Source: Microcoleus vaginatus HSN003 | GTDB lineage: Bacteria; Cyanobacteriota; Cyanobacteriia; Cyanobacteriales; Microcoleaceae | Direction: 5' to 3' | Length of the DNA stretch: 64,000 bases | Assembly (NCBI RefSeq): GCF_022701255.1 | Contig: NZ_CP031705.1 | Coordinates: 4,960,001-5,024,000, forward strand | Translations under genes and position numbers: made by a program | Shown: positions 1 to 64,000 of the stretch, piece after piece | How the letters are laid out: the number at the start of each line of letters is the position of its first letter | Numbering within the stretch: position 1 is the first letter of the stretch | The notes under the pieces: generated by a model | What the model was told of the DNA's origin: nothing | Database searches by the model: none | What the model saw: the letters and a program-made list of their open reading frames with translations, nothing else

Positions 1-319
1 GCGACAAATACAGCGGATCGATACCAGTTGTGCCCAAAGTTTGCTCGTAATTGTAGTAGTAGTGCAGCGGCACTTCTGCTACGGGCAGGTTTAGCATACC
101 TTCATAGAACTCCCTCGCTTGTCCGAGATCCGATACCATGACCGTGTGTACCTTCGGAGCACTGGTGAGAAACATCCACATCGCCCCGGCATAGGCCGCC
201 AGCAGCATTACCATAATCCCTTGAGTCGAAAATAAGCTGTCCAGGGGCAGGGACGGCAAAAAAGAGCTCAAGTACAAAGGCCGAAGTCCAAAAGCAATAA
301 AACTAACTGCTAGAGTCAT
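1..319 (-). CDS. VOC (glyoxalase-like) family protein, 3' end cut by the window edge
   Basis: The minus strand opens with ATG at 319 and stays open to the window edge, giving 106 residues. Two hydrophobic stretches lie in the first 50 residues (likely membrane anchor), followed by a segment reading KVHTVMVSDLGQAREFYEG, which is how the first beta-alpha unit of a vicinal oxygen chelate domain begins. The catalytic or metal-binding part lies beyond the edge, so no substrate can be named. Membrane-anchored VOC proteins of this kind occur in cyanobacteria (family knowledge); the assignment rests on one half-domain. Confidence 0.6.
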   Translation of the reverse strand, partial: MTLAVSFIAFGLRPLYLSSFLPSLPLDSLFSTQGIMVMLLAAYAGAMWMFLTSAPKVHTVMVSDLGQAREFYEGMLNLPVAEVPLHYYYNYEQTLGTTGIDPLYLS

Positions 320-438
320 GAATTATAAGAAAGGTAAACAACGAAATTTAGGAAGATTGCAGTCGCGATCGCCCGCGAGACTTAAACTATTAGCTTAGCC
401 ATCTATGTTAGCAAAAACTAGCGGTTAAGCCCTACCCG

Positions 439-843
439 ATGAAAGTCTTTGTATACGGCACTCTCAAACCGGGGGAGTCCAACTACCTCCGCTACTGCGA
501 AGGAAAAGTTGTGGATGCTTGCCCGGCGATCGCCCGCGGTCAACTTTTCGCCCTGCCGATCGGCTATCCTGCGATGATGGCCGGAGATGGCACAGTCTGC
601 GGTTTTCTCCTCTGTTTCGCAAACTCTGCTATTTTGGACGATTTAGACCGACTGGAAGACTATCATCCGCTGCGGGAACCGACACAAAACGAATATCAGC
701 GGCAGGAAATCGAAATTTTCGATCGACACCTCAAACCTTTAGGCACGGCTTGGGCATACTTCATGTTACCCGATCGCGTTCGTTCCCTAGGAGGCATCTG
801 GCTGCCCCACGGGAGGTGGGAAAATCGGTTTTTCACCAAATAA
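439..843 (+). CDS. Gamma-glutamylcyclotransferase-like (AIG2/GGCT fold) protein
   Basis: A 134-residue protein beginning with the family signature VYGTLKPGESN at residues 5-15, the loop that binds the gamma-glutamyl group. Glu73 in LDRLEDY is at the place of the catalytic glutamate. The length fits the single-domain AIG2/YtfP group. Members cleave gamma-glutamyl amino acids or amines to 5-oxoproline, but many have no proven substrate, so the function is a family-level guess. The gene is divergent from the VOC gene and convergent with the regulator remnant at 864-994. The start ATG is the first in frame. Confidence 0.85.
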   Translation: MKVFVYGTLKPGESNYLRYCEGKVVDACPAIARGQLFALPIGYPAMMAGDGTVCGFLLCFANSAILDDLDRLEDYHPLREPTQNEYQRQEIEIFDRHLKPLGTAWAYFMLPDRVRSLGGIWLPHGRWENRFFTK

Positions 844-863
844 GGTGGTTAATGCCGATGAGC

Positions 864-994
864 TTAGGAAATGGCCATTGCCGTGGGCGAAGGCGGCTCG
901 AACCTGTAACCATAACCCCGAATAGTTTTAATAAACTGCGATCCAGTAACATCAACTTGAATCATTTTCTTGCGAATCTGACCGATATGTACGC
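864..994 (-). pseudogene. C-terminal piece of a disrupted OmpR-type response regulator
   Basis: Reading the minus strand from 994 gives SVHIGQIRKKMIQ, then FIKTIRGYGYRFE and a stop at 864-866. This is the recognition helix and wing of an OmpR/PhoB winged-helix domain. The N-terminal part of the same gene lies 4.1 kb away at 5146-5732. When the insertion 997-5143 and one TA copy are removed, the reading frame joins exactly as EQKVV-SVHIGQ, and the distance from the internal stop at 5328 to the end is 105 whole codons. The two pieces are therefore one former gene. Confidence 0.9.
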
Positions 995-1000
995 TAAGTA
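995..1000. repeat. 6-bp target duplication TAAGTA of the IS5/IS1182-like element
   Basis: TAAGTA at 995-1000 precedes the left end of the element and recurs at 2666-2671 just after its right end. The duplicated bases include the TA target and the first four bases of the IS630 end, which shows that this element arrived after IS630. Confidence 0.8.
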
Positions 1001-2665
1001 GGGCTTGCTGGATAAGTGCAGAAAGGTTACACGGCTTGGTTATGCGATCGTCCGATCAAGGAAAGTGTGCAAGATAAACAGGTAAAATAGTACAAAAGCC
1101 TTGCATCACCCAGTGCGAGCGTGTACAGAAAAGCTGAGCTTGCCTCAAGTCCCCCATCCGAGTTTGAACTGCCCTTTGGAGGAAGGTTGTCATCAGACAA
1201 CCGTTGGGTAAAAATGGCCGAACTAATTCCCTGGTCAGAGTTTGAAGCAGAATATGCCCAAAACTTCCCCACAGAAAAGGGCGCACCAGCCAAATCATTT
1301 CGGATGGCATTGGGAGCATTAATCATCAAAGAAAAACTGGGAATTAGCGCTCGCGAAACGGTAGAACAGATTCGCGAAAACCCCTATCTGCAATACTTTA
1401 TCGGTCAATCAAGCTACAGTAATGAACTCGCATTTGACCCATCTCTATTAGTACACTTTCGGCAACGAATCAGTCCGAACCTCATCAATAAAGTCAACGA
1501 ACGCATGGTCGAAAAAATGCGCTCTCTCACCCCAATCAAACCAGAAAAAAAAAAGGCTTCGGACGGCAAAAATGAGTCACCCAATCGCGGTAAGTTGATC
1601 GTAGATGCAACCTGTGCCCCAGCCGATATTAGTTATCCGACCGACTTAGGACTATTAAACGGAGCCAGAGTTCATACAGAAAAAATCCTAGACATTCTCT
1701 ATAAACAAATCAAAGAAAAAACCCATAAAAAACCAAGAACCTACCGTAATCTCGCCCGAAAAGATTACTTAGCAGTAGCCAAACAAAGACGACCCACCCG
1801 AAACAAAAGAAGACAGGCAATTAAAAAACAACTTCAGTACATCAAAAGAAACCTAGCTCATATTGAACAGCTAATCGATTTAGGTGCGACCATAGAAGGT
1901 CTGAATAAAAAGCAATATAAAACTTTGCTAGTCCTCACAGAAGTCGCTCGCCAACAACAGTGGTTATTTGACAACGATAAACAGAGTATTGAGGATAGAA
2001 TAGTAAGTTTAAGTCAACCCCATATTCGTCCTATAGTCAGAGGAAAAGCCGGGAAAAGCGTAGAGTTTGGAGCCAAACTGTCAGCCAGTTGTTTTGAAGG
2101 ATATGTATTTTTAGACCGGATGAGCTGGGATAACTTTAACGAATCAGGGGACTTAAAAGCACAAGTAGAAGCTTATTATAGATTTACAGGATATTATCCA
2201 GAGTCAGTTCATGCAGATCGCATTTATCGTACAATATCAAACCGAGCGTGGTGCAAAGAAAGAGGAATTAGGCTCAGTGGGCCCCCTCTAGGAAGACCCC
2301 CAGCAAATGTGAGTAAATCAAAAAAGAAGCAAGCGTTGGAAGATGAGAGAATTAGAAATGCAATTGAGGGCAAGTTTGGGCAAGGGAAACGAAGATTCGG
2401 TCTCAATCGAGTGATGGCAAAACTTGATAATACATCTGGTACAGTTATTGCAATTAGTTTTTTGGTAATGAACCTTGCTACCTGGTGGCGTCGGCTTTTT
2501 TGTGTGTTTTTATGTCTATTTGGAAAAAGAACACCTGTTTTTGGGTTGAAGATAATCCCCAATTATAGATGGGGGGACTCGATACAGAAAAAACTTATAT
2601 TTAACTCTGCTTGAATATATCGATCGCTCCTGTTCTTAGTTTGCGATCGATTATTCAGCAAACCC
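1001..2665 (+). mobile_element. IS5/IS1182-like insertion sequence, apparently intact
   Basis: The ends are imperfect inverted repeats, GGGCTTGCTGGATAA on the left and GGGTTTGCTGAATAA on the right (read inward). It is bordered by direct TAAGTA copies. The 1665-bp element encodes a single full-length transposase. It is inserted into the tip of the older IS630 element. Confidence 0.85.
1121..2614 (+). CDS. IS5/IS1182-like DDE transposase (DUF772 N-terminal domain)
   Basis: A 497-residue DDE transposase starting with GTG. The N-terminal part (residues about 25-125) has the DUF772-type helical region ending in LLVHFRQRI. The catalytic core follows: first Asp in LIVDATCAPADI, second Asp in VHADRIYRT, then GIRLSGPPLGRP, and the Glu region in NAIEGKFGQGKRRFGLNRV. 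A basic Lys/Arg-rich segment lies between the first two motifs. No frameshift or stop is visible, so this is the only one of the insertion sequences besides ISAs1 that looks able to move. Whether it is filed under IS5 or IS1182 depends on the classifier. Confidence 0.9.
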   Translation: MYRKAELASSPPSEFELPFGGRLSSDNRWVKMAELIPWSEFEAEYAQNFPTEKGAPAKSFRMALGALIIKEKLGISARETVEQIRENPYLQYFIGQSSYSNELAFDPSLLVHFRQRISPNLINKVNERMVEKMRSLTPIKPEKKKASDGKNESPNRGKLIVDATCAPADISYPTDLGLLNGARVHTEKILDILYKQIKEKTHKKPRTYRNLARKDYLAVAKQRRPTRNKRRQAIKKQLQYIKRNLAHIEQLIDLGATIEGLNKKQYKTLLVLTEVARQQQWLFDNDKQSIEDRIVSLSQPHIRPIVRGKAGKSVEFGAKLSASCFEGYVFLDRMSWDNFNESGDLKAQVEAYYRFTGYYPESVHADRIYRTISNRAWCKERGIRLSGPPLGRPPANVSKSKKKQALEDERIRNAIEGKFGQGKRRFGLNRVMAKLDNTSGTVIAISFLVMNLATWWRRLFCVFLCLFGKRTPVFGLKIIPNYRWGDSIQKKLIFNSA

Positions 2666-3437
2666 TAAGTAGCTAGACAAAATTAATTACATAGTTTTCT
2701 CCAAATTCTTTCAGGATTTTTTCCACAGATGTAACAAAAGTTCCCCAACTCTTGTAAGCACATATCTCAATCCATTCATACTTAATAAACAGCCATTTAA
2801 TTTCAATTAAATTTAATTCAGGAGAGTAAGAAGGCAACTCAAAAAGAGTAATATTACGTTGTTTCCACTCTTCAAGTTTGTCAACAATAGCATCACTGGT
2901 ATGAATAGAAGCTTGATCTGTGACAATTACCGTTGGCTTATGTACTGCGGGTAAAAAAGCATCAATACAGGCAATAACTACATCTGAATTAATACTTTGA
3001 GATGAAATATAAGTTTCAAGATGGTTATTTCGATTCATGATTCCTAGTACATTCATTCGCTGACTACGACGACTAGGAATTGTTAAATATTCTCCGATAT
3101 CCTGCCAGCCATAGGGGACACAAGGAATCATACAAAATCCCGTTTCATCCAAGTAATATAAATCAATCTTACCCTCATCATCCAATTGTTTTAATTCTTC
3201 TAATTGCGCCTTTTTATCTTGATATTCTTGGGCTGGAGGCTTTTGATCAACTCCTTTACGCATACGATGCCAACTCATCTTCAGCATTTTTAGTATTCTT
3301 TGAATTGTTTTTATACTCGGACTTATCCCCCAGGCTTCTTGAACTTTTGGGCTAACCTTTTTTAATTGCCTTGGTTCTTGTTTGGCCCACTCTTTGATTT
3401 GGGCTTTCTGCGAAGAGTTAAAGAGTGCCTTAGCACC

Positions 3438-4818
3438 CAGGGTAAGAGCGTCTCAATTATGCTTGACAAAAGGAATCCGAAGAATCTAAGATCTTGTCAA
3501 GAAAACAAGAACTGATAATTTGAATCAGATAATCATTATCCATAGCGGCCCGTTTCATTTTTTGTCGAAGACTACGTTTGTAAGTAGGTTCGCAGTTGAG
3601 GGCATTCAGCGCAATACGTCGCAGGACAGCCAAATTCCGGGGACTGTGGAAAGAGCGAATCCGGCAAGCATCTTCAGCAAAGGTACAATCTAAAGTCCAA
3701 TGAGCCTGATTTTCAATCCCCCAATGTTTTCGGATGGCTCGACCCAAAAGTTGGGCATCACTATCTAAAGAAGTTAGATAGAATTGCACTTCCCGAGTAG
3801 TTTTGTTCCAAAGATGACGCACTCGAACAACCATGACCACACTTTTTAATCCCGCCCATAATCGCGGTTGGTAAAGCTCAGCAATGACCGTAATTGGCAC
3901 CGACCAAACTTGACGGATTTCTCGCCGATGATGACCGGACTCAATCCGTTGCTCATAACTGACATCAATCCCGGAAAATTGCTGTGCAGAAGCTCTATCA
4001 AACCATTCTTTAACCTGATGATGGAGAGTCGGATGATTAGCTTTAAGTGTCAGGACATAATTTCCTTTTTTTTCAATAATCTTTTGAGCAATTTCAGTTT
4101 GAGTCCCCATAGCATCAATAGTAATGATAGAATCAGTGATGTCTAGCAACTCTAATAATGCCGGAATAGCCGTGATCTCATTCGATTTATCATCCACTTT
4201 CATCTGCGCCAAAACCAGACGTTGTTCAGAAGACCAAGCAGTAATAACATGAAGGGCCGATTTGCCTTGATTGCGGTCATAAGAACCTCTAATTGTCTTA
4301 CCATCAATGGGAATAATTTCTCCTCCTGTCTTAGTGACGAGAGTTTCTACCCATCGTCCAAAGCATCGATTCAATGCTTCTGGGTCAATGAACTCAAATA
4401 CTCGACGAAAAGTGTCATCGGAAGGGATACCATAAGGTAAGGTCAAAAACTCTTCTAACCACTTTTTTTTACTAATGCCATAATTCTCGATGTCTTCCCA
4501 CCCTTGCGCTCCGGCGATGATAGCGAAAATTGCGATCGCTAGGATATCGGTGAGTTGATGTTTCTTAGTTCGCTCGACTCTGGGGTCTTTAATATCTGCA
4601 AAATGTGCTACTAAACTTTGTTGAATATCTTGAATCTCTGCTACTTCCCGGAGCGGTAGTTGAGGAAGAGAGCTTTTTTTGCCAGAGGTAGATTTAATCT
4701 CAAAACCCTGAGACATAAAATGTATTCCTAAATATTTTATTGGGTGGCATTGTTGTCATCTCACTTATTTGACTCATTGTCAAGTACAATTTATACCAAA
4801 TTAGATGAGCTTACCCTG
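3438..4818 (-). mobile_element. ISAs1-family insertion sequence with 10-bp target duplication
   Basis: The ends are inverted repeats beginning CAGGGTAAG on both sides (left 3438, right 4818 read inward). The 10-bp sequence CCTTAGCACC is present directly outside both ends (3428-3437 and 4819-4828); ISAs1 elements typically make 8-10-bp duplications. Removing the element and one duplicate restores the IS630 transposase frame. The element is 1381 bp long and carries one intact transposase gene. Confidence 0.92.
3457..4716 (-). CDS. ISAs1-family transposase
   Basis: A 419-residue protein with the DDE_Tnp_1-associated N-terminal domain (HFADIKDPRVERTKKHQLTD, residues about 37-56), then the catalytic motifs: Asp in IPIDGKTIRGS, Asp in ITIDAMGTQTEIA, and the Glu region in HWGIENQAHWTLD followed by FAEDACRIR. 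This is the H-repeat/ISAs1 pattern. The frame is intact from ATG 4716 to the stop 20 bp inside the left end, so it is probably functional. It is slightly longer than many family members because of a 30-residue N-terminal lead. Confidence 0.93.
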   Translation of the reverse strand: MSQGFEIKSTSGKKSSLPQLPLREVAEIQDIQQSLVAHFADIKDPRVERTKKHQLTDILAIAIFAIIAGAQGWEDIENYGISKKKWLEEFLTLPYGIPSDDTFRRVFEFIDPEALNRCFGRWVETLVTKTGGEIIPIDGKTIRGSYDRNQGKSALHVITAWSSEQRLVLAQMKVDDKSNEITAIPALLELLDITDSIITIDAMGTQTEIAQKIIEKKGNYVLTLKANHPTLHHQVKEWFDRASAQQFSGIDVSYEQRIESGHHRREIRQVWSVPITVIAELYQPRLWAGLKSVVMVVRVRHLWNKTTREVQFYLTSLDSDAQLLGRAIRKHWGIENQAHWTLDCTFAEDACRIRSFHSPRNLAVLRRIALNALNCEPTYKRSLRQKMKRAAMDNDYLIQIISSCFLDKILDSSDSFCQA

Positions 4819-5145
4819 CCTTAGCACCTCTTCCTGGTTTATTATAAAGTCCTATCATTCCCTTTAATTCCCACCGATTGAACCAGTTGTAGAGTGTCTT
4901 ATAACTTATTCTAAAAATATTCATTAACTCTCCTTTTTTTACTCCTTGCGAAGCTAATATGAGGCAATGTGCTCTCTGACGTACCTGATGATGTCGGCTT
5001 TGGCGATGAATTCGAGTCGAGCAATTTAGACGAAAGAGGATTTATTTCCCTGATAAACAGCATATGAAATTCTAATTAACTCATAATTTTGCTGGGAATA
5101 TCATTTTACTATGTATTTGTGTAATTAATTCTGTCTAACTACTTA

Positions 5146-5732
5146 ACAACTTTCTGTTCTCCTGTGTCCTTGCAGTTCCACCCCCAACTTTTTTCGATTA
5201 GCTGTTGGCGACTCCAAGATTGACCAGAATGACTTGCCAAAAAATACAAGATATTAAATTCCAAGGCTGTTAACTTGATAATGCGATCGTTGAATGTTGC
5301 TTCCCGGCGCGCTGAATCGATCGCGAATTAATCGAATACAATACGTGATGAAGTGACAGGCCTCATCCGTCTCAACACAACTTCTATACGCATTGCCAAC
5401 TCTGCCAAACCAAAGGGTTTACAGATATAGTCATCAGCACCTGCAGACAAGACTTTAAGTTTATCAGCTTCGTCTGTCCGGCTGCTTAGCATGATCACAA
5501 AAACATTAGTACGGCGTTGCATTTCCTGGCAGAGGTGATAGCCTGTAGTATCCGGTAAATTCCAATCGAGAATTACTAGCAGTGGCTTGAATTGCTCAAA
5601 CAATTCTAAAGCCGACGCGCCATCGGCTGCCGAATCTACTTGATATTTCTGATTTAAAAAGCGATGAACTAGATTGCGGATGGCTGGGTCATCATCCACA
5701 ACGAGAATCTTGGGAGTAGTATCAGTAGTCAT
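5146..5732 (-). pseudogene. Response regulator (receiver plus start of winged helix), broken by a stop codon and insertion sequences
   Basis: The receiver domain is complete: paired acidic residues in ILVVDDDPA, phospho-acceptor Asp in VILDWNLPD, Ser in IMLSSR and Lys in CKPFG. ATG 5732 is preferred to an upstream TTG at 5759 because the domain begins six residues after it. At 5328-5330 a TAA stop follows RIVFD; the same frame then continues FAIDSARREATFNDRIIKL and SWSRQQLIEK, a normal OmpR winged helix, up to the IS630 border at 5145. The last piece is at 864-994. A truncated receiver-only protein of 134 residues could still be made. It lies downstream of the ATPase gene 5818-6411 on the same strand. 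Confidence 0.88.
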
Positions 5733-5817
5733 CACAAAAAAGTTTATTTTTCTTGTCAATTTAAAGCTGGCAATTACAGCACAGCTTTAGTGAAGCGTAA
5801 ATCCGACATCGTTCCAA

Positions 5818-6411
5818 CTAATACAGATTTTTTTCCGGCAATTCTTCTTTCAACTTCGCTTGAATGTCAAAAGGCTCTCCCCAATCCCAAATTTTTACTT
5901 CTAGGTGTTCGTTAAATATCCTTATTTCAAGCTCTATCGGAGTTTCTAATGGCAGATTTTTGTGAGCGTGGCGCACAGCATTCGTAAACCCTTCAATCAC
6001 AGCAAGTTTACACTGATGCAAAACGACTAGGGGAAGTGGTAGAGGATCTAACTGTTCAACCCACGATAAAACTTGAGCAACAGCCTTGATATCAGTATTT
6101 ACTTGAAGGTTAATTTTGTGAAAATGCTGGTTACAAATTGGCTCGGAGTCGGGAACTCGTTGCTTTGGAAACCAGAAATTAAAGCTGGTTAAAACATCGA
6201 GCGCCCGCTTAAAAAAACCAGGGTGACTGCTGTCTTGGGATGGTACTAGACTAGGCTGCTGATAATATTTTACAATCAACAGACAGTTTCGACCGTCAGA
6301 AGTGCGGGTATAACTTAGCTCATCGGCAATTTTGCCAATAATTTTTATACCTATCCCACCTGACGGAATTTCATCTATGTTATCTATCATGGTGCTATCC
6401 TTTGTCATCAT
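5818..6411 (-). CDS. Anti-sigma-type HATPase with its two halves in reversed order
   Basis: This 197-residue protein resembles the RsbW-like ATP-binding regulators of cyanobacteria, but the parts are swapped. Residues about 15-50 read GGIGIKIIGKIADELSYTRT and NCLLIVKYY, normally the C-terminal G-box and last strand. After a linker, residues about 97-195 give LQVNTDIKAVAQVLSW, the N-box helix AVIEGFTNAVRHAHKN and KIWDWGEPFD, which are normally N-terminal. The chain ends at PEKNLY, where the G-box should follow. It could be a circularly permuted yet complete ATPase, or a remnant of a tandem duplication. It precedes the broken response regulator on the same strand, which suggests a former signalling pair. 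Confidence 0.75.
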   Translation of the reverse strand: MMTKDSTMIDNIDEIPSGGIGIKIIGKIADELSYTRTSDGRNCLLIVKYYQQPSLVPSQDSSHPGFFKRALDVLTSFNFWFPKQRVPDSEPICNQHFHKINLQVNTDIKAVAQVLSWVEQLDPLPLPLVVLHQCKLAVIEGFTNAVRHAHKNLPLETPIELEIRIFNEHLEVKIWDWGEPFDIQAKLKEELPEKNLY

Positions 6412-6541
6412 TTAATGTGTACTTTTTTACCTAAAAAAGAGAGTGGCATTCTAAACGATTAAGTTTGCATGATTTATGCCTGACTTTTCCCGTATGCCGT
6501 GCAGTTGTTGTCCTGATCATTTTCTCTTTTTTGCTCGGGTC

Positions 6542-6615
6542 TTGACAAACTCAGTTTGCGATCGCTAAACTGAGCGAAAACTGACATTGACAATTCGATA
6601 AGTAAATTATATAAT
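6542..6615 (+). promoter_or_regulatory. NACHT gene promoter region with palindrome and a consensus promoter overlapping the start codon
   Basis: TTGACA at 6587-6592, a 17-bp spacer and TATAAT at 6610-6615 form a perfect sigma-70-type promoter whose -10 box overlaps the ATG at 6614. Further upstream TTGACA at 6542-6547 is followed by the palindrome CTCAGTTT-N9-AAACTGAG (about 6550-6574) centred on a GCGATCGC site, a plausible operator. Which promoter is used cannot be told from sequence. Confidence 0.5.
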
Positions 6616-9019
6616 GACCACCCTCAAAGCCTCTGAGGAGGGATTAGTAAAAATTAGGCAAGCTAGAAGAGAAAAGGGATCGACTATAGAAGACCCCAGA
6701 TGGCTAGTAGAAGCTAGTCAAACATTAGAGCCCGATCGAACTTGGACAGAGGCCGGGCCTTATGCCGATGGCCTCTCGCTGCCGACTTGGAGGCGTTTTT
6801 TACGAGGACAAGAACCTATTAAAGCCAATGCTTTCAAGGCTTTCTGCACGGTTTTGCAGTTGAATTGGGAAGAAATTGTCGATCGTCCTCCTTTAGCCCC
6901 CCCTTACCAAGAGGGGGTTGGGGGGGTTAGAGATTTTTGTCAACAGCCTATTGATTCGGTAGTCGAAGAGATACGGCAAAAATGCCACAGCAAAATCCAA
7001 CAGCTTTACAGCAAAATGCAACTGTTGGATATTGCACAGCCCGTTGATGTCAGCAACCTCTACGTTGAAGTCAACATTTTGGAGGAAATTAGCAGTTGGC
7101 AGCCGGGAGAAATTAGCGATTTACTGAGAGACTTCAACCCAGATGCGGATAACTTTAACCGCTTGGGTTTAGGCAAAGTACGCCAGAAACGAGTATCAGG
7201 ATTGGATGCGGTGAAATCTCACTCTAAACTAATGGTACTCGGCAAACCTGGTTCCGGTAAAACTACTTTTTTGAAACACATCGCCATTCAGTGCGATCGC
7301 GCCAAATTTGAAGCCAACAAAATACCGATTTTTATCTCTCTCAAAACCTTTGCGGAAATCGCTAATGTTGACTTATTAGAATATATCAGCGACGAATTTG
7401 CCAGTTGCGGAGTTGAGGCGCGAGCGCAAACTGAATTCGTACTCAGTCAAGGCAGAGGCTTGATTTTATTGGACGGCTTAGATGAAGTGCCAGAATCAGA
7501 TAGCGATGCAGTCGTCAGACAGATTCGTCAGTTTGTCCAAAAGTATTACAACAATCAGTTTATTATTACCTGTCGAATTGCCGCTTCTAAGTACAGATTT
7601 CACGACGAAGCCTTTACTTGTGTTGAGGTAGCCGATTTTAATAATAAGCAAATCGCTGCCTTTGCTCACAATTGGTTTGTGGCTTTTTCCCATAATCGGG
7701 AGGCAGGTAAAGCTTTAGCATCTCAATTTGTAGAGAAGCTAAAAATGAATAAAAATCAGCAAATCCGAGAACTGGCCGTAACGCCTATATTGTTGAATTT
7801 GACTTGTTTAGTATTCCAAGCCAAAGCAGATTTTCCATCCAACAGAGCCAAGTTGTACGAGGAAGGACTGGAAATTATGCTCAGAAAATGGGATGAAACC
7901 AGAGGCATTCAACGGGATGAAGTTTATCGCAACTTAAATTTTTCCCACAAGCAACATTTACTTGCTTTTGTGGCAGCTATTACTTTTGAACGGGGCGATT
8001 ACTTTTTTGAAAAAAACACAGTTCAACAATTGATTGGCGACTATCTAGCTAACTTGCCCGATGGCACAACTGACCCCGTTAAGTTCGAGATCCATAGTGA
8101 GGTTGTGCTGAAGGCGATCGAGGCACAACATGGATTATTAGTGGAGAGGGCAAGAGGGATTTATTCGTTTTCTCATCTAACATTTCAAGAGTATTTCACT
8201 GCTACAGAAATAGTTAACAATTCCCCTCCACAAGCTTTGAGAAAACTCGTCAGCCACCTAACCGAGAAGCGTTGGCGAGAAGTATTGTTCTTAGCAGTTG
8301 GGATGTTGCCAAAAGCTGATGACTTGTTACTGTCAATGAAACAGCAAGTGGATGGACTGGTCGCTGAGGATGAGCAGTTGCAGCAGTTCCTAAGGTGGGT
8401 AAACCAAAAATCCCTTTCTGTTGATTTTCCTTACAAACCTGCGGCCGTGAGATTCTTTTACTTTTCCCTTCTTCCATCCCTTGAGCTTGCTCTTCATCGT
8501 AACCCTGAAAGTTTCCTTGACCCAGCCCTTTACCTTGCCGTTAAACATACCTTTGATCCTGCTATTGAAATTAGCCTGGATCTTGTTCTTGACCTTGCCA
8601 TTTTGCCTGTACTCGACGGTGCTATTGACCCAGCCCTTAGTCTTGCCCACGACATTCTTCTTGTCCCTCTTGTTGAACCTGAATTAATGCAAGCACTGCA
8701 AGAACTTAAGAAACAGCTACCTCAGCCAGATGGTGACAAGGAAATATTTAGGCAATGGTGGCAAGCTAACGGACAAGTCTGGACTAGCGAATTAAGAAAA
8801 ATCATCATTTCCTATCGCAATATAGGTCACGATTGGCAATTTACCGAACAGCAGAAGTCATTGCTAAGGAAGTATTACGATGCTAATAAAGTGCTGGTAT
8901 ATTGCCTCAATAGCGGTTGTAATGTATCTCCTGCTGTGCGGCAGGAAATTGAGGAGACATTGCTGTTACCGATCGCAAATCTGCAAAAAATCGGTGACAA
9001 GTGTGATCGCCCGCTCTAA
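6614..9019 (+). CDS. NACHT-domain NTPase (NLR-like defence protein) with N-terminal HTH-like domain
   Basis: An 801-residue STAND NTPase. Residues 1-90 form a small HTH-like domain (SLPTWRRFLRGQEPIKANAF). The NACHT domain has Walker A GKPGSGKT (210-217), Walker B LILLDGLDEVPE (283-294) and a sensor-like ITCRIA; the helical part ends with FSHLTFQEYFTA. Residues about 622-687 are a low-complexity stretch rich in DPAL/DLAL steps, followed by a C-terminal domain with IGHDWQFTEQQ and LLRKYYDANK, as in other cyanobacterial NACHT proteins. Bacterial NACHT proteins can act in phage defence (family knowledge); a role here is inferred. Residues 94-104 are encoded by a dispersed repeat. The gene stands alone, divergent from the ATPase gene. 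Confidence 0.9.
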   Translation: MTTLKASEEGLVKIRQARREKGSTIEDPRWLVEASQTLEPDRTWTEAGPYADGLSLPTWRRFLRGQEPIKANAFKAFCTVLQLNWEEIVDRPPLAPPYQEGVGGVRDFCQQPIDSVVEEIRQKCHSKIQQLYSKMQLLDIAQPVDVSNLYVEVNILEEISSWQPGEISDLLRDFNPDADNFNRLGLGKVRQKRVSGLDAVKSHSKLMVLGKPGSGKTTFLKHIAIQCDRAKFEANKIPIFISLKTFAEIANVDLLEYISDEFASCGVEARAQTEFVLSQGRGLILLDGLDEVPESDSDAVVRQIRQFVQKYYNNQFIITCRIAASKYRFHDEAFTCVEVADFNNKQIAAFAHNWFVAFSHNREAGKALASQFVEKLKMNKNQQIRELAVTPILLNLTCLVFQAKADFPSNRAKLYEEGLEIMLRKWDETRGIQRDEVYRNLNFSHKQHLLAFVAAITFERGDYFFEKNTVQQLIGDYLANLPDGTTDPVKFEIHSEVVLKAIEAQHGLLVERARGIYSFSHLTFQEYFTATEIVNNSPPQALRKLVSHLTEKRWREVLFLAVGMLPKADDLLLSMKQQVDGLVAEDEQLQQFLRWVNQKSLSVDFPYKPAAVRFFYFSLLPSLELALHRNPESFLDPALYLAVKHTFDPAIEISLDLVLDLAILPVLDGAIDPALSLAHDILLVPLVEPELMQALQELKKQLPQPDGDKEIFRQWWQANGQVWTSELRKIIISYRNIGHDWQFTEQQKSLLRKYYDANKVLVYCLNSGCNVSPAVRQEIEETLLLPIANLQKIGDKCDRPL
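6889..6930 (+). repeat. Dispersed C/G-tract palindromic repeat inside the NACHT coding region
   Basis: A stretch of C residues, TTACCAAGAG and a stretch of G residues form a palindrome-like unit of the type scattered in intergenic DNA of filamentous cyanobacteria. Here it is in frame and encodes LAPPYQEGVGG between the HTH-like domain and the next helical region. Confidence 0.6.
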
Positions 9020-9188
9020 TTCCACTCGCTACCTACTCCGATATTAAGATGCGATCGCCCCACAATTCGTCATTCAAAGCCAGGAAAGTGCCAAAGGATA
9101 TACCCACCTTGAAAAACTGGGAAAAACAGCAAAAAGCCCCCTTTTTTAGGGAGCTTAGCGACTTCCGTTATTGCTCAAAACAGAAATT

Positions 9189-9794
9189 CTACTGCGCCTT
9201 TGGCAATGACTTTTGAGGGGTTGCTACACCAACTTTGGGAATATCCATTATCGGTGCATTTACCCCAAGCATCAAATCGTTGGGATTAACAATCTCCACC
9301 AGAGGCTCGTTTAAAGCCATAATCAAACCGTCAGATTCAGCAGGAACAGGCGATCGAGCAAACTCGGGAGCAAACAATTGGCGGCCGCCACCGACACCAG
9401 ACACCACCCCAATTAACAAAGCTGCGATCGCACCTCCACCCAACATCCAAGTTTGTTTCGGCTTGCGTTCCACCCGCTGCAAAACCTTCGTTGCCAACTC
9501 CTGTGCCGATTGTTCCGCAGCAGGCACCGGCATTGCCTGAAAACTCTGCTGCATCATCAGCAGTCGCGAGTACAAACGCTTCGTAGTGGGGTCATTTTTC
9601 AGCCATTCCTCAACTTGCCGGCGTTCTGCCGCCGTCACTTCGCCATCGAGGTAAGCACTCAGCAATTCAAATCGATCGCGCATCATAGTAGTTACATTCC
9701 CCTGGGGATAATTGTTGTTAGCTTGAGTTTCAGCGAGTGAATCCCCGATACCTTGCTGATTCTGATTTTTATCCGATTCAAAGTTATAATTCAT
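9189..9794 (-). CDS. Membrane anti-sigma factor, partner of the ECF sigma factor upstream
   Basis: A 201-residue protein with an N-terminal anti-sigma-like helical segment (RDRFELLSAYLDGEVTAAER, residues about 39-58, the usual place of a ZAS-type domain although no HxxxCxxC zinc motif is seen), one transmembrane helix at about 113-136 (MLGGGAIAALLIGVVSGVGG) and a periplasmic tail. It follows the ECF sigma gene by 140 bp on the same strand, the standard arrangement for a sigma/anti-sigma pair. The signal sensed is unknown. Identification rests on architecture and context. Confidence 0.82.
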   Translation of the reverse strand: MNYNFESDKNQNQQGIGDSLAETQANNNYPQGNVTTMMRDRFELLSAYLDGEVTAAERRQVEEWLKNDPTTKRLYSRLLMMQQSFQAMPVPAAEQSAQELATKVLQRVERKPKQTWMLGGGAIAALLIGVVSGVGGGRQLFAPEFARSPVPAESDGLIMALNEPLVEIVNPNDLMLGVNAPIMDIPKVGVATPQKSLPKAQ

Positions 9795-9934
9795 ATTTCA
9801 AAATTGCTTTAATTGGAGAAAGGACGCACCCGCGATTAGAATGATTTACTGCTTTTTTATATTTTAAAAGAGAAGTTTTGATGTGACAGCAAACATCACC
9901 AAATCTTCTTGCTCTGCCTCTAAAAGCACTATTG

Positions 9935-10618
9935 CTAATTACCATCGAGATATTTTTGCAATTCCAACTGCAATCTTTGGCGAGCTCTAGCAATTCTCGA
10001 CTTGACAGTTCCCAGAGAAACTCCGGTCATTTCGGCTATTTCCTCATATGCTAAACCTTCTATTTCTCTTAAAACAATTGTCGTGCGGAATACTTCCGGC
10101 AAATCGGCGATCGCCACCCGCAACTGATCGTAAAATTCTCGAGTCGTCAAATCTTCATCAGGCCCCGGACTGTCGGCCGGAATTTCCCAATCTACCTCGC
10201 CATCTTCCAGAGCACGGGGTACGTCCAGCGACAGCGGAGTTCGCACCCGCTTGCGCTTCCGCAACTCATCGTAAAACAAATTAGTGGCGATGCGACTCAG
10301 CCAGCCCCGAAATTTAACCGGCTCTTGCAAGCGGTTAATATTGCGGTAGACCCGAATCCAGACTTCCTGAGCCAAGTCTGCTCGGTCTTGCCAGTCAGGG
10401 GCCAAGTGATAGAGTACCCTGTCTACGTGGGACTGATACCGCTTCAACAGTTCTGAAAAGGCAGTGCTCTCAGGTCGATTTCCTTCCTGACAACGCAATA
10501 CCAAGTCATAATTAGAGAGTTTTTCGGCTGGCAATTGCACTCTTTGAACGGTCGCCACAACCGCAGACCAGGACACGGAAATAAAGTCGCTCATCGGTGG
10601 AATTGGCTCATCGAACAT
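9935..10618 (-). CDS. sigG: ECF (group 3) RNA polymerase sigma factor, SigG-like
   Basis: A 227-residue sigma factor. Region 2 includes YQSHVDRVLYHLAPDWQDRADLAQEVWIRVY and GWLSRIATNLFYDELRKRKR; region 4 includes LPEVFRTTIVLREIEGLAYE and GVSLGTVKSRIARARQRL. An acidic linker (EDGEVDWEIPADSPGPDED) separates them. The sequence fits the cyanobacterial SigG group, so the symbol is likely but not proven. A second Met at codon 9 (10594) is an alternative start. The anti-sigma gene 9189-9794 follows. Confidence 0.9.
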   Translation of the reverse strand: MFDEPIPPMSDFISVSWSAVVATVQRVQLPAEKLSNYDLVLRCQEGNRPESTAFSELLKRYQSHVDRVLYHLAPDWQDRADLAQEVWIRVYRNINRLQEPVKFRGWLSRIATNLFYDELRKRKRVRTPLSLDVPRALEDGEVDWEIPADSPGPDEDLTTREFYDQLRVAIADLPEVFRTTIVLREIEGLAYEEIAEMTGVSLGTVKSRIARARQRLQLELQKYLDGN

Positions 10619-10709
10619 TCCACATTTGTTGACGCTAGCAGATCCCGATGGGTTCCCGCACTCGGAAACTGCGATCGGCTTGAGTCATCCGACAGTCAAT
10701 GACTGCTTA

Positions 10710-11201
10710 CTAATGCCCGACAACCTCGCACGCTCCTATACTAACCCAACTGCTAGACCCGTCGGCCCAATGTTCCTTTTTCCAAATCGGTACATTGTGT
10801 TTGAGCGTATCTATGGCGTACTGGCAAGCTGCAAAGGCCTCCCCCCGGTGGGGACAGCCAACAGCCACCAGTACGCTGATTTCGCCCACCTGCAAGTGTC
10901 CGACGCGGTGGTGAATCACGACCCGATTGACATCGATCCACTGGCGGCGGATTTCCGTAGCGATTTGCTGGAATACTCGCACGGCCATGGGTTCGTAGGC
11001 TTGATATTCTAGGGAAACTACAGCTTGACCGTCAGTTTGGTTGCGGACTGTACCGCTCATTATTACCACGGCTCCGTTCGCGGGGTCATCTGCCAAAGCG
11101 TATATTTCCTCTACAGACAACGGCGCTAAGGTAATGGCGAAGCTGTCTGATTCATGGCGTTGAGGAATTGTGCCGATCGAAAGTGCAGCGCTAGAGTTCA
11201 T
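10710..11201 (-). CDS. moaE: Molybdopterin synthase catalytic subunit MoaE
   Basis: MoaE transfers sulfur from MoaD thiocarboxylate to cyclic pyranopterin monophosphate in molybdenum cofactor synthesis. Visible family landmarks are GAVVIMSGTVRNQTDGQ, LEYQAYEPMA, HRVGHLQVGE, VGCPHRGEAF and the active-site lysine region IWKKEHWADG. The frame is open upstream to 11261, but MNSSAALS at 11201 is the better start because the extra 20 residues are unlike MoaE. No moaD or other Mo-cofactor gene lies in the window. Confidence 0.93.
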   Translation of the reverse strand: MNSSAALSIGTIPQRHESDSFAITLAPLSVEEIYALADDPANGAVVIMSGTVRNQTDGQAVVSLEYQAYEPMAVRVFQQIATEIRRQWIDVNRVVIHHRVGHLQVGEISVLVAVGCPHRGEAFAACQYAIDTLKHNVPIWKKEHWADGSSSWVSIGACEVVGH

Positions 11202-11270
11202 TGCCAAACAAGTGGTGGTGGAGAAGTTAATTGATCTTGACACAAATCCAGTCGCGATCAATCTTGCATC

Positions 11271-11393
11271 TTGGTTCGGGAAAGGGGGTGGCTAATGTTG
11301 AGACCCATCTCGTAGCACGGGCGAGAATCCGACGCCATTGCCCCGAACTTCTGCACAAGTGCGATCGGCTACAATATAACTCGCCCGAACCAA
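11271..11393. other. Long inverted repeat enclosing a possible structured RNA, upstream of moaE
   Basis: TTGGTTCGGG (11271-11280) is perfectly complementary to CCCGAACCAA (11384-11393), closing a 103-nt interior that has its own pairing options (for example TGCAC/GTGCG at about 11352-11362). On the plus strand the interior piece GGGCGAGAATCC...GCCCCG faintly recalls a cobalamin-riboswitch core, but the B12 box is not recognisable. On the minus strand it would be the 5' leader of moaE. The remaining gap (11394-11834) shows no gene. Confidence 0.4.
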
Positions 11394-11834
11394 ATTAAGA
11401 GCGTGATTGAAGACGAGCAGGATGCTTGTTAGATAAAATTAACTGCCGATATTGCTGTAGCAACTCAATAAATAAGCACACGCAAATAAGTAGTGTCATT
11501 GGCAACTCAGTATAATAAATCTCACACCCCAAGCGATTACTTTGTTCTTTTTTGAATGACACAGTTAACTTTAATTCTGGCCTTTTATCTTATCGGCGTC
11601 GCCAAAATTTTTAGCAGCAGATGTAAACTTTATTTATTTTTTTGTTCCGGAAAGCTACTTAGATGACATGATATACCTGTGCAGGGTTAAGGCAAATTGG
11701 CGGATACTAGGCAAAAGAAAACCGTAACGCCCTCATGTGCCTTTTATGAAACATAAGTTAATAGTTTGGTCTGTTAATTGAGGTTTCGACCTGAGTCTGC
11801 ACCAATAAATGTTAAAAACAATTACGAGGAAACT

Positions 11835-12236
11835 ATGGAAGCACTAGCATTGAGCCACTCTTTTGTTGCTTATGAATCTCCAGAGTCCGAACTCCAAGTC
11901 AAGTCCTTAGACGAGCTGGGCTTGAAAATTCCTAATTCTGCATGGGTAGGCGTTGCAGGTCTGGCAGTAGCTCTATCTGTTCTGGGTGTCGGTGGTGAAG
12001 CGCAAGCCGCAAGTTGCTACTCCCGCTGCGCCAAGAAAAGCCATCACGCCCATCACACCTACGCCAAAGTTGTTACGAATGGCGGCCGACTGAATATCCG
12101 CAAACACCCCGATAGCTGTTCTCATGTAATCGGCAAGTTACATTATGGCTCCCACGTCAAATTGACCGGTCGTTACAAAAACGGTTGGGCCCAAGTCAAA
12201 GGTGGCGGCTGGGTGTCTGCGTCCTGGCTTTCCTAA
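11835..12236 (+). CDS. Small secreted or anchored bacterial SH3-domain protein
   Basis: A 133-residue protein. ATG 11835 is chosen over the longer frame from 11778 because GAGGA lies seven bases upstream. Residues 1-35 are a soluble leader (ALSHSFVAYESPE), followed by a hydrophobic segment AWVGVAGLAVALSVLGVGG and the likely cleavage site AQAAS. The C-terminal 65 residues are an SH3b domain (NGGRLNIRKHPDS, IGKLHYGSHVKL, GWAQVKGGGWVSASWL). SH3b domains bind cell-wall or surface ligands; the target is unknown. A strong terminator follows, so it is monocistronic. Confidence 0.8.
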   Translation: MEALALSHSFVAYESPESELQVKSLDELGLKIPNSAWVGVAGLAVALSVLGVGGEAQAASCYSRCAKKSHHAHHTYAKVVTNGGRLNIRKHPDSCSHVIGKLHYGSHVKLTGRYKNGWAQVKGGGWVSASWLS

Positions 12237-12275
12237 CTCTTAACTAGAGCACTTTACATTTCTAGAAAGAGTTTT

Positions 12276-12312
12276 AATCGTTACCCGGCAATACTGGGTA
12301 ACGATTATTTTA
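12276..12312 (+). terminator. Rho-independent terminator of the SH3 gene
   Basis: An 11-bp perfect stem AATCGTTACCC / GGGTAACGATT with a 9-nt loop followed by ATTTT, 40 bp after the stop codon. Confidence 0.88.
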
Positions 12313-12396
12313 AAGAGATGATAGAGCCTGAAAATAATTGAATATCCGAAATTCATGACTAATATCGTTTCCTGTTGCATCGGAATAATAAAATCT

Positions 12397-12438
12397 AGTC
12401 AACCGTCAACAGTCAACCGTCAACAGTCAACCGTCAAC
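12397..12438. repeat. Three exact 14-bp tandem repeats (AGTCAACCGTCAAC)
   Basis: The unit AGTCAACCGTCAAC is repeated three times without change; each unit is itself two similar heptamers. Short tandemly repeated heptamers are common between cyanobacterial genes. It lies between the SH3 terminator and the end of pyrB. Confidence 0.9.
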
Positions 12439-12480
12439 AATCATGAGGATTGCAACCGGAATTGATAAACAACTAACAGC

Positions 12481-13461
12481 CTAAACTTTACCACCGCCGA
12501 TCAGATAAAGTAATGCCATCCGCACCGCCACGCCGCTGGTAACTTGCTGAGAAATCAGGCTAAACTGGGCATCGTCCATCAAATCCGAACTAATTTCCAC
12601 GCCGCGGTTAACCGGGCCTGGGTGCAACACCTTCACTTCCGGCTTGCAGAGTTTCAGTCGATCGCGCGTAATCCCGTACAAAGAATGGTACTCTCGTAAA
12701 CTCGGCAGCAAATGCTCGCTCATCCGTTCCTTTTGCAGTCGCAAAGTCATCACAAAATCAGCATCGGCCAAAGCAGGTTCAAGCTGCCAGTGCAAAAATA
12801 ATTTCCCTTCCCTACCATCGCCACACTCAGCAAACAACAGCGGCAGCAAAGTTGGCGGCCCGGCCAAATGAACCTCGGCCCCAGAAGCCGTTAGGCTCCA
12901 AATATTAGACCTAGCCACCCGCGAATGCAAGATATCCCCCACCACAGCAATTTTTTTGCCCGCTAAAAGTTCCAGCCGCGGACTTTCGCCATCTAAAAGA
13001 GAACAAATAGTAAATAAGTCTAGCAAACCTTGCGAGGGGTGTTCGTGCTGGCCGTCCCCAGCATTGAGAACGCTGACTCTCGAACCCAAGCGATCCATTT
13101 CCGAAGCAATCGTGCTGGGAACTCCAGCTTGTTCGTGCCGGATCACCATCAAATCCGTTCCCATCGCCAGATAAGTCTTAGCCGTATCCAGAATAGTCTC
13201 CCCCTTCGTCAGAGAAGAACTTCCCGGGGTAAAATTTAGCGTATCCGCTGACAGCCGCTTCGCCGCCAACTCAAAACTATTGCGCGTGCGGGTAGAAGGT
13301 TCAAAAAACAAATTCGCGACCACTTGACCCTGCAGGGCCGGCACTTTCTTCGTGCGGCGGCCGAGCACCTCCCGAAAACTGGCTGCTGTTTGCAGCACCG
13401 TATCGTATTCGTCCGAGGTAAAATCAGCCAGAGTGAGAATGTGTCGCCTTGTCCAAGTCAT
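12481..13461 (-). CDS. pyrB: Aspartate carbamoyltransferase catalytic subunit
   Basis: PyrB joins carbamoyl phosphate and aspartate in the second step of pyrimidine synthesis. The 326-residue protein has the carbamoyl-phosphate motif [12 protein letters not shown] (residues about 53-64), the lysine loop [18 protein letters not shown] and the C-terminal [10 protein letters not shown]. Length and motifs match the bacterial catalytic chain. No regulatory pyrI is adjacent, as is usual in cyanobacteria. Its upstream region carries a heptamer repeat. Confidence 0.97.
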
Positions 13462-13464
13462 ACA

Positions 13465-13492
13465 ATTTTAGATTTTAGATTTTAGATTTTAG
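13465..13492. repeat. Four tandem ATTTTAG heptamers just upstream of pyrB
   Basis: ATTTTAG is repeated four times directly before the pyrB start codon, so it lies in the pyrB leader. A shorter version of the same heptamer run occurs before recJ at about 22040-22057. Confidence 0.9.
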
Positions 13493-13634
13493 ATTGACTC
13501 AATCAGGACGGACGATGGGTTTGGAACTTGCTTGTACGCCCGCTCTGCTGTCGCCTTTGAATGTTCGATCGACATTTAGGGATTGCGATCAACAGTATCC
13601 AACAATTTTTGATCGCTTTTGCGGTCAGTAGAGT

Positions 13635-13850
13635 TATAATCAGTTTATGTAGCTCAGATCCCAGTCTCACAGCGAACCCAGCGTCGAAGGTGAAACAGGT
13701 GTGGTTTACCCGCAGGAAAGCGGAAATTACGCTGTAGCAGCGAAAGAGCAGTAGTTGCAGTTTCTCCTACGCAAACTCAGCCTTGTCAAGAACAAGCCGA
13801 ACGCAGCCCTTGCATCTACCACTATGTGGAAACAACTATGTGGAAACAAT
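13635..13850 (+). ncRNA. Candidate non-coding or leader RNA downstream of a consensus -10 box
   Basis: TATAAT at 13635-13640 has no open frame after it for 470 bp. The downstream sequence has small stable hairpins (CCGC-aggaaa-GCGG, GCTG-ta-GCAGC) and a direct repeat ACTATGTGGAAACA (two copies at about 13822-13849). It could be a small RNA or the long leader of the DUF4327 gene. I could not match it to 6S, tmRNA, SRP or RNase P RNA. The rest of the gap to 14114 holds another possible promoter (TTGTCA near 13958) for that gene. Confidence 0.3.
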
Positions 13851-14114
13851 CGCGGCGGCCAACCTCCCACTGTCGATCGACAGCATATAGCGGGACATTT
13901 CAAAGATGATTAATTCTTTGAAGTCGGTCTTGACTCTTCAGTCCTGCTTATAGGCCCTTGTCAAAACGAACTCTGTTAAGATACAAGTTGAATATGTGGC
14001 TTCCCGACAAAAATCTACACGTATCTTGGCGAGACTGTTCTTGGCGAAACTGCGGTAAAAAGTGAGAGCTCGGAAGTGGTAATTACACAAGATTTAAACA
14101 ATTCAAGAGGTATT

Positions 14115-14333
14115 ATGAGCCAGCAGGTTATACAGCCGATGGTTAAGTTCCAACGTCAGGTGCATTCTCTCGTCACGTCTGACATTATCAAGCCGACAGA
14201 CAGTATTTGGAAAATTGCTTTGCTTTACGGCGACGAATGGCCGTATTGGAAACAGCAATTGCTAGAGTTTGATTTTTCTATGCAAGACCCCGTGAGCGAG
14301 TTGATAGCTGTAGAAGCTTGGGACGAGGAATAA
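14115..14333 (+). CDS. DUF4327 family small protein
   Basis: A 72-residue soluble protein of the cyanobacterial DUF4327 family, recognisable from IIKPTDSIWKIALLYGDEW and the acidic tail ending AVEAWDEE. The start ATG 14115 has AGAGG eight bases upstream and is preferred over a GTG at 14076. The function is unknown. It stands alone, with the FHA kinase convergent on its 3' side. Confidence 0.8.
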   Translation: MSQQVIQPMVKFQRQVHSLVTSDIIKPTDSIWKIALLYGDEWPYWKQQLLEFDFSMQDPVSELIAVEAWDEE

Positions 14334-14500
14334 CAGAGAAGACGGAGGACTGGGGTGTCGGAGAGAAATTTCGAGGCGATGGGCTTGCATTGTCTTTCAT
14401 AAATTTTCCGTTGCTAACTTCTTCCCTCTTCCTTGTTCCCTCTTCTCTCTTCCCTCGTGCTAATGACGAATGACGAATGACTAATGACTTCTTCCTTTTG

Positions 14501-15742
14501 TTAAAGCGAAGCTGCTAAAGCTCGAGCTAATTGTGGAGCAGTTTGAAAGCGATCCCCAGGCTTAGCTGCCGTGGTTCGCAAAATGGTCTCCCGCAGCTTG
14601 GGGGCGATCGTCGGAATATTTTCGATCTTAAATCCGTAACCTCCAGCTATTTTCCCGTAAAAGTTTTGAGGGCTTTGGGCTGTCAGCAAAAAAATCAAAG
14701 TAGGCCCAATAGCATATAAATCCGACTGAGGGAGAGGCTGTCCACGGTCTTGTTCTGGTGCGGTGTAGCCTTCAACGCCGATGCGAGTGCCCGGAGGAGT
14801 GCCGATTTCTTTAACGGCACCAAAATCCAGCACTGTAATGCAATTGTCGCGGTGGCGCACCAGCAAATTAGCAGGTTTAATATCCCGGTGGACGATCGGG
14901 GGTTTTTGAGAGTGAATGTAGTCCAAAACGTCACAGGTTTGGATCATCCACTCTATTGCTTGTTGGGGAGCAACAGGGCCGCGGTTGTAGATGCGTTTTT
15001 CTAAATCCTCGCCGTGGAGCATTTCCATCACCAAGTATTTTTTGCCGCCTTCCACAAAAAAGTCAAAAAACTGAGGAATGCCCGGATGGTGGAGGGCCTT
15101 GAGAGTTTTAGCTTCACGTTCAAACAGTTCTTGAGCTTTGGCGATTTGAGCCATATCAGCATTCATTTCCTTGAGGACTACCAGAGATGCTGCGGGGGAA
15201 CTTCCGGGTTGTTGAGCTTTCGCTTTATCTCGATCCCAGGCTAAAGTCGTTGTTCCCATACCGCCTTGGCCCAAAGTTCTCAGCACTTGGTAGTGGCGCA
15301 CCGTGCGATCGACTTTAATCGGTTCGCCGCAGTGGATGCAGAATAAATTCCCCGGCGGGTTTCCCGCATGGGTACACCTGCGAGCAGCGAGATTGACGGT
15401 GGGGTTCGCCTCAATCTTGCCGCCGAGTTCAATAGTAATAACTTGGAAATGCAGAATTGGGCCGCCCCGCGCCAACTGGATCATGGCACCGTCGGATATC
15501 CAACCCTGGGACATGAGAATACCGTTAACCAAAGTGCCATTTGTCCCGGAATTGACTAAGTACCACTGACTGGATCTCCCGCTATTAACTCTTTGCAATT
15601 CCAGATGCTGCCGCGACACTAGAGAATTGGGTATCACAACGTGATTTTCAGGAGAGCGACCGATGCGAATAATGGACTCGCTCTCGAAACTCCACTGTTG
15701 TAGGGGGGTCTGTTTGTCTGGATCTAAAAGAGTCAGCAGCAT
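14501..15742 (-). CDS. FHA-domain serine/threonine protein kinase
   Basis: A 413-residue protein. The N-terminal FHA domain (IIRIGRSPENHVVIPNSLVSRQHLEL, then NSGTNGTLVNG; residues about 24-80) binds phosphothreonine. A short zinc-ribbon-like CxnCIHCGEP follows at about 122-140. The kinase domain then shows GQGGMGTTTLA, invariant Lys in VVLKEM, HRDIKPANLL, LDFGAVKE and GYTAPEQ. No transmembrane helix is seen, so it is cytosolic. The PP2C gene 16556-18862 lies upstream on the same strand, so kinase and phosphatase may act on the same targets, although 813 bp separate them. Confidence 0.92.
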   Translation of the reverse strand: MLLTLLDPDKQTPLQQWSFESESIIRIGRSPENHVVIPNSLVSRQHLELQRVNSGRSSQWYLVNSGTNGTLVNGILMSQGWISDGAMIQLARGGPILHFQVITIELGGKIEANPTVNLAARRCTHAGNPPGNLFCIHCGEPIKVDRTVRHYQVLRTLGQGGMGTTTLAWDRDKAKAQQPGSSPAASLVVLKEMNADMAQIAKAQELFEREAKTLKALHHPGIPQFFDFFVEGGKKYLVMEMLHGEDLEKRIYNRGPVAPQQAIEWMIQTCDVLDYIHSQKPPIVHRDIKPANLLVRHRDNCITVLDFGAVKEIGTPPGTRIGVEGYTAPEQDRGQPLPQSDLYAIGPTLIFLLTAQSPQNFYGKIAGGYGFKIENIPTIAPKLRETILRTTAAKPGDRFQTAPQLARALAASL

Positions 15743-16555
15743 TTTCGATTGATGTGGTTGAACTCCCTGATTTGGCAGTGAGAGTTGGCGGGAATTTACA
15801 AATTTGGGGCGTAGGGCTTTGAAAAATTAGCAATTAAAAATTAGTTATGAGCTTCACAGGGGAGTTTCACTAAAACTTTATAATATCCTGATTGTGATTA
15901 AAGATTGCATAAACAATTAAGTTATAAATAGTTTTGGGGGAACAATTATCCGTAAAAATTGACAGGGGTCGATCGCTCCTCCAAACACAGTCGATAGATT
16001 TAACAATTGCAACGACAAAAACTAGGTAAACAATCGCTAAACTTTTACGTAAATTTGATGTAGCAGCAGATTTTAATCTAAGCCCCACATATATATTTAG
16101 GGCGGACACTTCCCACCTATGCCCACCTTGCCCGGATAGCGATCGAGTATAAAACAGATTTCGCATCAACCTGCCTGCTGACTCACTTCATTTTAGTTGA
16201 TTTTTTTTTCATTAGACTAACTATTTTTGTAATTGAAAGCTCTTTCAACTATGATGAATCAACTTACTATCAAGCCACTTTTTTCGGTAGATTTTCCGAA
16301 GCGAGTCTCAGAATTAAAGCTACGGATAAATGGTTGTTACTCCAAAGCTTTTCTGCAATCCTATGGGTCTGCAATCAGTTTTTGAGCAATCCCACCGAAG
16401 CTGTTTCAACACCGGATACCTAATAACAGAGCCAGCAGTAAAGCCTTGCCCGGAAACGGCAGAAGCTGTTTCCTTTCTCTGCAACAATTACAGGTTTAAC
16501 CCAGGCTGTCACGGGGGAAAGCGCCACTTTTAAAAAAGTTGGCAGCATCCAAATT
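15743..16555. other. 813-bp gap between kinase and phosphatase genes
   Basis: No convincing gene is seen on either strand; the open frames here lack recognisable domains and ribosome-binding sites. The only clear feature is the palindrome TTGAAAGCTCTTTCAA at 16233-16248, a possible operator, preceded by an AT-rich stretch. Confidence 0.5.
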
Positions 16556-18862
16556 CTAAAATCGAAATGCGCCTACCTGTGCCCGAATGATAATTGCGGT
16601 GATATTGTCGTGACCGTTACGTTTGTTGCCCAGTTCAATCAACTGGGCAACTCCCTGGTCGAGATCAGCTTGGGCATTGAAAAGGGGTTCGAGAGTGTTC
16701 TGCCAGTGAGTTTCCAACAAATCATTATCTGTCAGGCCGTCAGAAGCCAAAATTAATAAGGTATCTTCGCACAAGTCTAAAAACTGCACGTCGGGCTTGA
16801 GAAAATTACTGTCTCGCGGGCCGAGTGCTTGAGTTAGTTGATAGGCGTCGGGACGGGCATAAGCAGTTTCCGGGTCAACCCCGCGCTTAATTTCGCGCTG
16901 ACCTACTTCGTGGTCTGAGGTGATTTTTTCTAGGGTTTGTCCCTTTCTCAGTCGGTAGAGGCGGCTGTCGCCGACGTGGGCAACGGCGAATTGGGTGTCT
17001 TGAACTAAGACTGCGACTAGAGTTGTACCCATGCGGGCGCTGCCGGAGCGTCCGTCCTTTTGATTGATTTCAAAGATGGCTTTGTTGGCTAGCAGGACTC
17101 CCTCGCGGATGGTGTCTGCCGGAGGTAGTTGATTTTCCCAACGGGTTTGAAAGAATTCTCTGAGAGTTTCAGCCGCTAGTTGACTGGCTACTTCTCCGCT
17201 GTCGTGTCCCCCCATGCCGTCGCAGAGAATGTAAAGCCCTTTGGTTTTAAAGATGCGACCGAAGGAGCTTTCGAGTTTGTTGAGCTGAGTCCAGATGCTG
17301 AAGAAGTCTTCGTTGTGGTCGCGCGTGCGACCGACATCGGTGAGGCCTGCGTCCTCTAAGCTGTAAATTTGGAGTGGCATGGGCTGGGTTAATACTTCGC
17401 CAACCTCGGGGGGCGACTCGTGGGGGCCGCGGAAAGGCCGGCGCGTCGGGGTTGAGCTTGGTGAAGGTGCGGGTTGGAGTTCGAGGGGAACTGTTTCTAG
17501 GCGCGATCGCAATTCTTCGATTGTGTTAATCTCGCCTCTGTACATTTGTTGCAGCAGTTCGAGCAAGGCGCCAAAGTGAGTGCGATGATGATCGGACTGG
17601 CTAAATATCACCTGCCACAGTTGCCCTAAATCTACCAGTTGCAGGTTTGAGCCGGCGGGTTCGGGATAGAGGTATTGCAGCCGCAAAGAAGCTAAGGAAA
17701 AGGAAGAGTCGGGGTTGACTCGCAAATTTGTCAGTTCCAACAAGCTTTGCCGACAGCGCCAGGGTTCTAGGGCAGCCCAGAGTTCTGTCATTTCGTGGAG
17801 CCAGTATAAAATTTGCTGGGTGGAAGTTTCGGGTTGAATCCACCGTTCTACCAGCAGCGGCCATTGGGAGCAGTCTTCTAGCAGCAGGACTGCCTGTTCG
17901 TTGTCTGACCAGCTATCGTGAATGACTGGCAGGTTTTGAGAGAATTGCCACCGCAGTGCCAGATAAGGTTCAGCTATGCCTTGGCAAAGCTCTGCTAAGG
18001 CGGAATTGGTTGAATTTTCTCCGCGTTTGATTGCTGCGCTATAGGGGGATGTTCGTCTGGCGACGCTGGCAGAGTTGGCTGCTAGCATGGCTTTGAGGGG
18101 TGACATTTCCAGCGGCTGACAGTCCAATACTGTTACTGCTACTGTGTCTGAGCGTTTTCTCGGTGGCACGGTTTCTAGGAGTTGGTAGCGCTGCTGAGTG
18201 TCTAAATAAGCTCCGGCTGGCTGGGAAGGGATTAAATATTCTGAATTGGGGATGGGGAATTCTGGAGATGGAGGGGAGGTGTCAGCTATGTTTGGGCTGT
18301 CGGGGTTTTCGGTTGCTTCCTGGATTTGTTTAGGCTGTGGTGCGGTTGTAAAATTCTGCTCAGATGGGGTTATTTCGCGCTCGGGTGCTGTAGTAGAGCT
18401 TTTTTCTGTTGTTTGAAAGGAGGCTGGTGCGATCACCCGCACGGCTACCACAGAGTCTATTTGGGCGCTGCTGAATTCGCCGTTGCTTGGCTGCGGAGAA
18501 GTTGCTTCGACTGCTGTTGGGGGTTCGGCTGGGGTGGTGATTTCTGTTTTAATGGCGTCTGTGATTGCTTCAGGAGAGTTTTGGCGCGATGCGGTTTCTG
18601 GAACTATGTCTGGTTTTTGCCCAAACGCGGCTGGGGGTATGGTTGATTCGTCTGGCTCGACTGCTGGAAAATTCGATCGACCGCAGATAATGGCCCGCCA
18701 CACTTGACCTGTTGCGACGCCGCAATTCTGACATTCTTTGGCGCTAAAAGCGACTTGGGCACCGCATTCGTGGCAAGGTTTGTAAATTAGGGAATTTCCG
18801 CATTGTTGACAAAACTTGTTTGGATTGGGATTTTCAAATTGGCAGCGGGGACAGAGAAGCAT
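16556..18862 (-). CDS. PP2C-type protein phosphatase with N-terminal zinc ribbons
   Basis: From MLLCPRCQFENP at 18862 (preferred to the longer frame from 18979) the protein has 768 residues. Two CxxC zinc ribbons open it (CPRCQFENPNPNKFCQQCG and CHECG...CQNCG), then a Pro/Ser/Thr-rich linker, a middle domain resembling an inactive kinase-like region, and a C-terminal PP2C domain with RDHNEDFF, LCDGMGGHDSGE, AHVGDSRLYRL, LASDGLTDND and GHDNITAI, the metal-binding Asp set. It would remove phosphate from Ser/Thr. It probably opposes the FHA kinase downstream. Confidence 0.92.
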   Translation of the reverse strand: MLLCPRCQFENPNPNKFCQQCGNSLIYKPCHECGAQVAFSAKECQNCGVATGQVWRAIICGRSNFPAVEPDESTIPPAAFGQKPDIVPETASRQNSPEAITDAIKTEITTPAEPPTAVEATSPQPSNGEFSSAQIDSVVAVRVIAPASFQTTEKSSTTAPEREITPSEQNFTTAPQPKQIQEATENPDSPNIADTSPPSPEFPIPNSEYLIPSQPAGAYLDTQQRYQLLETVPPRKRSDTVAVTVLDCQPLEMSPLKAMLAANSASVARRTSPYSAAIKRGENSTNSALAELCQGIAEPYLALRWQFSQNLPVIHDSWSDNEQAVLLLEDCSQWPLLVERWIQPETSTQQILYWLHEMTELWAALEPWRCRQSLLELTNLRVNPDSSFSLASLRLQYLYPEPAGSNLQLVDLGQLWQVIFSQSDHHRTHFGALLELLQQMYRGEINTIEELRSRLETVPLELQPAPSPSSTPTRRPFRGPHESPPEVGEVLTQPMPLQIYSLEDAGLTDVGRTRDHNEDFFSIWTQLNKLESSFGRIFKTKGLYILCDGMGGHDSGEVASQLAAETLREFFQTRWENQLPPADTIREGVLLANKAIFEINQKDGRSGSARMGTTLVAVLVQDTQFAVAHVGDSRLYRLRKGQTLEKITSDHEVGQREIKRGVDPETAYARPDAYQLTQALGPRDSNFLKPDVQFLDLCEDTLLILASDGLTDNDLLETHWQNTLEPLFNAQADLDQGVAQLIELGNKRNGHDNITAIIIRAQVGAFRF

Positions 18863-19202
18863 AGGGGTTTTAAATTGGAGATTGGCGATCGACGAGTTTG
18901 GCGGTGGGGAGTTTTGGGTTTTGGCCTGTGAGTTCGGAGTTATGAGTATGTGGCCTGACTCGCAACGGATAACTCCCATTGCCCTATGCCTTATTTTATC
19001 GGGATGAATTCAGAACTAAGATATTTCTTAGAACTGAGATATTGCATCCGTGTCGGGAATAAGCCCAAAAGCCAGATCCACAAAAACCTCTCTTGCTTCA
19101 CAGGGTAAACAGCCAGCCCCACCGGTGGCAAGAGCGTGCGGGCCCAAGAAAAGTCAACTGATGACTGAAACTAATATTGTGCGTTTAATTCAGAATGATG
19201 GC

Positions 19203-19486
19203 AGATATTCAGTTAGAACTCACGCCCCGAGCACCATTCTGGCTTAACAGGCCTTTCGGGACTGTTCCACAAAGAGTAGATTTTCTTGTGGGCCGTTGCT
19301 CTTCTAGCCCGCCCATAAAAACCTTATTGAGAATTGTGTTAGATATCAGTTAGAACTCATATGTTGCACCATTCTCAATCAGAACAGGCAAGATGCCTGT
19401 TCCACAAGTGGATTTTCTTGTAGGGTGGGCCCCAGAGCCCGCCCATAAAAATCTTATTGAGAATTGTACAACATCTCAGTTAGAAG
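19203..19486. repeat. Two tandem ~137-bp repeats plus start of a third, at the recJ 3' end
   Basis: AGATATTCAGTTAGAACTCA at 19203 recurs as AGATATCAGTTAGAACTCAT at 19341 and partly near 19471. Between them both copies keep GCACCATTCT, an ACAGGC...CTGTTCCACAA palindrome, GATTTTCTTGT, AGCCCGCCCATAAAA and CTTATTGAGAATTGT. The last partial copy runs into the 3' end of recJ. The preceding part of the gap (18863-19202) shows no gene. Confidence 0.85.
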
Positions 19487-22035
19487 GGATTTGCTGTAGA
19501 ATCTTCTTGGAAAACGGTCTCTCTGGCGATCGATTGAATGGTACAGAGGGGTACTTCACAGAAATATTTCCGCCGGAATTGTTCTTCGGAGACTGCTGCT
19601 AGGAATTGCGCTGCAAAACGCGCGGCAATCGGGGAATTTGGCACTGAGAATTGAATGGATTGGCTATCTAATAAGGGTTTGGGGATTTGTTCTGGCGCGT
19701 CTTCATGGTGTGGGGTTTCGGGTTGTCTGGCGATGTGGAAAGCTCGATCGCGATAATTGATTTTGAAACCGAGATATGTTAGGGTTTTGAACCCCAGTTG
19801 CAGCGATGTGTCGCTGATGCCGAGTTTTTGGCGGAGTTGTTGTCTGGTGACGGGTTTGTTGGTACGGCTGAGGTATTTGGCGATGCCGATTAGCTGTTGG
19901 CAGATTTGCTGTGGGGGTACGAGTGGGGGTAAAGTATAGGCGATCGCAAGTTTTTTCTGAGTGTGCTGTGCTTGCCGAAACCAGATCCGCAGTTCGTCCC
20001 AGCTTGCGGGGCATTCTTTGAGGACGATCGAGTTTTCGCGATCGACCTTTTCGGAATTGTAAACTAGATTGTCGATCGGCATTTGAGATTCTAAGTTTGT
20101 GCTAGCGCCTAATAACTCTTCCTCGTTATTTCTATTGCGCCAGTCTACAATCCAATCTATTTGAGTCTGAGAATTTATTGGGTTGTCTTCCGTGCGTTCT
20201 TGCACTGATACGAGGCGCACTTCATAGCGCGATTTGTAAGTATTAAAATCGAGTTCAACGGTGACATCGCAGCGGCCTTGGGGAACTTCATTTTGATTGT
20301 GTCCCCACCAAATGCCGGGAAATCCCGTATCGCTAGATTCATCCCTAATTGTAAATTCTGTTTTGATATATTCTACTTTTTGCCCTTTCAAATCCTTAAT
20401 TTTTTGATTCCACAGATTGTCAAACCAGCAGTTTTCCATCAGCAATTTGGGAACCGGGTTGCCCATGCCACAAGGTTCGAGCAATTTTAATTCTTGAAAT
20501 AAGTCTTTGCCTAATTCGGAGACAGTAATTTTTAGGTCGGCTTGAACGGGGGCTTTTGTTAAACTATCGATGCTGTATTGTTGTCGCAGTTGCTGATTTA
20601 CCGCATCTGTAAATAGGGGGATATTTTCAACGGGAAGACTCAATCCGGCGGCGAAGGGATGACCGCCAAATCTCTGCAATAAATGCGCTTGGTCTTTGAC
20701 TAATTGGTAAAGGTCAATTTGATTTGCGGAACGCGCCGAACCCCTGGCAATTTTGGATGGGGAAAGTGTTGGTGATTCTGAATCTAAGAAAGAGGTAAAT
20801 TGCGTTTCCGGGGTATTTTCGTTAATTTCTTCGCTTCCTTCTGTGCTGAATAAAATCACGGGGCGGCCGTATTCTTGGGCGATTTGTCCCGCTACTAATC
20901 CTAATACTCCTACCGGCCATTGGGGGTCGCTGAGGACGATGACGCTAGTAGTTGAGAGGTCGAGTTTGGGTAATTTGGCGGCGGCATCTTTGGCAACATC
21001 TTTTTGTAAAGATTTGCGCCGGGAGTTGGCAATTTCGGTTAAATTTGCTAGTTCTTCGCAGCGTTTTTTGTCGCGGCTGGTGAGGAGTTCTACGCAGAAG
21101 CTGGCGTCACCTTGAATGCGGCTGACGGCGTTGATTCGGGGGCCGAGCCCGAAGGAAATGTCGGTTGGGCGATCGCCCGATCTTTTGCAGAGTTCGAGCA
21201 ATTTTGCAACTCCCGGGCGGGTGGGATTTGCGATTTGTTTTTGCAGTTGTTGGATGCCGATTTGTGCTAGGTAGCGGCTGTCTCCTGTAAGTTGGACTAA
21301 ATCGGCAATTAAGCCGATCGCTACTAATTCTAATAAATCTGCGATCGGGCGCTGCGGAATATCCGGTAATGTGTGATATAATGCTTCAACTAATTTGTAA
21401 GCTACTCCAACTCCTGAAAGGTTAAATAGTGGGTGGTTTGGCGGAAAGTAGCGGGGATTGATAATGGCTGTAGCTGGCGGGCGATCGTCGGGTAATGTAT
21501 GATGATCGGTGATAATTGTATCGATGTTTAAGCTACTCGCATATTCGATTTCCGCGATGTTTGTACTGCCGGTATCGCAGGTAATAATTAAGCTAATTCC
21601 AGATTGTGCTAAGGCATCTATTCCCGGGGTATTGAGTCCGTGAGATTCGGTTAAGCGGTTGGGAATGTAATAAATTAGTTGGTCATTTTGAGCCAAAAAT
21701 TCTCCCAGTCCGTCCCAAAGTACGGATGTTGAGGTAATGCCGTCGGCGTCGAAGTCTCCCCAAATTGCGACTTTTTCGCCGCTGTTTCGTGCTTCCTTGA
21801 TTCTTTCTATCGCCCAGTTCATTTCTAGCCCGAATTCAAAGGGACTTGCTGGTTTGTAAAGTTTGGGATTTAAGAAACCAGGTATTTGTTCGGGATTTTG
21901 AATTCCTCTATACCAGAGAAGTGCAGCGGCATAGTTTCCGGGGAGTTCTGGTGCGTGGTTTCTGACAGCTTCGATCAGCCAATCAGGGGGTTGTGGTAAG
22001 GGTTGATTTTGCCAGTTGTGAGCGGTTTCTGTCAT
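19480..22035 (-). CDS. recJ: Single-stranded-DNA-specific 5'-3' exonuclease RecJ
   Basis: RecJ degrades single-stranded DNA in recombination, mismatch and replication repair. The 851-residue protein has the DHH-family motifs IWGDFDADGITST, ITCDTGSTN, ITDHHTLPDD, SGVGVAYKL and the DHHA1 motif RFGGHPFAAGLSL. It is about 270 residues longer than E. coli RecJ; the extra C-terminal part (from about residue 590) contains a winged-helix-like stretch RTNKPVTRQQLRQKLG and is usual for cyanobacteria. The end of the gene abuts the tandem repeat block. Confidence 0.96.
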   Translation of the reverse strand: MTETAHNWQNQPLPQPPDWLIEAVRNHAPELPGNYAAALLWYRGIQNPEQIPGFLNPKLYKPASPFEFGLEMNWAIERIKEARNSGEKVAIWGDFDADGITSTSVLWDGLGEFLAQNDQLIYYIPNRLTESHGLNTPGIDALAQSGISLIITCDTGSTNIAEIEYASSLNIDTIITDHHTLPDDRPPATAIINPRYFPPNHPLFNLSGVGVAYKLVEALYHTLPDIPQRPIADLLELVAIGLIADLVQLTGDSRYLAQIGIQQLQKQIANPTRPGVAKLLELCKRSGDRPTDISFGLGPRINAVSRIQGDASFCVELLTSRDKKRCEELANLTEIANSRRKSLQKDVAKDAAAKLPKLDLSTTSVIVLSDPQWPVGVLGLVAGQIAQEYGRPVILFSTEGSEEINENTPETQFTSFLDSESPTLSPSKIARGSARSANQIDLYQLVKDQAHLLQRFGGHPFAAGLSLPVENIPLFTDAVNQQLRQQYSIDSLTKAPVQADLKITVSELGKDLFQELKLLEPCGMGNPVPKLLMENCWFDNLWNQKIKDLKGQKVEYIKTEFTIRDESSDTGFPGIWWGHNQNEVPQGRCDVTVELDFNTYKSRYEVRLVSVQERTEDNPINSQTQIDWIVDWRNRNNEEELLGASTNLESQMPIDNLVYNSEKVDRENSIVLKECPASWDELRIWFRQAQHTQKKLAIAYTLPPLVPPQQICQQLIGIAKYLSRTNKPVTRQQLRQKLGISDTSLQLGFKTLTYLGFKINYRDRAFHIARQPETPHHEDAPEQIPKPLLDSQSIQFSVPNSPIAARFAAQFLAAVSEEQFRRKYFCEVPLCTIQSIARETVFQEDSTANPF

Positions 22036-22191
22036 TCGATTTTAGATTTTAGATTTTTACCACAGATGAATCCGAGGGGGTTTTTGTATGTTAAATAAAA
22101 CTTAAGCGAGTCACTGGTTCCCCGGCTCTGCGGGGGAACCGATTTCCCGATACTCTGCCTCGCTTACGAGCGGGAAAATTTCCGTATTGGC

Positions 22192-22214
22192 GTTACCAGG
22201 CAGAGCCTAGTAAC
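22192..22214. repeat. Dispersed palindromic repeat GTTACCAGG...CCTAGTAAC
   Basis: One member of a family whose core is GTTACCAGGC(N)GCCTGGTAAC, followed or preceded by a second hairpin containing GAGGC...GCCTC. Other copies in the window are near 31414, 32573, 32689 and 37466. Here it lies 5' of recJ and 3' of the nuclease gene. Confidence 0.85.
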
Positions 22215-22243
22215 GACTAAAATTTGGGGGGCTTGTTTATATA

Positions 22244-23059
22244 TTAAATAAATATTTCCTCGATTATAGCAAGATTGGGCAGCCAATTGACGGGAGTTTC
22301 TGCAGACAGATTGGGTGAGAAAGCTGTGTTGTCTGTTGTGCGGTTGCAGCGAGTGGCAAATTGACAGGAATCGCAAAGATTGGAACTAATTTCTACTTGG
22401 GGTAAGAATTCGCCGCCTTCGGTATAGCGCTGTCGCCAGTCGGTTAGCTCCTGCAATAGGTGGGTTAAATCTTGTTTTGTGCGATCGTGTTCTGTTTGGT
22501 TGTAATAAAATGTGAGTTTTTGCGGCGGTTCTTCTCCTTGCAATTGTACAAACCAGTATGTCATGGAAACTTGTTCGGGGGAATAGTCGCTGGTTTCTAC
22601 TAAGACGTATAAATAGAGGCGAGTTTGCCAACTTTCGGCTATCCATTTTGATTTTTGAGGGCGGGGATAGGTTTTCCAGTCGAGAATTTGGGCGGCGTTT
22701 GGTTCGGCTATTAGCAAGTCATAGATAACGGTGAATAGGTAGTCTTGGAAAATTAGGGTGCGGGGGTGTTCGGCTTGGCGAAAAATGTTGTCGCTCTTTT
22801 CTGAATCGGCGAAAAGTTCGGGTGCGGTGTTGATAAATGCTGCCACACAGCGTCCCAGTTCGGGGTCTTGTTGGATGATAAATTCAATGGGAAGTCCGAG
22901 TTCTCGCTGCTGCATTAATAGGTGAAAGTGGCTTCCCCAGGTGAGTTTTTCTTTGTGTTCTGGGGAGGCGGTGGTGGCTAGGAGTTCTAGGTAGCTGTGT
23001 TGGAATTTGCGGGGGCATTCTTCGAGAATTTTGAGTTGGGTTTGGGAGAGTCGGAGCAT
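22244..23059 (-). CDS. PD-(D/E)XK nuclease family protein (RecB/Cas4-like)
   Basis: A 271-residue protein beginning LRLSQTQLKILEECPRKF, the typical first helix of RecB/AddB-type PD-(D/E)XK nucleases. The catalytic core is visible as VIYDLLIAEPN...ILDWKTY, where DWK supplies Asp and Lys, followed by the QTRLYLYVL helix. Near the C-terminus CDSC and CNR give cysteines that, with Cys15, could hold an iron-sulfur cluster as in Cas4/AddB. No CRISPR genes or array are nearby, so a DNA-repair role is more likely; it may share transcription with recJ downstream. Confidence 0.85.
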   Translation of the reverse strand: MLRLSQTQLKILEECPRKFQHSYLELLATTASPEHKEKLTWGSHFHLLMQQRELGLPIEFIIQQDPELGRCVAAFINTAPELFADSEKSDNIFRQAEHPRTLIFQDYLFTVIYDLLIAEPNAAQILDWKTYPRPQKSKWIAESWQTRLYLYVLVETSDYSPEQVSMTYWFVQLQGEEPPQKLTFYYNQTEHDRTKQDLTHLLQELTDWRQRYTEGGEFLPQVEISSNLCDSCQFATRCNRTTDNTAFSPNLSAETPVNWLPNLAIIEEIFI

Positions 23060-23106
23060 TTTTTGCGTGTGATATTGTTGGTTTTTGGTAGGTTTGGTGA
23101 TACTGA

Positions 23107-23259
23107 TTATTGCAATAAAACACGGCGATTCAAACCGCTACTATACAAACGAAGTTTCTCTCGCTTGAGACTAAAAAATAAAGATTGACGAGCGATGTAG
23201 TCGGCAATTTGCTCGATGTCTTGAATTGCGGGTTCGGTGAGGCGAAATTTGGGAGTCAT
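23107..23259 (-). pseudogene. Truncated ParE-family toxin
   Basis: ATG 23259 overlaps the antitoxin stop codon by ATGA. The first 26 residues (TPKFRLTEPAIQDIEQIADY) match the N-terminus of RelE/ParE toxins. After Gln25-Ser26 the frame enters a dispersed repeat (23127-23175) and ends after 50 residues, against about 95 in the family, losing the catalytic or gyrase-binding C-terminal part. It is therefore almost certainly inactive. Confidence 0.8.
23127..23175. repeat. Dispersed ~48-bp repeat (CGCTACTATACAAACGAAGT type) inside parE
   Basis: The block GATTCAAACCGCTACTATAC-AAACGAAGT...GAGACTAA shares its layout with 35745-35798 and 37408-37456 (GATTGAAATCGCG...ACACAAACAAAGTCC...GGACTAAG). In this copy the repeat replaces the second half of the toxin gene. 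Confidence 0.75.
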
Positions 23260-23525
23260 GCTTCTGATGAACTGTAGCGTGATCGCAGGTTGGCGCGGAT
23301 TTGTGACATTGCGATTGCACCGTCTACGACTTCACCACGTTGGGATGCTTGCTGGCCAATCAGTGCGTCTCGTTGAAGTTCTTGCAGTCGTCCTTGATAA
23401 ATGTCTTCCTGTTGTTCCAAGAGTTGAAGGGCTGCGAGGATTACTTCGATCGCACTTTTGTATTTGCCAGTCGTGAGTTGACGCTGCACGAGGGCTTCGA
23501 CTTCAGGTGACAAAACAATTTGCAT
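23256..23525 (-). CDS. ParD-like antitoxin
   Basis: An 89-residue protein starting MQIVLSPEVEALVQRQLTTG and continuing KYKSAIEVILAALQLLEQQE, the ribbon-helix-helix pattern of ParD/CopG antitoxins. The frame is open further upstream to 23618, but the domain begins at this Met. The C-terminal half is a charged helical tail that would wrap a ParE toxin. Its stop overlaps the start of the truncated toxin gene by four bases, so the two were translationally coupled. Confidence 0.85.
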   Translation of the reverse strand: MQIVLSPEVEALVQRQLTTGKYKSAIEVILAALQLLEQQEDIYQGRLQELQRDALIGQQASQRGEVVDGAIAMSQIRANLRSRYSSSEA

Positions 23526-23666
23526 GGCGCTTGAGAGGAGAAGTGTTGATTCTATTGTAGGCGATCGCACTTCAGTTAGATTTTTCGGATGAAAGGGCGA
23601 TCGCCCTACACTTAGCATTATATAATTATCAATACCGTTAACGGCGAAGCGAATGCGTTTTGATAC

Positions 23667-23693
23667 CTATATCCAGTCAATAAGGACATTCAT
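23667..23693 (-). pseudogene. Eight-codon remnant of a toxin gene after the DUF433 antitoxin
   Basis: ATG 23693 overlaps the DUF433 stop (ATGA) and reads MNVLIDWI before a stop. DUF433 antitoxins are usually followed by a DUF5615 PIN-like toxin beginning with a hydrophobic strand and Asp, for example xxLIDxNLSP. This fits a toxin deleted after its first strand, but eight codons are thin evidence. Confidence 0.3.
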
Positions 23694-24058
23694 ATTGTTT
23701 GTCGCTGCTGCTTGTAGCTATAATCTTCGTCGCAGTCAATAGTACCGAACAATTCCAATACTTTTAGTTGTTTTCTCATGGCAGCTTTAACAAGAGGATG
23801 AATCAAGTCTTCAGGAATTCGATTGCGCTCAATATAAGTATTTATTTCTTCCTGGTTATCCAAATAAAAGCTCAGCGCGTCAAAAATTTGAGCTAATTTC
23901 AGGTGAGGTAAGTGCATCGGGATTTCTTCAGGAGTAATACCCAAACGCCACAATTCCACGATCGCCCGAACGGAAGTCCTCGTTCCTACGATAATTGGTT
24001 CGCCTTGCAAGATTTCAGGATGACTTGTGACATAACGCGAAACAGATTGTACAGTCAT
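23690..24058 (-). CDS. DUF433 antitoxin-like protein
   Basis: A 122-residue protein. Residues about 5-75 form a DUF433 domain: RYVTSHPEILQGEPIIVGTR, then VRAIVELWRLGITPEEIPMHLP and the HTH-like LAQIFDALSFYLDNQEEI. These proteins usually act as antitoxins to DUF5615 PIN-like toxins. Here only eight codons of such a partner remain. The extended C-terminus (about 40 residues) is unusual for the family. Confidence 0.82.
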   Translation of the reverse strand: MTVQSVSRYVTSHPEILQGEPIIVGTRTSVRAIVELWRLGITPEEIPMHLPHLKLAQIFDALSFYLDNQEEINTYIERNRIPEDLIHPLVKAAMRKQLKVLELFGTIDCDEDYSYKQQRQTI

Positions 24059-24179
24059 GGCAGATTAACAGGGCAGATATATTTTTATTATATGTTATGA
24101 TTGAGGCTATAACTGTGTAAAAAATTAAGAGCGATTCCCTACGGGATAGCTACGCTTCACGCACTTTTCGCCAACCTTT

Positions 24180-24848
24180 CTACAACTTCCCAATTTGTTG
24201 AGCAAACCACATCGCTGCCGTCCCATTTCCCTCATTTAAAAGTTTCAAAGTCTCCGATAGTAAAGCAATTGGCAATCCCTCAAGTGCTCCGGAAATTTCG
24301 CATTCCTGATATTTCCCGTTTTCCTGCAAGCGAAATGCCAAAACTCTCTCGCCCTTAATATCTACTACCCAATACTCAGGAATTCCCAACGCAGCATACA
24401 ACCGCTTTTTTTCATCTAAATCGCTGGCCAAAGTAGTATCGGCTATCTCCCCGACTAAATCGGGAACTCGCGACTGATTCAGATTAATTCGGCGAGGTTC
24501 CCCTTTTTGCCATTGGTGGAAATCTCCGCCGATGTATAAAACTTTATCTGGTGCACCCGCTCCCACTTTAGGTTTCTCAATTACACAACCGCTGAGAGAA
24601 TCAAAAGTTTGTCCTATTTTGGTAGTAAACCACACAAAAAATATGATAGTAAACAGATCGTTAAATCTGGCGTGCTGAGGCCCTTCATTACCCATGTCTA
24701 TCCAAAGATATCCTTCATAAAAAAATATTCTGGCTTCCTCCAAAGATGGATCTTCGCAGGCTGCTACATAATCTTCCCACGTCGCGGCTTGTGATTGGGG
24801 AATTTCACCCACTTGAGACACGATGAATTTTGCAGTTGTAGAAGTCAT
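24180..24848 (-). CDS. Uma2 family (DUF820) putative endonuclease
   Basis: A 222-residue protein of the Uma2/DUF820 type, a PD-(D/E)XK-fold family greatly expanded in cyanobacteria. Landmarks are RIFFYEGYLWIDMGNEGPQH, RVPDLVGEI (acidic active-site residue), DEKKRLYAALGIPEYWVVDI with the catalytic Lys region, and VLAFRL. The biological target is unknown; many copies per genome suggest a mobile or selfish origin. It stands alone. Confidence 0.9.
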   Translation of the reverse strand: MTSTTAKFIVSQVGEIPQSQAATWEDYVAACEDPSLEEARIFFYEGYLWIDMGNEGPQHARFNDLFTIIFFVWFTTKIGQTFDSLSGCVIEKPKVGAGAPDKVLYIGGDFHQWQKGEPRRINLNQSRVPDLVGEIADTTLASDLDEKKRLYAALGIPEYWVVDIKGERVLAFRLQENGKYQECEISGALEGLPIALLSETLKLLNEGNGTAAMWFAQQIGKL

Positions 24849-25063
24849 GATTTAAAAGCAAATTGACGATATTTTTATCCTAACTTAAGTCGCTATTTAT
24901 AGCCGAAGGAAGAAGGAAGGCACTACACGGATACACGCATGAATTATCGAGTCTGAGTCATTCTTAAAAAGGAAGAAAATACAAGAAAGATCGACTTGCA
25001 GTCAGACGAAGGGGGCGGGCACGGGGGCACCGCCCCTACAAATGGCGATCGCAATCCTTGTGC

Positions 25064-25324
25064 TTATCGAATTGCTGTGGGCGCCGCAATTGGTACTTCT
25101 AAGTCTGGTTGCAAGTCAAAGACTACGACAAGCGTTGCTTGAGGCATCAGTTGACGCAGACACAGCAAGTGCCCGTCAGCATCTGATCGACTGCGAAATC
25201 GCCCCACAATCGCCTGCTGCATACTGGGCATGAGTTTGGCGATCGCCCAAGGGTAAAGGCGTTTTTGGTACGCGATCGCCCCAGGATTCGCTGCGAATCC
25301 CTGTTGATAACCGTTTTGTGGCAT
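25064..25324 (-). CDS. Small conserved-looking protein of unknown function
   Basis: An 86-residue frame from ATG 25324 reads MPQNGYQQGFAANPGAIAYQ, PWAIAKLMPSMQQAIVGRFR, then SRSDADGHLLCLRQLMPQAT. It has the composition of a soluble protein and the pattern of a short cyanobacterial family, but I cannot name it. A TTG at 25354 is an alternative start, inside a strong hairpin. The opposite strand is also open over part of this stretch, so coding is likely rather than certain. Confidence 0.45.
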   Translation of the reverse strand: MPQNGYQQGFAANPGAIAYQKRLYPWAIAKLMPSMQQAIVGRFRSRSDADGHLLCLRQLMPQATLVVVFDLQPDLEVPIAAPTAIR

Positions 25325-25352
25325 AATCGTGTTGTATTCGTAAGGAGTACAC

Positions 25353-25398
25353 AAAAGGCGTTAGTAAGTTTCTTGGCGGGAATGTACTAACGCCTTTT
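25353..25398. terminator. Strong 14-bp hairpin with flanking T tracts, just upstream of the small gene
   Basis: AAAAGGCGTTAGTA pairs perfectly with TACTAACGCCTTTT around an 18-nt loop. Read on the minus strand it ends in TTTTG directly before the small gene 25064-25324, so it could attenuate that gene. On the plus strand no gene precedes it. The rest of the gap to 25645 holds a common GCAGATGAACGCGGAT-type repeat and no gene. Confidence 0.6.
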
Positions 25399-25645
25399 CA
25401 ATTAAAATTCAAGCATCTATCACAATAATTGTCAATTGTCAATTCTTAACGCTAAGTTTTAACGGTTATCCTATCTGAAGCTTTTATCGGCTATGGATTT
25501 GAGGGTTTTAGTAAGTGTTGAATTGTTGGCAAAAGTGATATATTTTTGATTTTTTACCGCAGATGAACGCGGATAAACGCGGATGAAAGAAAGATAAATT
25601 GAGAATGAGTTAAGGGGCGATCGCACTTAATCACAGCTCACAAAA

Positions 25646-26230
25646 TCACTGTTTTGTCAAGACAAAAACACTTTCTTTATTCCCCCGTCCAATCCGCAAA
25701 TCCTTATCCAAATAAGTAATATCCAGCCATCCCTGCTGTTCGCGAGTATCCAGCCCGAAATCTACAGCAGCGAACTTTTTCCCCGACTCAATCTCATTGA
25801 TAAACTTCCCCGGAAATTCATAGCCAATCAACCTGCTTAAACCGAAAATCGCCCGCTCAAACTTGATCTGCACTCGACGTTCGGAAGTTGCCTCAAATCT
25901 CGCCGCTACACTGACAATTCCTTCCAAATAAGGCAAGCCGTAAAGTTCGCCAATGTTGTAAACTTTAGATTCTTTGACGCGGATAGATTGATAAATTTGA
26001 CCCAATTTCACTAAGGGAAAACTGTCAAGATTCAGCAGTTCGCGGCTGGTGGTGTACAATAACCGCCACTCACCATTTAAAAGCTCTGCGGCTTCGACAG
26101 GGCGTGGTGTGGGGTTGTAATCTTCCAATTGGGCGATCGCGCTTAAAATCGCTTGTTGGTCGGTGGGAGTAGCCAGCAATCCTCGATTCTTACCAGCAAT
26201 AATCTCTAAGAGTGCAGATTTTCTAAGCAT
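25646..26230 (-). CDS. PAP/fibrillin family protein
   Basis: A 194-residue lipid-associated protein of the plastoglobulin/fibrillin family. The signature LNGEWRLLYTTSRELLNLD occurs at residues about 50-68, with the conserved C-terminal strand pair WLDITYLDKDLRIGRGNKES. Members associate with thylakoid membranes or lipid globules and support photosystem protection under light stress (family knowledge). The length fits cyanobacterial members. Confidence 0.92.
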   Translation of the reverse strand: MLRKSALLEIIAGKNRGLLATPTDQQAILSAIAQLEDYNPTPRPVEAAELLNGEWRLLYTTSRELLNLDSFPLVKLGQIYQSIRVKESKVYNIGELYGLPYLEGIVSVAARFEATSERRVQIKFERAIFGLSRLIGYEFPGKFINEIESGKKFAAVDFGLDTREQQGWLDITYLDKDLRIGRGNKESVFVLTKQ

Positions 26231-26423
26231 GATTTTTTAAGAAGTAATAAGGAAAAAGGAAGGGGAAAGAAGGAAGAAGCAATTTGTTATTTGTAATAAG
26301 CTGTCTGGCATCTTGCACTGGATTTTTCAGGCGGGCGGGACGCCCAACCCTACTCCCCACAAGAATTTCATCAAACTTGACTGTAAAATTTAGATGCGAC
26401 TGGGCTTAACCAATCACCAATAA

Positions 26424-26463
26424 CTAATGATTAATGATTAATGATTAATCACTAATCACTAAT
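26424..26463. repeat. Heptamer repeat (TAATGAT / TAATCAC) at the end of the GT4 gene
   Basis: TAATGAT is repeated three times and then drifts into TAATCAC twice. The last part overlaps the 3' end of the glycosyltransferase gene and supplies its final codons (VISD). The upstream gap 26231-26423 holds a CCCAACCCTACTCCCCACAAG dispersed repeat also seen at about 38975. Confidence 0.75.
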
Positions 26464-28121
26464 ATATCAAATTTCACCAAATAGAGTAGAGTCCGATAGA
26501 GGTCGGCTAATTCTTGCTCGTTTTTAACGTAGCGTCGGATAATTTCCCCCACGCTGATCGCACCTTCCTGCTTAATTGTATCCAATATCTCCATCTGAAT
26601 GCTAACAGATCTTCTCCTATCCTCACCAAAACTGGTAAACCTAATTGTCTGTACCTGCTTTAAAAGTTCTGGTGTGGCGATCGCACCCAGACTCAGCATC
26701 ATCTCATTGCTTAAACTTCTAGTCGCATAATTACCCAATACCCGAAACGGATCATCGCCTAGGGGATAAGGCGGTTTCCCGGGTTTTAAAGGTGCTGACT
26801 CCGGTGCCGCCAGGCGAATTTCTGCTAATTCCTGCCACAATTGTTCGTAAGCAGCAATTACTACTTTCCAATCATAAATTTCCCTCGCCCTTTGTCTCGC
26901 ATTTTCCCCCATCCGCTTTCTCAATTCTGGGTTTTCAATTAATTGGCACAAGGCCAGGGTGCAAGCCTCAATGTCAACTGCTGTGGCGAGGGAAGTGTGA
27001 CCCATGTAAGTCGGCCAATTTAAGCTGCCGTCAAGATAATTTAGGGCTAAATCTAAACAAGATTCTGGGGGCGGAATGAGTGTGGGAATGCGGAAGCCGT
27101 CTATTTCGTGGCGTACAGATTCTTTGTATCCGTTCCAATCGGAGACTATGGCCGGCAGTCCGTTCGCCATGGCTTCTATTGGTGTCAGTCCAAAGGATTC
27201 TTGAATGTTGTCGGAAAGCGAAATGAAAATGTCTGCCGCCGACCAAATATTTACTCTAATTTCCGGCTGTCTCCCATCTAAAAAAATAGCATTCACCGAG
27301 GGACAAAATATTTGCGCGCTAGTTTTAAAGTCGGGTTCTTCTCTCGGATCTTCGATCCAACCGGCTTGAATTAAATGGATTTTGGCTTTTGTGTGTTGTG
27401 AGGCCCGTTCTAGGGCGATGTACATGGGTACCGGATGAGCTTTTGCAGAAAAAGTCAATCGACCCACAAATAACACAACAATATCTTCGGGAGAAATGCC
27501 GAGTTCTTGCCGCAGTTGGTGGCGACTCTTAACTGCTTCCACACCCTGCGGAAACGCGCTGAAATCCACTCCTAGGGGAATAACGGGGAATTTGACCAAA
27601 ATTTCCGGTTTACCGCCGTTACGCTGCGCTAAATATTCAGACCACTCCCTCATAACTCCCTCTACTGCTGTTTTCACGGCTGTAGAGGTGCAGATCAGGG
27701 CGTCCCAAGGCTGCATGGGTGCGGTTATCAAATCGCCGATCGCCCCCATGATGTATTTTGTACCGATCGTGTGAGTAACGCCACAAACGCTGTAGGCCCG
27801 CTGATCCACAAATCTGCGCGCCCAAACCATCTGTGACAGAACCGGATCGGGTCGGTAAATTGTGCCCGGTTGAGATAGCAAATCCGGTCGTTCCATTGGA
27901 ATCCAGCGGACTTTCCGAGCTTTTTGCAGCCAAGGTTGGATGTGCGAACAAAACTCCTTAAAGGTTGTTTTGCTATCGGCGCAACAATAGAGAGAGTTAG
28001 CGGTTCCGTGTTGGACTAAGCTTTTGAGAAACCCTTCTCCGGCTGAATGACGCCCCAGAAGTTTTTGCCCTCCGGTGTGGTAACCCTCTTTGTTGTATAA
28101 AACCGCTGCCGTTGTATCCAT
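26445..28121 (-). CDS. Glycosyltransferase family 4 (GT-B fold) with C-terminal extension
   Basis: A 558-residue protein. The N-terminal half contains HSAGEGFLKSLVQHG and CVCGVTHTIGT-like segments; the donor-binding half has VVLFVGRLTFSAKAHP, AADIFISLSDNIQESFGLTP and EAMANGLPAIVSDWNGYKE, with the ExFGLxxxE motif of GT4 enzymes. The last 120 residues are an extra helical part with winged-helix-like features (GAISVGEIIRRYVKNEQELA). The sugar and acceptor cannot be told; surface polysaccharide or glycolipid synthesis is possible. Confidence 0.88.
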   Translation of the reverse strand: MDTTAAVLYNKEGYHTGGQKLLGRHSAGEGFLKSLVQHGTANSLYCCADSKTTFKEFCSHIQPWLQKARKVRWIPMERPDLLSQPGTIYRPDPVLSQMVWARRFVDQRAYSVCGVTHTIGTKYIMGAIGDLITAPMQPWDALICTSTAVKTAVEGVMREWSEYLAQRNGGKPEILVKFPVIPLGVDFSAFPQGVEAVKSRHQLRQELGISPEDIVVLFVGRLTFSAKAHPVPMYIALERASQHTKAKIHLIQAGWIEDPREEPDFKTSAQIFCPSVNAIFLDGRQPEIRVNIWSAADIFISLSDNIQESFGLTPIEAMANGLPAIVSDWNGYKESVRHEIDGFRIPTLIPPPESCLDLALNYLDGSLNWPTYMGHTSLATAVDIEACTLALCQLIENPELRKRMGENARQRAREIYDWKVVIAAYEQLWQELAEIRLAAPESAPLKPGKPPYPLGDDPFRVLGNYATRSLSNEMMLSLGAIATPELLKQVQTIRFTSFGEDRRRSVSIQMEILDTIKQEGAISVGEIIRRYVKNEQELADLYRTLLYLVKFDILVISD

Positions 28122-28416
28122 TCTGAGATTTATTGCTTGAGAGTTGACTGAAGAAGCCAGAGGGCTTTCGGGATAAGGCTTTGATGAAAAATCAGGAGAC
28201 TATTCTGAATCAATCGGTTGGAGTTAGGCAAGCTTGCAGAATATGATCGCGGCGTGTCCGGCGATATCTTAAAGACGATCGTCTCAGATTACAATGCTTA
28301 CGGCTAAAGAAGGATTGGCAAGAGCGGATTTTAGTGTTATTCTGAGGCCCATGCTGGGGGCGATCGCCTTTTCGGTCTCCCATCTTATCCCATCCGGAAC
28401 CAAACGGAGCCTGTGG

Positions 28417-28422
28417 TATAAT
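28417..28422 (+). promoter_or_regulatory. Candidate extended -10 promoter for the DUF3134 gene
   Basis: TGGTATAAT gives an extended -10 (TGnTATAAT) about 110 bp before the DUF3134 start. No good -35 box is seen. The rest of the 28122-28532 gap shows no gene. Confidence 0.4.
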
Positions 28423-28532
28423 GCTTTAGCCTTGCTAAATGCCCGATTTGCAAGTGCTTGATCAAAGGATCAGTTCGTCGGCAAAACGTTACCTCTACTC
28501 GATCGCGTCTTTGTCTTTAAAAACCGAGAATC

Positions 28533-28772
28533 ATGTACAACCCATCTCTGCGTCAAATACCTCGCCACTTGCCTGCGGATGTAATTCCATTAAAGCAGCA
28601 ATCTTCTCTTTTAGACTGGTTGGAATCTAACAATCGCCTGTTAGCAAGGGATGTCCAAGAACCCGACTATCTGCACGAAGAAGAAATTTCTGAACTGATG
28701 GCAGTTGACGACAGTCCTTACGATGATTTAGAAGAGGAAGTAGAAGAGGATGTGAGTGTAGGCGAAGAATAA
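28533..28772 (+). CDS. DUF3134-like small acidic protein
   Basis: A 79-residue protein starting MYNPSLRQIPRHLPADVIPL, then SSLLDWLESNNRLLARD and a strongly acidic tail (DDLEEEVEEDVSVGEE). It resembles the cyanobacterial DUF3134 family, of unknown function. It lies 130 bp before mraY on the same strand, so co-transcription is possible. Confidence 0.75.
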   Translation: MYNPSLRQIPRHLPADVIPLKQQSSLLDWLESNNRLLARDVQEPDYLHEEEISELMAVDDSPYDDLEEEVEEDVSVGEE

Positions 28773-28902
28773 CTGGTAGAAGGGTGAAGGAATCAACCGG
28801 AAACAGGGAAGAAAAACTAAGAGATTTCTCAATCTCCTGTATCGCACCCTATTCCCCCATTTTCAATTGCTTATTCTCAAATAGTGTGTGGTGAGGAGTG
28901 TT

Positions 28903-30018
28903 ATGGATAACTTTTTGGATGAGAAAATCCCTTTTAGTCTGCCCTTCAAACTTACAGGCAAGAATTTATTCCTGCTGCTAAGTTTGGGGATCGGCATTGT
29001 GGCGATAGGTTTAGATGGAGCAGCGGGTAGATTTTTGAATTTACCTGCATCCCTATTTATGCCGCTAGTTGTTTGTGCTTTAGTTGCGGCGGGGTTGGGC
29101 TATGCAGTTGTGCCCGTACTCCAGCAACTAAAAGCAGGACAAATAATTCGCGAAGACGGCCCCCAAGCTCATTTAAAAAAGGCGGGAACGCCGACAATGG
29201 GAGGCATCTTTTTTGTACCCGCAGGGGTCGCAGTTGCTTTGCTTTGGTCTAGATTTAACTCAGATGTTGTTGCCGTATCGGCTTTAACTTTAGCTTACGG
29301 TTTCATTGGCTGGATCGATGACTGGCAAATTCTGCGCCTCAAGTCGAATAAAGGTATTTCACCTCGGATGAAATTGGCTTTGCAAATAGGTTTTGCAGCT
29401 CTATTTTGTCTGTGGATGATGTTTCGTGAACCAGGTATTTCTACCAGCATTGCTTTGCCTTTCGGTTGGGTATTGCCTTTAGGTTTTCTGTTTTGGCCGC
29501 TGGCGGGTTTTGTGCTGGTAGCTGAAAGCAATGCTACGAATATTACCGACGGCGTTGACGGGTTGATGGGAGGTTTGGGGGCGATCGCACTTTTGGGATT
29601 GGGTGCATCTGTAGCCTCTACTTCGCCAGAATTAATGATATTTTGCGCCTGCACCAGTGGCAGTTGTCTCGGTTTCTTGGCACACAACCGCAATCCAGCC
29701 AAGGTGTTTATGGGTGATACAGGTGCTTTAGCTTTGGGTGGTGCGTTGGGTGCGGTAGGTTTATTAACAAATAGCCTTTGGATATTATTAATCATCAGCG
29801 GGATTTTCTTTATTGAAACGCTGTCAGTAATTGCTCAAGTAGGTTATTACAAAGCTACAAAAGGCCCGGATGGCATTGGCCAACGTTTGTTAAGAATGGC
29901 TCCGCTGCACCATCATCTAGAGTTGTGCGGCTGGTTAGAAACTCAGGTTGTTGGCATTTTTTATATAACTAATGGGGCGTTAGTGTTAATGATTTTGATG
30001 TTGACTAGCAACAGTTGA
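28903..30018 (+). CDS. mraY: Phospho-N-acetylmuramoyl-pentapeptide-transferase MraY
   Basis: MraY attaches phospho-MurNAc-pentapeptide to undecaprenyl phosphate to form lipid I at the inner membrane. The polytopic 371-residue protein has LKKAGTPTMGG, WIDDWQILRLKSNKGIS, NATNITDGVDGLMGG, GDTGALALGGALG and PLHHHLELCGW, the known substrate and Mg-binding loops. ATG 28903 is chosen because GAGGAG lies six bases upstream; a GTG at 28888 is less likely. No other mur genes are adjacent. Confidence 0.97.
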   Translation: MDNFLDEKIPFSLPFKLTGKNLFLLLSLGIGIVAIGLDGAAGRFLNLPASLFMPLVVCALVAAGLGYAVVPVLQQLKAGQIIREDGPQAHLKKAGTPTMGGIFFVPAGVAVALLWSRFNSDVVAVSALTLAYGFIGWIDDWQILRLKSNKGISPRMKLALQIGFAALFCLWMMFREPGISTSIALPFGWVLPLGFLFWPLAGFVLVAESNATNITDGVDGLMGGLGAIALLGLGASVASTSPELMIFCACTSGSCLGFLAHNRNPAKVFMGDTGALALGGALGAVGLLTNSLWILLIISGIFFIETLSVIAQVGYYKATKGPDGIGQRLLRMAPLHHHLELCGWLETQVVGIFYITNGALVLMILMLTSNS

Positions 30019-30077
30019 GAAGGGATTGCGTGACGGATTGTACAGGGGATGTAAGAGATATTTTCTACTACTTGAAA

Positions 30078-30143
30078 GAAACAGGCAAGATGCCTGTTCC
30101 ACAAGAACTGAATGAAGTTGTGGAACAGGCATCTTGCCTGTTT
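30078..30143. repeat. Large hairpin from two inverted copies of a dispersed palindromic repeat
   Basis: AAACAGGCAAGATGCCTGTT-CCACAA at 30078-30104 is inverted at 30118-30143. Each copy is itself a palindrome (CAGGCAAGATGCCTG). Other copies are at about 19384-19407 and 39016-39042. Placed after mraY it could stop transcription or stabilise the mRNA. Confidence 0.85.
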
Positions 30144-30224
30144 AAGGCTCGGAACTTATAATTTGGAGAATTGATATCCCCAGTTAATGCAATGGAACTT
30201 AGTAACGCTTTTTAATTATTTGAA

Positions 30225-30308
30225 GAACCGCGAAGAGGGTTATAGGACACAGGAAGAACTACATTTGCTTATTTATCTTCCTTAGCCTCCTTAGCGCCTT
30301 CGCGGTTC
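30225..30308. repeat. Inverted repeat GAACCGCGAAG...CTTCGCGGTTC
   Basis: An 11-bp perfect inverted repeat separated by about 60 bp containing CTTCCTTAGCCTCCTTAGCG, a common cyanobacterial intergenic repeat. It ends 50 bp before the GT2 gene, so it may lie in its leader. Confidence 0.7.
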
Positions 30309-30358
30309 GTTTAATCTTACTCAATATTAGTTATGCTATCGTTTACGGTTGTTTGTGA

Positions 30359-31321
30359 ATGACTAAAACGTTTTTACCGGAGGTTTCGGTGGTTGTGCCT
30401 GTTTACAACGGCGAGATGGATTTGCCGCCGTTGATCGAGTGCCTGCGATCGCAAACTTATCCACCACACAGAGTAGAATATCTATTAGTAGACAACAACA
30501 GCCGCGATCGCACTTCAGCAATCATCGAAACAGCAGCTAAGTTCGATAAAATAACCATTCGCCACCTCAGTGAAAATCAGATTCAAAGTTCCTACGCCGC
30601 CCGCAATCAAGGAATTCGCGCATCAACAGGCGAAATCATTGCATTTACTGATGCAGACTGTCGCCCGGAATCTGACTGGCTGGAAAATTTAGTTAAGCCA
30701 TTTATTGACTTAGAAATAGGAATTAGCGCTGGGGAAATACTCGCATTGCCCGGTAAAACTATTTTAGAACAACACGCCGATCGCCAAAATACTTTATCTC
30801 AAAAACATACTCTCGCTCATCCTTTTTCTCCCTACGGCCAAACCGCCAATTTAGCTGTACGGAGGCTCGTTTTACAACAAATAGGATTATTTCGCGCTTA
30901 CCTCACCAGCGGCGGCGATGCTGACTTGTGTTGGCGGATTTTGCGGCAAACATCCTATAAATTACATTTTGCCGAAAATGCGATCGTCCGACACCGCCAC
31001 CGTTCTACAATAAAACAGTTACAAAGTCAATGGTATCGGTACGGGGAATCTAATAAATACTTGCACGAACTCCACGGTGTCGATTTGATGCGAGAATTCA
31101 CAACACAGGAATATTTTTACCGGCTGGCTAGGTGGCTGTTAAAGGAATTTCCGGTTGCGGCTGCCAAAAGTGCGTTAGCGAAGCCCTCGAAGAGGATCGA
31201 CCGAGCGGACCTGGTAGATTTGTTTAATACGCCGATCGGTCTTTTGAATGTTAGGGCAAGGTCGATCGGACAGCGCCAAGCCAAACTTCCTTTAGCAGCT
31301 TGGGAAATCCCACAATTATAA
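30359..31321 (+). CDS. Glycosyltransferase family 2
   Basis: A 320-residue GT-A enzyme: VSVVVPVYNGEMDLPPLIEC at the N-terminus, LLVDNNSRDRTS, the DxD-type AFTDADCRPESDW and the acceptor-side motif SGGDADLCWRI. No transmembrane helices are evident. The substrate is not predictable. The next gene, on the other strand, is a sulfotransferase, so a role in a decorated surface glycan is possible but only inferred. Confidence 0.92.
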   Translation: MTKTFLPEVSVVVPVYNGEMDLPPLIECLRSQTYPPHRVEYLLVDNNSRDRTSAIIETAAKFDKITIRHLSENQIQSSYAARNQGIRASTGEIIAFTDADCRPESDWLENLVKPFIDLEIGISAGEILALPGKTILEQHADRQNTLSQKHTLAHPFSPYGQTANLAVRRLVLQQIGLFRAYLTSGGDADLCWRILRQTSYKLHFAENAIVRHRHRSTIKQLQSQWYRYGESNKYLHELHGVDLMREFTTQEYFYRLARWLLKEFPVAAAKSALAKPSKRIDRADLVDLFNTPIGLLNVRARSIGQRQAKLPLAAWEIPQL

Positions 31322-31413
31322 CTGTGCGTCCGTTATGCTTACATTTGTAGCGCTTAAATTTGTGGCAATTGAGACTGCCTTTCCTTGCCAGGTATCTGCT
31401 GGAACTGTTGCTC

Positions 31414-31437
31414 GTTACCAGGCTAGAGCCTGGTAAC
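31414..31437. repeat. Dispersed palindromic repeat GTTACCAGG...CCTGGTAAC
   Basis: Perfect arms GTTACCAGGC / GCCTGGTAAC with TAGA between, followed by GGCGAGGAAGAGCCTCC. Same family as at 22192, 32689 and 37466. It lies between the convergent GT2 and sulfotransferase genes. Confidence 0.85.
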
Positions 31438-31479
31438 GCATATAGGCGAGGAAGAGCCTCCTTTTTAAATTTGTTGCGC

Positions 31480-32415
31480 TTAAACTTGTTGCAATTGAAA
31501 CTGACCTTGCTGTGGAGATAGCGGGAACTGTGCTAATGAATTTGATATTCCTTTCCGCTTAGCTCTCAGGTATAATGCTGTTTGATAAAGTTCCAAATCT
31601 TCGCGATTGAGATGTATTAGCTCATTCATAATATGGCTGTCATACATGATACTTTTTACCACAGAGTTATAGCCATTATGCTTGTTTGTGTTTTCATAGG
31701 TTATTGAGATTTCTGGCCAATTTAACATCTCGCCCAGCTCGGTTAAATCATCTTTAAAAAATCCTTGGATTCCCACAAAATAAAAATCTGTGAGATTGCG
31801 ACCCCCAACATATTGAGACATTTCATTGCGGAGCTGAGGAATCTTGGCAAATTCCACCAGATCTAAGTTTTTTTCTTGTACATAATTGTGCAAACTCTCA
31901 TCTTCAGTACGGGGAAGACTTTTCCAAAAGAGATACAAGGAAATTAACCGCCGAATAGGATCTCTCAACCAGATTATTTCTTTTACTTGAGCAGGAGAGA
32001 AATATTTTCTCGAAGGAACATGACCGTGTATTACTTTTATTGTTTGCGGATCTACACCTTTACTTACTGCTAACGATTCATCCAAAAAACCAGCAATTTT
32101 ATCTAGACCGTAAACCTGTGTTAAAGCTATAAAAAAAGTTGTTCCTGCCGTTTTTGGTATGTGGTATGACATTATCTCCAAACTTGGCAATCCTAAAATA
32201 CTTTTTTGCCATTCACTTATAAAATTAAATTCCCGTGACTGCAAAAATGAGCTGAGGATTTCCGGCCGTGTAAGTTCGCCGTTTTGCAATTTATGAAGAA
32301 AGAAGCTTTTACCATAAGCGTCAGAATCGCGTTTCAAATAAACGCGGTAAACTTCTTCCACAAATGCTTCATTATCAAGTGGCTCAGTTCTTTGCAAAAA
32401 ATACTTTTCGTTCAT
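31480..32415 (-). CDS. Sulfotransferase with N-terminal DUF4214-like domain
   Basis: From ATG 32415 the protein has 311 residues (a TTG at 32460 would add 15). Residues about 12-55 look like DUF4214 (EEVYRVYLKRDSDAYGKSFF and EILSSFLQSREF). The sulfotransferase part follows: SYHIPKTAGTTFFIAL is the 5'-phosphosulfate loop for PAPS, and EIIWLRDPIRRLISLY the 3'-phosphate-binding motif. It probably sulfates a carbohydrate. DUF4214 fused to sugar-modifying enzymes occurs in cyanobacteria (family knowledge); the acceptor is unknown. Confidence 0.82.
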   Translation of the reverse strand: MNEKYFLQRTEPLDNEAFVEEVYRVYLKRDSDAYGKSFFLHKLQNGELTRPEILSSFLQSREFNFISEWQKSILGLPSLEIMSYHIPKTAGTTFFIALTQVYGLDKIAGFLDESLAVSKGVDPQTIKVIHGHVPSRKYFSPAQVKEIIWLRDPIRRLISLYLFWKSLPRTEDESLHNYVQEKNLDLVEFAKIPQLRNEMSQYVGGRNLTDFYFVGIQGFFKDDLTELGEMLNWPEISITYENTNKHNGYNSVVKSIMYDSHIMNELIHLNREDLELYQTALYLRAKRKGISNSLAQFPLSPQQGQFQLQQV

Positions 32416-32495
32416 TGTTAGATCGTTATAAACTTTAGTAGGGTCAAAAAATAACCCCAAACATAGTATAAGCTGTGATCGTTTGTATTCAAGCG

Positions 32496-32790
32496 CGATT
32501 CATAAGTTTACGTATTTTAAGTGTTATTACTTATTAGGTTATCTGGTTAGTCGTTATTACTGGTTACCAGACTGGAACCTGGTAAAGCAGAGGGGCGAGC
32601 CCGATCCTCCTTTTTCGCTTTTATACAAGCGCTATTCATCAGTTTAGCTGTTTTAAGTATTATTACTTATTAAGTGTTCCTGTTACTCGTTACCAGGCTG
32701 GAGGCTGGTAACGCAGATAGGCGAGGAAGAGCCTCCATTTTCGCAAGCGAGGCTCTTCCTCTGGAGCTGGGTTCCTAGGCTCCAGCCTGG
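32496..32790. repeat. Two diverged tandem copies of a ~125-bp unit containing the GTTACCAGG repeat
   Basis: Both copies share TTTTAAGT(G/A)TTATTACTTATTA, then GTTACCAG(A/G)CTGGA...CTGGTAA and GC(A/G)GAGG/ATAGGCGAG, and TACAAGCGC(G)ATTCAT between them. The second continues into a further hairpin GAGGAAGAGCCTCC...GAGGCTCTTCCTC. The block fills most of the gap before ndhF; no gene is seen in it. Confidence 0.8.
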
Positions 32791-32978
32791 AAGTTAAATT
32801 TACTCCCTCTTAAGTATTTTTACTTATTAAAGTATCTTATGTATCGAATAACATAGTCGATAATTATTAACGCAAAACTTAATCTAAAATTAAGAACAAT
32901 ATTCCGATCGCGCCCGGTTAAACGACGATAACTCAGGCGGATTCTCAGAATTTTAAATTTTTGTAACCTTTACAGGTA

Positions 32979-34844
32979 ATGCCAATGGCTCAAATCTTAC
33001 TCCAGACCGTTTGGTTTATACCTTGCTATCCACTCATCGGCGGAGTTCTGTCGATGCTGTGGTTTCCGGCTGTTACCCGCCGCACCGGGCCAAGACCATC
33101 CGGTTATGTGAACGCCATATTAACCTTGTTTGCTTTCCTACACGGCGTCATCGCCCTGACAGCTATTTGGAACCAACCGGTGCAACACCAGTTGATTCCC
33201 TGGCTGAACGTAGCAGGTTTAGACTTAACCATTCCCGTGGAAATCTCTCCTGTCACCGTCGGGGCGACTGTTTTGATTACCGGACTGAACTTACTGGCGC
33301 AGGTTTATGCTTTCGGTTACATGGAAATGGACTGGGGCTGGGCTAGGTTCTTTTCCCTGATGGGGCTGTTTGAAGCCGGGATGTGCGGGTTGGTACTGTG
33401 CAATTCCCTGTTCTTCAGCTACATGATTTTGGAAGTTCTGACTTTGGGCACTTACCTGCTAGTCGGGCTGTGGTTCAATCAGTCTTTGGTGGTGACAGGA
33501 GCCCGCGACGCTTTCTTAACAAAGCGGGTGGGTGACTTATTCCTGCTGATGGGAGTAGTCGCCATTCTGCCGCTGGCTGGAACTTGGAATTTTGACGAGT
33601 TGGCGGTTTGGGCCCAGACTGCAAAACTTGACCCGACTGTAGCGACGCTGTTGACTTTAGCTTTGATTGCTGGCCCGATGGGTAAGTGCGCTCAGTTTCC
33701 CTTGCACCTGTGGCTGGATGAGGCGATGGAAGGCCCGCTACCGGCGACGATTTTGCGGAACACCGTAGTTGTGGAAACTGGTGCTTGGATTTTGATTAAG
33801 TTGCAGCCAGTGATTGCTTTGTCGCCGATCGGACTGAAGACAACTATTATTGTAGGCGCTGCGACGGCGGTTGGTGCTTCATTAATTGCGATCGCCCAAA
33901 TCGACATCAAGCGCACGCTTTCCTATATAGTCAGCTCATACATGGGCTTAGTATTTATCGCCGTCGGCACTGGACAAACCCAAACAGCCCTGACATTGAT
34001 ATTTGCCTACACCTTGGCAATGGGTTTGCTGGTGATGAGCATCGGTTCGGTAGTTTGGAACAGCATCACTCAGGATGTCCGAGCTCTCGGCGGTTTGTGG
34101 GGAAAGCGGCCGATATCGGCGATATCGTTTATTGTCGGTAGCGCTGGATTGGTGGGACTGCCGCCCTTCGGCTGTTTCTGGGCTTTAGAAGACTTCACAT
34201 CCGGGCTTTGGCAAACTCACCCTTTCTTGTTAGGAATAGTGCTGTTTGTAAACGGCGTCACTGCTTTTGGCTTAGTGCGGGTTTTCGGTTTAGTTTTTGG
34301 TGGCAAACCAAAACAAATGACCGAACGCTCGCCAGAAGTTCACTGGCCTTTCATCTTGCCGATGACTGTTTTAATGGGCTTTACTTTGCACGTCCCGCAC
34401 TTACTGGCGACGTGGCAGTTATTGCCTGGGGCGAGTTTGAATTATACCGCCAGTGGACTGCTAGTTTTGTCAACGGCGATCGGTATCGGTGCAGGAGCAT
34501 TTGTTTACCTGAACGAGAAATGGGAAAAACCGGTGCGAATTGGTTCTCAAGCCCTGCAAGACTTTTTTGCCTACGATTTTTACACTGCCCAACTTTACCG
34601 CGTGACAGTGATATTTGCAGTTGGTTTGGTTTCGCAAATCATCTCCTGGGTCGATCGCAATATTGTGGACGGATTCGTGAACTTAATCGGTTTTGCAACA
34701 GTTTTCGGCGGGCAAAGCCTCAAATACAACGTTAACGGTCAAACTCAGTTTTATGCCTTGACAATTCTGTTCGGAGTGGCAGTTTTGGGACTGCTCATAA
34801 GCTGGCCACTGCTAGGTCGCTTGTCGCTGATTGTAGGCGGGTAA
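32979..34844 (+). CDS. ndhF: NAD(P)H-quinone oxidoreductase subunit NdhF of a CO2-uptake NDH-1 complex
   Basis: A 621-residue polytopic NuoL/NdhF protein: ILTGLN-like helices, GWARFFSLMGLFEAGMCGLV, LEVLTLGTYLLVGLWF, GPMGKCAQFPLHLWLDEAMEGPLP and AQIDIKRTLSYIVSSYMGLV. Being followed by a carbonic anhydrase, ndhD and a Cup gene, it belongs to the NdhF3/NdhF4 class of NDH-1MS complexes that drive CO2 hydration at the thylakoid rather than respiratory NDH-1. Which of the two (inducible F3 or constitutive F4) is not certain; the lack of a CupS-like gene leans to F4. ATG 32985 is an alternative start. Confidence 0.93.
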   Translation: MPMAQILLQTVWFIPCYPLIGGVLSMLWFPAVTRRTGPRPSGYVNAILTLFAFLHGVIALTAIWNQPVQHQLIPWLNVAGLDLTIPVEISPVTVGATVLITGLNLLAQVYAFGYMEMDWGWARFFSLMGLFEAGMCGLVLCNSLFFSYMILEVLTLGTYLLVGLWFNQSLVVTGARDAFLTKRVGDLFLLMGVVAILPLAGTWNFDELAVWAQTAKLDPTVATLLTLALIAGPMGKCAQFPLHLWLDEAMEGPLPATILRNTVVVETGAWILIKLQPVIALSPIGLKTTIIVGAATAVGASLIAIAQIDIKRTLSYIVSSYMGLVFIAVGTGQTQTALTLIFAYTLAMGLLVMSIGSVVWNSITQDVRALGGLWGKRPISAISFIVGSAGLVGLPPFGCFWALEDFTSGLWQTHPFLLGIVLFVNGVTAFGLVRVFGLVFGGKPKQMTERSPEVHWPFILPMTVLMGFTLHVPHLLATWQLLPGASLNYTASGLLVLSTAIGIGAGAFVYLNEKWEKPVRIGSQALQDFFAYDFYTAQLYRVTVIFAVGLVSQIISWVDRNIVDGFVNLIGFATVFGGQSLKYNVNGQTQFYALTILFGVAVLGLLISWPLLGRLSLIVGG

Positions 34845-34948
34845 AGAAATATAAGCTTGAAGATTTTAGGTGACAGTTTTAATCTAAAATCTAAAAAACC
34901 TGAAGTCTTGAACAAAGATTTCAAACTCATTCAAATAACGCAGCCTAA

Positions 34949-35668
34949 ATGAACTCAAACAACAGACAATTCAATCTTTCCCGGCGCAATTCACTCAAAT
35001 TTGTCGCAGGTGCTATTGGTACAGGGATACTCGCAGCACGAGCAGGGGCTGATTTGGCTGCACCCGAACCAGCAATTGCTCAAAATGACTTGGCTCCCGA
35101 TGCAGCTCTGCAAAAGTTAATGGACGGGAACAAACGGTTTGTTGACAAAAAACGCCAAAGTCCCAACCAAGACTTTGGGCGCCTCACCGAAGTTGCCAAA
35201 TCTCAAAAACCCTTTGCTGCTATTCTCGGCTGTGCAGATTCCCGCTTTCCTTCGGAAATTATCTTCGATCAAGGATTGGGAGATTTATTTGTCTGTCGCG
35301 TGGCCGGAAATGTGGCTACCCCAGAAGAAATTGGCAGCCTGGAATTTGGCACGCTGGTATTGGGAGCAAAAGTGCTTGTGGTAATCGGGCATAAAAGGTG
35401 CGGTGCGGTAGACGCAACCATCAAAGGAGCTCAAGTTCCCGGTCAAATTGCCAGTTTGCTAGACGCCATTAAGCCGGCTGTAGAAAGCTCGAAAGACCAA
35501 GCGGGCGACCGACTAGAAAATGCCTGTAAAGCGAATGTTAGGCTGCAAGCTAACAAATTGATAGCCTCTCCAGTAATCTCTAAATTAATTGAAGAGAATA
35601 AACTGAAAGTTGTTGGTGGATATTACGATTTAGACACGGGCACAGTCACTATTCTTTCTGAGTCTTGA
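34949..35668 (+). CDS. ecaB: Secreted beta-class carbonic anhydrase (EcaB-like)
   Basis: A 239-residue beta-carbonic anhydrase with a twin-arginine-like leader (SRRNSLKFVAGAIGTGILAA, residues 11-30) and a probable cleavage after AIAQ. Zinc ligands are Cys95 (GCADSR), His148 and Cys151 (GHKRCGA), with the Asp97-Arg99 dyad. It should act in the thylakoid lumen or periplasm. It sits between ndhF and ndhD, and in Synechocystis the thylakoid enzyme EcaB is reported to work with the Cup-containing NDH-1 complexes, so a role in supplying or trapping CO2 is likely. The symbol is by similarity of layout. Confidence 0.88.
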   Translation: MNSNNRQFNLSRRNSLKFVAGAIGTGILAARAGADLAAPEPAIAQNDLAPDAALQKLMDGNKRFVDKKRQSPNQDFGRLTEVAKSQKPFAAILGCADSRFPSEIIFDQGLGDLFVCRVAGNVATPEEIGSLEFGTLVLGAKVLVVIGHKRCGAVDATIKGAQVPGQIASLLDAIKPAVESSKDQAGDRLENACKANVRLQANKLIASPVISKLIEENKLKVVGGYYDLDTGTVTILSES

Positions 35669-35744
35669 GGGAATTTGGGATTGATAATTTGAGAGTTTAA
35701 CATCTAATATCAAGTCCAGGTTCATTATTCCTCGAACTCTCGGC

Positions 35745-35798
35745 GATTGAAATCGCGTATTATACACAAACAAAGTCCGGATGGTGCGCGGACTAAGA
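35745..35798. repeat. Dispersed ~50-bp repeat between carbonic anhydrase and ndhD
   Basis: GATTGAAATCGCGTATTATA-CACAAACAAAGTCC ... GCGCGGACTAAGAG, with a small GTCCGGATGGTGCGCGGAC hairpin. The same unit supplies the end of ndhD (37408-37456) and, diverged, truncates parE (23127-23175). Confidence 0.8.
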
Positions 35799-35901
35799 GT
35801 AAGGGGAATCTTTAATCCGGATTTGCTATAAACTCTCAAATTATCAAAGAAAAGACAAGAGCCTGCAAAATAGATTCTTTACTCTTCACTCTTCATACAT
35901 T

Positions 35902-37455
35902 ATGCTTAGTGCCTTGCTCTGGTTGCCCGCGTTGGGCGCTGCGGTAGTCGGTTTCCTGCCCGGAAATATCAATGGGATGCGTCTGCGTTCAATAGCCTCG
36001 GCTTTTGCTGCTGCTATTTTCCTTTTGAATATCTGGCTTTTGACTCAATTCGCTCCGGCCAATTCGGGATTGCAATTTCAAGAATATTTGCCTTGGATTC
36101 CACAATTAGGTTTGAGCTACAACTTGGGCATTGACGGCTTGTCCTTGCCGCTGCTGGTTTTAAGTGCTTTGCTGACGCTATTAGTAATTTACGGCACTGG
36201 CGAAAAGATGGAGCGCCCCCAGCTTTACTATGCTTTGATTTTGCTGATCAATGCTGGTATTGCCGGAGCTTTGATGTCTCAAAATTTGCTGCTGTTTGTA
36301 CTGTTTTACGAAGTAGAATTAATTCCTTTTTACCTGTTGATTGCGATTTGGGGCGGAAAGCAGCGGGAATACGCTGCCATGAAGTTTTTGATTTACACGG
36401 CTGTTTCGGGACTTTTGGTTTTAGCTGCATTTTTGGGTGTGGCTTGGCTGAGTGGTTCTTTAAATTTCGATTACAGTGCGATTACCACTCAAGAATTGCC
36501 ATTGAGAACGCAGTTAATCCTGCTAACAATTCTGCTAATTGGGTTGGGAATTAAAATTCCCTTGGTGCCGCTGCATACTTGGCTACCGGATGCTTATGTC
36601 GAAGCTTCGCCAGCAACAGCAATTTTGCTGGGAGGGATTTTGGCGAAGTTGGGAACTTACGGTTTAGTACGGTTTGGCTTGCAGTTGTTTCCCGAAACTT
36701 GGTCAATTCTAGCCCCGGCTTTAGCGATAATCGGCACAGTGAGCGTGATGTACGGCGCTTTGAGCGCGATCGCCCAAAAAGACATCAAGCGCATGGTAGC
36801 CTATAGTTCGATCGGACATATGGGCTACATCCTCGTTGCCTGCGCCGCAGGTACGAAACTCGCCTTAATCGGCGCTGTGGGGCAAATGGTAAGCCACGGC
36901 TTAATTTTAGCTTTGCTATTTTATTTGGTAGGCATCATCGAAACCAAAGTTGGCACGCGGGATTTGGATGTACTCAACGGTTTGATGAACCCGATGCGGG
37001 GTTTACCCACTGCCAGTTCCCTGTTAGTTTTGGGCGGCATGGCAAGCGCCGGAATTCCGGGTTTGGTGGGTTTTATTGCCGAATTCTTAGTGTTTCAAGG
37101 CAGTTTTTCGATCTTTCCAATTCCAACTTTACTCTGCATTTTAGCTTCTGGTTTAACAGCAGTTTACTTTGTAATTCTGCTCAACCGCACCTGTTTTGGG
37201 AAGTTGGACAACGCCACGGCTTACTACCCTCCAGTTACGTTTGGTGAAAATATGCCGGCGCTGGTTTTGGCGGGCATAATTTTTGTGTTGGGAATTCAAC
37301 CTGCTTGGCTGCTCAAGTGGAGCGAATCTACTACAAATGCGATCGTTGCTACTCTGCCGGCGGACAGAAATACCCAAGTTGCTATTAGCTATCCCCTAGA
37401 ACGCTCGGATATGGAAATCGCGTCTACACAAACGAAGTCCGCCTCTGCAGACTAA
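35902..37455 (+). CDS. ndhD: NAD(P)H-quinone oxidoreductase subunit NdhD of a CO2-uptake NDH-1 complex
   Basis: A 517-residue NuoM/NdhD protein with about 14 membrane helices: LGIDGLSLPLLVLSALLTLL, LLLFVLFYEVELIPFYLLIA, PLVPLHTWLPDAYVEASPA and AQKDIKRMVAYSSIGHMGYI, containing the proton-channel Glu and Lys positions. It pairs with the NdhF upstream as the NdhD3/D4 type. The last 14 residues (EIASTQTKSASAD) are encoded by a dispersed repeat and are probably an unneeded tail. Start ATG 35902. Confidence 0.94.
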   Translation: MLSALLWLPALGAAVVGFLPGNINGMRLRSIASAFAAAIFLLNIWLLTQFAPANSGLQFQEYLPWIPQLGLSYNLGIDGLSLPLLVLSALLTLLVIYGTGEKMERPQLYYALILLINAGIAGALMSQNLLLFVLFYEVELIPFYLLIAIWGGKQREYAAMKFLIYTAVSGLLVLAAFLGVAWLSGSLNFDYSAITTQELPLRTQLILLTILLIGLGIKIPLVPLHTWLPDAYVEASPATAILLGGILAKLGTYGLVRFGLQLFPETWSILAPALAIIGTVSVMYGALSAIAQKDIKRMVAYSSIGHMGYILVACAAGTKLALIGAVGQMVSHGLILALLFYLVGIIETKVGTRDLDVLNGLMNPMRGLPTASSLLVLGGMASAGIPGLVGFIAEFLVFQGSFSIFPIPTLLCILASGLTAVYFVILLNRTCFGKLDNATAYYPPVTFGENMPALVLAGIIFVLGIQPAWLLKWSESTTNAIVATLPADRNTQVAISYPLERSDMEIASTQTKSASAD

Positions 37456-37456
37456 G
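37408..37456. repeat. Dispersed repeat copy that encodes the NdhD C-terminus
   Basis: GGAAATCGCGTCTACACAAA-CGAAGTCCGCC ... GCAGACTAAG matches the repeat at 35745-35798. The ndhD stop codon TAA is the TAA of the repeat's final GACTAAG. Confidence 0.8.
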
Positions 37457-37465
37457 AATCTACTC

Positions 37466-37565
37466 GTTACCAGGCAGAGCCTGGTAACGCAGATCCGGAG
37501 GCTCTGCCTCCAATTTTACGGCTAGCGGGCCTGGATATCGGTTCCCAGGCTCTTCCTGGGAACCA
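37466..37565. repeat. Double hairpin repeat between ndhD and the Cup gene
   Basis: GTTACCAGGCAGAGCCTGG-TAAC (37466-37488), then GGAGGCTCTGCCTCC and GGTTCCCAGGCTCTTCCTGG-GAACC. Three stable hairpins in a row inside the operon could lower downstream transcription or protect the mRNA 5' of the Cup gene. Confidence 0.85.
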
Positions 37566-37632
37566 GTTAAAGAATCGCAGCTTTTTGCAATAATTCAAAA
37601 TATTTAGATTCACTCAATCAAAGGAAGAAACA

Positions 37633-38955
37633 ATGGTACATACCCCTAATAAACCAGCAACTAAACTACCTCCTTCCAAACATGAATTTGCTGAGGTAAT
37701 TCACAGACTAGAAGCCGGGGGAGCGATGATTCCAGATACGCCGGAAAATCTGATGCAAATCATCGCTATTTGGAAAGCTTACGCAGTGCCGATGGATTTC
37801 TACTGGCGGGATTTGCTTTACATCGCCGAACGGGTATTTTTACACCCGCTTCCTTTCTTTAAATACTTCTTGCCCCAGGAGTATTTAGACTTGCAAAATC
37901 ACTATGCAGGCGACGGTGCAGATTTGCGGATATGGCGCGGGACTGGAAGCGCTCACCCTGAACTTTTGGAGTTCATGGAGAAGGGTGAAACTGGTAAAAG
38001 CCCGCGGCTGTTTCACCATTTGTGGCACGATCGCATTAACATGGAATTTGCCGAAGAGTGCATGAGGTCAATGCTTTGGCACCGGGGCTTGTACGTGCCG
38101 ACCAATCAATTCGATCCTTATTTGGACAGTGAGGAATATAAGGCTAATGCCGATCGGGCAATTAAAGCTTACTTCAAAAAAAACCCGTTCATGCTGGGAC
38201 TTCACAAAGCATTTCCAGAAATGTTTTTAGAACAATGTCGCCAAATGTCTTATTACAGCAATCTCGGTTTATTCTGGGAAGTCATGGCGCCGGTGTTTTT
38301 TGAGGTTTCCGACTTGTACGACGAAGGGAAAATTACGACAGTCCCTCAAGCTATGGATTTCCTAGTAAATGGCATATTTGCGATCGCCGGTCGTCCCATT
38401 TACCACCACGTTCAAATCGACGGCGAAACCTACGAAATCATCCCGAAATCTAAAGGTTTCACTTGGCTTTATGAAGCAGCGTTACCTTACGTGGAAGCTG
38501 TATTTTATCGCACTTCACCGTTCCGAGGAACCAAATCTTACAACGCTCAAGCTAAGGAAGTTCCTGACGACCAAAAAGACTTCCACTACGGAGTGCTTTA
38601 TGCGGACAAATTCCCGGTAGGTACGGCGGGCATTCCGCCGACTTTGCTAGCACAAGATATGCTGCATTTCCTGCCGCCTTATTTGATGGATTTCTACAAA
38701 CAGCGCTGTCGCGGCGAAGATGATATCCTCAATCAAATTGGGGTGACATTTCAGCGATCGATGTATTGCGTAACTTCGGCAGTGTTTCAAGCGTTGCGGA
38801 CGGCTCTTTTGTATCCTTTGGATGACCCCAATCCGAAGCATTTGAAGGCAAATAGGGCATTCTTTGAGGCTCAGATCGATCGCTTCTGTCGCCCGGAATA
38901 CGGCATGAAATATGCTGCGAAGCTCAAGAATATTCAGACTTCGGATTACAGGTAA
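37633..38955 (+). CDS. CO2 hydration protein of the NDH-1MS complex (CupA/CupB, ChpY/ChpX)
   Basis: A 440-residue Cup family protein: EVIHRLEAGGAMIPDTPENL, AYAVPMDFYWRDLLYIAERV, then LFHHLWHDRINMEFAEECMR and PIYHHVQIDGETYE. These rich His/Glu/Asp segments fit a zinc-dependent hydratase-like subunit that binds the membrane arm of NDH-1 and converts CO2 to bicarbonate. GGAAG lies 10 bp before ATG 37633. Last main gene of the ndhF-ecaB-ndhD operon. CupA and CupB are too alike for me to separate here; CupB is favoured because no CupS gene follows. Confidence 0.93.
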   Translation: MVHTPNKPATKLPPSKHEFAEVIHRLEAGGAMIPDTPENLMQIIAIWKAYAVPMDFYWRDLLYIAERVFLHPLPFFKYFLPQEYLDLQNHYAGDGADLRIWRGTGSAHPELLEFMEKGETGKSPRLFHHLWHDRINMEFAEECMRSMLWHRGLYVPTNQFDPYLDSEEYKANADRAIKAYFKKNPFMLGLHKAFPEMFLEQCRQMSYYSNLGLFWEVMAPVFFEVSDLYDEGKITTVPQAMDFLVNGIFAIAGRPIYHHVQIDGETYEIIPKSKGFTWLYEAALPYVEAVFYRTSPFRGTKSYNAQAKEVPDDQKDFHYGVLYADKFPVGTAGIPPTLLAQDMLHFLPPYLMDFYKQRCRGEDDILNQIGVTFQRSMYCVTSAVFQALRTALLYPLDDPNPKHLKANRAFFEAQIDRFCRPEYGMKYAAKLKNIQTSDYR

Positions 38956-38959
38956 AGGA

Positions 38960-39045
38960 TGTTTTCGGGCGGGCTCTTCGGCCCAACCCCTACTCCCCAC
39001 AAGAAACCGGATGTTTTGTGGAACAGGCATCTTGCCTGTTCTGAA
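38960..39045. repeat. Dispersed repeats after the Cup gene
   Basis: CGGGCTCTTCGGCCC-AACCCCTACTCCCCACAAG resembles the repeat at about 26330-26370, and TGGAACAGGCATCTTGCCTGTTC (about 39019-39041) is a copy of the palindrome seen at 30078-30143. Confidence 0.75.
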
Positions 39046-39133
39046 GAAGAGTTCAAAATATCGGTTAAAAGCGACAGGAAAAAATGAGGTTTTTTTAAAG
39101 GGATTTCAAAATTAGCATAATACCAGTCCACCT

Positions 39134-39157
39134 ACCAACAGATAACAAATAACAAAT
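39134..39157. repeat. Heptamer repeat AACAAAT, three copies
   Basis: AACAAAT is repeated three times followed by AACC, ending 18 bp before the small gene at 39175, so it sits in its leader. Confidence 0.85.
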
Positions 39158-39174
39158 AACAAATAACCATAACT

Positions 39175-39381
39175 ATGGACAGCAAAGATCTAGCCAAATA
39201 TATCGAAGCAAAGGACGGGATTTCCAAACCTTGGCTGTTGGTGCAACTGCGGCTGAAAAAATTGCAAGAAAGGCGATCGGAGATTTCTGCTGAAGAGTAT
39301 ATGACAGAACTTACGGACATTCACAAAGATTTAATGAATCTGGGGGAATGGTGGCTGGGTATCGAGGATGAGGTTTTCTAG
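39175..39381 (+). CDS. Small helical protein of unknown function after the CO2-uptake operon
   Basis: A 68-residue protein reading MDSKDLAKYIEAKDGISKPW, LLVQLRLKKLQERRSEISAE and EWWLGIEDEVF. It is charged, without a membrane segment, and looks like a two-helix protein. It follows the Cup gene by 220 bp that include two repeats, so membership of the operon is uncertain. It does not resemble CupS. The 3' end overlaps the end of hicB by four bases on the other strand. Confidence 0.6.
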   Translation: MDSKDLAKYIEAKDGISKPWLLVQLRLKKLQERRSEISAEEYMTELTDIHKDLMNLGEWWLGIEDEVF

Positions 39382-39596
39382 GCGATTTGAAGAATGCTAG
39401 GTGCGGGGATGGGTTCACCTTCTTCCTGCCAAGCTTCTAGATACATTTCGAGCACTTCTTCGCCATGTCGGATGGCTTCTTCGCGGGTTTGGCCGTGGGT
39501 ACAGGGCATGACAACGCGATCGGCAAACTCTGGAATCGTCACGAGGAAAAGTTGATCCTCGTCAGACCATTGGACGATCATACTGTATCGATTCAT
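39378..39596 (-). CDS. hicB: HicB-type antitoxin
   Basis: A 72-residue protein: MNRYSMIVQWSDEDQLFLVT, IPEFADRVVMPCTHGQTREE, then AIRHGEEVLEMYLEAWQEEG. This is the partially RNase H-like HicB fold in its short form without a DNA-binding tail. ATG 39596 overlaps the former hicA stop by ATGA. The frame continues upstream into hicA only because hicA has a frameshift, so the longer frame is not the real protein. Confidence 0.88.
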   Translation of the reverse strand: MNRYSMIVQWSDEDQLFLVTIPEFADRVVMPCTHGQTREEAIRHGEEVLEMYLEAWQEEGEPIPAPSILQIA

Positions 39597-39815
39597 GAAT
39601 CTTCCTCCTTTAACTCGTCGAGTTCGGCTAACAATATTGCCAACTGCTTCTCTCTCATAGCGTGGCACATCATCTCCGTCTTTGCCTGGAATTGTTAATG
39701 TCTTCCCAATCAAAGGATGCTGCCATCTCTCATAGCTGCCTTATCCGCGTTTTGGCAAATAAATAAAGCCCTCACGGGTAATCTGAGCTTTTAACTCGCG
39801 AATTTTTCTAGGCAT
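39593..39815 (-). pseudogene. hicA: HicA toxin gene inactivated by a stop codon and a frameshift
   Basis: From ATG 39815 the frame reads MPRKIRELKAQITREGFIYL-PKRG, then TAA at 39741-39743 where HicA has Lys or Gly, then SYERWQHPLIGKTLTIPGKD and VPRYEREAVGNI. HicA toxins carry the catalytic His in GSHERW; here it is Tyr (SYERW). The true C-terminus LLAELDELKEEDS with a stop at 39593-39595 lies in another frame, so there is also a shift near 39640. Three separate lesions make an active mRNase impossible. Confidence 0.85.
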
Positions 39816-39913
39816 GGTGATTGTCCATTTTCTACCTCCATTTTCTCACTTAGCCATTTATTTTAATTTTTCCTTGGCCCATTCTGGCAGTTGGTTGCCC
39901 GGGCGATCGCACT

Positions 39914-40384
39914 TTAAAATTTCTCCATCAAATCTTTTTCTTGGGCATAGACATCTCGTAGCTGTTGCAGCGCCGCCCCAGAAATGACGGATTTAACAGT
40001 AGCCACCAATTGGCCCCACTCTAGCAATCTGTCAACTGAAACTGCTTTTTTGAACTTGTAGGTGTAGAATTTAGTCCAAAATGCTGGTGCTTGCTTGCTT
40101 TTCCAGCGTTTGTACCATCTGCCAAAATCTTGAGGTGCGATCGCATTTACTCCGACAATCGGCGGAAAATCGGCGTAGCTGACAAACCGGCTGATGCCTT
40201 TGGCGTGCACGTACACCATGTACCGACAGCATTCGATCCGGTAAATCTCGTCTGTTGAGATATTGAACAGGAGTGCAACTGTTTCTTCTGTGACAAATCT
40301 CGCCAGCGGATGCAGGATGGGAGATTTATGAATTATTCTCGATTCTGCGATCGTCCGCGATTTTGCTGGAGTTTCTGATATCAT
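39914..40384 (-). CDS. Hypothetical protein, unknown function
   Basis: A 156-residue soluble protein starting with ATG 40384. The middle part FVTEETVALLFNISTDEIYRIE looks like a helix-turn-helix or excisionase-type segment, followed by a strand-rich GISRFVSYADFPPIVG and a basic stretch RWYKRWKSKQAPAFW. I do not recognise the family. It lies between the hicAB locus and the duplicated XRE genes and has typical codon use, so it is probably real. Confidence 0.6.
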   Translation of the reverse strand: MISETPAKSRTIAESRIIHKSPILHPLARFVTEETVALLFNISTDEIYRIECCRYMVYVHAKGISRFVSYADFPPIVGVNAIAPQDFGRWYKRWKSKQAPAFWTKFYTYKFKKAVSVDRLLEWGQLVATVKSVISGAALQQLRDVYAQEKDLMEKF

Positions 40385-40565
40385 GGCTAGTACACCTCTG
40401 GATATGGTTAGTAGACTTCTGGATAAGGCAAATGCACTTTTTGATAGAAAGAAATAATCTGTCCAGATGAGGTTTTACAGACGATCGCCCTTTAGTTTTC
40501 CAGGCCGGGGGGCGATCGCTCTTTACATATAAAATTGTACGACGCAATTGCATCAACTGTCAAGC

Positions 40566-40778
40566 ATGGGTTTAGTCAGGCTAAAAATTCGGGAACTAGC
40601 GGCGGAGAAGGGCTGGACGCTTAAGGAAGTATCCGATCGTTCCGGGGTAATTTATAGCACTGTCAGAAGCTATGCTCGTCGTCCTGAAATGGCAATGGTT
40701 GACTTTACTTGCCTGCGGAAGTTAGCTCGGACTTTTGATGTGATGATTGAGGATTTGGTTGAGGTTTTGGAGGAGTAG
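40566..40778 (+). CDS. Small XRE-family helix-turn-helix regulator, copy 1
   Basis: A 70-residue single-domain HTH: MGLVRLKIRELAAEKGWTLK, EVSDRSGVIYSTVRSYARR and LRKLARTFDVMIEDLVEVLE. ATG 40566 is chosen because the same start context (TCAAGCATGGG) occurs in copy 2. The two genes and flanking bases (about 290 bp) are a tandem duplication with 16-17 residue differences. Such Cro/C1-type proteins control neighbouring genes; the NACHT or antitoxin genes nearby are possible targets. Confidence 0.85.
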   Translation: MGLVRLKIRELAAEKGWTLKEVSDRSGVIYSTVRSYARRPEMAMVDFTCLRKLARTFDVMIEDLVEVLEE

Positions 40779-40856
40779 GTCGATCGGCCTTGAGCATTCT
40801 TTGCCAAAGTCATCTATTCTTAATGAGAAACCACGCAACTGTATAAACTATCAAGC

Positions 40857-41069
40857 ATGGGTTTAGTAAGAATTAAAGTCAGAGAACTAGCCGCAGAGAA
40901 AGGTTGGACATTCAAGGAAGTTTCAGAACGTTCTGGGGTAATGTACAACACTGTCAAGCATTATGCCCGTTGTCCAGGGCTGACAACGGTTGACTTTACT
41001 TTGCTGCGGAAGTTAGCTCGCACTTTTGATGTGATGATTGAGGATTTGGTTGAGGTTTTGGAGGAGTAG
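40857..41069 (+). CDS. Small XRE-family helix-turn-helix regulator, copy 2
   Basis: A 70-residue paralogue of the gene at 40566-40778: MGLVRIKVRELAAEKGWTFK and EVSERSGVMYNTVKHYARC, with an identical C-terminal half TFDVMIEDLVEVLEE. Differences cluster in and after the recognition helix (YSTVRSYARRPEMAM versus YNTVKHYARCPGLTT), which suggests different operator specificity. DNA after the stop is also shared (GGTCGATC). Confidence 0.85.
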   Translation: MGLVRIKVRELAAEKGWTFKEVSERSGVMYNTVKHYARCPGLTTVDFTLLRKLARTFDVMIEDLVEVLEE

Positions 41070-41210
41070 GTCGATCTGCCTTTCCACATTTCCACTATAA
41101 GCCTTGTGTTTCGTCTTGTCAAGACGCGCTTAAGCATTTTGCATCGCAGCTAAAAGCTCAGCTTAAAGGTGCTAAGATTTAGTCAAAGTTGTTAATCTCC
41201 CGTTACCTTT

Positions 41211-41405
41211 GTGACTAGAGCCAGTACCGCCATCGGGGTGAGCCCCATAATTAAGGAACTTGTGCAGAAAAAGGCGCTTGCAACCCGACTAACGCTGAAG
41301 GAAATCATCTATGTCGGGATGCTGGCGATTGACGAGTTGGACGAAAAGCGCTTGCAAGAGTTGGCAGATAAAGTACATCAGATGCAGGTCAATGGCGAGA
41401 TTTGA
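41211..41405 (+). CDS. Small helical protein, possibly ribbon-helix-helix-like
   Basis: A 64-residue protein with a GTG start at 41211: TRASTAIGVSPIIKELVQKK, ALATRLTLKEIIYVGMLAID, then ELDEKRLQELADKVHQ. A short strand followed by two helices would fit a RHH or antitoxin-like regulator, but no family is recognised. It lies just downstream of the XRE pair and convergent with the NACHT gene. Confidence 0.55.
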   Translation: MTRASTAIGVSPIIKELVQKKALATRLTLKEIIYVGMLAIDELDEKRLQELADKVHQMQVNGEI

Positions 41406-41431
41406 AGCTGAAGAAAACCAGGTGGGTGTCC

Positions 41432-41496
41432 AGAAACCGGGTTTTTACGAAAATCCTTCGTCGCAGTCGTCAGATTCAGCAAAAAACCCGGTTTCT
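41432..41496. repeat. Dispersed inverted repeat AGAAACCGGGTTTTT...AAAAAACCCGGTTTCT, left of the NACHT gene
   Basis: 15-16-bp arms with a 34-bp centre (CGAAAATCC...GATTCAGC). A close copy lies on the other side of the NACHT gene at 43967-44034 and half a copy at about 43807-43820. Confidence 0.85.
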
Positions 41497-41530
41497 TTGG
41501 TTGGAGTGCGTCCAGGACAGATCGAGAATC

Positions 41531-43759
41531 TCAAATGGTAGAATTCTCTGGAACTAACAACATCCGCGATTCTATTTCTTCCCAGGTTTTTGCTGATATT
41601 CTCACTGCTGCTTCTTTGCATTCGATGATGAGATGATTTGCAGATAAATAATCTCCCAGCGCCTCTGCTTCTTCCTTAGATAATTTGACTATTTCTGGAT
41701 TGAGATGGAGTGCATGACACCAGGTATCTACAAGGCGATGGGCAAATGCTAAGTGTATTTGTTTATGCTGCTCACGATCGGGCAATTGCTTCTCAAGTTC
41801 TCTCAGTTGAGCAATTAGTTCAGTCCAGTTCACCTCCTTGAAGATTTTAAATTTTTTAAGTTCTTCGGCCAACGCGATGGCCAACGCGTTGGCGTCGGCG
41901 TTGGCGTCGGCGTTGGCGTAGGCGAGGGCGTTGGCGTAGGCGATGGCGAGGGCGGCGATGGCGGCGTTGGCGTTGGCGAGGGCGGCGTGGGCGATGGCCT
42001 TGGCGTTGGCGTTGGCGGCTTTGGCGGCGTGGGCTATGGCGTAGGCGGCGTAGGCGTAGGCGGCGTAGGCCTTGGCCTTGGTGTTGGCGTAGGCGAGGGC
42101 GTAGGCGATGGCGAGGGCGTTGGCGTAGGCGATGGCGAGGGCGATAGCGTTGGCGATCGCCACAGCACGTTTACCGACAGGCTTAAAATCACCTTCCGAG
42201 CCATTAGTCGCTGCCTCTGCCCATTGCAATAGCCCTTGCAACTTCGGCGTGTTAATGTACTTTTGAGCCTCTTTTTCCATTAACAGCAGCAAGTCATCAG
42301 CCCCATTTTTTGAACGCACCAACCCCGCTACCAACAAAAACACCTCTCGCCAGCGTCGATCGGAAAGATGATCGGTAACTAACTGCTCAATTAAATTATT
42401 ATCAGCAATATATTGCGCCGTGAGATATTCCTGAAGCGTCAAGTGCGAAAACGAGTACACATCCTCAGCTCGTTCTACCAAAATCCCCTGTTGAACAGCA
42501 ATAGCTTTCAGAACCGCCTCACCGTCTAAATGCTTCGGTGCATTCAAATTGCCTGCTAAAAAAGTTTTGATTTCCTCAACCACTTCTCGCTGCGAAAAAA
42601 ACAGCTTATCAGTGTCAAAACCAGTATAAGCAATCTCCGATAACAAACTCTCCTCTAACTCCGTGCTGAGTCCTTGATAAATTTCATCTCGCAGAATCCG
42701 CTTTTCCGCCGCCCATTCTTCCAACAATATCCGCAAAGCGGATTTGTAAAGAACACTGCGATTATTAGGAAAATTTTGCGATCGATCGTAAGTCAGGCAG
42801 AGGAAAGTTAGCAATAATGGCGTGTGGGCTAACTCTTTAGCTGCTGCATATTCTGGCTTTTGCAATAACTCCCAACATTTTTGAGCCGTTCCCGCTTGTT
42901 TATCAACCTCAGACTGAAACCAGTTACCAATAAATTGCTCAATTTGAGTATCGTCAAAGTCTGCAAGTTTTACATCAGTAAAGCGTTGAAAGTTGTTTCT
43001 GTAAGCGGCTGTGCGACAAGAGACAATGAAGCTATTTTTATCATAGCGGTCAACAAAATTTTGAATTTTACTAATGACCTCATTTGTGTTGACTGTCGGC
43101 ACTTCATCCAATCCATCCAGCAAGATTAACAGTTTTCCCTGCTCTAATGCCTTAGCGATAAATTGCTCAGAAGAGGGAAAGCCACAAATGCTAAACTCTT
43201 CAACAATTAATTTTTCTATGTCTATCTGGCTAGATGTAAAGCTTTTAAGTTCGATAAAAACAGGAATGCGATCGTGCTTAAATCCGCCTTTTTTGCCCTT
43301 CAGTGCTTCGAGTCCTATTTTCCGCAAAAATGTAGATTTTCCGGCTCCGGGCTGCCCTAAAACCATCAAATATTGCTTCTGATTAGCAATTTTTAGCCCT
43401 TCTTGCTTCTGGCAATCTTGCTGCTGAAAACTTCGCTTGTTTGCTTTGCGGTAAGCTTCTTCTAAATTTTGGATTGATTCAAAACTGCGGATTTCTTGCT
43501 CATCCAAAAACTGCACAGCAGTATAAACCGATTCTAATGGCACAGCCTCCCGCATTCCCAATGCTTTCAGAATGCCGTGACGCTTGAAGTAGCGTTTGCC
43601 GTATTCCCCTGATGCCGTGTAAATTAGCTGTTTAGTTTTCTCATCTAGCTTTTTCCCCATCGAGCCGAGAAACTTGCCACCAGTTTCAAAGACTGACTGG
43701 AAAATGGGGAGGGCGATACCGCTAACACAACTTATAGCAAAGGGTTCAATTCCTGTCAT
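41531..43759 (-). CDS. NACHT-domain NTPase (NLR-like defence protein) with alanine-alternating repeat
   Basis: A 742-residue STAND NTPase. Residues 1-125 are an N-terminal helical domain (FETGGKFLGSMGKKLDEKTK, then YGKRYFKRHGILKALGMREA) seen in other cyanobacterial NACHT proteins. Walker A is GQPGAGKS (135-142), Walker B LILLDGLDEVPT (211-222), sensor VSCRTAAYR; the helical part ends FSHLTLQEYLTA. Residues about 532-630 alternate Ala with Tyr/Asn/Lys/Ile/Leu/Asp. The C-terminal ~110 residues (LRELEKQLPDREQ, YLSANHLIIECKEAAVRISA) are the same type of domain as in the 6614-9019 protein. An anti-phage role is likely by family but unproven. Confidence 0.9.
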   Translation of the reverse strand: MTGIEPFAISCVSGIALPIFQSVFETGGKFLGSMGKKLDEKTKQLIYTASGEYGKRYFKRHGILKALGMREAVPLESVYTAVQFLDEQEIRSFESIQNLEEAYRKANKRSFQQQDCQKQEGLKIANQKQYLMVLGQPGAGKSTFLRKIGLEALKGKKGGFKHDRIPVFIELKSFTSSQIDIEKLIVEEFSICGFPSSEQFIAKALEQGKLLILLDGLDEVPTVNTNEVISKIQNFVDRYDKNSFIVSCRTAAYRNNFQRFTDVKLADFDDTQIEQFIGNWFQSEVDKQAGTAQKCWELLQKPEYAAAKELAHTPLLLTFLCLTYDRSQNFPNNRSVLYKSALRILLEEWAAEKRILRDEIYQGLSTELEESLLSEIAYTGFDTDKLFFSQREVVEEIKTFLAGNLNAPKHLDGEAVLKAIAVQQGILVERAEDVYSFSHLTLQEYLTAQYIADNNLIEQLVTDHLSDRRWREVFLLVAGLVRSKNGADDLLLLMEKEAQKYINTPKLQGLLQWAEAATNGSEGDFKPVGKRAVAIANAIALAIAYANALAIAYALAYANTKAKAYAAYAYAAYAIAHAAKAANANAKAIAHAALANANAAIAALAIAYANALAYANADANADANALAIALAEELKKFKIFKEVNWTELIAQLRELEKQLPDREQHKQIHLAFAHRLVDTWCHALHLNPEIVKLSKEEAEALGDYLSANHLIIECKEAAVRISAKTWEEIESRMLLVPENSTI
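41870..42165. repeat. Low-complexity GGCGTTGGC/GGCGTAGGC array inside the NACHT gene
   Basis: About 295 bp made almost only of six- and nine-base units of the form GGCGNNGGC (GGCGTTGGC, GGCGTAGGC, GGCGATGGC, GGCGAGGGC). All units are multiples of three, so gain or loss keeps the frame. It encodes the alternating alanine segment on the minus strand. Confidence 0.92.
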
Positions 43760-43832
43760 GGCAGTATTAATGAGGTTTTTATGATGGGACTTAGGCTCGT
43801 CGAGGTCAGAAACCGGGTTTGTTTATAGATCT

Positions 43833-43952
43833 CTAGTTTGACGCATCCAGCGCAGCTTGTCCTTGCTCAATGCTGCGATACACTAAATCCAGCACAGCAG
43901 AGGAGACTGGCCCAGTCTCAGCAATCCGCCCCAACGCAGAGTGTATTAGGAC
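43833..43952 (-). pseudogene. Unidentified coding remnant upstream of the NACHT gene
   Basis: The minus strand is open for 39 codons: HSALGRIAETGPVSSAVLDL, then VYRSIEQGQAALDASN before a stop. The composition looks like the end of a real protein, and the frame begins right where the repeat block 43967-44034 starts, as if the repeat had cut it. Family unknown; chance is not excluded. The rest of 43760-44101 is repeats. Confidence 0.3.
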
Positions 43953-43966
43953 TTACGCATGGGGCA

Positions 43967-44034
43967 GAGAAACCGGGTTTTTTACGAAAAGAGGCGTTGC
44001 AGCCCGCAGATTAGGAAAAAAACCCGGTTTCGAG
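43967..44034. repeat. Dispersed inverted repeat, right of the NACHT gene
   Basis: GAGAAACCGGGTTTTTTACG-AAAA ... GCAGATTAGG-AAAAAAACCCGGTTTC. Matches 41432-41496 in arms and centre. Confidence 0.85.
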
Positions 44035-44101
44035 GAGTCGGAGTGAATATGTCCTGCCATACAAACTTACTCCTGCCCTTTCCATCAACCAAAATACAAA
44101 A

Positions 44102-44129
44102 AAATCCCCCGCCAGAAGGCGGGGGATTT
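44102..44129 (-). terminator. Rho-independent terminator of psaB
   Basis: A 12-bp perfect GC-rich stem AAATCCCCCGCC / GGCGGGGGATTT with an AGAA loop, flanked by A and T runs, 31 bp after the psaB stop. Confidence 0.92.
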
Positions 44130-44160
44130 TAGTTAATTACCTAGAAACCAGAGTTCAGAG

Positions 44161-46389
44161 TTACCCGAATTTCCCGGCCGTCGAGGCAATTACAAAGGCG
44201 GCGTAAGTGAGGATGTATCCCACAGTAAAGTGAGCCAAACCAACAACACGACCTTGGAGGATGGACAAAGCAACAGGCTTGTCTTTCCAGCGAACCAAGT
44301 TAGCCAAAGGAGTGCGCTCGTGAGCCCAAACCAAAGTCTCGATCAACTCTTGCCAGTAACCTCTCCAAGAGATCAGGAACATGAAACCAGTTGCCCAAAC
44401 AAGGTGTCCGAATAAGAACATCCAGGCCCAGACAGACAAGTTGTTAGTACCATACGGGTTGTAACCGTTGATCAACTGAGCAGAATACAGCCAGAGGTAA
44501 TCGCGGAACCAGCCCATCAGGTAGGTAGAAGACTCATTGAACTGAGCCACGTTACCTTGCCAGATGCCTAGGTGCTTCCAGTGCCAGTAGAACGTTACCC
44601 AACCCAGGGTGTTCAGCATCCAGAACATAGCCAGGAAGAAAGAGTCAAACGCAGCGACATCGCAAGTACCGCCACGGCCGGGGCCGTCGCAAGGGAAAGC
44701 ATAGCCGAAGTCTTTCTTGTCCGGCATCAGCTTAGTACCGCGAGCGTCGAGAGCTCCCTTGACCAAGATCAATGTGGTGGTGTGCAAGCCTAGTGCGATC
44801 GCATGGTGAACCAAGAAATCGCCAGGTCCGATCGCCAAGAACAGAGAGTTAGTACCGCTGTTAATCGCATCCAACCAGCCTGGGAGCCATACGTTGCCGT
44901 AGTTCGGCCAAGCGGTAGAAGCAAGGCTGTCAGGGTTAGACAACAGCACGTCCATGCCGTAGAGAGCTTTTCCGTGAGCAGCTTGGATGAACTGTGCGAA
45001 CACTGGTTCAATCAAGATTTGCTTTTCAGGAGTTCCGAAAGCGACTACAACGTCATTGTGAACGTACAGGCCGAGAGTGTGGAAGCCCAAGAACAGCGAC
45101 ACCCAGCTCAAGTGAGAGATAATCGCTTCTTTGTGCTGCAACACGCGATCGAGCACGTTGCCTTTATTTGCTTCAGGATCGTAGTCCCGCACCAAGAAGA
45201 TAGCTCCGTGGGCGAAAGCGCCGACCATGATGAATCCAGCAATGTACTGGTGGTGGGTGTAAAGCGCAGCCTGAGTCGTGAAGTCCTTCGCCATGAAAGC
45301 GTAGGGAGGCATCGCGTACATATGCTGTGCTACCAAGGAGGTAATTACGCCCAAAGCAGCGAGGTGAATTCCCAGTTGGAAGTGCAGCGAGTTGTTGTAG
45401 GTTTCATACAACCCTTGGTGAGGCAAGTTGAACTGTCCTTCACTCTTGCCGCCGACCAAACCAGCCTTAGAATCCAACATCTCTTTGATGCTGTGACCGA
45501 TACCGAAGTTAGTCCGGTACATATGACCGGCAACGATAAACAGAACTGCGATCGCCAAGTGGTGGTGAGCGATGTCTGTCAGCCACAGGGATTCTGTTTG
45601 AGGGTGGAAGCCACCCAAGAAAGTCAGAATTGCGGTTCCAGCGCCTTCGGAAGTACCGAAGACATGGTTCGCTGCATCTGGATTCTCGGCGTATACGCCC
45701 CAGTTACCACTGAAGAACGGAGCCAAACCAGCCGGGTGAGGCGGGGTTGACAGGAAGTTTTCCCAACCTACGTGCTGTCCGCGAGATTCGGGGATAGCAA
45801 CGTGAACCATGTGACCAGTCCAAGCCAAAGAGCTGACACCGAACAAACCAGCCAAGTGGTGGTTGAGGCGAGATTCAGCATTTTTGAACCAAGACAAGCT
45901 AGGGCGGTACTTGGGTTGGAGGTGCAACCAACCTGCGAACAGGAAGACAGCGGCCAGCAGTAACAAGAAGATAGCTCCTTGATACAGGTCGGCATTTGTC
46001 CGAATCCCTTGGGTGAACCACCAATGGTAGACACCGGAGTAAGAGATGTCTACTGGGTTAGAAGCGCCCCCTTGAGTGAAAGCTTCTACTGCAGGAGCGC
46101 CGAATTGCGGGTCCCAAATCGCGTGAGCGATCGGGCGGACGTTTAGGGGGTCTTTAATCCACTGTTCAAAGTTACCTTGCCATGCTACGTGGAACAGGCT
46201 GCCCGATGTCCACAAGAAAATGATTGCTACGTGGCCGAAGTGAGAAGCAAAAATCTTTTGGTAAAGATTTTCTTCGGTCATGCCATCGTGGCTTTCAAAG
46301 TCGTGTGCTGTGGCAATCCCGTACCAGATCCGCCGTGTGGTCGGGTCTTGGGCAAGGTCTTGGCTAAATTTTGGAAATTTCGTTGCCAT
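44161..46389 (-). CDS. psaB: Photosystem I P700 chlorophyll a apoprotein A2
   Basis: PsaB with PsaA forms the photosystem I core that binds P700, A0, A1 and the FX cluster. The 742-residue sequence starts [20 protein letters not shown] and contains 11 membrane helices, many chlorophyll-ligand His residues, and the FX cysteine loop [18 protein letters not shown]. The length is canonical. It follows psaA by 110 bp, so both come from one transcript, closed by a strong terminator. Confidence 0.99.
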
Positions 46390-46499
46390 AAGCCTTGATT
46401 AATCCTGAATCCTGAACAAAATTGAAGGGATTCGGTTCGGAGTTTGGATTCAGGGTTTGAGATTCCTCCCAAATCCCGAATCCAAAACCTAGGGGTAGT

Positions 46500-48794
46500 T
46501 TACCCTACCGAAATGATTCGCGCTAGGAAAAATGCCCACGTAGTGACAATTCCTCCTAGGAGGTAGTGAGCTACACCCACAGCCCGACCCTGAATAATGC
46601 TCAGGGCGCGAGGCTGAATTGACGGAGCTACCTTGAGCTTGTTGTGAGCCCAAACAATCGACTCAATCAGTTCTTGCCAGTAGCCGCGGCCGCTGAACAG
46701 GAACATCAAGCTGAAGGCGAACACAAAGTGTCCGGCTAGGAACATCAGACCGTAGGCCGACAGTGCCGAACCGTAGGACTGAATTACCTGAGAAGCTTGC
46801 GCCCAGAGGAAGTCCCGCAGCCAGCCGTTAATCGTGATCGAACTTTGTGCGAAGTTGCCGCCGGTAATGTGAGAAATTGTGCCGTCTGGCGATACTGTTC
46901 CCCACACGTCCGACTGCATTTTCCAGCTAAAGTGGAAAATCACGATCGAGATGCAGTTGTACATCCAGAACAAGCCTAGGAACACATGATCCCAACCCGA
47001 AACTTGGCAGGTACCGCCACGGCCGGGGCCGTCGCAAGGGAACCGGAAGCCCAAGTTGCCTTTGTCAGGAATCAAGCGAGAACTGCGTGCAAACAACACG
47101 CCCTTCAAGAGAATCAGGACTGTAACGTGAATTGTGAAAGCGTGGATGTGGTGGATCATGAAATCCGCCGTACCCAACTCGATCGGCATCATCGCTACTT
47201 TGCCGGCGACTACTACTGCACCGCCACCAAAAGCGTGGCTTACGATGTCCGTAGCATTAGGCGCTGTTGTGCCCGGAGCCAAGGCGTGGATGTTTTGCAC
47301 CCACTGGGCAAATATCGGACGCAACTGAATCCCGGTATCCGAGAACAAATCTTGAGGACGACCGAAAGCCCGCATCGTGTCGTTGTGAACGTACAAACCG
47401 AAGCTGTGGAAGCCCAAGAATATACAAACCCAGTTCAGGTGGGAAATGATCGCATCTCTATGACGGATCACACGATCGAGCAGGTTGTTGACGTTGCCGC
47501 TCGGTTCGTAGTCCCGCACCATGAAGATTGCCCCGTGAGCGGCTCCTCCAACGATCAGGAATCCGCCGATCCACATGTGGTGGGTGAAGATGGACAACTG
47601 AGTCGGGTAGTCGGTCGCGATGTACGGATACGGAGGCATCGCGTACATGTGGTGAGCCACGATGATGCTCAGAGAGCCCAACATTGCCAAGTTAATCGCC
47701 AGTTGCGCGTGCCAAGAAGTAGTCAGAATTTCGTAGAGACCTTTGTGACCTTCACCAGTGAAGGGGCCTTTGTGGTTCTCTAGAATTTCTTTCATGTTGT
47801 GGCCGATGCCCCAGTTCGTCCGGTACATATGACCAGCAACGATGAACAGCACTGCCAAAGCTAAGTGGTGGTGTGTTGTATCAGTCAGCCACAAACCGCC
47901 TGTGGTGGGGTTCAGACCGCCTTTGAAGGTCAGGAAGTCTGTGTATGCGCCCCAGTTCAGGGTGAAGAAGGGGGTTAAACCTTTAGCGAAACTCGGGTAG
48001 ATGTCAGCCATCAAGCCCGGTGTCAAAATCCACTCGTGCGGCAGGGGGATGTCGGCAACTGTTTTGATCAGCTTGCCGCCGACTGTCAGCGGTGAACCTG
48101 CATCGATCGCGTCCATGCAAGCGTTGATCGGCAGCGAAACGTGAATCTGCTGTCCCGCGTAGCCCAAGCAGCCGCAGCCCAACAACACTGACAAGTGGTG
48201 GTTCATCATCGATTCCACGTTCTGGAACCATTCCAGTTTCGGAGCGCGGACGTGATAGTGGAACCAACCGGCAAACAGCATCAAAGCTGCCATTACCAGG
48301 GCGCCGATCGCAGTGCAGTATAGCTGGTATGAGTTAGTGATGCCGTTGGCGTGCCACCACTGGAACAGACCAGAGGTGATCTGAATCCCGTGAAAGCCGC
48401 CGCCTACATCTGCATTTAAAATTTCTTGACCAAAAATCGGCCAGACCACTTGAGCGCTAGGCTTGATGCCTGTAGGATTTGTCAGCCAAGCTTCGTAGTT
48501 GGAAAACTTCGCGCCGTGAAAGTACGCCCCGCTGATCCACACGAAGATTACTGCCAAGTGGCCGAAGTGAGCGCTAAAAATTTTGCGCGAAACATCTTCT
48601 AAGTCGCTGGTGTGACTGTCAAAGTCGTGAGCGTTAGCGTGGAGGTTCCAAATCCAAGTGGTGGTTTTTGGCCCCTTAGCTAGAGTGCGATCGAAATGAC
48701 CTGGTTTTGACCACTTCTCGAAAGAAGTTGGAACCGGATTCTTATCGACTACTACTCTAACTTTTACCTCTCGCTCTGGAGGACTAATGGTCAT
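46500..48794 (-). CDS. psaA: Photosystem I P700 chlorophyll a apoprotein A1
   Basis: PsaA is the partner of PsaB in the photosystem I heart. ATG 48794 gives [20 protein letters not shown] and a 764-residue protein, within the normal length; the open frame further upstream (to 48935) is leader sequence. The FX loop [19 protein letters not shown] and the chlorophyll-ligand His pattern are intact. The leader contains a probable tnpB remnant (48840-49113). Light-regulated psaA promoters normally lie 100-250 bp upstream in cyanobacteria. Confidence 0.99.
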
Positions 48795-48839
48795 GAAGAC
48801 TCTCCTCTCGGTAAGACAAGGAACGAGAACTGAATACTG

Positions 48840-49113
48840 TACCTGACACTCCCCGCGCTTGATTAGGCGGGGGATTCTCGGGAAAGCCGACACTGCAATG
48901 CACTTCACTCTTTGCAGAGTTAGACGCAGGTGCATCGTCTACCCAAGCATTTTGCTTCTTTGAAGAAGCCAGTTTCCCAGTGTCGCTAACAATGTCCCTG
49001 GGTACTGCCAACTCTTCTCGCCAGATGAGCTGCCGATCTCGTCCTTGATCCAGACTTGATGCGACTGCTCCTTTTGAGGGAGTTTTATGAATTATAAGCT
49101 TGCTAGAGGAGTA
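48840..49113 (-). pseudogene. Probable 3' remnant of an IS200/IS605 tnpB gene in the psaA leader
   Basis: The minus strand is open from 49113 and reads [59 protein letters not shown], then [20 protein letters not shown], which is like the tails of cyanobacterial TnpB proteins. The last codons overlap the hairpin CCCCGC...GCGGGG (48851-48872) followed by GTGTCAGG, the usual right end of such elements. No TnpB catalytic part remains. It ends about 45 bp before the psaA start. Confidence 0.5.
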
Positions 49114-49170
49114 TTAATCGCTTGTTAACAATACTTAAAAAAGCCTCTATTCTTGATGTAATAACGCCTT

Positions 49171-49199
49171 TAAATCCCACAGTCCCTAAAAAAAGTCAA
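49171..49199 (-). promoter_or_regulatory. Candidate psaA promoter
   Basis: On the minus strand TTGACT (49199-49194), a 17-bp spacer and GATTTA (49176-49171) form a moderate sigma-70 promoter 380 bp upstream of psaA. Transcription would run through the tnpB remnant. The rest of the gap to 49436 shows repeated CCCGATCGGC and no gene. Confidence 0.3.
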
Positions 49200-49436
49200 G
49201 GGGTACTGCCATTAACTTTACAAAACTCAAAGATAAGCTAATGGAGGAATACTTTTTTGTAGAGAGATGTTTCAGAAAACGGCAGCGGGGTTTATTAGTC
49301 CCAGAGGAGTAGTTGCCCGATCGGCCTCAATCCGGGGTCATACGGGCCTAGCGAATGCCCGATCGGCAATTCCCAAATACTCAATTCGGTTTTGGGCTAT
49401 AGTTCCCTATGAGAAGGCTTCTAGGAGTATGGTTGC

Positions 49437-51062
49437 GTGATTGGCATCAATTGGCACAGAACGGTTGCGGGCAGGCTGCTGGCATTGTTGGCAGCAGTAT
49501 TAATTTTGGGTTTAGCAAGTTGTGGCGCGGGCCATCCCGAATTGCCCAAATCAGCGAACAAGAGCGGCTCAGCTACCGCCCCGGTAAACAGGATCTCAGA
49601 GGTTTCTCCCCCAGAAGCCATTCAACAACTGCGTAAGGCTCTAGAAATCTACCAGCCTCAAATTAGTATTTTGAATCCATTACCTGACGAAGTGCTTCAG
49701 GATATAGATGTGTCTGTTCAGTTCCAAGTTAAGGGCTTGCCCATTTTCAAAGATCCAAACTTGGGTTTGGGTCCCCATCTGCAAGTTTTATTAGACAACC
49801 AACCTTATGCAGCAGTTTACGACATCAACCAACCTTTAACGCTGTCGAATTTACAACCCGGAACCCATACCCTGCAGGTGTTTGCCGCTCACCCTTGGGA
49901 AGAAAGCTTTAAAAACGAAGGTGCCGCGGCTCAAACCACCTTTCACGTTTTTACCAAAACTGACGACAATAATCCCCATCGAACATTGCCCCTATTAACG
50001 TACAACAGCCCCCAAGGCAGCTACGGCGCAGAACCCATCCTGCTCGACTTTTACTTGACAAATGCCCCCCCGCACCAAGTGGCGCAAGAAAATTCCCAAG
50101 ATGAAATACTCGATTGGAAAATTAGAGCCACAGTCAACGGCGAAAGCTTTACGATCGACAAGTGGCAACCTATATATCTTAAAGGATTCAAATCAGGGAA
50201 AAACTGGGTACAGCTAGAATTAATTGACGAACGCGGAAATATCGTCAAAAACGCCTTTAATAATACAGCCAGACTGATCAATTACCAACCGCTCGGCCAA
50301 GACACTCTTTCAAAATTAGTGCGGGGCGAACTAACAACATCAGAAACTCGCGCTATAGTCGATCGTAGCTACCAAGCCCCCGAACCCGCACCAACCCCAA
50401 CCCCGGAACCGACACCGACACCTGCATTAGAAAAAACACCAGTTGTCCAACCCTCACCAGCGGTTCCAGAAACCCCTGTTACCCCACCGACCTTAGAGCC
50501 CACAGTCGCTCCCGAAGTTGCTCCCATTCAAGTAATAGAACCGACACCGACAGCCACCCCCCAACTCGAAGCGCCCAAAATTGTAGAACCAGTTCAAGTA
50601 ATAGAACCGACACCGACAGCCACCCCCCAACTCGAAGCACCGAAAATTGTAGAACCAGTTCAAGTAATAGAACCAACACCGACAGCAACTCCACCTTTAC
50701 AAACCCCGGAAGTTGTTGCACCCGTTAAAATAATAGAACCGACCCCAACAGCATCTCCCCAAACAAAAAAACAGGAATATAAAGGATACTACAATCGGTT
50801 CCGCAACTTCTTGCGTGAAGATCCCCAACCTGCTACTCCTTCATATCCGCCAACCCTGCCAGAAATAACAGAAAAAGCTCCAGTACCAAAAGTAGTCGCT
50901 CCCGCGATACCAGAAGAGTCTCCCAATCTTGTACCGCCAACGCCACCAGTTGCCGCTGAAACTCCTAGCCAGCCAACCACCCAATTAGCCACTCCTGAAA
51001 CAACAGTTTCCGAACCCGAAAATCAGCCAAAATCCGAACAAAAAGTCGAATTTGCCACCTAA
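49437..51062 (+). CDS. Lipoprotein with proline-rich tandem repeats, unknown function
   Basis: A 541-residue protein with a GTG start (AGGAG 11 bases upstream). The signal peptide LLALLAAVLILGLASC has a lipobox with Cys29. Residues about 60-285 are a beta-rich region with two Ig-like parts (ISILNPLPDEVLQDIDVSVQ, LQPGTHTLQVFAAHPWEESF, KWQPIYLKGFKSGKNWVQLE). From residue 310 the chain is Pro/Thr-rich and holds three and a half copies of a 22-residue repeat (VQVIEPTPTATPQLEAPKIV). It probably sits on the outer or thylakoid side of a membrane with a wall-spanning tail. The role is unknown. Confidence 0.82.
   Translation: MIGINWHRTVAGRLLALLAAVLILGLASCGAGHPELPKSANKSGSATAPVNRISEVSPPEAIQQLRKALEIYQPQISILNPLPDEVLQDIDVSVQFQVKGLPIFKDPNLGLGPHLQVLLDNQPYAAVYDINQPLTLSNLQPGTHTLQVFAAHPWEESFKNEGAAAQTTFHVFTKTDDNNPHRTLPLLTYNSPQGSYGAEPILLDFYLTNAPPHQVAQENSQDEILDWKIRATVNGESFTIDKWQPIYLKGFKSGKNWVQLELIDERGNIVKNAFNNTARLINYQPLGQDTLSKLVRGELTTSETRAIVDRSYQAPEPAPTPTPEPTPTPALEKTPVVQPSPAVPETPVTPPTLEPTVAPEVAPIQVIEPTPTATPQLEAPKIVEPVQVIEPTPTATPQLEAPKIVEPVQVIEPTPTATPPLQTPEVVAPVKIIEPTPTASPQTKKQEYKGYYNRFRNFLREDPQPATPSYPPTLPEITEKAPVPKVVAPAIPEESPNLVPPTPPVAAETPSQPTTQLATPETTVSEPENQPKSEQKVEFAT
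50523..50762 (+). repeat. 66-bp tandem repeats in the lipoprotein gene
   Basis: Units start at 50523, 50589, 50655 and 50721 (partial). The first two are nearly identical in DNA and the third and fourth diverged. Each encodes PVQVIEPTPTATPQLEAP-KIVE or a variant. Confidence 0.92.
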
Positions 51063-51148
51063 CAAAATCTTTCTGGGCTTCTTCGTGGCATGGGCGTCCC
51101 GCCCGTGCTCCATCTGCGGTCAAAAATCAAAAATTAGGACACTAAAAA

Positions 51149-52117
51149 ATGACCTACCTCGAAACAGCAGCCAAATTCTACAGCGATGTGGCCGAAACAC
51201 CCCAAATCGGACTTTGCTGCGTCCAAAGCAGTCCCTTGCAATTGCCAGGATTAAAAATTCCCGAACAAATGCAAGAAATGAATTACGGCTGCGGCACAAC
51301 CGTTCACGCCGCCGAACTTGTCGGCAATCCCTTCGTGCTTTATGTAGGCGTCGGCGGCGGCTTGGAAGCACTACAATTTGCATATTTTTCGAGACACAAA
51401 GGAGCGGTTATTGCCGTCGATCCTGTTCCAGCAATGCGAGAGGCGGCTGCACGAAACTTGCAAATTGCCGCCCACGAAAATGATTGGTTTGATGCTAGTT
51501 TTGTGGAAATTATAGAAGGCGATGCTTTTGCGTTGCCGGTGCCGGATGCTTCTGTAGATGTTGTCGCCCAAAACTGCTTGTTTAATATCTTTGAACCGGC
51601 GGATTTAGCTAAAGCATTAAAAGAGACTTATCGGGTGTTAAAACCGGGTGGCAGGTTGTTGATGAGCGATCCGATCGCAACTCGACCAATTCCCCAGCAT
51701 TTGAAAGAAGACGAACGCTTGCGGGCCTTGTGTTTGTCCGGTGCTTTGACATACAAAGAATATGTTCAACACCTTGTAGACGTAGGTTTTGGGCAAGTGG
51801 AAGTTCGGGCGCGCCGTCCTTACCGACTGCTGGACAAACACAATTATCAGTTAGATGCGGATTTGCTGTTAGAAAGCCTGGATTCGGTGTCTTTCAAAGT
51901 GGATGTACCGGATGACGGAGCTTGCATTTTCACTGGCAAGACGGCGATTTATACGGGATCTGAAGACCTGTTTGATGACGGGGCGGGTCACGTTTTGCAG
52001 CGAGGAGTTCCGGCGGCGGTGTGCGATAAAACTGCTGGGAAGTTGGGGGGATTAATGCCGGATAAGGTGTTAATTACGGATTCGACTTGGCATTATAACG
52101 GCGGCGGTTGCTGTTAG
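51149..52117 (+). CDS. arsM: Arsenite S-adenosylmethionine methyltransferase (ArsM, arsenosugar type)
   Basis: A 322-residue class I methyltransferase: SAM site FVLYVGVGGGLEALQFAY, acidic turn AVDPVPAMREAAARN, and LPVPDASVDVVAQNCLFNIF. Arsenic-binding Cys candidates are Cys23-Cys24 (GLCCVQ), Cys48 (YGCGT) and Cys140s (QNCLF), with a terminal GGGCC. The CC pair near the N-terminus and the CC end are typical of ArsM of arsenosugar pathways, which methylates As(III) to dimethylarsenite. The usual radical-SAM partner ArsS is not next to it. It follows the lipoprotein by 87 bp. Confidence 0.85.
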   Translation: MTYLETAAKFYSDVAETPQIGLCCVQSSPLQLPGLKIPEQMQEMNYGCGTTVHAAELVGNPFVLYVGVGGGLEALQFAYFSRHKGAVIAVDPVPAMREAAARNLQIAAHENDWFDASFVEIIEGDAFALPVPDASVDVVAQNCLFNIFEPADLAKALKETYRVLKPGGRLLMSDPIATRPIPQHLKEDERLRALCLSGALTYKEYVQHLVDVGFGQVEVRARRPYRLLDKHNYQLDADLLLESLDSVSFKVDVPDDGACIFTGKTAIYTGSEDLFDDGAGHVLQRGVPAAVCDKTAGKLGGLMPDKVLITDSTWHYNGGGCC

Positions 52118-52273
52118 ATTTTGTGTGGGTGAAGTCGATCGCAACTGCGATCGACCAGAATAAAATTAACGGTGTATTGGTTATTTGGGAAAATAATTGC
52201 ATGGAAAAGCAAGCATAAAATTTAGCAGAAGCAAGAGACGCCAATTGCTGAAGTTGGTTGACAATAGCTTCCT

Positions 52274-52287
52274 AATACTATAGTATT
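52274..52287. promoter_or_regulatory. Palindromic operator before the methyltransferase gene (candidate C-box)
   Basis: AATACTATAGTATT is a perfect 14-bp palindrome six bases before the methyltransferase ATG. Its core AATACTWTAGT recurs upstream of the controller gene (54431-54443, minus strand), as expected for binding sites of a restriction-modification controller protein. Confidence 0.55.
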
Positions 52288-52292
52288 CGATT

Positions 52293-53450
52293 ATGACATA
52301 TAAGACTCTTGACTTATTTTCTGGTGCGGGTGGCTTGACTACAGGATTTCACCTGGCTGGTTTTGAATCTTTATGTGCGATCGAGCTGGATGCGAAAGCT
52401 CTCGCGACCTATAAGCATAATTACCCAAACACCAAAATTGTTCATCAGGATATACGTGAGGTCAATCCTTTAGATTTGCGATTATGTTTGGGTTTGCAGA
52501 GAGAGGAACTAACAGCGTTGATAGGCGGCCCCCCATGCCAAGGATTTTCAAGAAATATTCCTGCTGACTATCGCTACCTCAGCGACTCTCGGAATCAGTT
52601 ATATCGGACATTTTTAGAATTCGTAAAGGAATTTAGACCCCTTTACGTTGTTATGGAAAACGTACCTGAAATCTTGAAAGCTTATGGTGGTGTAGTTAAG
52701 AATGAAATTACACAGCAACTTGAGTCCCAAGGTTATAAAGTCACTTATGGTTCACTAAACTCCGCGCATTATGGAGTACCGCAGACCAGATCAAGGGCTT
52801 TTTTCCTGGCTAGTTTAGATAAACTACTTCAATTCCCTGAACCTACACACGCTGGCGAGATTAGAAGCGATTACAGAGCTACGAAATCTTGTTACCAACT
52901 TAGTCTCCTAAAATCAAACATTTCTTCAGTCATCACAGTTAGAGATGCGATTGGAGATTTGCCGTCATTGAACGCAGGAGACGAATATAATGCTGAAGTT
53001 TATCCTTTTCCACCCCAAACTGCGTACCAAGCAATGATACGTAATGGAAGTACGAAACTTTTCAATCACGTTGCTCGTGCTTTGAGTCCAATTCAAATGT
53101 CAAGAGTGCGTCTTCTTAGGGAAGGGCAAGATGCTAGAGACTTGCCACCGGAATTAGCTCCTAAAAAGCACTATAGCGGTGCATATGGAAGGCTGTACTG
53201 GGACAAACCAGCAAGAACTATCACAAGGTGGGTTTTCCATCCAGGATCTGGCAGGTTTTTTCATCCAACCCAGGATCGGACAATTACAATCCGTGAAGCT
53301 GCAAGATTGCACTCTTACCCAGATAACTTTCACTTTCTAGGAACATACACGGATATGGCTTCTCAAATAGGAGAATCAGTACCCCCACTTCTAGGTAAAG
53401 CAATAGCTGCATCTATTCTCCAAGTTCACTGTCAAAAGACTGTGTACTGA
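52293..53450 (+). CDS. DNA (cytosine-5) methyltransferase of a type II restriction-modification system
   Basis: A 385-residue C5 methyltransferase with motifs in the usual order: I LDLFSGAGGL (6-15), IV GGPPCQGFSR with catalytic Cys82, VI VVMENVPEI, VIII QTRSRAFF, IX RTITIREAARLHSYPD and X IGESVPPLLGKAIA. The target-recognition region between VIII and IX is long and gives no specificity by eye. The 3' end overlaps the endonuclease gene by 38 bp in opposite orientation. It protects host DNA from the partner enzyme. Confidence 0.95.
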   Translation: MTYKTLDLFSGAGGLTTGFHLAGFESLCAIELDAKALATYKHNYPNTKIVHQDIREVNPLDLRLCLGLQREELTALIGGPPCQGFSRNIPADYRYLSDSRNQLYRTFLEFVKEFRPLYVVMENVPEILKAYGGVVKNEITQQLESQGYKVTYGSLNSAHYGVPQTRSRAFFLASLDKLLQFPEPTHAGEIRSDYRATKSCYQLSLLKSNISSVITVRDAIGDLPSLNAGDEYNAEVYPFPPQTAYQAMIRNGSTKLFNHVARALSPIQMSRVRLLREGQDARDLPPELAPKKHYSGAYGRLYWDKPARTITRWVFHPGSGRFFHPTQDRTITIREAARLHSYPDNFHFLGTYTDMASQIGESVPPLLGKAIAASILQVHCQKTVY

Positions 53451-54162
53451 GTTGATCTTGCAAAGCTGAGAGAATAGTTTGCACATATCTATCAAGTGTA
53501 ATACGAGTTCGCTTAACCCTGATGTGAACTGCTTCTGCAGGAATGGTTCTAGCTCTAAAAAGTTGCTTTTGATTCTTGTACCACACTAACTCTAGCTTAC
53601 CTGCAACATTGCCTTGTAGGCCTGCTCCCGATCTTCCAGTAACTCTATCCACTGTCCAAGCCCAAGAAAAAGCATTTGGGTCAAGTGGATTAAGAGGGAA
53701 TTCACAGTAAATATATTCATATCCTCTAATGGTTTTCAGCAGTATGCCTTCATAGCTATTGGTAATGCTCTGCGCTGCTTGACTCGATATAATTTTCTCG
53801 TTCCAATGCTGAACAATAGCTGCTCCGAGTTCAGCAGGTGAGGATTGTTCGGTCAAACCAGGAAAACCAAGTTTGGCAGCCTTTTTGATAACATCTGCTC
53901 TCTGAATGACAAACAAAAATGTATTGACAACAGTAAGACTATTCAGTTGAACAGATTTGAGTGACCAACCAGTTGCAGTCGTGGTGTCAACAGCATCATA
54001 GAGGAGTTTGCTACGTCCTAATGCTGGATCTGATAAAGGAATATGCTTGACATAATGAAAAATAGCTTCCCAAGTATAATCCTCTATCGAGCCTATAACT
54101 GGAGATGCAATGGTAGCAATAATGGCTTGCCTCAATCTTTCAATCTCGTTTTCCGTCAGCAT
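53413..54162 (-). CDS. Putative type II restriction endonuclease
   Basis: A 249-residue soluble protein convergent with the C5 methyltransferase and overlapping the controller gene by 23 bp, the position of the endonuclease in controller-type systems. The segment YDAVDTTTATGWSLKSVQ resembles nuclease cores with Asp followed by a xxK strand, and FSWAWTVDRVTGRSGAGLQG is another motif-like part, but I cannot assign the catalytic residues or recognise the family. The identification rests mainly on context. Confidence 0.7.
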   Translation of the reverse strand: MLTENEIERLRQAIIATIASPVIGSIEDYTWEAIFHYVKHIPLSDPALGRSKLLYDAVDTTTATGWSLKSVQLNSLTVVNTFLFVIQRADVIKKAAKLGFPGLTEQSSPAELGAAIVQHWNEKIISSQAAQSITNSYEGILLKTIRGYEYIYCEFPLNPLDPNAFSWAWTVDRVTGRSGAGLQGNVAGKLELVWYKNQKQLFRARTIPAEAVHIRVKRTRITLDRYVQTILSALQDQLSTQSFDSELGE

Positions 54163-54391
54163 TCAAGAGTTCCTCTACAACTCGTAAAAATTCACCCATT
54201 GTTATGTCCAGAGCATTTGTAATGTGACTAAGAACTCTAACAGATGGACTTTTCAGCCCTCGCTCAAGCTGGCTGATATAGGTTCTGTGCAGACCTGTGA
54301 CTTCTCCCAGATATTCTTGTGACCAACGTTTCTCTATGCGACGACGTTGTATTTCTAGTCCTAAAGTTTGGTCTAATTTGCTAGGCTGCAT
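54140..54391 (-). CDS. XRE-family controller protein of the restriction-modification system
   Basis: An 83-residue HTH protein from ATG 54391: LGLEIQRRRIEKRWSQEYLG, EVTGLHRTYISQLERGLKSP, then SVRVLSHITNALDITMGEF. It resembles C proteins, which first repress their own operon and activate the endonuclease after the methyltransferase has accumulated. Its gene overlaps the endonuclease gene by 23 bp, and a candidate C-box lies 40 bp upstream. A TTG at 54445 would add 18 residues and bury the operator. Confidence 0.88.
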   Translation of the reverse strand: MQPSKLDQTLGLEIQRRRIEKRWSQEYLGEVTGLHRTYISQLERGLKSPSVRVLSHITNALDITMGEFLRVVEELLNADGKRD

Positions 54392-54430
54392 AGAGAGAAA
54401 TAGTAAGGTTTTGAATACAAAAGTTCTACA

Positions 54431-54443
54431 GACTAAAGTATTC
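54431..54443. promoter_or_regulatory. Candidate C-box upstream of the controller gene
   Basis: GACTAAAGTATTC (minus strand GAATACTTTAGTC) shares AATACTWTAGT with the palindrome at 52274-52287. GAATAC also recurs inverted 20 bp away (54413-54418). Confidence 0.5.
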
Positions 54444-54602
54444 AAGGTGACATATGAGCACTGAACTCACTCCCCTCTACTGGTAATGGCATCTTGGCTG
54501 TCTCCAAAAGCCCCGGTTTAGTAAGCTTTCTTCCCATCCTGCGAAACTTCCCGCTAAATTAAAGAAGTAAAAAAATCACTCACGTCCTACCCAGGAGATG
54601 CC

Positions 54603-56243
54603 ATGCCTCGCGTCAGAGCACCAGAATTCCCCGGAAACTACCCCTGGCTAAACACCGAAAAACCTTTATCCATTGAATCCTTAAAAGGGCGCGTCGTCCT
54701 CCTTGACTTCTGGACATACTGCTGCATCAACTGCTTGCACGTCCTGCCCGACTTAAAATACCTCGAACAAAAATATAAAGATTCCCTCACGGTTATCGGC
54801 GTTCACTCGGCCAAATTTGAAAACGAAAAAGAAGTAGAAAACATCCGCCAAGCTATCCTCCGCTACGATATCGAACATCCTGTAATCGTTGACAGTGGCA
54901 TGAAAGTTTGGCAAAACTATGCCGTTCGCGCTTGGCCGACTTTAATGGTGATCGATCCTGAAAGTTATGTCGTTGGGTTTGTTTCCGGCGAAGGCAATAG
55001 AGAAGCACTTGACGAATTAGTTGGCAAGTTAATTGCTGAATACAAAGATAAAAATGCGCTCAACTTTAAACAACTCCGTTTTAGCTTAGAAAAACAGCGC
55101 AAACCTGTATCAACACCGCTGGCTTTTCCCGGTAAAGTGCTGGCATTTGCGATCGGTGCAACGGAGGCAAAACAGCTTCACCCACAGGTTGCGCTTTTGG
55201 GCGAAATGAGTCAGGAAAATCAATCTGTAGATGAAACTGTATTGCCCGGGCCTGCTAATTCAGTCATACAAAACTTAGTGGGTTCTTGCTTATTTATTGC
55301 CGATTCCGGACACAATAGGATTGTTGTCAGCACCCTCGAAGGTGAGGTGCTGCACGTCATCGGTAGTGGCAAACCCGGTTTAACTGATGGGGACTTTGAA
55401 GAGGCTGAGTTTTTTGCACCTCAAGGTATGGCTTTTGATGCAGAAAGTCAAATTCTATATGTTGCTGATACGGAAAATCATGCTATCAGAAAGATTGATT
55501 TTACGACTCAACGGGTGGAAACTTTTGCTGGTACCGGCGAACAAAGTCACGAAATTTCACCCCGCAGCGGCAAGGGTTTAGAAACGCAATTGAATTCGCC
55601 TTGGGATTTAGAAAGAGTTGGAAATAGACTTTTTATTGCAATGGCGGGTTCCCACCAAATTTGGGAAATGCAGTTAGACACTGGCATGATTGGCACTTAT
55701 GCGGGTATTGGCCGAGAGTCCTGTGTTGACGGCAATCTTGCAGAATCTGCTTTTTCTCAGCCCAGTGGCCTGTCTACCGATCGCTCGGAGTTGTTTGTTG
55801 CTGACAGCGAAATTAGTTCGATTCGCGCTGTGGGTATAGATGAAGACCCGAAGGTTCGCACTGTTTGCGGTAGCGGTGAATTGTTTGGTTTTGGGGATAA
55901 AGATGGTCGCGCTGATGAGGTAAGGTTGCAGCATTGTTTGGGTGTTGAATACGCTCAAAATTACCTATGGGTTGCTGATACTTACAATCATAAAATTAAG
56001 CGGATCGACCACCGGGGCGGTACGTGCAGAACTATGATTGGAGAGGGTAAAGCGGGTTTGGTTGACGCTAAAGGCCTTAAGGCTCGATTTTTTGAACCCT
56101 CAGGGTTGAGCGCGATCGGGCCTCACTTGTTTGTTGCTGATACCAACAATCATGTAATTCGGAGAGTTGAGTTGGATACGCTGGAAGTCACAACTTTGGA
56201 TTTCCCCAATTTGTGCCCTCCCGATGTTTGTTTGCCTGAGTAA
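54603..56243 (+). CDS. Thioredoxin-like/NHL-repeat protein (NHLRC2 type)
   Basis: A 546-residue protein. Residues 1-150 are a thioredoxin/TlpA-like domain (GRVVLLDFWTYCCINCLHVL, redox pair Cys41-Cys44, then YAVRAWPTLMVIDP with the cis-Pro). The rest is a beta-propeller of NHL repeats (GMAFDAESQILYVADTENHA, GLSTDRSELFVADSE, YLWVADTYNHKIKRID, GPHLFVADTNNHVIRRVE). The same fusion is known as NHLRC2 in animals and plants. No signal peptide is seen, so it is probably cytosolic. The partner is unknown. Confidence 0.92.
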   Translation: MPRVRAPEFPGNYPWLNTEKPLSIESLKGRVVLLDFWTYCCINCLHVLPDLKYLEQKYKDSLTVIGVHSAKFENEKEVENIRQAILRYDIEHPVIVDSGMKVWQNYAVRAWPTLMVIDPESYVVGFVSGEGNREALDELVGKLIAEYKDKNALNFKQLRFSLEKQRKPVSTPLAFPGKVLAFAIGATEAKQLHPQVALLGEMSQENQSVDETVLPGPANSVIQNLVGSCLFIADSGHNRIVVSTLEGEVLHVIGSGKPGLTDGDFEEAEFFAPQGMAFDAESQILYVADTENHAIRKIDFTTQRVETFAGTGEQSHEISPRSGKGLETQLNSPWDLERVGNRLFIAMAGSHQIWEMQLDTGMIGTYAGIGRESCVDGNLAESAFSQPSGLSTDRSELFVADSEISSIRAVGIDEDPKVRTVCGSGELFGFGDKDGRADEVRLQHCLGVEYAQNYLWVADTYNHKIKRIDHRGGTCRTMIGEGKAGLVDAKGLKARFFEPSGLSAIGPHLFVADTNNHVIRRVELDTLEVTTLDFPNLCPPDVCLPE

Positions 56244-56387
56244 GCCGATCGACCTTTTTGACATCAGGCACGGTTTTCAATTCTCCTGATTGCCAGATTG
56301 ATTGTGGTAAAGTAGGGTGTTCTTCGGCGCACCTTACCACAATTTTCAAGCCACGTAAGTTACCCTAATTATTCGCGGTGAGTGCAT

Positions 56388-56558
56388 TGCCTTACCCGCA
56401 ATTCACTCCTGGATGCAGAACCTCTATCTTTAGGATGTACGACCCAAGAATACCTGACCGATAAAGTAGAACGTCAAACCACTTTTTGCGTCCCTGACGG
56501 AATTACTAAATTTGTTAATTCCATCGCTACTAAAACCGCGATCGCCCGTATGAAATAA
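56388..56558 (+). pseudogene. Unidentified coding remnant
   Basis: A 56-codon open stretch without a start reads SLLDAEPLSLGCTTQEYLTD, then KVERQTTFCVPDGITKFVNS and IATKTAIARMK before TAA. The composition suggests the end of a former protein, but I do not recognise it. The part before it (56244-56387) holds nothing visible. Confidence 0.3.
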
Positions 56559-56580
56559 TCGCAAAAATCCTCGCCCCAAT

Positions 56581-57381
56581 CTAAAATTCCGAATAACTCA
56601 GCAGCCGCACTATTTTTTCATCATCATTCAATTCGCCAACAATTCGTCGCACGGGTTTCGGCCAGATTTTAATCAAAGTAGGAGTTGCTGAAATCTGATC
56701 TGCCTCAGCTTGGTCTGGATGTTTCAAAACATCAATTACTTTTAAAGTGTAGGGACGATCGAGACATTGCTCTAAAAACTGGTGCAAAGTTTCGAGGGTG
56801 CGTTCGGTGCTGGGGTTGCTGCCGGAAACAAACAGACGCAAAACGTACCCTTGAGTTTGTGGCGGTGGGGTGAGTGCTGTTGGTTTCACAAGCGGAGTCT
56901 GCTGCGATGGCGGGAAGTACAACGGAGGTACTATCGAAGCGATCGAGTCCGATCGACCTTCGGGGCTGGCATACTGTACAACTAAGTCGTGATTTTCCCA
57001 AAGTTCGGGGAATTGTTGGTGATAAGTAGCGATTGCCATCGGTTCGCACATTTCTTCGCTCCGGGGCTCCCAAACTAAGTCGCCAGTCCCAAAAATGGCA
57101 TTCAGCAGCGTTTGATGTCGCAGCACGGGCGGGTAAGCCTCGGCAGCAACCCGCACCTGCCGATCGCCTGGATCGAGCCAGCAGTCAACGGTTGCCGTGT
57201 AGCAAGGTATCAGAAAATGCGGCGGTTCTGACAAACCGAGCATCTCCTGTAGAGCTACGCACAACTGCAAATGCCACCGAGTTTGCTTGCGGGGATCTAT
57301 GCAATAGATTAAGTCTCCCCCTGGTGTAAACAGCGCAATGCCTTTGAAAATTTCTGGCAAAATCGGGCGATCGACTTTCAA
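56581..57381 (-). CDS. Protein with C-terminal KaiB-like domain
   Basis: A 266-residue protein. The N-terminal ~170 residues (IFKGIALFTPGGDLIYCIDP, WLDPGDRQVRVAAEAYPPVL) are a domain of unknown function. After a Pro/Gln linker, residues about 177-262 match KaiB/thioredoxin-like folds: GYVLRLFVSGSNPSTERTLE, LKVIDVLKHPDQAEADQISA, TPTLIKIWPKPVRRIVGEL. KaiB interacts with KaiC in the circadian clock, and SasA has an N-terminal KaiB-like sensor; here the domain is at the C-terminus. A clock or kinase-binding role is inferred only. Confidence 0.85.
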   Translation of the reverse strand: MKVDRPILPEIFKGIALFTPGGDLIYCIDPRKQTRWHLQLCVALQEMLGLSEPPHFLIPCYTATVDCWLDPGDRQVRVAAEAYPPVLRHQTLLNAIFGTGDLVWEPRSEEMCEPMAIATYHQQFPELWENHDLVVQYASPEGRSDSIASIVPPLYFPPSQQTPLVKPTALTPPPQTQGYVLRLFVSGSNPSTERTLETLHQFLEQCLDRPYTLKVIDVLKHPDQAEADQISATPTLIKIWPKPVRRIVGELNDDEKIVRLLSYSEF

Positions 57382-57399
57382 TTCAGTACACCAATAAAA

Positions 57400-57434
57400 G
57401 TTAACAGTTAACTGTTAACAGTTAACTGTTAACA
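57400..57434. repeat. Tandem GTTAACA/GTTAACT heptamers, self-complementary
   Basis: GTTAACAGTTAACT is followed by the same unit and GTTAACA. Each heptamer is near-palindromic, so the block can fold on itself. It lies between the KaiB-like gene and the end of pilT. Confidence 0.85.
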
Positions 57435-57442
57435 CTCCCCCT

Positions 57443-58717
57443 TTAGACTCGACCTCGAAGCATCTGAGCCATTTCGTTCGGGTACGGCGAGTTTTCTACA
57501 CAAAGTTCTTCAGTAATCCGACCTTCTTGATAAAGGCCATAGAGCGACTTATTCATCGTCGTCATGCCTTCATAAGTATCTTTGATCATAATTTGATTAA
57601 TTTCCTCATTCTGGCCCTTCAGAATGTATTCCTTAACCACGTCGGTATTGATCAAAACGTCGTGGAAAGCAGCCCGCTTCCCGTCTGTGGTTTTGCACAG
57701 CAGTTGAGCAATAATTGCCACTAGGGATTCGGAAAGTGAAACCCGTATGGCCTCCTGTTCTTCAGGCCCGAACATATCCAGAATCCGGTTCAGAGTTTTA
57801 ATCGCACTGTTGGTGTGCAGGGTTCCTGCAACTAAGTGACCGGTCTGAGAGGCTTTGAGGGCGATTTCCACCGTCTCTCTGTCCCGAATTTCTCCTACTA
57901 GCATCATGTCCGGGTCTTGCCGCAGAGCGCCTTTGAGAGCGTTCATAAACTTCAGGGTGTGCCTGCCCACTTCCCGGTGCTTGATCAAGGATTTTTTGCT
58001 TTCGTGTACGAATTCTACCGGGTCTTCGATCGTGATGATATTGTAGGCTTTATTCTTATTGATGTAGTCGATCATCGCAGCCAAGGTGGTAGACTTACCC
58101 GAACCTGTCGGGCCCGTCACCAAAATCAGCCCTTTGTGGTAGCCGGATATTTTCTTAAAGACCTCCGGCAGCTTCAATTCCTCCAGTGTCATTATTTTGG
58201 CAGGAATTAGCCGCAGCACCATCGCCGGCCCGGCTAAGGAGTCCATGCAACTGATCCGAATCCGCACGAACCCGAAGTCGAAAGCGCCGTCAAAGTCTAG
58301 GGTTTTTTGGAAAATTTCAATTTCTTCATCGCTCATGCACTCGCGCAACCAGCCAAAAAACGTATCTAAATCGGTCGGTGGATAGCCGATGTCGGCAATT
58401 TCGCCTCGCGTGCGGAAGCGGGGCACTTCGTTTACGCCGAGGTGAAGGTCGGATACTCCTTCGTCTTTGGCTCGGAGGACGAGCTCTTTCAAAGTCGGAG
58501 GGCCGCCGTTGCTAGAGATCGGGTTTTTAGGTGTGGCGAAGGATTGCGGCGGCGGTGCTGGTGCTGGTGCTGGTGCTGGTGCTGGTGCGGGCGGCGGTGC
58601 GGGCGGCATTCCTGCTGCTCTGGGGGGCATCCCGGGAGCTGGAGGGCGGGGCATTCCTGGCGGTGGGGGAGCTCCGGGTACAGGCGGGCGAGGAGCTGGC
58701 GGATGCTGCTGTGTCAT
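57443..58717 (-). CDS. pilT: Type IV pilus twitching ATPase PilT with proline-rich N-terminus
   Basis: PilT drives pilus retraction. The 424-residue protein has Walker A GPTGSGKST, Asp box IITIEDPVEFVHE, Walker B MMLVGEIRDRETVEIAL and His box GHLVAGTLHT, and the terminal motif region YEGMTTMNKSLY. The first ~75 residues are an extra Pro/Ala-rich tail (APGMPPRAAG, APAPAPAPAP) not in E. coli-type PilT; the APAP part comes from five GGTGCT hexamers at 58554-58583. Cyanobacteria have several PilT paralogues, so this may not be the main retraction motor. Confidence 0.93.
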   Translation of the reverse strand: MTQQHPPAPRPPVPGAPPPPGMPRPPAPGMPPRAAGMPPAPPPAPAPAPAPAPAPPPQSFATPKNPISSNGGPPTLKELVLRAKDEGVSDLHLGVNEVPRFRTRGEIADIGYPPTDLDTFFGWLRECMSDEEIEIFQKTLDFDGAFDFGFVRIRISCMDSLAGPAMVLRLIPAKIMTLEELKLPEVFKKISGYHKGLILVTGPTGSGKSTTLAAMIDYINKNKAYNIITIEDPVEFVHESKKSLIKHREVGRHTLKFMNALKGALRQDPDMMLVGEIRDRETVEIALKASQTGHLVAGTLHTNSAIKTLNRILDMFGPEEQEAIRVSLSESLVAIIAQLLCKTTDGKRAAFHDVLINTDVVKEYILKGQNEEINQIMIKDTYEGMTTMNKSLYGLYQEGRITEELCVENSPYPNEMAQMLRGRV

Positions 58718-59023
58718 ATGCGCTACCTTAAGTTGGTGAGAAGGCTGACTCGAACAGATGATTTGTGGGAGTGGGACAATCCCGATCGCCCGAAGAGCGT
58801 CTCTTGCACAAAAGCTTAACTGTTGTTCTCAGTCTATCGCAAGATCAGGTTCTACTGGTGCAATACCAAGGAAATATTCTGCCAATAGGAGGATGCGCTC
58901 ACTTTCTATCTACGACCAAATAGGGATTTTCCACATTTTTGGATAATTTTTTTAATGGAAAGAGTTTTCCGCACTAACGCAGTATAAATTGATACTTCAT
59001 CCAACTATTAAGGACTTAAACCG

Positions 59024-60421
59024 ATGAATTCTGTCGATCGGGCTTTTACTCCAGCTCTGGAGTTGGCGGAGTCGATCCGCGCTCTGGAAGTGTCGCCTTT
59101 AGAAATTGTCAATCTGTACTTGGAACGGATTGAGCGATTAAACCCTGAGCTGGGCAGTTATTTTACAGTAACGGCCGAGCGGGCGATCGCCCTTGCTAAA
59201 TCTCAAACCGAAAAACTAGCTGGATTAAACAAGCCACAGGAATTACCACCTTTTTTCGGAGTGCCGATCGCCATTAAAGACTTGACACCAGTTACGGGCG
59301 TTGCCTGTACCTACGGCACTCAGGCTTTGCTGGGCAACATCTCTGCCTACGACGAGTCAGTAGTATGGCGGATCAAAGCAGCAGGATTTAACATTCTGGG
59401 CAAAACAGCCACTTCTCAAATTGGCTCATTACCTTACACCGAACCAGAAGGTTTTCCACCCGCCCGCAATCCCTGGAATTTAGACTATACGCCGGGAGGT
59501 TCCAGCGGCGGCTCAGCGGCCGCTGTAGCAGCGGGTTTGTGCGCGATCGCCCAAGGTTCAGACGGCGGCGGTTCGATCCGAGGCCCAGCTTCCTGCTGCG
59601 GTTTAGTAGGCATTAAACCCTCGCGGGGGCGAGTTTCCTGGGCACCTGTCGGAGATTACCTCAGCGGCATTTCTGTCAACGGCCCCCTGGCGCGAACTGT
59701 AGCTGACGCCGCCGCACTTTTGGATGTGATGTCAGGCTACACAACAGGCGATCCGTACTGGGTACCAGATTCAAATCCGACGTTTTTAGAGGCTTCCCGT
59801 CAAAAGCAGGGCAAACTGCGAATTGCCTTTTCTACGACTATTTCCCCTGTGGGCGAGGCGGAGGCTATCTGCCAACAAGCGGTACTCGAAACCGTAAAAT
59901 TATTGACTGATTTGGGTCACGATGTCGAACCTGGATGCCCTGATTTTACGGGTTTAATCGAACCGTTTATCGCAATTTGGCAGTCTGGGGCGGCGGCAAG
60001 CGGCATTCCAGGCCCTGCTTTGGAACCCATGAATCGCTGGCTGTTAGAAAGAACTATTTCGGCTGGGGAATATTTGCGGGCGGTGAATCAAATGCAGGTT
60101 ATTTCACGGCGGATTGTGGGATTCTTTGAAAAATTTGATGTGTTAGTTTTGCCGACTTATATGCACTCCACAATCCGGGTTGGCGAGTGGGCTGATTTGA
60201 GTTTTGAAGAAACTTTGCAGCGCATCATTAATTGGATTGCTCCTTGTCCGCCATTTAATGCTAGCGGTTTGCCTGCGATCGCACTTCCTGCCATTTTAGA
60301 TAACAACGGTTTGCCGGTGGGAATTCAAATTATCGGGCGGCCGGCTGCGGAAGCAACTTTAATTGCTTTAGCGGCGCAGATGGAAGCGGCGAAACCTTTC
60401 CCTGTTTTAGATTTTAAATAG
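59024..60421 (+). CDS. Amidase signature family hydrolase
   Basis: A 465-residue enzyme with the Ser-cisSer-Lys triad: Lys in [14 protein letters not shown], the Gly/Ser-rich stretch [17 protein letters not shown] and the nucleophile region [20 protein letters not shown]. It resembles GatA but lacks GatB/C neighbours; GatA is usually longer, so a stand-alone amidase acting on unknown amides is more likely. The start ATG 59024 follows AGGAC. A terminator follows the gene. Confidence 0.92.
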
Positions 60422-60458
60422 GGAAGTGCAAGGGATAAAAGCACGTTTCCCTTTTTTA
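60421..60458 (+). terminator. Rho-independent terminator of the amidase gene
   Basis: GGGAAGTGC pairs with GCACgtTTCCC across an 11-nt loop and is followed by TTTTTT, directly after the stop codon. Confidence 0.7.
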
Positions 60459-60693
60459 TTATGGATATGCCAAATCATGACTTGTGCGCGGGGAACAAGA
60501 AATCCGGTTTATTGCCGCAATTTCTAGCCATCCCACCCATATTTGACCAATAAACCGAGTTTCTCCCGCCCAGTCATACTTATTACCAATTACGCTGTAA
60601 TTAATTGAGAATACCTCTTTAGATTGATAGATATTTTGGTGATTTTCTTTTAAAAATGGTAGCAGTTCGCTGCCAATATTTAGGGTGAAATTT

Positions 60694-62694
60694 ATGTTAA
60701 CTTCCGGGCCGATTACCGCTCCCGTTCCCGTTTTCCTGGTTCTTTTAGCAATCATGCTACTTGCGCCACTGTTATTTGAGCGCTTGCGATTGCCGGGAAT
60801 AGTCGGTTTAATTATTGCTGGCGTAATTGTTGGGCCCAACGGTCTCAATTTGTTGCAACGGGACGCTACTATTGTTTTGTTAGGTACTGTAGGATTGCTG
60901 TTTTTGATGTTCCTAGCGGGACTGGAAACTAGCCTCGATGACCTCAAACTCAATGCAGACAAAGCTGTCATATTTGGGTTGGCTACTTTTTCGCTACCGA
61001 TGATATTGGGGACAGGAGCGATGCTGCTGTTGGGATATAGCTGGCTGGCTGCAATTTTAGTCGCTTCTTGTTTTGCTACGCATACACTTTTAGCGCTGCC
61101 AATTCTCACCAAATTGGGATTGATGCGAACTCAGACTATTACGGCGACTTTGGGGGGGACGTTAATTACGAATGTGTTGGGACTGTTGGTGCTGGCAATT
61201 GTTGTCAAAGCTTTCAAAGGAAATCTCACTCTCGATTTTTGGCTGTTTCTAATTCCATCTCTTGCTATCTACACTTTTGCTACTTTGTGGGGCGTCCCCA
61301 AAATCGGTCGCTGGTTTTTTAAGAAATTCGGACACGACGAAAATGCCGAATTTATATTTGTATTGGCGACCCTATTTCTAGTTTCTTACGCAGCCGAACT
61401 CATTGAAATTGAGGCAATTATTGGTGCCTTTTTATCGGGAATTGCCATAACTCAAATTATTCCAAAAATGAGTCCGCTGATGAATCGGATTGAGTTTATT
61501 GGCAATACGCTGTTTGTGCCGTTTTTTCTGATTTCGGTGGGGATGTTAATTGACCCGCTAATTTTGGTAAAGCAGCCGCAGTCTTTGTTGGTGGCGGCGG
61601 TGATGATTTTAGCAGAGGCGGTGAGCAAGTTTTTGGCAGCTTGGATACCGGGGAAATTATTTGGTTTTGAGTTTCCGAACATTATGGTAATGTTCGGTCT
61701 TTCTGGTGCTCAAGCTGCTTCTACTTTGGCTGCGATTACGGTTGCTTTTGAAATTAAATTGGTCGATCGCGTAACGGTGAACGGCATCATTGCCATGATT
61801 TTAGTAACTTGTGTCGCTTCTCCTTGGATTGTATCTCGGTGGGGTCAAGAAATGCAGCAGCCGGGGTCGAGTTTGCCGACTGCTACTGCGGGAAAGCATT
61901 CATGGGGAGAACGAGTTTTAGTGCCGGTTGCTAATCCCAATACGGAAGATAATTTGCTGCGCTTGGCTTTGATTTTAGCAAAAACATCTCAAGGAACTTT
62001 GCTGCCGCTGCATATTTTGTCCGATCGCGGGGAAGCAATTTCGCCCGCAGATAAAATGCAACAAACTCAACTTTTGACGGCTGCGGAAACTGTGGCCCAT
62101 GCGGCTGCTTGTGCGGTTGAACCGATCGCAAGGATAGATGATGCGATCGATCGCGGAATTCTGCGGAGTGCAACCGAACGCGAGGCTAGTTTAATAGTTT
62201 GTGGTTGGAAGGGATTTTCTACGACACGCGACAATTTTTTTGGCAGCATCATTGACACTGTGATCAGGCGAGCGCCCGTACCCGTACTGATTGCTCGATT
62301 TCCCGATCCTCTCCAGAATACAGCCAGAATTATTTTGGCGGTAACTGACAGCGAGTTGACTCGGTTTGGATTTCAGGAAACCGTGGATATTGCTAAGAGT
62401 TTGGCCGAGGAACTCAAGGCGACTTTGCAAGTCTTGTTGGTGGCGACACAACGGGAAAAAAGCAAGAAAAGTGCGGCGGAGGTGGAAATTCTTTCTGAGA
62501 TACCAGTAAATCGGGTGCGGGGAAATTTTATCAAGCTAGTTTCGCAGAATTTGTTAGAACACGATTTGCTGATTTTAACAACAATTTCTCACCAGAATTT
62601 GTGGGAAAAACCGGGAACTCTTAAAGAACCGGAAGCGATCGCCCGGATTCACCCAGATACTTCGATGCTTGTTGTTTATTTTCCTGTATCTTGA
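60694..62694 (+). CDS. CPA2-type Na+(K+)/H+ antiporter with C-terminal universal-stress domains
   Basis: From ATG 60694 the protein has 666 residues (GTG 60685 is an alternative). The first ~390 residues form 11-13 membrane helices of the CPA2/KefB family: LLFERLRLPGIVGLIIAGVI, VGLLFLMFLAGLETSLDDLK, SCFATHTLLALPILTKLGL and AFLSGIAITQIIPKMSPLMN. The last 270 residues hold two UspA-like domains (RVLVPVANPNTEDNLLRLAL; LIVCGWKGFS, FFGSIIDTVIRRAPVPVLIA), probably a cytosolic nucleotide-sensing gate. The ion exchanged cannot be told from sequence. Confidence 0.93.
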   Translation: MLTSGPITAPVPVFLVLLAIMLLAPLLFERLRLPGIVGLIIAGVIVGPNGLNLLQRDATIVLLGTVGLLFLMFLAGLETSLDDLKLNADKAVIFGLATFSLPMILGTGAMLLLGYSWLAAILVASCFATHTLLALPILTKLGLMRTQTITATLGGTLITNVLGLLVLAIVVKAFKGNLTLDFWLFLIPSLAIYTFATLWGVPKIGRWFFKKFGHDENAEFIFVLATLFLVSYAAELIEIEAIIGAFLSGIAITQIIPKMSPLMNRIEFIGNTLFVPFFLISVGMLIDPLILVKQPQSLLVAAVMILAEAVSKFLAAWIPGKLFGFEFPNIMVMFGLSGAQAASTLAAITVAFEIKLVDRVTVNGIIAMILVTCVASPWIVSRWGQEMQQPGSSLPTATAGKHSWGERVLVPVANPNTEDNLLRLALILAKTSQGTLLPLHILSDRGEAISPADKMQQTQLLTAAETVAHAAACAVEPIARIDDAIDRGILRSATEREASLIVCGWKGFSTTRDNFFGSIIDTVIRRAPVPVLIARFPDPLQNTARIILAVTDSELTRFGFQETVDIAKSLAEELKATLQVLLVATQREKSKKSAAEVEILSEIPVNRVRGNFIKLVSQNLLEHDLLILTTISHQNLWEKPGTLKEPEAIARIHPDTSMLVVYFPVS

Positions 62695-62755
62695 GGAATA
62701 TTTTAATCGCAGATGATGTTATGAATCTGCATTCATCTGCGGTTAAGATTTAACC

Positions 62756-62857
62756 CTAATCCAACGGAATTGCTAGAACAAATTTCGCACCTCTTCCCGG
62801 TTCGGAAATACACTCGCTCATCCCACCGTGTTTTTCGGCAACACTTGGATAGCCCAT
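62756..62857 (-). pseudogene. C-terminal remnant of a sensor histidine kinase
   Basis: The minus strand reads YPSVAEKHGGMSECISEPGR, then GAKFVLAIPLD and a stop. This is the last part of a HATPase_c domain, where kinases end VVEKHGGxxxCxSEPGxGxxFxxxIP. No H-box or ATP-binding N-box is found upstream. Together with the GCAGATGA...TCATCTGC inverted repeat at about 62709-62741 it shows a decayed locus. The rest of 62858-63225 has no gene. Confidence 0.65.
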
Positions 62858-63225
62858 AGATTAAAGCAATTCGGTATTTTTCCCTTACCACAATTGGGCT
62901 TCGTGCCTTAAACCAAACGCTCATCTTTGCTTGATAATTATGGCTAATAAGTTATCGCAGTCTAGATTTAATTGTAACTAGCCAATATAGCAATCCTCGC
63001 ATCATTTGTGAATTTCTTACTTTCTCACAGTGGGTTCGGGGAGGGTTGGGGTGGGGTAAAAAATTTACGACTCCTGCAAGGATTGCTATAGAAGCATTAT
63101 TATCGATCGGCAAGTAAATATGCCCAGAGGCCTTGACGATCGCGCCTCAAGCTAGACAATTTCTCGGCATCGGGGAGAATTTTGAGAATATGGTGATATA
63201 TCTCCTCTCGTTCAATAACGTAAAA

Positions 63226-64000
63226 ATGAGCATCAGACCAAATTTCAGATGGTTTTCTTCGGTGGCGAGTGTTTTGGGTTCGATCTCGATTAATCCTTTC
63301 AGCGACGGGACATCCCCTGTAAAAGCTGCAGAAACGGTTGTTGTCCGCAAAGGTATTTTAGAATCCTCGATATCGGTTGCAGATTTGCGGGAACTGGCAG
63401 AAACAGGAGAAGTCCCCACCAGGCTGCAAGCGTACGCCAATCTGCTGTCTGAGGAACAGCGGAGTAAAATCTTTAGGGCGCTGCAGGCGAAAATTCCCCT
63501 AAATGTAGTCGGTCTGAGCAACTTGCTAAATACGGGCATCGGCACTGCCATCCTGACGGATTTGACTACAGTGATACCCAGGCGCGACGGTGGGGGTGTG
63601 GAAGCGCTGCGAGCCGCTCTGCTGCTGGGAGCAAACGCGCCGGAAGGCTTATCGGTATTGAGTTTTATTGAATCTTATCCGAGCTCGCGGGTAGTTGTGG
63701 ATCTCGATCGAGCTTTCACAGTTTTGGGAAATATGAACGCAAGTTTTTGGCAAACTCAGCGCTTTATGGCGGCGATCGCACCTCAGTTAGCACCAGTTAA
63801 ACCCGCGTTTAACCTGTCTTTCGATCCCACCCAGCCCGGCCCTAATTTCGTGCAGGTACGGGCGCTAGATTTGAACGATAGCGCCCGCAATCGACCGATT
63901 GCAGTTGATGTGTATTGGTCGGAAGCTGCGACAGCCGACAAACCGACGATCGTCTTTTCTCACGGGTTGGGTTCTGTCCGCACGGATTTGCGCTACTTAG
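63226..64000 (+). CDS. Alpha/beta hydrolase with DUF1400 N-terminal domain, 3' end cut by the window edge
   Basis: ATG 63226 opens a frame that stays open for 258 codons to the edge. The N-terminal part has a weak signal-like segment (WFSSVASVLGSISINPFS) and then AETVVVRKGILESSISVADL, RLQAYANLLSEEQRSKIFRA and LTDLTTVIPRRDGGGVEALR, the DUF1400 pattern found before cyanobacterial hydrolases. Near the edge KPTIVFSHGLGSVRTDLRYL is the HG oxyanion loop of an alpha/beta hydrolase. The nucleophile elbow lies outside. Likely an exported lipase or esterase; substrate unknown. Confidence 0.85.
   Translation, partial: MSIRPNFRWFSSVASVLGSISINPFSDGTSPVKAAETVVVRKGILESSISVADLRELAETGEVPTRLQAYANLLSEEQRSKIFRALQAKIPLNVVGLSNLLNTGIGTAILTDLTTVIPRRDGGGVEALRAALLLGANAPEGLSVLSFIESYPSSRVVVDLDRAFTVLGNMNASFWQTQRFMAAIAPQLAPVKPAFNLSFDPTQPGPNFVQVRALDLNDSARNRPIAVDVYWSEAATADKPTIVFSHGLGSVRTDLRYL

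Follow-up and report, generated by a model that had tools for sequence, protein, structure and literature searches.

We analysed a window of 64,000 nucleotides from Microcoleus vaginatus HSN003, in which a gene on the minus strand encodes a 742-residue protein with two domains recognised by Pfam (Table 1). NACHT (PF05729) scored 54.3 bits against a cut-off of 26.7, bearing out the assignment to the STAND NTPases made in the original prediction, and NCH2 (PF22727) scored 56.1 bits against a cut-off of 27. Walker A and acidic Walker B residues were present, with G135, G140, K141, T143, D215 and E219 invariant in 40 homologues. Orthologues in genomes G011, G022, G004 and G047 were 88, 84, 86 and 84% identical. 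Pfam recognised no effector domain in the protein and gave no WD, ANK or TPR match and no C-type lectin fold. The antiphage model PDC-S60 matched the core only (1e-15, residues 112-463), as did the NCBIfam model EruA (residues 199-454, 41.6 bits against a cut-off of 1000). We infer a role in defence from family resemblance. A photosystem I PsaA/PsaB protein gene adjoins the receptor gene, and a HicB-like antitoxin gene (26.1 bits, just below the cut-off of 27) lies near it.

An AlphaFold model built from 40 aligned homologues had a mean pLDDT of 82. In Foldseek the model matched NLRC4 best among PDB entries, with NOD2 and NLRP3 next; E-values started at 2.1e-11 and query-normalised TM scores of the NLR matches spanned 0.24-0.43, indicating an NLR-type fold. 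The array described below therefore sits behind the ATPase switch, in the place of the sensor in NLRs. The upstream border of the segment is a conserved edge, KPVGKR, whose R531 was at least 90% conserved in 40 homologues. NCH2 was found in 67 of 292 cyanobacterial genomes, in 65 of them above cut-off, and in none of 14 control genomes.

Table 1. Features of the window discussed in the text (positions in the window; residues of the encoded protein)
Feature	Position	Strand	Residues	Basis
Gene of the 742-residue NACHT-NCH2 protein	41531-43759	minus		ORF and Pfam
NACHT NTPase domain	42911-43372	minus	130-283	Pfam PF05729, Foldseek
Conserved edge KPVGKR, upstream border of the segment	42167-42184	minus	526-531	Homologue alignment
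GCC-NNC array, alternating small/variable segment (proposed hypervariable recognition segment)	41867-42166	minus	532-631	
Period-6 tandem repeat	41886-42155			TRF
33-bp block, first copy in window order	41921-41953	minus		Exact repeat within array
33-bp block, second copy	42110-42142	minus		Exact repeat within array
NCH2 domain	41555-41818	minus	648-735	Pfam PF22727
Photosystem I PsaA/PsaB protein gene	44161-46389	minus		
HicB-like antitoxin gene	39378-39713	minus		
Second NACHT-NCH2 gene (comparator, not part of the array)	6614-9019	plus		Pfam NACHT and NCH2 above cut-off
Segment of the second NACHT-NCH2 gene	8462-8683		about 617-690	
Other tandem arrays: 66-bp repeat (84-96% matches), GGTGCT hexamer array, several 7-bp arrays	50527-50762; 58554-58600; 12397-12443; 13465-13495; 26419-26464; 39137-39167; 57395-57434			TRF

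The array of about 300 bp lay where the original prediction had located it, and its units were multiples of three bases, as had also been proposed. TRF described a period-6 tandem repeat of 46.5 copies with 68% matches (score 130). Parsed at GCC codons, the array fell into units of 18 kinds, of which 29 had two codons, 9 had three and 3 had four, so that the predicted unit sizes of 6 or 9 bp were nearly right. The claim that every second residue is Ala held for most of the segment, which reads Ala-x with Tyr, Asn, Ile, Leu, Lys, His or Asp as x; the 9-bp units are Ala-Ala steps that shift the alternation, and it is therefore not strict. The pattern (GGCGNN)x4+GGC had 13 matches in the 6.76-Mb genome, every one in the array, while its reversed control had none. 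Other tandem arrays detected by TRF in the window are listed in Table 1.

An 11-codon (33-bp) block was present twice, exactly, inside the array (codon offsets 8 and 71), and in 1000 shuffles of the unit order a repeated run of four units arose 10 times. Block copying was likewise significant in L017 (12/1000) and was not significant in the other 8 of the 10 arrays tested. Linkage of silent bases to neighbouring codons, a sign of unit copying, was clear in one (L186, p 0.001, next codon) of the six arrays with enough silent variation for the test. Between two Ala codons we counted AAC 198, TAC 139 and ATC 137 times (together 474 of 651). At the small positions GCC made up 475 of 605 codons, and the departures from it were 79 nonsynonymous to 35 synonymous, near the neutral expectation. 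The whole fits copying and shuffling of a few founder hexamers on top of background mutation.

Each species is represented by a single genome in the whole-genome collection, and the comparisons of arrays are between species. Two relatives carry the receptor gene beside psaB and orf39914, as in the window: L011 (also L156) from the draft genome of Tychonema sp. BBK16 and L010 (also L157) from the Microcoleus MAG EPA2, a metagenome assembly in which repeats may be misassembled. The shared neighbours make the three genes positional orthologues. Their NACHT parts were 93% identical, with dS of 0.14 (window-L010), 0.16 (window-L011) and 0.11 (L010-L011), whereas the segments were 28-62% identical, depending on pair and alignment. 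Among related species, the NACHT part thus changes far more slowly than the segment, which supports the original prediction in part. Identical steps added or removed, as that prediction had it, account for only a minor share of the differences. It was the variable residues themselves that differed among relatives, and in L011 most of the pattern differed too. Differing codons between the window and L010 were nonsynonymous to synonymous 38:40 in the NACHT part, 34:4 in the array and 14:2 in the tail.

When compared with shuffles that keep parity, the window-L010 array similarity was no better than chance (53 of 60 shuffles reached the observed value), window-L011 was slightly better (1/60) and L010-L011 was better (0/60). 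We extended this to 42 close pairs from 53 loci with at least 88% flank identity, for which the median array identity was 0.48. Array similarity exceeded the shuffle mean by more than 2 SD in 18 of the 42, 14 of which were reached by none of 60 shuffles, and did not in the remaining 24. Unit order is therefore largely, though not wholly, lost; turnover of the arrays is incomplete, and the statement that arrays are mostly no better than shuffled ones was rejected as too strong. The Hormoscilla loci L183 and L192, with an identical array and a near-identical flank (0 synonymous changes), are uninformative on rate. Values by codon position in the window-L010 arrays were 0.30, 0.22 and 0.11 for positions 1, 2 and 3. 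That the third position is the most conserved in arrays was true for close C-rich pairs and failed over 378 pairs (0.39, 0.30, 0.43).

We gathered 155 loci (search matches plus 80 stretches taken by coordinates), which yielded 90 distinct NACHT-family loci for analysis. The cyanobacterial homologues carry an alternating small/large segment at the equivalent place behind the core, 51 to 165 residues long in 43 homologues. It is built of Ala with Asn, Tyr or Ile in the clade of the window, of Leu with Asp/Ser or Ala/Arg/Asp in the sister clade, whose segments are rich in Leu, Asp, Ser and Arg and not in Asn/Tyr, and of Ala with Ser, Ile or Arg in L191. In genome G081 (L139, L141, L142), AAN, AAAK or AAD/AAR steps replace the dipeptides, and the period is therefore not always two. 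On contig C48 of G004, the neighbouring receptor copies L012 and L136 had quite different segments.

An array of C-ending codons, defined as at least 70% over some 50 codons and below 30% elsewhere, was found behind the core in 26 of the 90 loci, with differing residues. In 31 distinct arrays, a biased sample as they were selected by C content, GCC accounted for 802 of the 868 Ala codons, compared with 175 of 1195 in the upstream parts of these genes. The corresponding counts in these arrays and upstream were 300/337 and 190/749 for AAC, 228/243 and 111/517 for TAC, and 220/261 and 204/1133 for ATC. Position 3 had the lowest entropy in 73 of the 88 segments scanned, against 51 control regions, a biased comparison to which we give no weight because the interval had been picked by C content. 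Arrays with unrelated residues were also mostly C-ending, such codons otherwise making up 6-25% in those genes. The cause may be at the codon level, at the DNA level or historical. Third-base C as a strict requirement was rejected, both because L101 had third-base entropies of 0.35 and 0.00 in its two phases (C 32, T 28) and because the conserved, frozen relatives described below lack C use.

The exact pattern (GCCNNC)x5+GCC occurred in 24 of 386 cyanobacterial genomes and its reversed control in 14. The 30 loci inspected, one or two per genome, were NACHT-type ORFs in five genomes (that of the window, G447, G226, G321 and G406); the remainder were GC-rich low-complexity stretches, short ORFs and an Ala-rich membrane-type protein (G272), so that such arrays are not confined to NACHT genes. 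Examples of GCC-NNC-type arrays outside recognisable NACHT ORFs were short ORFs in G022 (L212, L233), a (GCCATC)n stretch in G060 (L220) and the G272 protein (L218).

Some segments have lost the DNA repeat and appear frozen. The second NACHT-NCH2 gene of the window (L039) has a segment that is non-repetitive, still alternating and 91% identical in a homologue of the same genus. In the sister-clade pairs L025-L026 and L039-L048, segment identities were 0.94 and 0.91 with flanks at 0.94 and 0.93; since these segments are as conserved as their flanks, lying at this position is not enough to make a segment change. Replacement does at times affect frozen segments too, segment identity in the other 10 frozen pairs being 0.23-0.74 at flank identities of 0.73-0.88.

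Alternation was tested in 59 of the 90 loci; in the other 31 no edge motif was located or too little tail was left, and they were excluded. Residue-volume alternation was significant in 49 of the 59 proteins, including 19 of the 28 in which C-ending codons were below 35%. Split by clade, these 19 with period-2 alternation at p<0.05 were 16 of the 23 proteins from the sister clade and 3 of the 5 from the own clade. Autocorrelation was positive at lags 2, 4 and 6 and negative at lags 1, 3 and 5, and was near zero in a control stretch. The best alternating interval of the whole protein coincided with the segment in 49 of 59 proteins; where C-ending codons were below 35%, this was so for 16 of the 23 sister-clade proteins, against 2.1 expected, and for 4 of the 5 own-clade proteins, against 0.4 expected. 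As alternation persists where the DNA repeat is gone, it is kept at the protein level, and slippage of DNA is not sufficient to explain it, given that the silent sites there carry no repeat.

The original prediction had proposed modelling the structure of the array; AlphaFold drew helices of low confidence, with pLDDT below 60 at residues 551-620. The segment of the frozen paralogue in the window was also drawn as helices (pLDDT 41-69 over residues 621-690). A period of two, strict over more than 70 residues in L013, would be beta-like, whereas the models are helical at low confidence.

The NCH2 tail also had relatively more amino-acid changes than the NACHT part. Its excess over the upstream flank was significant (p<0.05) in 27 of 30 listed pairs with at least 90% flank identity, pairs that share sequences and are not independent. 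Of the 10 pairs for which tail omega was estimated, only window-L010 exceeded 1 (2.30, from few changes), and the remaining 9 had values of 0.29-1.00, so that relaxed constraint on the NCH2 tail is possible.

We conclude that this segment of a bacterial NLR-like protein is real, that it changes fast and that it is constrained at the protein level. We lean modestly towards the reading that it is the hypervariable recognition segment of an NLR-like receptor, renewed by in-frame turnover of hexamers and kept diverse by selection. The NACHT ATPase switch and the helical parts after it would be followed by the segment and then by NCH2, and the segment, in the NLR sensor position behind the core, would most likely be the hypervariable recognition part. 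Its two-residue modules would each combine a small residue (mostly Ala, GCC) with a large variable one (mostly Asn, Tyr or Ile; AAC, TAC or ATC), and gain, loss, block copying and shuffling of these 6-bp units would all leave the reading frame intact. Slippage or unequal recombination would provide the motor, slippage being a likely one. Selection would favour new variants if the segment binds a changing target, most likely a phage product, and binding would then switch the ATPase. A recognition role seems the likeliest reading of the segment.

Several other explanations were weighed against recognition. New segments could come in from other strains, from paralogues or from plasmid copies by recombination through the conserved edges, not by slippage in place. 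We regard this as unlikely, although the segments of L010 and L011 are largely dissimilar at a flank dS of 0.11, relatives lie on plasmids (Nostoc HK-01, Calothrix 336/3, Acaryochloris) and G004 has a neighbouring second copy with a different segment. A donor array with the exact pattern is absent elsewhere in the genome, and tail dS was not consistently higher than flank dS. Such exchange accounts for the spread of arrays and not for their origin, and it can act together with slippage.

It is also rather doubtful that the segment is a tolerated spacer linking the ATPase core to NCH2, with hexamers that slip freely and vary neutrally and with no part in recognition. Small/large alternation is retained in relatives without DNA repeats, frozen segments can match their flanks in conservation, a few large residues (N, Y, I) dominate and the adjoining NCH2 also changes relatively fast, all of which a spacer would not predict. 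It would nevertheless agree with the low pLDDT over residues 551-620, the near-neutral departures from GCC, the spread of segment lengths in the 43 homologues, and the breaks in the dipeptide rule made by the Ala-Ala steps of the window and the AAN/AAAK arrays of L139 and L141.

An assembly function is less probable still. Here the alternating, often Asn/Tyr-rich stretch would form silk- or amyloid-like beta sheets joining activated receptors, and its variation would set self-recognition between copies or alleles. The beta-strand-like autocorrelation, which includes the non-repetitive relatives, and the strict alternation of L013 are consistent with it. AlphaFold, however, drew low-confidence helices in both the array and the frozen paralogue, sister-clade segments have a Leu/Asp/Ser/Arg-rich composition, and the Ala-Ala steps in the window break the register.

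Diversity-generating retroelements (DGRs) act by adenine-directed mutagenesis of AAC, and the variable positions of the array, mostly the first two bases of NNC codons, are reminiscent of it. Template-directed mutagenesis by a DGR is nonetheless highly improbable: all four RVT_1 hits in the genome carry a group II intron maturase domain, the 27-base pattern occurs in the array only, leaving no second copy as template (one deviating from the pattern would be missed), and the departures from GCC (ACC, GTC, CCC, TCC) are not adenine changes. The selfish array that the original prediction had offered as an alternative was rejected as a dispersed element, the exact pattern occupying a single genomic site and homologues carrying the segment at the equivalent place, and it is further undercut by an alternation that outlives the DNA repeat.

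The proposed recognition segment can be set beside several known systems. Phase variation by simple sequence repeats in bacteria is mostly on/off switching by frameshift. It shares with the array short tandem units in a coding region; the units of the array, however, keep the frame and alter sequence content. Fungal NLRs of the Podospora HNWD family (HET-D/HET-E) have hypervariable, internally conserved WD, ANK or TPR repeats under positive selection (PMC4986451). They are also STAND/NACHT receptors with C-terminal tandem repeats, and the array can be likened to their hypervariable positions inside conserved units and to the repeat shuffling termed concerted evolution (PMC4986451). As in that family, the repeat segment diverges much faster than the NACHT part, with 18 of 42 pairs staying above the shuffles. 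Unlike it, our units are two residues (6 bp) and not whole repeats of known fold, and we compared species, whereas polymorphism within a species is documented for HNWD (PMC4986451).

Within bacteria, DGRs diversify lectin domains of NACHT/STAND proteins (PMC10907252; related PMC7159879). These proteins resemble ours as bacterial NACHT proteins with a hypervariable putative sensor, and differ in having a reverse transcriptase and a C-type lectin fold, neither of which was found here. The antiphage protein bNACHT25 has a C-terminal helical domain, NCH1 (PMC12169576). It and EruA share the NACHT core with the window protein, which differs from them in having NCH2 and the array and no recognised effector domain. 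A search of open-access papers gave no description of such a segment among the matches listed.

NLR immunity in fungi and plants is characterised by hypervariable sensors, and the bacterial route to them that we found described in the literature searched is the DGR. The segment raises a structural question, namely what kind of fold could keep a strict two-residue period for more than 70 residues, and a question about DNA, namely why unrelated arrays are mostly C-ending in genes that otherwise make such sparing use of these codons. We tentatively suggest, as a possibility short of probable, that turnover of C-ending hexanucleotides, and no reverse transcriptase, diversifies the sensor in a widespread family of NLR-like proteins of cyanobacteria. 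Each unit would contribute one small and one free residue, so that a combinatorial recognition surface of period two is built up in frame, and a segment could exist either as a plastic array or in a frozen, conserved form, with passage between the two. If true, this DGR-independent hexamer route would offer a simple model of sensor evolution, and a testable one, because the arrays can be deleted or exchanged as one piece.
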